Source: a virus
Direction: 5' to 3' (one strand)
DNA: 28,134 nt
Virus record (IMG/VR): IMGVR_UViG_3300049893_003211
Coordinates: 1-28,134 of that record
The first letter of the stretch is position 1, and each line of letters starts with the position of its first letter. A program made the translations under genes and the position numbers. Below, in pieces: positions 1-28,134 of the stretch. Under the pieces are notes generated by a model that made no database searches, was not told the origin of the DNA, and was given only the letters and a program-made list of their open reading frames with translations.

Positions 1-167
1 CCTTTTAGAGAAGGGAATAAAGCAGTCATTAGTCCAGTCTGAGAAAACAAAGCATTTCTCGGATCAAATCTTTGCATGTTTAATTGATTGTAAGCACCAC
101 TTAAAGAAGTAGCGGCACTTTTGCCCGATTGTCTTTGGGCACGAACTAAGTCTGTAAATGATGCCAT
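1..167 (-). CDS. Probable tape-measure/hub virion protein, N-terminal fragment (partial)
   Basis: The reading frame opens with ATG at 167-165 on the minus strand, 2 nt after the stop of the gp51-type gene, and runs off the left edge of the window. About 55 residues are visible, beginning MASFTDLVRAQRQSGKSAAT and containing an RFDPRN segment near residue 33 and LFPSLKG at the end. I do not recognise the family from this fragment with certainty. The case for a tape-measure or hub protein is positional: in contractile and long-tailed phages the tape-measure gene directly follows the tail-assembly chaperone pair, and here it follows gp26- and gp51-type genes. There is no strong Shine-Dalgarno, only a purine-rich AGAGATAAAA, so translation is probably coupled to the upstream gene. 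It could instead be another large virion protein. Confidence 0.6.
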   Translation of the reverse strand, partial: MASFTDLVRAQRQSGKSAATSLSGAYNQLNMQRFDPRNALFSQTGLMTALFPSLK

Positions 168-169
168 TT

Positions 170-313
170 TTATCTCTTACTCTTTGTTATTTTTTCTTGT
201 TGTAGTTTTTCGTTTTCTTCTTTAATAAAGTTGATCAACATAGTCACATAAACACTCTTTTCCCAAGGTAACATATTTTCAATGTCACTCAAATTATATT
301 TGTGATGCTGCAT
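170..313 (-). CDS. gp51: gp51-type baseplate hub assembly / tail-chaperone-like protein, possibly a -1 frameshift extension of gp26
   Basis: From the only in-frame ATG (313-311) this is 47 residues, beginning MQHHKYNLSDIENMLPWEKS and ending in a charged helix (KEENEKLQQEK). The short length, the LPWE motif followed by a hydrophobic helix, and the place right after a gp26-type gene match T4 gp51, which acts catalytically in hub assembly and is not a major virion component. The same frame is open without a stop back into the end of the gp26 gene at 370, encoding a plausible coding segment (YDNLKNYFETNFAL) before that ATG. No Shine-Dalgarno precedes the ATG. The upstream gene ends with a slippery T TTT TTC at 376-370, so this protein may be made wholly or mainly as a gp26-gp51 fusion of about 309 residues. 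If so, its role is that of a tape-measure chaperone pair. The function is inferred from family and context. Confidence 0.7.
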   Translation of the reverse strand: MQHHKYNLSDIENMLPWEKSVYVTMLINFIKEENEKLQQEKITKSKR

Positions 314-363
314 TAGTGCAAAGTTAGTTTCAAAGTAATTCTTCAGATTATCATAACAAAAGG

Positions 364-1098
364 TTATACGAAAAAACTTTGGAGTCCTTCAATCGTAATC
401 GTTTCTTGATAACCACACTTAGTACAACTAAAATCAACATCTTTTTTAATCTTAGGCATTGTCTCAAAAAACTCTTGTACCTTACTGAATTGTTCTCTTG
501 TTAGGTTTTCAATAAAATCAAGAAGTTCTTTTTTGGGTACATCTTTTGAATAAAAAATAGTTTCTTCTGTGTACACACCATCAATACATGCTACAAGTAT
601 GTTCATTAGTTTATCAACTTCAGAACCTTCTTGTTTTTGTGCTTCTTCTACCATTTTGAAAGATGGATACTTGATCAGTATGCCCATGTTTTGACTGAGT
701 TCAATCTTGTCTATCTTCTTTTCGTGAACCTCTGGTCGTATCTCAAGCAAGTTCATCTGAAGTGTTACAATATTGCCACACTCTTTCTGTTCACCATTCG
801 CATCAATTTTATTGTTACAGCGATAAGGTAGTTCAACAATTTCGTTCACTGATCTTGCTCTTAGATTCAGAAACAAATATTCAATATCTGTAATAGGCAG
901 GTCGTCTACATTCAAATCATCTAAGCAGCAGTTGGTCAATATTTGTTTGATCGCCAAAAGAACTGCATCAGACTCTTCACTCTCCATTGCCATTAAAAGA
1001 ATCTTTTCTTCTTTTACTAAGAAAGGTCTAAATCTAATTGATTTTTTTGTTAATGGTAAAATCAATTCATAAATCGGTACATCTATTTTGGGTAACAT
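364..1098 (-). CDS. gp26: gp26-type T4 baseplate protein / tail assembly protein
   Basis: This 244-residue protein has the start typical of the T4 gp26 baseplate family, with a motif like IYELILPLTKKSIRFRPFLV at residues 9-28 followed by KEEKILLMA. Cys94, Cys107, Cys225 and Cys228 form a possible four-cysteine metal site, the last two in a CTKCGY knuckle just before the C-terminal EGLQSFFV. In T4, gp26 acts in assembly of the central baseplate hub together with gp51, gp27, gp28 and gp29. Here it lies between a tail-tube-type gene and the gp51-type frame, which fits. The start is backed by a GTGAGG Shine-Dalgarno 6-8 nt upstream. Its last codons, AGT TTT TTC GTA TAA, contain a -1 slippery heptamer, treated separately. 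Family assignment is confident; the metal site is inferred. Confidence 0.85.
   Translation of the reverse strand: MLPKIDVPIYELILPLTKKSIRFRPFLVKEEKILLMAMESEESDAVLLAIKQILTNCCLDDLNVDDLPITDIEYLFLNLRARSVNEIVELPYRCNNKIDANGEQKECGNIVTLQMNLLEIRPEVHEKKIDKIELSQNMGILIKYPSFKMVEEAQKQEGSEVDKLMNILVACIDGVYTEETIFYSKDVPKKELLDFIENLTREQFSKVQEFFETMPKIKKDVDFSCTKCGYQETITIEGLQSFFV
370..376 (-). promoter_or_regulatory. Candidate -1 ribosomal frameshift slippery site (T TTT TTC)
   Basis: On the minus strand the zero-frame codons TTT TTC of the gp26 gene are preceded by T, giving the X XXY YYZ heptamer T TTT TTC. It sits two codons before the gp26 stop. A -1 slip here enters the gp51 frame and stays open to 170. A short stem, ATAAC (367-363) paired with GTTAT (357-353), follows 2 nt later, but it is weak and closer than the usual spacer. 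The heptamer and the frames are seen directly; use by ribosomes is inferred. Confidence 0.5.
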
Positions 1099-1115
1099 AA
1101 TAACCTCACATTAAG

Positions 1116-1844
1116 TTAAAGTGACAGCAATCTTGATGCACCTGTGCCAAATATAGCCGCTGCTGTTGCACCAAGATCATATTTTCCTTCATAAATTGTT
1201 TCGAATCTTTGATATGCGAATTGCACAGTCAAACGATGAAAGCCTTCTTCCGCCCAACTCAATGGTTGTGCTGCTATACCAATTGGAAAGGCATCAATTA
1301 AATTCACAGCATAGATTTGTTTTACTATATCATCAAACTGAGTCACTGTAATTTTGGTCAAGTATCTTGAGTTTTGACCTTTTGGAAAACGCAAGTTATT
1401 GGTGTCTGTAGGCATGATTGCCTCTAGCCATTTGTCGAATAACTTGCGTTCGTAAAACTCATTTGTACAAAGAAATGTTAGAGACATTTCTGAGTATTGT
1501 GTTTGATATGGTACCTTATAAGTTGGTCCATAAATTTTTACATCTTCAGTTTGTATTGTCTTACCAGGAAGTTCAGCCGTTTCACATTGCAGTGCCAAAT
1601 AACGAGACAGTCCGGGGTTTGCACTTTTTTGTGAATCACTTTTTTGACCTATTGCATTTCCTATTGCTTCTGTTATTTCTGAAAAAGCGGAGTTAGGCAA
1701 ATTGAGTATTTTTTCTATAACCGAATTAGTCACAAAGTTTCCAATATAAGCTGGTATTGGAAGTATTACCTCATAACGATTAGGTCGGGCAAGTCCATCC
1801 TTACCTCTAATATTTGATAAAAATAAATTTGGTGAAAATGACAT
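1116..1844 (-). CDS. Tail-tube-family protein (gp54-type tube initiator or gp19-type tube subunit)
   Basis: This 242-residue protein has the hallmarks of the T4-like tail tube family. GLARPNRYEVILPIP at residues 17-31 is the first beta strand, followed by ELPGKTIQTEDVKIYGPTYK in the middle, then a CTNEFYERKLFDKWLEAIMP segment and LIDAFPIGIAAQPLSW towards the end. Such proteins stack into the hexameric inner tube that the tape measure fills and DNA crosses. T4 gp19 is about 163 residues and the paralogue gp54, which caps the baseplate and starts the tube, about 320, so 242 is intermediate. Proximity to gp48, T4's neighbour of gp54, favours the gp54 role; sequence alone would equally allow gp19. 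The start overlaps the upstream gene's stop as TAATG, with AGAGGAC upstream, indicating translational coupling. Fold confident, role uncertain. Confidence 0.8.
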   Translation of the reverse strand: MSFSPNLFLSNIRGKDGLARPNRYEVILPIPAYIGNFVTNSVIEKILNLPNSAFSEITEAIGNAIGQKSDSQKSANPGLSRYLALQCETAELPGKTIQTEDVKIYGPTYKVPYQTQYSEMSLTFLCTNEFYERKLFDKWLEAIMPTDTNNLRFPKGQNSRYLTKITVTQFDDIVKQIYAVNLIDAFPIGIAAQPLSWAEEGFHRLTVQFAYQRFETIYEGKYDLGATAAAIFGTGASRLLSL

Positions 1845-2425
1845 TAAAATTTGTCCTCTGATTCAGACCAGACTTTGCTGGCTGATGCTTTTGCAAATGA
1901 TTCTAGTGGTAACATGACGGCAATATCCCACTCATCTGCTGTTATTTCTAAAAAACGAGACTGTACATGGCCAGACAAGTATCGTTTGATACATGGCGTG
2001 GCTTCATAAATTTTAGATGCTCGTTTCAAAAAATCATAACTGATTCTCAACCTAGTGCCTTCGTCATAACGATGGTCGGTCAAAATTGTACTTAATTTGT
2101 CTAGAAGAATGATTCGTCGCTTTGGGTGAATGTAATGTAGATTCAACCCTAAAAAACCGTCTGAGTATCGTTCTATTGGAATCACCAATGGGAACCTGTC
2201 GTAATATGGCAACGAATCTTTCGTCTTCGGATCATAATAATAAAAGTACATACGACCAATGATAGACTGATTTCTTAATCGTTCACGATCACGCATAAGA
2301 TCACCTTTGGTGGGTCTGAGTGATGGAACTTTGGACTTCAACCAAGCACGTGCTTCACGTGACCGTGGTGCATATCCTGATTTTGCAAGGGATTCCTTGA
2401 TTCTATCAATAAGTCGTTTCGCCAT
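1844..2425 (-). CDS. Conserved T4-like structural protein, possibly gp2-type DNA end protector
   Basis: This is a 193-residue basic protein. The N-terminal 55 residues are rich in Arg and Lys (for example DLMRDRERLRNQSIIGRMY), followed by YFYYYDPKTKDSLPYYDRFP, then LVIPIERYSDGFLGLNLHYI and a less distinctive C-terminal half. The middle motif is one I associate with T4-like phages, and its place beside gp4 parallels the T4 order 2-4, so the gp2 DNA end protector, which binds packaged DNA ends and is injected with them, is the best guess. I cannot confirm this from sequence alone. The gene is sandwiched between gp4 (7 nt gap) and a tube gene (1-nt overlap) in one operon. Its start has only weak Shine-Dalgarno support. 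A NATAAATAN box lies just before the start. Confidence 0.6.
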   Translation of the reverse strand: MAKRLIDRIKESLAKSGYAPRSREARAWLKSKVPSLRPTKGDLMRDRERLRNQSIIGRMYFYYYDPKTKDSLPYYDRFPLVIPIERYSDGFLGLNLHYIHPKRRIILLDKLSTILTDHRYDEGTRLRISYDFLKRASKIYEATPCIKRYLSGHVQSRFLEITADEWDIAVMLPLESFAKASASKVWSESEDKF

Positions 2426-2428
2426 CTA

Positions 2429-2437
2429 ATATTTATC
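2429..2437 (-). promoter_or_regulatory. Late-promoter-like box GATAAATAT
   Basis: On the minus strand GATAAATAT spans the gp4 stop and the gap before the 193-residue gene. It fits the NATAAATAN late motif reported for T4-like cyanophages. It ends only a few bases before the next ATG, so any transcript from it would more likely serve the genes further down. It may be chance in AT-rich DNA. Confidence 0.3.
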
Positions 2438-2867
2438 TTATACCAAGATGCTTTTCTGTCAAAATTTGAAATTGCCAACCATGATCTTTACAAAACTCTT
2501 CAGCCGCATACCATTTGGCTTTATTGATTTCATAGGTGATTGCTTCTTGTAAATAAGTCTTGGTCTTTCGTTTCTGTGTGGGTGGCTGAGTTTGTTTTTC
2601 TGGCTTGACTTCAATGATGTAGGTCATCACTGTACCATCTGCTTTACGCATTTTTGCAATAAAGTCTGGAAAGTAACGATGCTTCTTTTTGTCAATTGGA
2701 TTGTAATAAGGTATAGGAAGTTCTTCCGACCCCCACCAGAGAACGTTCGGATTGTCATCTAAATAATTCATTACCTTTATTTCCCACGTAGACCTATAGA
2801 TGATATTGTTTGCATCACCTTTGTATTTCTGTGGGTTTTTCGGTCTAAATCTTCCTTTGTTTGGCAT
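2433..2867 (-). CDS. gp4: gp4-type head completion protein, nuclease-like fold
   Basis: This 144-residue protein has the recognisable layout of T4 gp4 (also called gp50/65). It opens with a basic start (MPNKGRFRPKNPQKYKG), then YRSTWEIKVMNYLDDNPNV at residues 24-42 and WWGSEELPIPYYNP. HRYFPDF (63-69) and IIEVKP (84-89) follow, the D and ExK of a PD-(D/E)XK/TnsA-like nuclease core. The KRKTKTYLQEAITYEINKAK stretch then continues the family pattern. In T4, gp4 completes filled heads together with gp2, allowing tail joining. The putative catalytic residues (Glu28, Asp68, Glu86, Lys88) appear intact, but nuclease activity here is not shown. It is the first gene of the leftward group, facing gp48 across a 33-nt gap. 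Start codon choice is clear, although the Shine-Dalgarno is weak. Confidence 0.88.
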   Translation of the reverse strand: MPNKGRFRPKNPQKYKGDANNIIYRSTWEIKVMNYLDDNPNVLWWGSEELPIPYYNPIDKKKHRYFPDFIAKMRKADGTVMTYIIEVKPEKQTQPPTQKRKTKTYLQEAITYEINKAKWYAAEEFCKDHGWQFQILTEKHLGIR

Positions 2868-2873
2868 AAATAC
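2865..2873 (+). promoter_or_regulatory. Late-promoter-like box CATAAATAC upstream of gp48
   Basis: CATAAATAC starts 36 nt before the gp48 ATG in the divergent gap, overlapping the gp4 start codon on the other strand. It fits the T4/cyanophage late motif (TATAAATA, or NATAAATAN), and the spacing leaves room for a transcription start and the AGGA Shine-Dalgarno at about 2891. It is the only promoter-like sequence I see for the long rightward run of baseplate genes. Confidence 0.5.
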
Positions 2874-2900
2874 TATCTAGTCAACGAACAGGAACCCATC

Positions 2901-4232
2901 ATGGCATTTTTCGGTCTTTCAGACATAAGATTTAATTATTCAGAAACTCGTACATTTGGACCACTATCCGTTTTAGATGCTGTTGGTGGTGGATTCAAAC
3001 AAAATGCCTTAAAATATCCCTTAGATGTTGGTAGCGCAGATAAAGGTCATTACATGATATTCTTTGTGCGTCAACAAAAAGAGACACAGTTTTCCGCTGC
3101 TTATCGTGGCGGTCAAGTCTTCGATTCAAATGCTGAGAAGGCTATTCAAGATCAATTATCGAAAGGTGTTTCCGTTTCAAATAGAATCTCTACAAGCACA
3201 GTCAGAAGTTCTTTTGCTGACAAGATTAATAAGGGTGTTGAAAATCTAATCTCTGCTGGAACCTCTACAGTGGGAAAATATGGTGGAAGAGTTGGACAAA
3301 AGATTGGTTCTGGTATTGAAGGTTGGATAGGAACAAATAATCCTCCTCAAGTTCCGCTTTCTGGTGAGCAAAGAATAAACGACAATATAACAACATCAGT
3401 CAAACGAATCAGTGACAAAACACCTTTTGGGTTTATCAATAAAACTCAACTTACAACTGATTCAATTGCTTTGTACATGCCAGATACAATTCAGTTTGAT
3501 AGCCGTCAATCGTATGATGGGCTATCTCCTGGTAAAGAGTTACTGGGTCAAGCACTTGTGGCTTTGCCAGGTTTGGTTGATACTTATAGAAATGCTGCAC
3601 CTGGAACAGGCGGTAGAGCAGCTTTAGAGGCAATTAAGAAAACTGGTGCCTTACAGGCACTTGGTGAAAGAGTTATTGGGGGCGTTACGGGCGCTCAAGA
3701 CACAACTCGTCTAGGTGTTTTTGGTGTAACAGGTCGTGTTGTAAACCCAATGCTTGAACTGATTTATAACTCACCTGATTTTCGTCAATTTCAGTTTGAG
3801 TTTTTCTTTTGGCCACGTGATGAAAAAGAAGCGTTAGAAGTTCAAAAAATTATTGATCGTTTTAGGTTTCATCAATCTCCAGAATTGGAAAAAATTTCTG
3901 GTAAACAATCAGGACTTTTGATACCTCCATCCGAGTTTGATATTCAGTTTTTCTATGCGGGTCGTCAAAACCCAAACATACCACCAATAGCATCCTGCAT
4001 ATTAGAAAGCCTACAGGTGAATTATACACCTAGAGGTTTTGCTGCATATGAAGTGCCTGGTGAAAATAATCCAGATTTGGGTCGCACAGGTATGCCGGTT
4101 GGTATTCAGTTGACTCTTCAGTTTAGAGAAACAACTTACGTCACAAAAGAAGATTTTGGTGCCGCTCAAGATTACTCTTCAACAAGAATGAATGTTGAAG
4201 ACAAAAAACAGGGAATATTTGCACAAAAATAA
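2901..4232 (+). CDS. gp48: gp48-type baseplate tail tube cap
   Basis: This 443-residue protein begins MAFFGLSDIRFNYSETRTFG, with LKYPLDVGSADKGHYMIFFV soon after. The C-terminal half has the tube-family core: NPMLELIYNSPDFRQFQFEF, then FWPRDEKEALEVQKIIDRFR, ILESLQVNYTPRG and finally IQLTLQFRETTYVTKEDFG. T4 gp48 (about 364 residues) sits on the hub as the platform on which gp54 and then the gp19 tube polymerise. The glycine- and serine-rich stretch at about 100-150 (GKYGGRVGQKIGSGIEGW) is an extended or flexible segment. It leads the rightward operon, with an AGGA Shine-Dalgarno and a late box upstream, and gp53 follows 3 nt after its stop. The assignment rests on motif layout and on the neighbouring gp53 and gp5 genes; the family call is good. 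Confidence 0.85.
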   Translation: MAFFGLSDIRFNYSETRTFGPLSVLDAVGGGFKQNALKYPLDVGSADKGHYMIFFVRQQKETQFSAAYRGGQVFDSNAEKAIQDQLSKGVSVSNRISTSTVRSSFADKINKGVENLISAGTSTVGKYGGRVGQKIGSGIEGWIGTNNPPQVPLSGEQRINDNITTSVKRISDKTPFGFINKTQLTTDSIALYMPDTIQFDSRQSYDGLSPGKELLGQALVALPGLVDTYRNAAPGTGGRAALEAIKKTGALQALGERVIGGVTGAQDTTRLGVFGVTGRVVNPMLELIYNSPDFRQFQFEFFFWPRDEKEALEVQKIIDRFRFHQSPELEKISGKQSGLLIPPSEFDIQFFYAGRQNPNIPPIASCILESLQVNYTPRGFAAYEVPGENNPDLGRTGMPVGIQLTLQFRETTYVTKEDFGAAQDYSSTRMNVEDKKQGIFAQK

Positions 4233-4235
4233 ACA

Positions 4236-4901
4236 ATGGCAAATTACTTCAATTTTTATCCATCAACCTTTTATAGTGTTGATGCCAACAATAAGGTTGC
4301 ACTTGATGTTGTAACCAATATAATTTCTAGGTTTGCATTTGAAGGTTCTCTTAAAGAAAACTCAAATGTATTTTATCCTTATGAAATAAAAGATTCAGAT
4401 ACTCCCGAATCAATAGCATATAAACTTTATGGTGATGCTGAGAGACACTGGATAGTTTTGCTATTTAATAATATCATTGACCCCCAATATGATTGGCCAT
4501 TGAACTATAATAATTTTATTAGTTATGTAAATGAAAAATATTCGGCTAACGGTGCGGCAAATACGACCGTTCAAACAGGTCTTCAATGGGCGCAAAGTGA
4601 AAACAATGTGCATTCATATTATCAAGTGAACACAAGAAGTTCTGTTGCTATTACTGCCGATAGTAAAACAATCGAAGAGAAGATTCAGATAACGGCAAAC
4701 ACTTATGCCAATGTTATCGTTGGTTCTGTGACTTATACACTAGATAACGGCAAAACAATAACTGAAACCACCAGTAAAGAAAAACTAACATACTATGATT
4801 ATGAAACAGAGGTGAATGAGAACAAGAGAAAAATTAAGCTATTAAAGCCAGAGTTTGCATTTGATGTCTTTGAAGAGTTTAAACAGATCGTTAGAGAATG
4901 A
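4236..4901 (+). CDS. gp53: gp53 baseplate wedge protein
   Basis: This 221-residue protein has the gp53 layout. A short N-terminus (MANYFNFYPSTFYSVD) precedes a LysM-like region at about residues 46-88 that reads YPYEIKDSDTPESIAYKLYG and then AERHWIVLLFNNIIDPQYDW. T4 gp53 (196 residues) clamps neighbouring wedges together around the hub, and the LysM-like fold is known for the family. The C-terminus (EFAFDVFEEFKQIVRE) resembles the usual ending. The middle (about 105-180, rich in N, T and S) looks like a variable loop region. The gene starts 3 nt after gp48 and its stop overlaps the start of the next gene (ATGA), so it is part of one translationally coupled baseplate unit. Confident. Confidence 0.9.
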   Translation: MANYFNFYPSTFYSVDANNKVALDVVTNIISRFAFEGSLKENSNVFYPYEIKDSDTPESIAYKLYGDAERHWIVLLFNNIIDPQYDWPLNYNNFISYVNEKYSANGAANTTVQTGLQWAQSENNVHSYYQVNTRSSVAITADSKTIEEKIQITANTYANVIVGSVTYTLDNGKTITETTSKEKLTYYDYETEVNENKRKIKLLKPEFAFDVFEEFKQIVRE

Positions 4902-6223
4902 CCACATCACTATTAGATTCAACGCAGTTTAAGGTAAAACAAATCTCCATCATGTCTAAAGGTGGTGCTGTTGACATTTCGGCAATTTATGATGAGATTA
5001 ATATTTACGATTCACTGTTTATGCCGATGATGTCGGGAAATATATTACTAACTGATGCTGTTGGTTTATCCAAGGCTTTGAGTTTTGATGGATCTGAAGT
5101 TATTCTAATAGATGTAGAAAAAAGTTCTAACTTTTTGTCTTTTAGAAAGTCTTTTAGAATATACAAACAAACAGATCGCAAGAATGTAAATCAATCAACT
5201 GAAAAATACATTCTTCATTTTGTTGCAGATGAGTTTGTTTTTTCTTTGCAACAAAAGGTAAATCAAAGCTACCAATCAACATACACAGATATCGTTCAGA
5301 AGATTTTATCAACATATCTTAAACTAGAGAATGATAAAAAAGGTTTAATTGAAAACTCCTTTGGTGTAAGAAAAGTTGTCATACCTAACTTATCGCCCAT
5401 AGAAGCAATTGAATGGTGTGCAAAACGTTCATTGGACGGTAAAAATGCTCCTACCTTTGTATTTTTTTCTAACATTTTTGGCTATAATTACGTATCTTTG
5501 TCTTCTCTTTTGAATAAAGATTCAATATTAAAAATTAACTTTGATCCCAAAAACTTGAGTCAAAATGATCCTTTATCAGAGATGAGTACCGCTAGAAGTT
5601 ATGAAATGATATTACAAGGCGATTCTGTTGACAAGATTAGAAGTGGTGTAAATGCTGGTAAGTTTATAGGCTTCGACCCAATTACAAGAAGTTTTGGTGA
5701 AAAAAATGTAACATTTGATGATCATTATGGTATAACAGAACATCTAAACAAAAACCCAAACAGAACAGAGATATTCAACAAAGACAATACGACGAATCTG
5801 ACTTCATTAGATTCTAGAAAAGTATTAAGTATTTTTGGTGCGAATAGAAAGAATAGTAACTATATCAAAAAGTATGATGCCGAGTCCATAACAAAAGTTG
5901 AAAATTACGAAAGTTTTCTTTTTCAGAGAAAAGCTATATTTAAAAATCTGGTGAATAAAAGAATGAAGGTTGTCATGCCTGGTAATTTTCAACTGACATC
6001 GGGTTTTAATGTAGATATTTCAACCTCTGGTTTTAATAGAAAAACTAAAGATTCTCAAAATGAAGAAGTGTCACTGAACGGAAAATATCTGATAGTTGCC
6101 GCAAGACATACAATAACAAATAATAAACATGAAACTTTAATTGAAATTGCTACAGATTCGACTAACAGCTTAGAGGTTTACACAAGCAATCCTCAACAAA
6201 ATGAATTACTCAAAAAGACTTAA
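4898..6223 (+). CDS. gp27-like baseplate hub protein
   Basis: This 441-residue protein has a hub-type beginning: FKVKQISIMSKGGAVDISAI followed by YDSLFMPMMSGNILLTDAVG and later FVADEFVFSLQQKVNQSY. A segment of the type IEAIEWCAKRS near residue 170 is typical of gp27/VgrG-like hub domains, where it leads into the second barrel. In T4-like phages gp27 forms the trimeric torus between the gp5 spike and the tube. The gene ends exactly one base before gp5, so hub ring and spike are made together. T4 gp27 is 391 residues, so the length is close. Sequence similarity to T4 itself is low, and the call rests on the motifs and on being directly upstream of gp5. An unrelated virion protein is a less likely alternative. 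Confidence 0.75.
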   Translation: MTTSLLDSTQFKVKQISIMSKGGAVDISAIYDEINIYDSLFMPMMSGNILLTDAVGLSKALSFDGSEVILIDVEKSSNFLSFRKSFRIYKQTDRKNVNQSTEKYILHFVADEFVFSLQQKVNQSYQSTYTDIVQKILSTYLKLENDKKGLIENSFGVRKVVIPNLSPIEAIEWCAKRSLDGKNAPTFVFFSNIFGYNYVSLSSLLNKDSILKINFDPKNLSQNDPLSEMSTARSYEMILQGDSVDKIRSGVNAGKFIGFDPITRSFGEKNVTFDDHYGITEHLNKNPNRTEIFNKDNTTNLTSLDSRKVLSIFGANRKNSNYIKKYDAESITKVENYESFLFQRKAIFKNLVNKRMKVVMPGNFQLTSGFNVDISTSGFNRKTKDSQNEEVSLNGKYLIVAARHTITNNKHETLIEIATDSTNSLEVYTSNPQQNELLKKT

Positions 6224-7153
6224 ATGAATCAAAGTGCATACGATTTTGCTGGTAGAGCAAACTTCATATGGTGGGTTGGTGTTGTCGAAGACAGACAAGA
6301 CCCGCTAAAATTAGGTCGTTGCCGTGTGAGATGTATAGGTTGGCACTCAGCAAATAAAATGCAATTACCCACAGACATGTTGCCTTGGGCTATGCCAAGT
6401 ATACCTATAAATTTATCAAATGTTTATACACCAAAAGAAGGAGATATGGTCTTTGGGTTTTTTGTCGATGGTGAAAATGCACAAGAACTGGTGATATTGG
6501 GTTCTTTTCCTAGTATACCATTAAAGTCACCTAACAGACAAGATCCGTTTACGGATCCAAGAACAGAAGAACAGTTATCTTCAGCGCCAGTCAAGCCATA
6601 CGAATCAGCAACAAACTATCCACGTAAGTTGGATGAGCCAACAACATCAAGACTTGCACGTAATGATGCCGATTATCCTTCAGAAATTGTAGCAGCAAAG
6701 AGAGATAGAAAAGCAAGTAAGGTTGAACCGAATCCTTATTATGCAGCAAAGTATCCATACAACAATGTTTATGAATCTGAGTCTGGCCATGCATTAGAGT
6801 TTGATGACACAAAGGGTGCAGAAAGAGTTCACCTTTATCATCGTTCAGGTTCTTATGTTGAGTGGGGACCAGAGGGTGACCGTGCTGAAAGAATACAAAG
6901 AAATAAGTTTGAAGTTGTGATTGGAGATGAACAGGTATATGTCAAAGGTGATGTTAAAATCTATGTTGACGGTGATTACGATTTAGAGGTTACGGGTGAT
7001 ATAAGAATAAACGGTCAAACAATTAATCTGAACAACGGAGATATGGGTGCTGCTCGTATTGGTGACTCAACTCAAGATAATGATACCGAAACAAATGGAC
7101 CAGATACGGGAGAAATTACGTCAGGTTCAAGCACTGTGTTTATCGGAGACTAA
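6224..7153 (+). CDS. gp5: gp5 baseplate hub spike, lysozyme-less
   Basis: This 309-residue protein opens with a gp5-type OB fold at about residues 13-105: FIWWVGVVEDRQDPLKLGRC, then RVRCIGWHS, MLPWAMPSIP and GDMVFGFFVDGENAQELVIL. After a proline-rich linker comes the spike entry, SGHALEFDDTKGAERVHLYH plus RSGSYVEWGPEGD, and then a beta-helix with short repeats (VVIGDEQVYVKGDVKIYVDG, DYDLEVTGDIRINGQ). The protein is thus the central puncturing spike that docks on the gp27-type hub. T4 gp5 is 575 residues with a lysozyme domain between these parts; here that domain is absent, as is usual in marine T4-like phages, so peptidoglycan digestion must come from elsewhere. The start directly abuts the upstream stop. 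Confidence 0.92.
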   Translation: MNQSAYDFAGRANFIWWVGVVEDRQDPLKLGRCRVRCIGWHSANKMQLPTDMLPWAMPSIPINLSNVYTPKEGDMVFGFFVDGENAQELVILGSFPSIPLKSPNRQDPFTDPRTEEQLSSAPVKPYESATNYPRKLDEPTTSRLARNDADYPSEIVAAKRDRKASKVEPNPYYAAKYPYNNVYESESGHALEFDDTKGAERVHLYHRSGSYVEWGPEGDRAERIQRNKFEVVIGDEQVYVKGDVKIYVDGDYDLEVTGDIRINGQTINLNNGDMGAARIGDSTQDNDTETNGPDTGEITSGSSTVFIGD

Positions 7154-7162
7154 GATAAATAA
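7154..7162 (+). promoter_or_regulatory. Late-promoter-like box GATAAATAA before gp25
   Basis: GATAAATAA lies in the 12-nt gap between gp5 and gp25 and fits NATAAATAN. It ends only 3 nt before the gp25 ATG, so a transcript from it would lack a normal leader for gp25 and would better serve gp6 onward. Chance occurrence is possible. Confidence 0.3.
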
Positions 7163-7165
7163 AAG

Positions 7166-7588
7166 ATGACAACAACAATAACGACAAATAATCCTAGAAT
7201 ATCTTCTGAAAGAGTTTTCAGAGACTTGGACTTGAACTTCACGTTACATCCAGTGAAAAAAGATGTTTCAACACATCTTAATGAATATGCGATAATTAAC
7301 GCTGTTAAAAACTTAATTTCGACTAATTTTTATGAAAAACCTTTCAGACCTGAGATAGGTTCATCGGTCAGAAGCCTCTTATTTGAAAATGTAGACCCTT
7401 TGGTCGCATCAAGACTTGAAAGATCAATAGAAGAAACAATTTTAAATTATGAACCAAGAGTTTCAGTTACAAACGTAAGAGCGCAGGCTTCACCAGACGA
7501 AAATCTTTACCTTGTGACACTCACATTTATCATAATAAACAACCCAACACCAATTACAATTGATTTTTTCTTGGAAAGAATTAGATAA
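7166..7588 (+). CDS. gp25: gp25 baseplate wedge protein
   Basis: This 140-residue protein belongs to the gp25/GPW family found in contractile phage tails and type VI secretion sheath-baseplates (TssE). Visible motifs are FRDLDLNFTLHPVKKDVSTH, then NAVKNLISTNFYEKPFRPEI and GSSVRSLLFENVDPLVASRL, followed by the ExxI helix and the YEPRVSV strand. These include the conserved RPEIG-turn region and the FEN/F motif. In T4 (132 residues) it joins wedge subunits gp6 and gp53 and triggers sheath assembly. It lies between gp5 and gp6, the same functional neighbourhood as in other T4-like phages, with gp6 starting 2 nt after its stop. Very confident. Confidence 0.95.
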   Translation: MTTTITTNNPRISSERVFRDLDLNFTLHPVKKDVSTHLNEYAIINAVKNLISTNFYEKPFRPEIGSSVRSLLFENVDPLVASRLERSIEETILNYEPRVSVTNVRAQASPDENLYLVTLTFIIINNPTPITIDFFLERIR

Positions 7589-7590
7589 AA

Positions 7591-9654
7591 ATGGCAGACA
7601 GATTAAGAGTAACGGAACTTGATTTCGATACGATCAAGCAAAACTTAAAAACATTTTTAAATCAACAGTCACAGTTTACTGATTATGATTTTGAAGGTTC
7701 GGGGTTATCTGTTTTGCTTGATATCTTGGCATACAACACGCATTATCAAGCATACTATTTGAATATGGTTGCCAATGAAGCCTTTATGGACACCGCTTTG
7801 TTGAGAGATTCGGTTGTTTCTCATGCCAAAGTTTTAGGTTATGTTCCATATTCACGTAAGGCACCGGTTGCTACAATCAACTTTACTGCAAATACTAATT
7901 CGAATGCTGCTTCGACATTGACGATACCAAAGGGTTTTAGATTTTTATCAAATGATATAGATGGCGTTAGTTACGGTTTTGTCACACTAACTGAAACCAC
8001 TGCGACAAAAGCAAACAATAATTTCACTTTTTTTAACTTGCCAATTTATGAAGGTCAACTAGTAACATATTCTTATAATCATAATGAAGCAACAAATCCT
8101 AAACAGATTTTTACTTTACCTGACACTTCAGTTGACACAACAACAATCTCAGTGGTTGTTCAGCCTTCATCGACAAATACTCAGGTTTCAGTCTACACAT
8201 TAGCTGCTGATGCAAGTAACACTTCAATGCAGTCTGAAGTTTTTTATCTTCAAGAGAATAAAGGGCAGCAATATCAAATTTATTTTGGCGGTAACATCAT
8301 AGGCAAAAAACTACCAGATGGTGCCGTTGTAAACATAACTTATCTTGTGACGAACGGTGATACTGCAAACAAAGCAAATAATTTCGTTGCTACGGGTACA
8401 TTGACAGACTCTCTTAATAATTCACAGAGTGATTTTGTTATTAATCCAGTGAGTGCTGCTGCTGGTGGTGCAGAACGTGAAAGTGTGGATGAAATTAAGT
8501 TTTCAGCACCACTTCAATATACAACACAGAATCGTTTAGTTACAACAAAAGATTACGAAGCATACATTAAGAAAAACTATCCATCAATCAGTTCGTTATC
8601 TGTATGGGGTGGTGAAGATGAAATACCTCCAGTTTACGGCAAAGTGTTTGTTTCACTTAAACCAAAAGATAACTATTACATAAGTGAAGCGGAGAAACAA
8701 AGAATCATTGATGAGATTATCAATCCAAAATCAATCATTTCTGTAAGCACAGAGATTAGAGATCCTGATTATCTTTATATTTTACTTAATAATCAAGTGA
8801 GATACGATTCGAAAAAAACTACATTAACCGAAACTCAGTTGTCTACGCAAATTAGAAATACAATTATTAGTTACAAACAAACATTCTTGAATAAGTTTGA
8901 TGCTATATTCGCACTTTCAAAACTACAAGATCAGGTTGATAGCGTAGATACTAACTCAATTATTGGCTCCGAAACAATATTGAAACTTCAAAAACGAGTT
9001 ACACCAGAACTTGGTGTAAGTTCAAATTACACCATAAACTTTGGTGTACCTATTAAGAGGGGTACACTTGCAGATCGTTTGACTACAACCGAGTTTTCCG
9101 TTTTTGATACAACAGGCGTCAGTAGAACAGCAATTATTGAAGAAATACCGCAATCGTTCACGGGTGTTTCTTCCATTGAAATTGTGAATGCGGGCTACGG
9201 TTATACATCTACCCCTACGGTAACAATTTCTGGTGATGGTACAGGTGCTACTGCTGAAGCAATCATTGAAGGTGGAAGAATCACACAAATTCATATGACT
9301 AATCGTGGCACAGATTATACACGTGCTACTGTAACTATTTCTGGTGGTGGAGGTTACAGTGGTTCTGCCACAGCAGTAATTGATTCAAAAGTGGGAACAC
9401 TCAGAGTCATTTACTATGATGAAAATGCCAATAGACAAATCATTAACGCTCATGTTGGTGAAATTTATTATGATACTGGAATTATTCAACTTAATGATTT
9501 AAAAATTCTTTCTGTTTCGGCATCTGACGGACTGCTACGACTAACCGCAGTTTCGGAAGAAGGTGTAATCGAATCGTCAAGAAATGTAATTATCACCATA
9601 GATGATGCCGATGCAACATCAATTGTAACAACGCTTGAAAAAATGGCGACTTAA
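7591..9654 (+). CDS. gp6: gp6 baseplate wedge protein with inserted beta modules
   Basis: This 687-residue protein carries the gp6/gpJ-type signature at residues 1-90: LDFDTIKQNLKTFLNQQSQF, then GSGLSVLLDILAYNTHYQAY and AFMDTALLRDSVVSHAKVLG. Later come AAGGAERESVDEIKFSAP and a YEAYIKKNYPSISSLSVWGG segment, also family-typical. T4 gp6 (660 residues) forms the iris-like inner ring that opens on contraction. Residues 529-599 (9175-9387) hold two Gly-rich repeats (NAGYGYTSTPTVTISGDGTG and RGTDYTRATVTISGGGG) that are not part of the core wedge and also occur in the next two proteins. The stop overlaps the start of the following gene (TAATG). The family call is confident; the role of the insert is unknown. 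Confidence 0.93.
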   Translation: MADRLRVTELDFDTIKQNLKTFLNQQSQFTDYDFEGSGLSVLLDILAYNTHYQAYYLNMVANEAFMDTALLRDSVVSHAKVLGYVPYSRKAPVATINFTANTNSNAASTLTIPKGFRFLSNDIDGVSYGFVTLTETTATKANNNFTFFNLPIYEGQLVTYSYNHNEATNPKQIFTLPDTSVDTTTISVVVQPSSTNTQVSVYTLAADASNTSMQSEVFYLQENKGQQYQIYFGGNIIGKKLPDGAVVNITYLVTNGDTANKANNFVATGTLTDSLNNSQSDFVINPVSAAAGGAERESVDEIKFSAPLQYTTQNRLVTTKDYEAYIKKNYPSISSLSVWGGEDEIPPVYGKVFVSLKPKDNYYISEAEKQRIIDEIINPKSIISVSTEIRDPDYLYILLNNQVRYDSKKTTLTETQLSTQIRNTIISYKQTFLNKFDAIFALSKLQDQVDSVDTNSIIGSETILKLQKRVTPELGVSSNYTINFGVPIKRGTLADRLTTTEFSVFDTTGVSRTAIIEEIPQSFTGVSSIEIVNAGYGYTSTPTVTISGDGTGATAEAIIEGGRITQIHMTNRGTDYTRATVTISGGGGYSGSATAVIDSKVGTLRVIYYDENANRQIINAHVGEIYYDTGIIQLNDLKILSVSASDGLLRLTAVSEEGVIESSRNVIITIDDADATSIVTTLEKMAT

Positions 9655-12149
9655 TGACCACAGATTTAAAAACATCGTTACTTATTGATCGTCAACTTCC
9701 TGAGTTTGTCAGAGAAGATTATCCTACTTTTGTTGCCTTTTTAGAGGCTTATTATGAGTTTCTTGAGCAAAAGCAAGGAACTGAAATCAATGATCTGATT
9801 ACTCAGGCAAAAAATCTTCGTAACATTTCTGATGTCGATGATTCAATTGAACAGTTTCAAACTAATTTTATTAACACTTACGCACCATTAGTGCCTCAAG
9901 ATGCTGTTGTTGATAAAGCATTTTTGATAAAGAAAGTTTTGCCTCTTTATCTAACAAAAGGTAGCATAAAGTCATTTGAACTCTTGTTTAGACTTCTTTA
10001 TGGCACAGAAGTTACCATAACTTTTCCTAAAGATAACATTCTTCGTGCTTCTGACGGTAAGTGGACTGTAGAAAATGTTGTTAGAATTGATAATGACGTT
10101 TATTCTTACTTTGTTGGAAATGGCACAACAAAGCAGTTTATTTTGGCACAACAGGCTACTGAGTCTGATGTTACTGTTTACATCAATGGTACACTAACAA
10201 CAAGTGGTTTTTATATACAAAAAGAAGCCAAAAAAATTATTTTTAGTGTTGCTCCCGCTAATGAATCTGAGATAAAAGTTGTTTATAATGACTTTGATGA
10301 AACACTTTTTACAAACAGAAAAATTACTGGTCTAACTTCAGGTGCTACAGCAATTGTTGAAAGAGCAGCACCTAGACTTATTACTCAACAAACTTCAATT
10401 GAATTGTATGTTGATGATGCAACTTTACTAGGTTCATTTCTAAATGCTGAAGTAATTACCGCAGATATTTTTGCTGATGATGGCGAAACACTTATTACCA
10501 TTAGATCAGATACCGTAGCAACACTAAGTTCAATTACCGTAACAAATGCTGGTGCAAGTTATAATGTAGGTGATCCTGTAACAATTATTGGTGGTGCACC
10601 GCAAACTCCTGCTGAAGCAATTATCAGTGAAGTTTCGGTTGGTTTTGCCGACTCTGCAAATGTTGGTTATGGTGGTGCAGGTTTTGCACTTGGTGGTATT
10701 ATAACAGCGTTTAACGATGATGGTACAATTACTCTTGCTTCGGGTGCAATTGATTCATCAGGTGCAAACTCCGCTAACACATATACACTGTTTACCGATA
10801 CAATCAATACGTATGCGAATATAGTTCTTTCAAATACAAATTACGGTTTTCCTTCAACTGTAATACCAACCGGTGAGAATATCGCTACACGACTTGTTGA
10901 TGCTTTTTCTAAGTTCACGATTACAGACATTGGACCAATGACCAATGTTGCTATCATTTATTCTGGCACAGACACCGCAAATCTGACAATTGATGCTGAT
11001 GGTGCAAAATATGCAAATACTTTTGATATAAAGTCTTTTGGTTCAATTGGTAGAATTGATATTATTTCGGGTGGTAGTAACTATAAAATTGGTGATGAAC
11101 TTATACTCGGCGCTAATCCAGCAGGAACATATGGCAGAGGTTTTGCGGCCGCAGTTACAAACACGAACGCCTCAGGCGCAATTACTAAAATTGAAATGCA
11201 GCCATCAAGAATTAGCGGTAATGCTAATACAACGGCAGGTAATGTAGTGGTTGTTGGAGTTGGTACAAACTTCACTGGTGAACTAGTGGTGGGTGACCAG
11301 ATTATGATCAACTCTGAAGCAAGATATGTCAACTCCATTTTGTCAGCAACGTCACTGAATGTAAACGTAGCATTTACGAGAACTTCAAATGAAAGAAGAG
11401 TGGGTGTTTATGACCGCTATCTTATTGGTGGTCAAGGTTATATACAAAACAATTTTCCATCTGTTACAGTTTCTTCAGCGGCGGGCTCCAGTGCAAACCT
11501 TCAAATCACATCTTTAATGGGTGACGGTGAAAGACTGGGTATTAATTCTTCAGGTGTTGCTGGCTCAATCACTAAAATCAGAATAACGAATCCTGGTGTG
11601 GGTTATCAATTTATTCCAACTATTGATTTGTCAAACCGTGGTGATGGCACAGCAACCGCTGAGGCGCAAATTGAAAGATCGTATATTTCGTTCCCAGGTA
11701 AATGGGTTGGTTCTGATGGTATCATATCTTCACTGGATAGAAAGATAGAAGGTCTGGATTACTATATTGATTTCACTTATGTCACTTCAGTTGCCACAGA
11801 GTTTTCTAAGTATGCAAACATTTTGAAGGACTTGTTGCATCCGGCGGGCTTTAAGAATTATGCTGAGTACCCACTTTCAAGACCAATAGAATTGACACTC
11901 ACCGTTGATTCTACAGTGGCTCAAACAATTTCTGGACTGGTTTCAACGAATGCCAACTCAATTATTGTGACTGGTACTTCAACGAAATTCAACGTGGCAA
12001 ACAGTTTAGGTATCATTTCAATTGGTACACAAATCGCTATAAATAATCAAATACGTACAATTAATGCTATCGTTAGCAACACCTCATTGACAGTCTCAAG
12101 TGCATTTACGACAAATTCATCTGCACAGACATTGATTATTATCACATAA
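9654..12149 (+). CDS. Large baseplate wedge/virion protein, gp7-like by position
   Basis: This 831-residue protein begins LIDRQLPEFVREDYPTFVAF and then LEAYYEFLEQKQGTEINDLI. It continues with KGSIKSFELLFRLLYG (about 106-121) and SDGKWTVENVVRID. This N-terminal domain is common in marine T4-like baseplates, where the gene between gp6 and gp8 fills the place of T4 gp7, the large wedge organiser (1032 residues). Beyond it the protein is a mosaic: beta modules at residues 291-328, 466-515 and 639-675 of the G-x-Y type shared with gp6 and gp8, and two GT-x-FT modules at 529-577 and 766-820. The segment between (WVGSDGIISSLDRKIEGLDY) is typical of the family near the C-terminus. The gp7 role is inferred from order, not from a clear T4 match. 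Confidence 0.75.
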   Translation: MTTDLKTSLLIDRQLPEFVREDYPTFVAFLEAYYEFLEQKQGTEINDLITQAKNLRNISDVDDSIEQFQTNFINTYAPLVPQDAVVDKAFLIKKVLPLYLTKGSIKSFELLFRLLYGTEVTITFPKDNILRASDGKWTVENVVRIDNDVYSYFVGNGTTKQFILAQQATESDVTVYINGTLTTSGFYIQKEAKKIIFSVAPANESEIKVVYNDFDETLFTNRKITGLTSGATAIVERAAPRLITQQTSIELYVDDATLLGSFLNAEVITADIFADDGETLITIRSDTVATLSSITVTNAGASYNVGDPVTIIGGAPQTPAEAIISEVSVGFADSANVGYGGAGFALGGIITAFNDDGTITLASGAIDSSGANSANTYTLFTDTINTYANIVLSNTNYGFPSTVIPTGENIATRLVDAFSKFTITDIGPMTNVAIIYSGTDTANLTIDADGAKYANTFDIKSFGSIGRIDIISGGSNYKIGDELILGANPAGTYGRGFAAAVTNTNASGAITKIEMQPSRISGNANTTAGNVVVVGVGTNFTGELVVGDQIMINSEARYVNSILSATSLNVNVAFTRTSNERRVGVYDRYLIGGQGYIQNNFPSVTVSSAAGSSANLQITSLMGDGERLGINSSGVAGSITKIRITNPGVGYQFIPTIDLSNRGDGTATAEAQIERSYISFPGKWVGSDGIISSLDRKIEGLDYYIDFTYVTSVATEFSKYANILKDLLHPAGFKNYAEYPLSRPIELTLTVDSTVAQTISGLVSTNANSIIVTGTSTKFNVANSLGIISIGTQIAINNQIRTINAIVSNTSLTVSSAFTTNSSAQTLIIIT
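12038..12045 (+). promoter_or_regulatory. Perfect TATAAATA late-promoter box inside the gp7-like gene
   Basis: TATAAATA, the exact T4 late consensus, occurs on the coding strand about 115 nt upstream of the gp8 start. A late start here would give gp8 and the downstream genes a separate message. It lies within codons, and the motif can arise by chance in AT-rich DNA. Confidence 0.35.
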
Positions 12150-12153
12150 ATAT
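12145..12153 (+). promoter_or_regulatory. Late-promoter-like box CATAAATAT before gp8
   Basis: CATAAATAT spans the stop of the gp7-like gene and the 9-nt gap before gp8, fitting NATAAATAN. It lies too close to the gp8 ATG for a normal leader. The same nonamer also appears inside the gp8 gene near 13335, a reminder of the background rate. Confidence 0.25.
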
Positions 12154-12158
12154 AACTT

Positions 12159-13715
12159 ATGGCGCTAAATTATACATCAGAAAAACTTTCACTAGACAAT
12201 GCTGAGAGATTCAAAGACTCTTTCAGTGACTCAGATCCGTCTATTCAATATATTTTCATTGGAAACCATACACCTTATTCCAATGAATCTTCACCACCAA
12301 GTATCACTGAAACCATTTCAAGTGAAAAACTGGTTTGGGACAACATGTTTGCGGCAAAAAAAGTCACCGCAAATGATGTTGAACTGGTCATACCAAGAGT
12401 AAACTGGACAGCAAACACAAAGTATCGTCAGTATGATGATACGATTGCTTTGTCGGATTTGATTAGTGGAAATACTACACAAAACTTAAAGCCTTTTTAT
12501 ATTATTACATCTGCGAAAAATGTTTATAAGTGTCTGTCAAATAATTTTTCTTCCAACTCCACGGTAGAACCTACGGGTGATTATTCTACCTCTAACGGCG
12601 CTATTTCCACTGCTGACGGTTACATTTGGAAGTATATGTTCAATGTTAAATCGTCTAACAAATTCTTGAATGTTGACTGGATTCCAACACCCACAAGAAA
12701 TACACAAACAAGTGCATTATCTGATTATAGCCTTGATAATACTGGTGTTGTAGAAGGTGAACTGACAACCGTTGTGATTAGTAGTGGTGGTTCAGGATAC
12801 TACGATACAAGTATTGGTGTGACACCTTTTATTTCTGGATGTTCAATCCTTACGGTGGCAAATACGGCGAATATTGCTGCTAATATGACGGTAACAGGAA
12901 CAGGCATACCAACAGGCACAATTATTTCTGTTCTTGATACGCCGAATAATAAAATTACTTTATCATCACCAGCAACTTCAAATGGTGGCGGCAATGGTTC
13001 AAATATATCTGTTGCAACACGCATTTATTTTGACGGTGATGGAACAAACGCTGCGGGTTCGGCAACCTTAGCAAACGGTCAAATTTCTAAAATTACAATC
13101 ACAACAATTGGTACTGGTTATTCACGTGCAAACGTTTTGATTTTTGGTTCAGGCACAGGTGCTAATGCTAGGACGATTATAGCACCAAAATATGGACATG
13201 CTAAAAATCCAGCAAAAGATTTATTGGCTAAAAATGTAATACTAACAAGCGTAATTGGTCAAGTAGATTCAACAGAGGGTGGTTTAATTTCAACTGATAC
13301 TTCCTTGAGACAATTTGGTCTGCTTAGAAACCCACATAAATATGGTCAATCAGCGGCAGCAAATAATTCAACAGCAAATGCAGTTATAACTCAAGCAAGA
13401 ACACTGACATTGACACCAGGTCCTTCATACACACTAAATGAATATGTGTATCAAGTGACCGCTAATAATACTATAGCATATGGTTTTGTTTATTCACAAA
13501 CCGCAACAACAGCAAAAGTTACTCAAGTAAAAGGTAATTTTGTCGTAGGACTTTCAGTTATCGGTGCAACATCAGGTACATCAAGAACACTGGTGGCTTC
13601 AACAAACCCTGAGTTCGAACCTTATTCTGGTGATATTTTATATGTTGAAAATATTCAAAAAATAGAAAGAGAAGATGGTCAAGCTGAAAATATCAGATTT
13701 ATTATACAATTCTAA
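12159..13715 (+). CDS. gp8: gp8 baseplate wedge protein
   Basis: This 518-residue protein matches T4 gp8 (334 residues) at both ends. The first half has YIFIGNHTPY, then LVWDNMFAAKKV and VELVIPRVNW, a gp8-type IPRxxW signature, and later AISTADGYIWKYMFNV. The C-terminus reads YSGDILYVENIQKIEREDGQ and ends AENIRFIIQF, aligning well with the T4 ending (GEMIYMENRPPI.. EINILFTF). T4 gp8 is a dimer that bridges gp6, gp7 and gp10 in the wedge. The extra length comes from inserted beta modules at residues 202-228 and 309-345 and a GTGIPTG-type segment at about 227-278. It lies 9 nt after the gp7-like gene and 9 nt before the giant virion protein. Confident. Confidence 0.88.
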   Translation: MALNYTSEKLSLDNAERFKDSFSDSDPSIQYIFIGNHTPYSNESSPPSITETISSEKLVWDNMFAAKKVTANDVELVIPRVNWTANTKYRQYDDTIALSDLISGNTTQNLKPFYIITSAKNVYKCLSNNFSSNSTVEPTGDYSTSNGAISTADGYIWKYMFNVKSSNKFLNVDWIPTPTRNTQTSALSDYSLDNTGVVEGELTTVVISSGGSGYYDTSIGVTPFISGCSILTVANTANIAANMTVTGTGIPTGTIISVLDTPNNKITLSSPATSNGGGNGSNISVATRIYFDGDGTNAAGSATLANGQISKITITTIGTGYSRANVLIFGSGTGANARTIIAPKYGHAKNPAKDLLAKNVILTSVIGQVDSTEGGLISTDTSLRQFGLLRNPHKYGQSAAANNSTANAVITQARTLTLTPGPSYTLNEYVYQVTANNTIAYGFVYSQTATTAKVTQVKGNFVVGLSVIGATSGTSRTLVASTNPEFEPYSGDILYVENIQKIEREDGQAENIRFIIQF

Positions 13716-13724
13716 AGGTTAGAC

Positions 13725-16700
13725 ATGGCATTAAATTTTAACACAAACCCGTATTACGATGATTTTGATGAAGATAAAAACTTTCATAGAATCTTGTTTA
13801 GACCTGGTCGTGCTGTACAAGCACGTGAATTGACACAATCACAAACCATTCTTCAAAATCAAATTGATCGTTTTGGTAAGCATATATTCAAAGAGGGGTC
13901 AATAGTAACGGGCGGTGAAACTTTTGATGAAGATGCAATTTCCATCAAATTACAACCAACTTTTGGTAATACTACAATTGATATTTCTACCTATGATGGT
14001 TATTATGCTATAGCTAACAGTAGTAACGCTGTATATAAAATCAAAAAAGCAGAGGTTGCGGATAGTGTTGATCCTAATACACTACTTGTGAAGTTCATAA
14101 AAACATCAGGTGTTTCTTCACTCAATTCGAATGGCTCTATTGCTAATTCTGAAACTCTAAGAATATACTCAACTGCTGATTTAGCTTCATCAAATCTAGT
14201 TGGCAATGTTTTGACTTCTTCTACAGAATCTTCTACTATTGGAAGAGTGTTTTCAATTACCGAAGGTGTATTTTTCACAAACGGCATTTTTGTTAAAAAT
14301 GCTAGTCAAACTGTAACCGTTTCAAAGTATACAAACAATGCAAATGTAACAGTTGGATTTGACGTTGCTGAAACAATTGTAACTTCATCATCAGACTCTT
14401 CATTGCTTGATCCTGCAATAGGCGCATCAAATTATATTGCACCAGGTGCAGATAGATATAAAGTTTCATTGTCATTGAGTGCAAAAGAAATTGATCCTAA
14501 TCAGTCGATACCTGATTTGACCAGTGAAAAATATATTGAGATTGCTCGTTATAGAAATGGTGAATTAGTAAAGAATGTACAAAAAACAGATTATTCGGTT
14601 TTAGAAAAAACACTTGCACGAAGAACATTTGATGAGTCTGGAAATTACAGAGTAAATGGTTTAGAACCTAGAGTTGCACCAGAAAAGTTTACTGATACTG
14701 CAAACACAACATTCATTTTAGATGTAAGTCCAGGAAAGGCTTACATTCAAGGATATGAAGTTGAACCAATATCAATAAACTCACTTATTATTAACAAAGC
14801 ACGTGATACTGAAACTGTTTCTGGTTATGATGTGCCTGCTTATTATGGCAACTATTTTTATGTGACAACTGCCAACGGCGCCGTCATAAACTTTTCTACT
14901 GCCGAAAAACTTGAGTTACATAGAAATACAGGTGCTTTTAGTGCATCAACAAAAATTGCAGAAGCATATCCTAAAAACCTTGAATACGTAAGTGGTAATG
15001 GTTCAACATCAATTTATAAATTACAGTTATTCAATATTGTAAAAACAAGCAATACACCGATAGATTTGACTCGTTGCATTATTGCTGGAAACTCTACCTC
15101 TGTAAACGCCACTTGCAATGTTGATTCAAGTTCAACAATTGTAAGAACAATCAATGGCTCAAACTATTCATACTCAAATGTAATTAATTTGGCAAGTTCA
15201 ACAGGCGTTACTGTTGGCATGGAAGTTTCAGGTACAAATATTTCATTCCCAACTTATGTAACTGCTATTAACGGTAATGATATTACTGTAAGCGGCAATC
15301 CTGTTGGTAATAATACTTTACAATCATTCACATTTAGATCGGCCTTTTTAACTGATACTTCATATGATGCATCCGTTTTTGAAGCATCTTACGATGTAAT
15401 CAAACAATTCTCACAAGTTAATTATTATGCTAAACGTGTATTCAAATCAGTTTCATTTGTTGCTGGTGTTGCTTCAGTTCAGACAAATGATGGTACAGAG
15501 AGATTTGCTAATGTAAGCGGTGCAAATCTACAGAAACATTATGCTATTTGTATTCGCACTGGCGGCACAGGTTCATTTCCTAATTTTACGTGGGTCAATT
15601 TGAGTGGTGGTACATACATCACTGTACCCTCACCTTCAGTTGGTTCTCCTGCAACGCTGAATATAAATCTTGGTGATGCAACATTCAATGGTACGGCAGA
15701 TATTCTAACTACTCTTGATATTACCGCAGCAGTAAGAAGAACGAAAACACTATCATCAAACAATATCAAATACTTTACGGTATTAGATTCTGCAAATACG
15801 TTCTCTTTAGGTTATGCTGATGTGATCAATGTTTCGGCAATTTATATTGCTACTGGCTCCAATACAGCAACAAATGCTAACGTAAACGTGGTTGGAAGTT
15901 TTGATATTGATCTTGGTCAAAGAGATAGTTTTTATGACCATGCCACAATCAAGTTGAAGACTGGTGCTACTGTAAACACTGGCAATACAATGGTTGTATT
16001 CAACCGTTATACTCATTCAGGTACAGGATTCTTCGATACACAATCTTACCCATCATACAACACAATTCCAAGTTATACAAAAACAAACGGCACAATCATC
16101 GATCTGAGAGATTCAATAGACTTCAGACCGATTAGAACAGCAAATACTACATCAAATGTTTATTCGAATCTTTCAATGTCATTTGCTTCACAGCAAATTG
16201 TAGATTCGGTTATTGGTTCTGTTGACACCGATTTGGAATATTATCTTGGAAGAACAGATAAAGTTGTAATAAAGAGTGATGAAAGTTTCAAGGTAATTGA
16301 AGGTGTAAGTGCAGCGACAAATCCACCTGTACCAAATGATGAAACAGATGCAATGACTCTTTGCACTTTGACTATTCAACCATACACATATGAAATTAGC
16401 AATGTGGCACTGAATATTCAAAATAATAGACGTTACACAATGAAAGACATTGGTGCTATTGATAATCGACTGACAAGAGTTGAGTATTATACCGCACTGA
16501 ATCTTTTAGAAAAAGATATCGCAACTACAACTTACTATGATGATCGTAATAATCAACTATTTAATAATGGTTTTATTGTTGATCCTTTCAAAGGTCACGG
16601 AATAGGTGATGTTTTCAATCCGGATTATAAATGTTCAATTGACTTTGATAACGAGATTCTCAGACCTAGATTTGAGAGTAATGGCACTTCGTTGATTATT

Positions 16701-19082
16701 TCAAGTAATACACTGGCAGTCACAAGTAATCTACTCACTTTGACTTACACTTCTGTTCCATATATTACACAAAACGTGGCTTCTGGGACAACTAATGTAA
16801 ATCCATTCAATGTGATTGGCTTTATTGGATATGTGAAGTTGCCAAAAGATACTGGAACATGGGTGAATTTTGATAAAAGACCTGACGTTGTAGTAAACAA
16901 AAATAAGAATTTAGACAATTATCTTTATTCAAATAATTTTACAGGTTCGGCTTGGAATAACTGGAGTATTTTAGGATATCCTGATGATAACATTGTAGTT
17001 TACACTTATTATTCAACATCGGGACAAGCACTTAATTCAACGACTGACGGAAGAATAAAAAATGAAGATAGTGCAATTGTTGAAGATAAGATATATGTTT
17101 ATAGCGCCAATAATGTAATCAATTTTGAATTATTTGGCATGAGACCAAATACTGAAATGACTTTATATGTTGACTCAAGACATATTGGTAGCTATCTAAG
17201 AAATTATAATGTTTCTTCAAATACGTATACCACAGAGGCTTTAGTTACAAATACTAATGGCTATGCAAAAGGTCAGTTTACATTGCCTTATGATGACAAC
17301 AATAAGTTTGTTGCAGGAGAAAAACATCTCTATTTCTGCGACAATCGTTTGAGTATGGAAAACGTAACTACTTTTGCTGAGACATATTTCTATACTGCCT
17401 TCCCTAAGAAGAAGAAAAAGAAGAAGAAAAAGAAAACGCCGGTATCTAACTTAACGGTAATTGGTAATGATGGAGGTGCTGGACCACCAGCACCTGGTAT
17501 TTACATTGATAGCAGTGCGCCCACATACACAACCAGTGTAGCAATTGGTGCCGCTGCTGCTACAGGCGGTACAAGAATGAATGGAACCAGTGACTTTAAA
17601 AAGGCGGTTCAAGATTTAACTGGAAGTGCTTGGACATCAACGGATGCGGGAACAGCCTCAACACGTGCTAGTGCTGCAAACGATACGATTGTTAATCTTT
17701 ATAAAAATGAATTAGGTAGATTACCTGATCAAGACGGACACAATTATTGGGTTTCTGTTGCAGCAAGTGGTGTTTCTACTGAAAAACTGACTGAAGCATT
17801 TAAAGCAGCGGCTAAGGCAAACAATGAAAAATGTCAGAACGGTGATCCATTAGCACAAACTTTCTTTGTTAATGAGTTCACTAATCCAAATGGAATATTT
17901 GTTTCTAGTATTGACCTTTATTTTGCAACAAAAGATACTTCTGGCATTCCAGTTGAAATTGAACTTCGTCCAAGTGTCAATGGATTCCCGGATGCCGAGA
18001 ATGTAATTCCTGGTTCAAGAGTAACACTGAATCCTAGCCAGGTAAATCTGCCTGTTACAGCAAATACTCCAGTGGCAACAAGATTTACTTTTGATTCTCC
18101 AATTTATTTGGAACCAGATGAGTATTCTTTTGTTGTTATGGCACAATCTGATGCATACAATGTTTATGTTGGAACTGTTGGTCAGCAAAGAATTGATGGC
18201 ACTGGACCAATCGTATCTCAACCATACATCGGCTCTTTCTTCAAATCGCAGAATGCATCTACATGGACGCCAGAACAATCTACTGATATTTGTTTTGTTT
18301 TGAACAAATGTGAGTTCGCTACAAACACAAATCAAACTGCTGTTCTAACTCCTGTTGCTCTTGGATATGACCAATTGTATGATGTTGCAAAAGTAAGTAT
18401 TCCTTTTAACTCCGTAGCAGCAGCGGCAAACATTTCATTTGATTTGTCTACGAAAAATAATGGTGCTGGAGTTTTGAGCGATTATGTTGGAATAATTCCT
18501 AATCGTAACATTTCATTAGATCAAAGAAAGACGATCAATGCGGCAACAGATGCTAATGTCAAGATTAGAATGATAACAACTAATCCAGACGTTTCACCTT
18601 ATGTTGATGTATCAAGTTCAAATTATATTGTCGTAAAGAACTTGTTGGAAAGTTCAGCATCAGCAAATGTAACGACTTATCCAGAAACTTTATCGTCTAA
18701 TGGTGGTGCTTTGTCTAAGTACATCACAAGAAAAGTTACGTTGAATGATGGATTTGATGCCACATCATTGAGGGTTTACCTGCAAGAAAACTTACCTCAA
18801 GGTTCTTCAATTCAAGTTTATTACCGTGTTCAGGCGGCAACTGATTCAGACAAACTAGAAAACAAGCCTTGGACATTGATGACACTTAATGGAACATCTT
18901 CAACAAATCAAAATCCAACCGAATACTATGATTATGAGTATAAGGTTAATGGTGTCAGCTATTCATCGGGTGGTGTGACATATACAAACTTTAGAACATT
19001 TGCAATCAAGATTGTACTTTATTCCACAAACCCAGCCAATGCACCAACGGCTAAGAACTTGAGAGCAATTGCACTGTCATGA
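13725..19082 (+). CDS. Giant DUF4815-type virion protein with Lys10 tract and DUF4214-like domain
   Basis: This is a 1785-residue baseplate or fibre-connecting structural protein. The N-terminus, PYYDDFDEDKNFHRILFRPG then RAVQARELTQSQTILQNQID, is the beginning of the DUF4815 family found beside gp8 in marine T4-like phages. A conserved core runs to about residue 1225. There the text breaks: Pro1227 is followed by ten lysines (1228-1237), a Gly/Pro/Ala-rich linker, and a DUF4214-like helical segment (VNLYKNELGRLPDQDGHNYW, about 1325-1365). The sequence then resumes with DPLAQTFFVNEFTNPNGIFV and a SIDLYFATKD beta domain typical of the family. T4 gp9/gp10, which link wedges to fibres, would be the positional counterparts, but homology to them is not evident. 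An AAGG Shine-Dalgarno lies 10 nt upstream. The exact role is inferred. Confidence 0.82.
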   Translation: MALNFNTNPYYDDFDEDKNFHRILFRPGRAVQARELTQSQTILQNQIDRFGKHIFKEGSIVTGGETFDEDAISIKLQPTFGNTTIDISTYDGYYAIANSSNAVYKIKKAEVADSVDPNTLLVKFIKTSGVSSLNSNGSIANSETLRIYSTADLASSNLVGNVLTSSTESSTIGRVFSITEGVFFTNGIFVKNASQTVTVSKYTNNANVTVGFDVAETIVTSSSDSSLLDPAIGASNYIAPGADRYKVSLSLSAKEIDPNQSIPDLTSEKYIEIARYRNGELVKNVQKTDYSVLEKTLARRTFDESGNYRVNGLEPRVAPEKFTDTANTTFILDVSPGKAYIQGYEVEPISINSLIINKARDTETVSGYDVPAYYGNYFYVTTANGAVINFSTAEKLELHRNTGAFSASTKIAEAYPKNLEYVSGNGSTSIYKLQLFNIVKTSNTPIDLTRCIIAGNSTSVNATCNVDSSSTIVRTINGSNYSYSNVINLASSTGVTVGMEVSGTNISFPTYVTAINGNDITVSGNPVGNNTLQSFTFRSAFLTDTSYDASVFEASYDVIKQFSQVNYYAKRVFKSVSFVAGVASVQTNDGTERFANVSGANLQKHYAICIRTGGTGSFPNFTWVNLSGGTYITVPSPSVGSPATLNINLGDATFNGTADILTTLDITAAVRRTKTLSSNNIKYFTVLDSANTFSLGYADVINVSAIYIATGSNTATNANVNVVGSFDIDLGQRDSFYDHATIKLKTGATVNTGNTMVVFNRYTHSGTGFFDTQSYPSYNTIPSYTKTNGTIIDLRDSIDFRPIRTANTTSNVYSNLSMSFASQQIVDSVIGSVDTDLEYYLGRTDKVVIKSDESFKVIEGVSAATNPPVPNDETDAMTLCTLTIQPYTYEISNVALNIQNNRRYTMKDIGAIDNRLTRVEYYTALNLLEKDIATTTYYDDRNNQLFNNGFIVDPFKGHGIGDVFNPDYKCSIDFDNEILRPRFESNGTSLIISSNTLAVTSNLLTLTYTSVPYITQNVASGTTNVNPFNVIGFIGYVKLPKDTGTWVNFDKRPDVVVNKNKNLDNYLYSNNFTGSAWNNWSILGYPDDNIVVYTYYSTSGQALNSTTDGRIKNEDSAIVEDKIYVYSANNVINFELFGMRPNTEMTLYVDSRHIGSYLRNYNVSSNTYTTEALVTNTNGYAKGQFTLPYDDNNKFVAGEKHLYFCDNRLSMENVTTFAETYFYTAFPKKKKKKKKKKTPVSNLTVIGNDGGAGPPAPGIYIDSSAPTYTTSVAIGAAAATGGTRMNGTSDFKKAVQDLTGSAWTSTDAGTASTRASAANDTIVNLYKNELGRLPDQDGHNYWVSVAASGVSTEKLTEAFKAAAKANNEKCQNGDPLAQTFFVNEFTNPNGIFVSSIDLYFATKDTSGIPVEIELRPSVNGFPDAENVIPGSRVTLNPSQVNLPVTANTPVATRFTFDSPIYLEPDEYSFVVMAQSDAYNVYVGTVGQQRIDGTGPIVSQPYIGSFFKSQNASTWTPEQSTDICFVLNKCEFATNTNQTAVLTPVALGYDQLYDVAKVSIPFNSVAAAANISFDLSTKNNGAGVLSDYVGIIPNRNISLDQRKTINAATDANVKIRMITTNPDVSPYVDVSSSNYIVVKNLLESSASANVTTYPETLSSNGGALSKYITRKVTLNDGFDATSLRVYLQENLPQGSSIQVYYRVQAATDSDKLENKPWTLMTLNGTSSTNQNPTEYYDYEYKVNGVSYSSGGVTYTNFRTFAIKIVLYSTNPANAPTAKNLRAIALS

Positions 19083-19288
19083 TGTACAAAGTAAAAGATC
19101 ATAGTAATCTTGTAAGAGATGCTTCAAGTCAGGCAATTATAAGTGTTGATAAAGAAAAGTTATTTGAACATAAAAACAAGAAACAAATAAAAGATAATAT
19201 TCAACATTTGAACGAAGAGATTGCTTCTTTGAAGAGTGATTTTCAAGAGATAAAACATTTGTTGCAACAGATTGCAAGTAGAGGATAA
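19079..19288 (+). CDS. Small coiled-coil phage protein of unknown function
   Basis: This 69-residue protein starts in an ATGATG that overlaps the stop of the giant virion protein; either the first or second ATG may be used. The N-terminus (MYKVKDHSNLVRDASSQAII) is followed by a predicted amphipathic helix with heptad-like hydrophobics (IQHLNEEIASLKSDFQEIKH, then LLQQIA). I recall proteins with a similar YKVKDHxNLxRD start in marine T4-like phages next to this virion protein, but no function is known to me. A small trimeric or dimeric coiled coil joining a fibre to the baseplate is possible. The absence of a separate Shine-Dalgarno suggests translational coupling. Confidence 0.7.
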   Translation: MMYKVKDHSNLVRDASSQAIISVDKEKLFEHKNKKQIKDNIQHLNEEIASLKSDFQEIKHLLQQIASRG

Positions 19289-19290
19289 AA

Positions 19291-19506
19291 ATGCCAGCGA
19301 ATATAAATCAAGTAACAACAGCAAATACATTTCAGCAGTGGCTTGTTGCGACTCAAGATTTGATTGGAATTGCCAATAATCTTACCAACGGGGTAGGTGG
19401 TACATTCTATGCGAACACAAATTTGGTTGTTGGTGGTGACTTTGCTGTAACTGGTAACAATACTTTGGTTGATACCGCTTTAGCATTTGCTATTGCCTTA
19501 GGATAA
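19291..19506 (+). CDS. Short fibre-type protein (isolated N-terminal domain)
   Basis: This 71-residue protein reads MPANINQVTTANTFQQWLVA then TQDLIGIANNLTNG, with GGTFYANTNLVVGGDFAVTG before the end. The TANTFQQWLxATxxLI opening and the NTNLVVGGDFAVTGN strand are what I associate with the N-terminal part of longer neck or tail fibre proteins in marine T4-like phages, in which further beta repeats follow. Here the frame ends soon after at ALAFAIALG and the stop at 19504-19506. The gene has a clear AGAGGA Shine-Dalgarno 7 nt upstream. It may be a stand-alone small structural protein or the stump of a formerly longer fibre. I cannot tell which. Confidence 0.7.
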   Translation: MPANINQVTTANTFQQWLVATQDLIGIANNLTNGVGGTFYANTNLVVGGDFAVTGNNTLVDTALAFAIALG

Positions 19507-19515
19507 GATAAATAG
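19507..19515 (+). promoter_or_regulatory. Late-promoter-like box GATAAATAG at the head of the fibre locus
   Basis: GATAAATAG follows the stop of the 71-residue gene directly and ends 28 nt before the next ATG (19544), with AGAGGA between. Box, spacing and Shine-Dalgarno match the arrangement at 2865 ahead of gp48, making this one of the two most credible late promoters in the window. Confidence 0.5.
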
Positions 19516-19543
19516 ATTCAAACTGTAAAATTAGAGGATTTTG

Positions 19544-19876
19544 ATGCCTAATACTTTTAAAAATCAAACACTCAAGGCTGCTGGAATCACGGCTCAAAAT
19601 GCCTATGCGGCTGGTGCTGGTGTACAAGCAACTGTGATTGGTATGACAATTGCCAATATTACTACTTCACCTATTTCCGCAAACGTTATTTTGAGTGGTG
19701 GAACAATTACCAGTAATGTTTATCTTGTCAAAGATGCGACAATTGCTCCAGGTGGTGCATTAGTTCCAGTCGGTGGTGATCAAAAATTGGTGCTAGAAGC
19801 CGGTGATTATCTGCAAGTCAACACATCAATTGCTTCTGCTGCTGATGTTATTGTTTCGGTTCTGGAGGTCACTTAA
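19544..19876 (+). CDS. Small beta-sandwich fibre-associated protein (copy 1)
   Basis: This is a 110-residue protein of alternating beta strands: an N-terminal PNTFKNQTLKAAGITAQNAY, then VIGMTIANITTSPISANVIL, LVKDATIAPGGALVPVGG and DVIVSVLEVT. The frame is open from a TTG three bases earlier, but the ATG at 19544 is the better start because AGAGGA lies 5 nt before it. The IAN(I/L) strand followed by a Val-rich strand recurs in the proteins at 20557 and 24510, which suggests three paralogous small beta-sandwich proteins, one at the head of the fibre locus and one in each cassette. A role in capping, decorating or connecting fibres is likely but unproven. Its C-terminal codons supply a GGAGG Shine-Dalgarno for the next gene, whose start overlaps its stop (TAATG). 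Confidence 0.75.
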   Translation: MPNTFKNQTLKAAGITAQNAYAAGAGVQATVIGMTIANITTSPISANVILSGGTITSNVYLVKDATIAPGGALVPVGGDQKLVLEAGDYLQVNTSIASAADVIVSVLEVT

Positions 19877-20544
19877 TGGCATACATTGGCAATAGCCCTG
19901 AAGTCAATGTCTTTACTGCTAAAGTAGATAAGTTTAGCGGTACTGGTGCTTGTACTCAGTTTACTTTGTCAAGAACCCTTAGTGATGCTAATGCTATCAT
20001 AGTTGTTGTCAACAGTGTTTTACAGACACCAATTTCTTCGTATAATGTTTCATCAGGTGTTGTAACATTTACTGAAGCACCATCATTAGGTACTGAAAAC
20101 ATTTTGGTGAATTATACATCACCAATTACACTAACATTCAATCAAGTTACCTCAAGTCAGATTCAAGCAGGTGCCGTTGGTCAAACACAACTTGCCGCCA
20201 ACTCTGTTACAAGCGATAAAATTGCACCAGGTGCGGTAATTGTAACGGACATTTCCGATGGTAGTGTTACTGGACCTAAATTAGGATTAACTGCAATTAG
20301 TGGAAATAACATTGCCGTTAGTGCAATTACTGGCAATCTTATTGCCAATAACTCGGTTGCTGGCAATGCTATTGCAGTTGGCACACTTACAGGTAATTTG
20401 TTTGCGGCAAGTACAATTGCTGGCAACTCCATTGCAGTTCGTACAATCACAGGTAATCTAATCGCTAATAACGCTGTATCTGGAAATAATATCGTATCAC
20501 CTCCAGACATCTTTGATGATGCATTTTTGTTTGGTGGAATGTAA
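19876..20544 (+). CDS. Cassette A 'YIGN' tail-fibre protein with twelve ten-residue repeats
   Basis: This 222-residue protein has two parts. Residues 1-83 are a beta domain beginning MAYIGNSPEVNVFTAKVDKF, typical of fibre proteins of marine phages. From Val91 to 210 there are twelve consecutive ten-residue repeats with no insertion or gap, for example ISGNNIAVSA, ITGNLIANNS, VAGNAIAVGT and LTGNLFAAST. Position 1 is V/I/L and position 6 mostly I/L/F, the pattern of a repeating beta-strand shaft. A short end (DIFDDAFLFGGM) closes it. It probably forms a trimeric shaft or connector for the adhesin that follows. A shorter paralogue at 23994 begins cassette B. A GGAGG Shine-Dalgarno precedes the start. 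Confidence 0.8.
   Translation: MAYIGNSPEVNVFTAKVDKFSGTGACTQFTLSRTLSDANAIIVVVNSVLQTPISSYNVSSGVVTFTEAPSLGTENILVNYTSPITLTFNQVTSSQIQAGAVGQTQLAANSVTSDKIAPGAVIVTDISDGSVTGPKLGLTAISGNNIAVSAITGNLIANNSVAGNAIAVGTLTGNLFAASTIAGNSIAVRTITGNLIANNAVSGNNIVSPPDIFDDAFLFGGM
20146..20505 (+). repeat. Twelve 30-bp coding repeats (ten residues each)
   Basis: The codons for residues 91-210 of the cassette A YIGN protein form twelve units of exactly 30 bp. The amino-acid pattern is tight ((V/I/L)-x-G-N-x-I-A- in the later units) while the DNA has drifted, so these are old, selected coding repeats. The paralogous gene carries six units at 24273-24452. Confidence 0.85.
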
Positions 20545-20556
20545 AAGGAAAAATAA

Positions 20557-20895
20557 ATGCCAAGAAATTATACAATTTTAGGACAAAGAAACCCATCAGC
20601 CAATGTGCTGACTACTCTTTATACCGTTCCTACAAGTAACTCTGCCATTCTTTCATCAATCACTATTGCAAACCTTGATGAAGGTGCAGCAAACGGCGGA
20701 GCATTTAGAATTGCTGTAAACACATCTAGTGCTGCTGTATCCAATGCTAGTTATTTGGCATACAGTGTCAATGTTCCTGGTAGAGATACTGTCACATTGT
20801 CACTGGGTGTAACACTGAATGCTGGTTCAATCGTATCTGTCAATGCAAATAGTTCATTGTTAGCATTCTCAGCATTTGGTACAGAAGTTTATTAA
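20557..20895 (+). CDS. Cassette A small beta-sandwich protein (copy 2)
   Basis: This 112-residue protein opens MPRNYTILGQRNPSANVLTT and continues YTVPTSNSAILSSITIANLD. It then has alternating strands with VPGRDTVTLSLGVTLNAGS and ends near LLAFSAFGTEVY. The TVPxxxxAxxSSITIAN pattern, where a Pro-containing strand is followed by an IAN strand, is shared with the proteins at 19544 and 24510. This kind of small beta protein often forms a head or tail fibre cap or connector; its function is inferred only. It lies between the YIGN shaft protein and the 712-residue adhesin, the same place as its counterpart in cassette B. An AAAGGAA Shine-Dalgarno precedes the start. Confidence 0.78.
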   Translation: MPRNYTILGQRNPSANVLTTLYTVPTSNSAILSSITIANLDEGAANGGAFRIAVNTSSAAVSNASYLAYSVNVPGRDTVTLSLGVTLNAGSIVSVNANSSLLAFSAFGTEVY

Positions 20896-20897
20896 GA

Positions 20898-23036
20898 ATG
20901 ACTCTAAAAAGAATTGGCCTGACTGGTAGTGTAAACCGTCAAGCAAGGATTACTGGAAGAAGAATTACTCTAAACAGAGTAAGCCTAAGACGCTTTCCAT
21001 TTCCTTCGACTGCGGCTGCTGTTGTAAATTATGTTGAAGATGTGTTTTCGACACACCTATACGTGGGTAATAGCCCATCTTCACCTCCAACCGCACAGAC
21101 AATTACTAATAACATTAACTTGGCCGATAATGGAGGACTTGTATGGATCAAATCCCGTAGTCAGGCATCTTGGCACGCTCTTTTTGACACATCAAGAGGA
21201 GTGAACAGATACCTTTTCTCCAACAACACTGACACAAGCACCAACTTTGGTGCCGATTTTGGTATTACGGCGTTCAATTCAAACGGCTTCACTGTAAAAG
21301 GTGGTACTGGTTACTTAGTAAATCAGAGCGGAGTTACTTACGGTTCATGGACATTTCGCAAACAAGCTAAGTTTTTTGATGTGGTGACTTATACAGGAAA
21401 TGGCGTTTCCGGTACGCAGATTTCACACAATCTTGGCTCAACTCCTGGATGTATTATCGTAAAAAAAACCGATGGAGCTACAACTTGGGCTGTTTATCAT
21501 AGAGGTTTAAGTGGAAATGAATATTTAAACTTAAACAATACAGACTCAGTTTCCGCTATAGGTTCGGGAGCAACTGTTTTTGGAAATGGAACAAGTTTGG
21601 TGGCTCCAACCTCATCAGTTTTTACTGTAGGTACGTCCTCTCAAGTAAATAGTAGTGGTGGAGCCTATATCGCCTATCTATTCGCTCATGACGCAGGTGG
21701 CTTTGGTGCTGCTGGCTCGGACAATGTGATTAGCTGTGGGTCGTTTGTTCCATCATCTGGTGCAGCAACCGTAACGCTTGGGTATGAACCGCAGTTTGTA
21801 ATCTTAAGGAACAGTAGTGCGCCAGAAAATTGGATCATATTAGATACAATGCGTGGGTGGGTTGTTACTTCTGGTGGAGAGAGTATCTTAAACCCTAATT
21901 TAAGCGACGCTGAATCTGGCGGCAATCTTGGGAACCCAACGGCGACTGGATTTGTCACCGCAAATCTTGGTACAGGAACCTACATCTACATCGCCATTCG
22001 TCGTGGTCCAATGAAAACACCGACGAGTGGTACGGATGTGTTCTCTCTTGCTTCTTATACTGGAGATGGTTCAAGTGGATTGGCACTTAATTCTGGAATA
22101 GTATCTGATACTTATTTGGTAAAAAGAAGAACTGGAGCATCTAGTGGCTGGAAGTGGATGCAGCGTTTAATTTCTTATCCATCAATTGGAAGCTACGGTC
22201 CACCAACGGCACTTGATTCAGCTTCAACAGCCGCAGAATCCGGTGCCGCAACTTGGTCGTTCAGTAGAAATCAAAATTATAATACAGATTACTTTGAAGC
22301 AGCACAAGATGGTTCGGGCAATTGGTTTGTGAATGGCTCAACATACATCAATTATGCGTTACGCCGTGCCCCTGGTTTCTTTGATGTGGTGTGCTATACG
22401 GGAACGGGTTCAGCAACAAACATTACACATAATTTAGGCGTAGCGCCTGAATTATTGATTATTAAACGCAGAACTAGTTCCGGGGGAACTTTTACTGACA
22501 ACTGGGCAGTTTGGACAAAACATGCGACTCCACAGCAAAATGATTATAGCACTAGTTTAAATTTAAACACCGCTTGGTCAAATGAACAGGGTGGGGGACA
22601 AGTTTTATATTGGGGTGCCTCTCAATTTGGAACGCCAAATATGACATCTACTACTTTTAGTATTGGTACTTATGCTGATGTTAATGCAAATGCGGCTACA
22701 TATGTTGCTTATCTGTTTGCCTCAGTAGCGGGAGTGTCAAAAGTAGGTACATACACGGGAGACGGTTCTAGTCAGACAATTAACTGTGGATTTACCACTG
22801 GTGCTAGATTTATTGTCATCAAACGTATCGATACAACTAATGGTTGGTATGTTTGGGATACTGCTAGAGGTATTGTATCAGGTAATGATCCATGGCTAAA
22901 TTTAAACGCCACATCGACAGAAATTGGAACAAGTGATAGTGTTGATCCAGATAACACTGGGTTTATTGTAAATCAGTTGATACAGACGGACATTAATGCA
23001 AACGGTGGTAAATATTTATTTTTAGCAATCGCATAA
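20898..23036 (+). CDS. Cassette A adhesin: tail fibre with repeated LamG/DUF7483-like modules
   Basis: This 712-residue protein has a basic N-terminus (KRIGLTGSVNRQARITGRRI) and then YVEDVFSTHLYVGNSP. After that come about six modules of 95-120 residues, each with lines of the type GLVWIKSRSQASWHALFDTS, FFDVVTYTGNGVSGTQISHN or FFDVVCYTGTGSATNITHNL. They share a 'GxxPxxxIxKxxxxxxxWxV(Y/W)' strand set and endings like GAYIAYLFA, ATYVAYLFA and GKYLFLAIA. Repeated modules of this type are seen in marine T4-like tail fibres, probably concanavalin-like beta sandwiches that bind host surface sugars. It follows the small beta protein by 2 nt and is followed by a fibre assembly chaperone, so it is likely the main receptor-binding fibre of cassette A. 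The binding target is unknown. Confidence 0.82.
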   Translation: MTLKRIGLTGSVNRQARITGRRITLNRVSLRRFPFPSTAAAVVNYVEDVFSTHLYVGNSPSSPPTAQTITNNINLADNGGLVWIKSRSQASWHALFDTSRGVNRYLFSNNTDTSTNFGADFGITAFNSNGFTVKGGTGYLVNQSGVTYGSWTFRKQAKFFDVVTYTGNGVSGTQISHNLGSTPGCIIVKKTDGATTWAVYHRGLSGNEYLNLNNTDSVSAIGSGATVFGNGTSLVAPTSSVFTVGTSSQVNSSGGAYIAYLFAHDAGGFGAAGSDNVISCGSFVPSSGAATVTLGYEPQFVILRNSSAPENWIILDTMRGWVVTSGGESILNPNLSDAESGGNLGNPTATGFVTANLGTGTYIYIAIRRGPMKTPTSGTDVFSLASYTGDGSSGLALNSGIVSDTYLVKRRTGASSGWKWMQRLISYPSIGSYGPPTALDSASTAAESGAATWSFSRNQNYNTDYFEAAQDGSGNWFVNGSTYINYALRRAPGFFDVVCYTGTGSATNITHNLGVAPELLIIKRRTSSGGTFTDNWAVWTKHATPQQNDYSTSLNLNTAWSNEQGGGQVLYWGASQFGTPNMTSTTFSIGTYADVNANAATYVAYLFASVAGVSKVGTYTGDGSSQTINCGFTTGARFIVIKRIDTTNGWYVWDTARGIVSGNDPWLNLNATSTEIGTSDSVDPDNTGFIVNQLIQTDINANGGKYLFLAIA

Positions 23037-23050
23037 AGGAAAAAACAATC

Positions 23051-23527
23051 ATGGGATATAGATTACAATCAACAGGTGAATATTTTCCAACAGACCATGC
23101 TATGCGTGGTACAATACCATCAACACCAGCACCAGTGACAACTGAGTGGATGATAGCAAATGGTGTTGATCCAGTAATGGAAGGACCACAAGCATCGGGT
23201 GGTACGGTGTATCAATACAGTCAGTTTTCTGGTATTGAACAAATCGACGGAAAATGGTTCACTAAGTATGTGTTGGGACCAATCTTCACTGACAATGAAG
23301 AGCAAACTGCTGCTGAACAAGAAGCAGCATATAAAGCACAAAAAGATGCTGAACAAGGTGAAAACGTTCGTCGCACACGCAATCAAATGTTGTCGGAAAC
23401 CGATTGGACACAACTGGAAGATTCAACAGTGAACAAAACAACATGGGCAACTTATCGCCAAGCACTGCGTGATATTTCTACACAAGATGGTTTTCCTTGG
23501 AATGTACAGTGGCCTGAAAAGCCATAA
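23051..23527 (+). CDS. Tail fibre assembly chaperone-like protein
   Basis: This 158-residue protein ends in a clear phage tail-assembly chaperone signature (Phage_tail_APC type). VRRTRNQMLSETDWTQLEDS at about residues 106-125 is followed by WATYRQALRDISTQDGFPWN and a VQWPEKP ending; the R-N-x-L-x-x-(S/T)-D-W-T and YRQALRD motifs are diagnostic. The N-terminus (MGYRLQSTGEYFPTDHAMRG) has no family I recognise. Such proteins act in fibre folding or trimerisation and are usually absent from the mature virion. It directly follows the 712-residue adhesin with an AAAGGAA Shine-Dalgarno and a 14-nt gap, so that fibre is the expected client. It may also serve the cassette B adhesins further down. Confidence 0.82.
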   Translation: MGYRLQSTGEYFPTDHAMRGTIPSTPAPVTTEWMIANGVDPVMEGPQASGGTVYQYSQFSGIEQIDGKWFTKYVLGPIFTDNEEQTAAEQEAAYKAQKDAEQGENVRRTRNQMLSETDWTQLEDSTVNKTTWATYRQALRDISTQDGFPWNVQWPEKP

Positions 23528-23554
23528 TAAAATTATAGATGAAAAGGTGATTGA

Positions 23555-23974
23555 ATGAACAACGAAGAGATTTATTATTCGCAATTTTTAATTAATCATA
23601 GTCAAGGTAAACTTGATTGTAATTATAAAACAGCAGCACGTGCTTTAAGACCAACTGCACAGTATGGTTTATCCGAGCAAGATGATGAGTTTGTTTTTGG
23701 TGAGTATCAAGATGAAAGTGGTTTGCCACCACCAACAAAAGAAGAGATACTTAGTGAATTGGAATTTCAGCAAAGATTTTGTGCGTATTGGCAGCACTTT
23801 TATGATCGGTATCAGTCGTATCCAGACATCACTGTGCTGTTCAATTTGTTATGGAATGCGATAGACAAAGAACAGATTCCGGGAAAAGAATCAGATTTTT
23901 ATAAAGTAGTCAAACAAGTAAACGAACAATATCCTTGTCCAGAGGGTGAGCCACCTTCTAGAACGAATAAATAG
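23555..23974 (+). CDS. Uncharacterised fibre-locus protein
   Basis: This 139-residue protein is acidic and unrecognised as a whole. The C-terminal half (LEFQQRFCAYWQHFYDRYQS, then NLLWNAIDKEQIPGKESDFY and KVVKQVNEQYP) has the general shape of a segment found at the end of phage fibre-assembly or tail proteins, where a 'LLWxAID' helix and a 'GKxSxFYxxVKxVxEQYP' helix occur. It sits between the chaperone and the start of cassette B, with a 27-nt gap upstream and an AAAAGGTGA Shine-Dalgarno. A helper of fibre assembly is the likeliest role, but this is inferred from position and the helical C-terminus. Confidence 0.65.
   Translation: MNNEEIYYSQFLINHSQGKLDCNYKTAARALRPTAQYGLSEQDDEFVFGEYQDESGLPPPTKEEILSELEFQQRFCAYWQHFYDRYQSYPDITVLFNLLWNAIDKEQIPGKESDFYKVVKQVNEQYPCPEGEPPSRTNK
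23966..23974 (+). promoter_or_regulatory. Late-promoter-like box AATAAATAG ahead of cassette B
   Basis: AATAAATAG ends at the stop of the 139-residue gene, 20 nt before the ATG at 23994, with AAGGA between. It fits NATAAATAN. Box, short leader, Shine-Dalgarno and fibre start resemble the arrangement at 19507-19544, so cassette B may have its own late promoter. Confidence 0.4.
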
Positions 23975-23993
23975 AGTAAAACTAAGGATTTAA

Positions 23994-24506
23994 ATGTCTT
24001 ATATTGGCAATCAAGTTACGTCAGTACCACATATAGTTGACATCTATAATGGTAATGCTGTTACTACGTCTTTTGGTACTCTTTCTAGAGCGCCTGCCGG
24101 CACTGCTGCTATTGCCGTTTTTGTTGATGGTGCATACCAAGTACCAGGTCTTGATTATACACTGAATGGTAGTGTAATCACTTTTACTGTAGCACCTGCA
24201 ACGGGCACAAACAATGTTGTTATTCACCATCTTGGCAATGGCACAACAACACAGGTGCCGTCAGATGGTTCGGTTACTGCCGCTAAATTGGCAGCGGGTG
24301 CAGTATCGGGTAATAACATTCCATCAAACGCCATTCGTGGTAACAACATTGTCGCCGGCACAATTACAGGTAACTTGATTGCTGAAGGTACCATTACAGG
24401 CAATCTTATTTCCGATAACTCTATTTCAGCAAATCAATTCTCTACTTCAGCAAACGCTAAAATCTTTACCTCAGGATTAGTAGGATCAATTATTTTTGGA
24501 GCATAA
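23994..24506 (+). CDS. Cassette B 'YIGN' tail-fibre protein with six ten-residue repeats
   Basis: This 170-residue paralogue of the 222-residue protein at 19876 begins MSYIGNQVTSVPHIVDIYNG and has a beta domain to about residue 90. From Val94 to 153 there are six in-register ten-residue repeats (VTAAKLAAGA, VSGNNIPSNA, IRGNNIVAGT, ITGNLIAEGT, ITGNLISDNS, ISANQFSTSA), half the number in cassette A. It ends FTSGLVGSIIFGA. A shaft or connector role for the adhesins that follow is inferred. The start has an AAGGA Shine-Dalgarno. Its C-terminal codons contain GGAGC upstream of the next start. Confidence 0.8.
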   Translation: MSYIGNQVTSVPHIVDIYNGNAVTTSFGTLSRAPAGTAAIAVFVDGAYQVPGLDYTLNGSVITFTVAPATGTNNVVIHHLGNGTTTQVPSDGSVTAAKLAAGAVSGNNIPSNAIRGNNIVAGTITGNLIAEGTITGNLISDNSISANQFSTSANAKIFTSGLVGSIIFGA

Positions 24507-24509
24507 TAA

Positions 24510-24893
24510 ATGGCCGCACCCAATATCGTAAACGTAACCACTATTGTACCACACACCGTAACGTTGACACCAGCAAACACGGCACGACAAGGATTGGTTG
24601 CTGCGCCTTCAACCGGTGCTACTCATAAAATCAATACTATCATCGTGGCAAACTTGGATGGAACTACTGCATATGACTGCACCGTTGAACTGCGTCTTGC
24701 TGATGGTACGACATATCGTTCAATTGCAAACACGATTTCAGTTCCCGCTGATGCATCTTTAGTGTTGCTTGATAAAAGTATGTCATTTTATTTGTTAGAC
24801 ACTTCAGTTACAGGTGAACCAAGTATGTTGTGGGTACAAAGTTCTTTGGCAAACACATTGACGTTTACATGTTCATACGAAACCATCAGTTAA
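24510..24893 (+). CDS. Cassette B small beta-sandwich protein (copy 3)
   Basis: This 127-residue protein starts MAAPNIVNVTTIVPHTVTLT, then has INTIIVANLDGTTAYDCTVE, a TISVPADASLVLLDKSMSFY stretch, and ends LTFTCSYETIS. The VANLDG strand and VPA-x-AS-x-V-LLDK-x turn match the kind of small beta protein at 20557 and 19544. The VPAxxxxxL(L/V) and W-V-Q-S pattern is usual for small beta proteins that cap or decorate phage heads and tails. It lies 3 nt after the YIGN gene and 11 nt before the FN3 adhesin, the same slot as its paralogue in cassette A. Function is inferred from context. Confidence 0.78.
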   Translation: MAAPNIVNVTTIVPHTVTLTPANTARQGLVAAPSTGATHKINTIIVANLDGTTAYDCTVELRLADGTTYRSIANTISVPADASLVLLDKSMSFYLLDTSVTGEPSMLWVQSSLANTLTFTCSYETIS

Positions 24894-24904
24894 ACTGAGA
24901 GAAT

Positions 24905-26077
24905 ATGGCATCTCGTCGTACTGCTGGCTTTGTTTCCGCCTTCTATAATCCGCTACAAGTTCCCGATGCGCCTACTAGTGTAAGCGCATCTGCTGGTGAT
25001 TCATCAGCAACAGTATCATTTACCGCACCAACAAATACTGGTGGTGGGTCGATTACTGGATATGGTGTTGTATCAAATACAGGAATTTCTAGTACAGGTT
25101 CGGCATCTCCAATTAGTGTCTCTGGATTAACAAATGGTAGTTCTTATACATTTCGTGTTTGGGCTTTAAATAGTTATGGACCTAGTCCTTTTAGCGGTGC
25201 AAGTGCAAGTGTAACACCTTTTCCCAAAGGAATTATGGCTGGTGGTGATGGTGGTTCAAATGTCATTCAATACGTAGACATATCTACAACAGGAAATGCG
25301 CTTGATTTTGGAGATTTAATTAGCGGCAGTCAATATGGACAAGCCGCTTGTGCGAGTTCTACAAGAGGTGTATTTGCTGGTGGAGGAACTTCAAGACAAA
25401 ACGTTATTCAATATATCACCATTTCAACTTCAGGCAATGCGCTTGATTTCGGAGACTTAATAAATCCAGTATATGATCTTGGTGGACTATCAAACAGTAC
25501 ACGGGGTGTTTTTGGTGGGGGTGATTCTTCTGTAGGTGATTCTAATGTAATTCAATATATTACAATTGCTTCAACAGGTAATTCTACTGATTTTGGAGAT
25601 TTGTTGGGGGTTGTTAGGATTTTATCTGCGTGTGCCTCTTCAACAAGAGGTATTTTTGCAGGTGGAGTTACAACTAATGTAATTCAATATATTACAATTG
25701 ATTCAACTGGTAACGCTATAGATTTTGGTGATCTTACCGTAGCACGATATGGTTTAGGTGGATGTTCTACATCTACAAGAGGAGTTTTTGCTGGTGGAAG
25801 AAGTCCTTCATATGAAAGCACCATCGACTATATAACAATCGCATCAACTGGCAATGCTGTCAGTTTTGGTAATCTTACTGTGGCTCGTAGCAATTTACCT
25901 GGATGTTCTTCAACAATAAGAGGTGTTTTTTCTGGTGGCCTTAACTCAAGCGTAGTTGACGTTAATGTTATTGATTTTATTACTATTGCTTCTACAGGCA
26001 ACGCCACCGACTTTGGTGATTTACTAGTTGCGAATAAAGCCTTGAGTTCTTGTTCTAACGCTCACGGAGGACTATAA
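24905..26077 (+). CDS. Cassette B adhesin 1: FN3 domain plus six-repeat propeller-like fibre
   Basis: This 390-residue protein has a short start (MASRRTAGFVSAFYNPLQVP), one fibronectin type III domain at about residues 18-104 (PDAPTSVSASAGDSSATVSF to GLTNGSSYTFRVWALNSYGP), and then six repeats of about 45-50 residues from residue 108. Each repeat has the pattern RG(V/I)FAGG - (N)VIQYITIASTGN - DFGDL, as in NVIQYITIASTGNSTDFGDL. The last ends CSNAHGGL rather than CxSSTRGVF. Six such kelch-like blades suggest a single six-bladed beta-propeller on an FN3 stalk, a receptor-binding tip. Related repeats occur in marine T4-like fibre genes. The last codons encode the Shine-Dalgarno of the next gene, whose start overlaps the stop (TAATG). 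Confidence 0.82.
   Translation: MASRRTAGFVSAFYNPLQVPDAPTSVSASAGDSSATVSFTAPTNTGGGSITGYGVVSNTGISSTGSASPISVSGLTNGSSYTFRVWALNSYGPSPFSGASASVTPFPKGIMAGGDGGSNVIQYVDISTTGNALDFGDLISGSQYGQAACASSTRGVFAGGGTSRQNVIQYITISTSGNALDFGDLINPVYDLGGLSNSTRGVFGGGDSSVGDSNVIQYITIASTGNSTDFGDLLGVVRILSACASSTRGIFAGGVTTNVIQYITIDSTGNAIDFGDLTVARYGLGGCSTSTRGVFAGGRSPSYESTIDYITIASTGNAVSFGNLTVARSNLPGCSSTIRGVFSGGLNSSVVDVNVIDFITIASTGNATDFGDLLVANKALSSCSNAHGGL
26066..26071 (+). promoter_or_regulatory. Shine-Dalgarno GGAGGA coded by the C-terminal HGGL of adhesin 1
   Basis: The codons CAC GGA GGA CTA TAA at the end of the first propeller adhesin contain GGAGGA, 5 nt before the ATG of the second adhesin, whose A overlaps the stop. The same HGGL ending and GGAGGA occur at 27913-27918 before the third fibre gene. 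Confidence 0.85.
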
Positions 26078-27924
26078 TGCCTAGTTATTCCGGCGTTTGG
26101 AACATCAACGAAGTTTTTCAAGCCGTGGGGCAGGATTTGTGGCCATACTCACCTACGAATGGTCCCATTGGATTGTTTGCTGGTGGTAGTTCAGTCACTA
26201 ATGTAATCAACAGAATAATAATTTCGACTGCTGGTGATGCTACAGACTTCGGTGATTTGACAGTTGCTAGATATAATTTATGTGCCTTTGGTTCAAATAT
26301 TAGAGGAGTTTGGGCGGGCGGTGAAATATCAGGACTTGCTGGAGGACGTTTAAATACTATAGATTATGTAACATATACAACCGCCGGTGATGCAACAGAT
26401 TTTGGTGATTTGAGTGTTGCAAAAACAGAGGTAGTGGGTGCATCAAATAATGTTCGTGGATTAGTATTTGTTGGTTTTTCTAGTGCTGGAAGCTATTTGA
26501 ATGTTATTGAGTATGTCACTATTTCATCAACAGGAAACACCACGGATTTTGGTGACGCTCTTAATGCGCTAAGAAGAACGAACACTGGTGGATTGGCATC
26601 AAGTACAAGAGCAGTTATTGCGGGAGGGTTTGATGCAAGCCTTGGAGAATTAAATGTAATACAATATGTGACAATTGCCTCCACTGGAAATGCCACGGAT
26701 TTTGGTGATTTATTGGCTACCACAAAACAAGCAGGTGGCGCCGCTTCTGAAACTAGAGGTTTGTTTGCTGGCGGTTATGCGCCATCAGCGCAAGTAAACG
26801 TAATACAATACATCACAATTGCTACAACTGGAAATGCCACAGATTTTGGTGACCTTACTATTGCTGCTCAGTTGTCAGGAGTTGCAAGTTCTACAAGAGC
26901 AGTATTTGGTGGTTATGGTAACACCCTAGCTTATGTAACAATCGCATCAGCCGGAAATGCCATAGATTTTGGTGACTTGACCAATTCTATTACTGATGGT
27001 GCAGCTTGTTCCAACGCCGCTGATGCTGTTCAACTTACACCAACAAGTGCTGCAATGGCGTTGTTCGGTGGCGGAACTGATACCACAAATACGCAAGCCT
27101 CCATTCAGTATGTAAACATAGCTACAACTGGTAATGCTATGATGTTTGGTGAACTGTCTGCTGCTAGATATTATTTGGCCGCATGTGCATCTTCAACACG
27201 TGGTTTATTTGGTGGTGGTGTTTCATTTACAAATGTAATTGATTATGTAACGTTCTCTAGTTTTGGCTTGGCCACTAGTTTCGGTCAATTAACAACTTCA
27301 AGTTGGTATAATTTAGGCGGATTATCAAATGAAACAAGAGGCATTTGGTTTGGCGGCTCAGATGGCGGCAGCAGTTATACGAACGTAATACAATATGTAA
27401 CCATTGCATCAGCAGGAAATGGTACCGATTTTGGTGACTTGACCGTTGGTAGACAGGGTGTTGCTGGGGCGGCAAGCACAACTAGAGGTGTGATGGGTGG
27501 CGGAGCCGCTACAGGTAATGTATTGCAAAATGTGATTGATTATATCACCATAGCCTCTGTCGGAAATGCTACAGATTTTGGTGACTTGGTATCGATAATA
27601 TCATATCCGTCTTCTTGCTCAAGTAGCACAAGGGCGCTTTTTGGTGGCGGTAGTGGTAGTGTTTCTAATATAAATGTAATTCAATATATCACAATTGCAT
27701 CAACAGGTGATACAACAGATTTTGGTGATTTATCGGCCGCTTTAAGATCGTTAAGCGCAACATCCAGCAGTGTAAGAGGTGTTTTTGCGGGTGGTTTGTC
27801 TGGTCCGGTCAATGTTATTCAATATGTAACAATAGATACTACAGGCGATGCTGTTGATTTTGGCGATTTAGCGTATTTAAATTATGGGTCGGCCGGTTGT
27901 TCCAACGCTCACGGAGGATTATAA
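26077..27924 (+). CDS. Cassette B adhesin 2: double six-repeat propeller-like fibre
   Basis: This 615-residue protein begins MPSYSGVWNINEVFQAVGQD and LWPYSPTNG, a short attachment segment of the kind seen at the head of marine fibre genes. From residue 30 there are twelve kelch-like repeats (RG(V/L)FAGG, then NVIQYVTIASTGN, then TDFGDL). After the sixth comes CSNAADAVQLTPTSAAMALF (residues 311-330): CSNA is the terminal motif of the family (CSNAHGGL at the true end), here internal. The protein thus looks like two six-bladed propellers, the second added by fusion or duplication of a six-repeat gene. The C-terminal codons again hold the Shine-Dalgarno for the next fibre gene. A role as a receptor-binding fibre is inferred; it has no FN3 domain, unlike adhesin 1. 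Confidence 0.82.
   Translation: MPSYSGVWNINEVFQAVGQDLWPYSPTNGPIGLFAGGSSVTNVINRIIISTAGDATDFGDLTVARYNLCAFGSNIRGVWAGGEISGLAGGRLNTIDYVTYTTAGDATDFGDLSVAKTEVVGASNNVRGLVFVGFSSAGSYLNVIEYVTISSTGNTTDFGDALNALRRTNTGGLASSTRAVIAGGFDASLGELNVIQYVTIASTGNATDFGDLLATTKQAGGAASETRGLFAGGYAPSAQVNVIQYITIATTGNATDFGDLTIAAQLSGVASSTRAVFGGYGNTLAYVTIASAGNAIDFGDLTNSITDGAACSNAADAVQLTPTSAAMALFGGGTDTTNTQASIQYVNIATTGNAMMFGELSAARYYLAACASSTRGLFGGGVSFTNVIDYVTFSSFGLATSFGQLTTSSWYNLGGLSNETRGIWFGGSDGGSSYTNVIQYVTIASAGNGTDFGDLTVGRQGVAGAASTTRGVMGGGAATGNVLQNVIDYITIASVGNATDFGDLVSIISYPSSCSSSTRALFGGGSGSVSNINVIQYITIASTGDTTDFGDLSAALRSLSATSSSVRGVFAGGLSGPVNVIQYVTIDTTGDAVDFGDLAYLNYGSAGCSNAHGGL
27913..27918 (+). promoter_or_regulatory. Shine-Dalgarno GGAGGA coded by the C-terminal HGGL of adhesin 2
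   Basis: GGAGGA within the CAC GGA GGA TTA TAA ending of the second propeller adhesin lies 9 nt before the ATG at 27928. It repeats the arrangement at 26066-26071 and decides the start of the third fibre gene. Confidence 0.85.
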
Positions 27925-27927
27925 TTA

Positions 27928-28134
27928 ATGGGAACTAAAAGTTGGCCAGGTGGCGTAATCAGAAAAACACCAGTTACTCCTGCTGGTTCATATCAAACGA
28001 GTTCTGCATCCGGTTTGTGGACAATGGAACGTGTAGCATTTTGGAAGAAACAGGGACTATGGCCAACAGCAGGAAATATTGATCCGAGTTCTTACATAGA
28101 AAATATATTTTCAACATGGTTATATACTGGCACC
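27928..28134 (+). CDS. Cassette B adhesin 3: start of a further tail fibre (partial)
   Basis: The frame opens at ATG 27928 with the HGGL-coded Shine-Dalgarno 9 nt upstream and runs off the right edge, so 69 residues are visible. The sequence GSYQTSSASGLWTMERVAFW then KKQGLWPTAGN matches the attachment segment of adhesin 2 (SGVWNINEVFQAVGQDLWP), with the shared pattern SG(V/L)W ... (G/D)LWP. It then continues YIENIFSTWLYTGT, which resembles YVEDVFSTHLYVGN at the start of the cassette A adhesin. So this gene probably joins a cassette B-type N-terminus to a cassette A-type adhesin body of repeated LamG-like modules. What lies beyond the window is unknown. Confidence 0.75.
   Translation, partial: MGTKSWPGGVIRKTPVTPAGSYQTSSASGLWTMERVAFWKKQGLWPTAGNIDPSSYIENIFSTWLYTGT

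Follow-up and report, generated by a model that had tools for sequence, protein, structure and literature searches.

A −1 slip on six T residues very probably generates the longer tail helper protein of a marine T4-like phage

A marine T4-like phage very probably makes the longer form of a tail helper protein by a −1 slip on a run of six T residues, as judged from comparisons of the nucleotide and protein sequences. The phage is represented by the IMG/VR virus record IMGVR_UViG_3300049893_003211, of which positions 1 to 28,134 were analysed; this whole stretch of 28,134 nucleotides is referred to as the window. With high confidence, −1 ribosomal frameshifting between a gp26-type and a gp51-type reading frame can be taken to yield a pair of tail assembly chaperones (TAC) resembling the G/GT pair of lambda, in which gp26 would represent the short form (TAC-N) and a gp26-51 fusion the long form (TAC-NC). 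The features of the locus are as follows.

3..167, minus strand: start of the next gene, a tape-measure candidate by position, cut by the end of the window
170..388, minus strand: −1 open frame with the gp51-type C-terminal domain, stop codon at 172-170 (phrog_634, E-value 6e-27)
311..313, minus strand: first ATG of the −1 frame, without a Shine-Dalgarno sequence and lost in some relatives
314..363, minus strand: region separating the gp26 stop from the first −1-frame ATG, with coding character only in the −1 frame
364..1098, minus strand: gp26-type gene for the putative short chaperone form (TAC-N) of 244 amino acids (PF12322, 8e-60; phrog_150, 4e-64; predicted TAC-like fold of the N-terminal part)
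370..376, minus strand: slippery heptamer T TTT TTC with the zero-frame codons TTT TTC
385..390, minus strand: Shine-Dalgarno-like GAAGGA, a candidate frameshift stimulator ending 8 nt upstream of the heptamer
1098 to 370, base 370 re-read, then on to 173, minus strand: predicted fusion of 309 amino acids
1116..1844, minus strand: tail-tube-like gene directly upstream of gp26 (phrog_45, 1e-36; Phage_TTP_2)

The 3' end of the gp26-type gene reads GGA CTC CAA AGT TTT TTC GTA TAA on the minus strand, and direct reading thus confirmed the gene end and the heptamer named in the original prediction, the latter lying in the X XXY YYZ phase of tandem slippage. Between 388 and 170, the −1 frame is uninterrupted over 72 codons, counted from stop to stop; it runs through the entire gp51-type domain and gives a fusion of the length that had been estimated. 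Family searches assign the first frame to the T4 baseplate hub protein gp26 (phrog_150 and PF12322, the latter with 202.6 bits at a curated cut-off of 24.5), and residues 5-67 of the −1 frame to gp51, the baseplate hub assembly catalyst (phrog_634), with the match beginning well ahead of the ATG at 313; a search of the −1 frame against NCBIfam gave just a sub-threshold chance match. The ATG at 313, which had been described as the sole one of this frame, turned out to be the first, with later in-frame Met codons located inside the gp51 domain.

Five distinct queries, either gp26 or gp51, served to collect related loci from IMG/VR, and named phages were added to these. At all 161 loci with a profile-detectable gp51 beside gp26, gp51 occupies the −1 frame of gp26, and genes in unrelated frames, an outcome named beforehand as contrary evidence, did not occur. 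The same arrangement is found in all 14 tabulated named phages, which span the Kyanoviridae, KVP40-like phages, Emmerichvirinae, Rhizobiales phages, Delftia phage PhiW-14, Xanthomonas phage X1 and Ackermannviridae-type phages. The suspicion that a one-base assembly error had split a normal in-frame gene, which would agree with the error-prone nature of T-runs and with the in-frame gp51 of T4-type phages, is refuted by the recurrence of the −1 relation at 161 separate loci, including the finished genomes of S-PM2, P-SSM2 and KVP40, and its probability is negligible.

An in-phase heptamer is present at 125 of the 127 distinct junctions (the window counted in), either as T TTT TTC (106 junctions) or as T TTT TTT (19 junctions), and sits 2-10 codons, mostly three, ahead of the gp26 stop. 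Both junctions without it belong to Ackermannviridae, and phages of the Ackermannviridae type are the only relatives in which the heptamer was seen to be missing. At other positions of gp26, TTTTTT is found in phase at 30 of 29,242 codons, and 18 of the 140 Phe-Phe pairs there are spelled T-TTT-TTY, compared with 125 of 125 pairs at the slip site. Resampling of synonymous codons according to each gene's own usage predicted T TTT TTN at the slip site in 35% of cases, whereas it was observed in all 22 divergent clusters (<70% nucleotide identity), which were drawn from the 125 heptamer-bearing loci with the exclusion of the Ackermannviridae pair alone. On these codon statistics, the conservation of the heptamer is far beyond chance.

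The composition of the T-run also bears on whether the ribosome or the RNA polymerase slips. Homopolymer runs of 7-8 T can cause slippage, and 19 of the 125 loci contain runs of seven (13 loci) or eight (six loci), as transcriptional slippage would favor; however, six T are short for a slipping polymerase, and 106 loci show exactly six T followed by C. Moreover, every heptamer has the phase expected for tandem tRNA slippage, and the upstream sequence is enriched in a Shine-Dalgarno-like element, a signal acting on ribosomes. Slippage of the polymerase is therefore regarded as very improbable, and we infer that the ribosome changes frame. The upstream element (AGGA, GGAG or GAGG at 5-18 nt from the heptamer) is found at 93 of the 125 loci versus 6% of the control windows. 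This enrichment partly reflects a conserved Glu-Gly peptide, and the GGA codon is preferred in addition, making up 59% of the Gly codons at this site versus 32% elsewhere. The element occurs in 13 of the 22 divergent clusters and should therefore be regarded as common, but not essential. The weak 5-bp stem which had been noticed downstream of the heptamer is predicted as 6 bp here, but folding of the window sequence was no better than that of shuffled sequences (z +0.1 to +1.8), and the fold of the alignment contained no covarying pairs. A downstream RNA stem is thus not supported as stimulator, and any stimulation would rest on the Shine-Dalgarno-like element or on the heptamer alone. It is conceivable, albeit rather doubtful, that marine T4-like phages employ a two-part recoding signal consisting of a Shine-Dalgarno-like GAAGGA or GAGGGA 8 nt upstream and the T6C run, with the Ackermannviridae-type phages using either a different, undescribed slip or a separate start of gp51.

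The segment from the gp26 stop to the ATG, which the original prediction had considered to be coding, shows the signature of purifying selection when read in the −1 frame. The alignment is free of gaps from the slip site to the gp51 core, and the −1 frame runs from the gp26 stop to the canonical Met without a stop codon at all of the 125 loci, as compared to 121 and 118 loci with stops in the other two frames; an interruption of the −1 frame had been named as a counter-indication. The pN/pS ratio of this stretch is 0.098 in the −1 frame versus 1.2 and 1.9 in the others, and the differences recorded in it from 46 disjoint sequence pairs number 99, 62 and 205 at the first, second and third codon positions of the −1 frame, respectively.

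These data have to be weighed against the alternative that gp51 is a separate small protein, whose translation starts at position 313 with the ATG or resumes by reinitiation downstream of the gp26 stop, and that the −1 overlap is incidental. Annotators have called a separate gp51 in many phages, an ATG precedes the gp51 core in 116 of the 125 loci, and the stop of gp26 overlaps with a start in KVP40 and PhiW-14 (TAATG / TGATG), which could permit coupling. However, the ATG at 313 lacks a Shine-Dalgarno sequence in the window, as had been noted before, and a good Shine-Dalgarno sequence for gp51 in all relatives did not appear; for the first ATGs of gp26, a match of at least 4 nt was recorded in 112 of 126 cases. 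The 16 codons preceding the ATG at 313 are those constrained by purifying selection on the −1 frame and are free of stops at all loci, and nine of the 125 loci have no ATG at all before the gp51 core, five of which also lack GTG or TTG and therefore any start codon. Together with the near invariance of the heptamer, the PHROG match starting ahead of the ATG, and the in-frame fusion represented by gp51 of T4, these features render an exclusively separate gp51 very improbable. Synthesis of the gp26-51 fusion by frameshifting is thus the preferred reading, while some separate gp51 synthesis may occur in the ATG-bearing loci.

T4 itself does without a frameshift at this locus, since gene 26 and gene 51 are two separate genes located on opposite strands. 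Both products match phrog_150, gp26 over positions 14-235 and gp51 over positions 13-280 of 282, and gp51 also matches phrog_634. An HMM of the fusion aligns with T4 gp51 over positions 22-283 of 301, in frame across the junction, and with T4 gp26 over positions 10-239, ending at the Phe-Phe pair of the slip site, which is encoded by the non-slippery codons TTC TTT in T4. Since gp51 spans the fusion and gp26 ends at the slip, T4 carries the short and the long form as paralogous genes, with gp26 as homologue of the short form and gp51 as homologue of the whole fusion, in contrast to the one gene plus −1 frame of the window. Aeromonas phage Aes012 is arranged like T4, with a short and a long form as two genes. 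One record contains a T4-type gp51 gene broken mid-gene by a change of frame (L191, positions 1501-2246), probably by a sequencing or assembly error.

The assignment as chaperone is based on the predicted fold of gp26 and on its neighbours. When the window gp26 was modelled with AlphaFold2 (pLDDT 92.5), the best PDB matches were 3fgx (Z 7.7), 2ob9 (Z 7.4), 3klu (Z 6.9), and 5ir0 (Z 5.5), all of them on residues 1-94; they include the tail assembly chaperone gp13 of HK97 (2ob9) and YqbN (3klu). Scores below 8 are moderate, but these four are clearly separated from the next, unrelated entry at Z 2.6. The Foldseek E-values for the TAC matches of this model are not significant on their own, TACs are not among the structural matches listed for a T4-type gp51 model, and neither T4 gp51 nor the window gp26 matched a PDB entry when searched by sequence. 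The model therefore supports a TAC-type fold of the short form with moderate strength. HK97 gp13 superposes on the predicted N-terminal domain over 83 residues with an rmsd of 3.7, yet differs by sharing 11% identity and by the approximately 150 residues which gp26 extends past the shared domain. As to the neighbours, the gene order of tail-tube-like gene, gp26, gp51, and a large gene is common to the window, S-PM2, KVP40, and phiM12 (one small ORF intervening), and family matches in S-PM2 and phiM12 mark the large gene as tape-measure-like there. The corresponding candidate of the phage studied here has no PHROG or NCBIfam match; in the near-identical contig L001, the gene directly after gp51 codes for 692 amino acids (positions 3432-5507).

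The locus resembles that of lambda gpG/gpGT in combining a short protein with a minor extension by −1 frameshifting, which is predicted here, and in the order of tail tube, chaperone, extension, and next large gene. It differs from lambda in that the sequences share no family match and the slippery heptamers are not the same (G GGA AAG in lambda), and gp26 is much larger than lambda gpG and contains a second domain with paired cysteines. The proposed link to the lambda G/GT pair is nevertheless supported by the gene order, the TAC-type fold predicted for gp26, and T4 gp51 as the in-frame equivalent of the fusion. Neither lambda gpG nor gpGT is present in mature virions (PMC5009743); in T4, both gp26 and gp51 have been classed among the hub assembly chaperones, and the latter has been reported to be missing from the final particle (PMC3004832).

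In the mechanism proposed, most ribosomes would terminate at the TAA codon at 366-364 and release gp26 of 244 amino acids as TAC-N, whereas a presumed minority would move one base back on the T TTT TTC at 376-370 by a tandem shift of two Phe-tRNAs from UUU UUC to UUU UUU, and would read on in the −1 frame to produce the 309-amino acid fusion as TAC-NC. By analogy to lambda gpG/gpGT, the N-terminal part common to both forms may coat the tape measure protein, tail-tube or hub subunits may be recruited by the additional C-terminal domain, and the two forms would be released before completion of the virion. The GAAGGA element could act as stimulator of the slip.

Frameshifting in the G-T region has been described as widely conserved "except T4" in a recoding review from 2016 (PMC5009743), and the original prediction regarded frameshifted gp26/gp51 of T4-like phages as possibly undescribed. 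This is contradicted by two papers (PMC10885494, PMC12846349) citing a study by Vladimirov, Gautam & Davidson (2022; Virology 566:9-15), in which T4-like TAC genes were identified. According to these citations, poly-T −1 slip signals occur in T4-like TAC-N genes (PMC12846349), and some T4-like phages do not frameshift but possess a short gene together with a long fusion gene (PMC10885494); as far as the citing papers tell, these TACs belong to the same protein family as those of the window. With both the poly-T slip sites and the two-gene solution attributed to that study, this kind of frameshift appears to be already described in T4-like phages, while the Shine-Dalgarno-like element, the start-less loci, and the heptamer-less variant of the Ackermannviridae may be new. 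The gp51 of marine T4-like phages should very probably be regarded as the C-terminal domain of the long chaperone form rather than as a free-standing "hub assembly catalyst"; genome records usually annotate it as a separate gene or omit it. T4 and its marine relatives would then share one chaperone pair obtained by two routes, either frameshifting from one gene or two paralogous genes.

Some further observations concern the relatives and the remainder of the window. In Aeromonas phage AS-yj (L196), Agrobacterium phage Atu_ph04 (L194), and Xanthomonas phage X1 (L198), a −1 gp51 frame and the heptamer are present, the frame being either unannotated or annotated from an internal start only. In Ackermannviridae and a similar Vibrio phage (L086, L168-L182, L199, L201), a gp51-like −1 frame is kept after gp26, whose gene ends with ATT TTC ATT TAA or CTT TTC AAG TAA and shows no standard slippery heptamer; the gp26 stop of the Vibrio phage appears to overlap an ATG. 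The 692-amino acid tape measure candidate of L001 contains a Gly-rich hydrophobic stretch and, as judged by eye, a part resembling cell-wall-degrading enzymes. Within the window, a 1785-amino acid structural protein (ORF 13725-19082) includes ten Lys codons in a row at 17406-17435 (mixed AAG/AAA), and two adjoining ORFs at 24905-27924 are built of a repeated motif (NVIQYITIASTGNATDFGDL...) and likely code for tail or fibre proteins composed of repeats; the first ORF starts with a stretch that looks fibronectin-III-like by eye.
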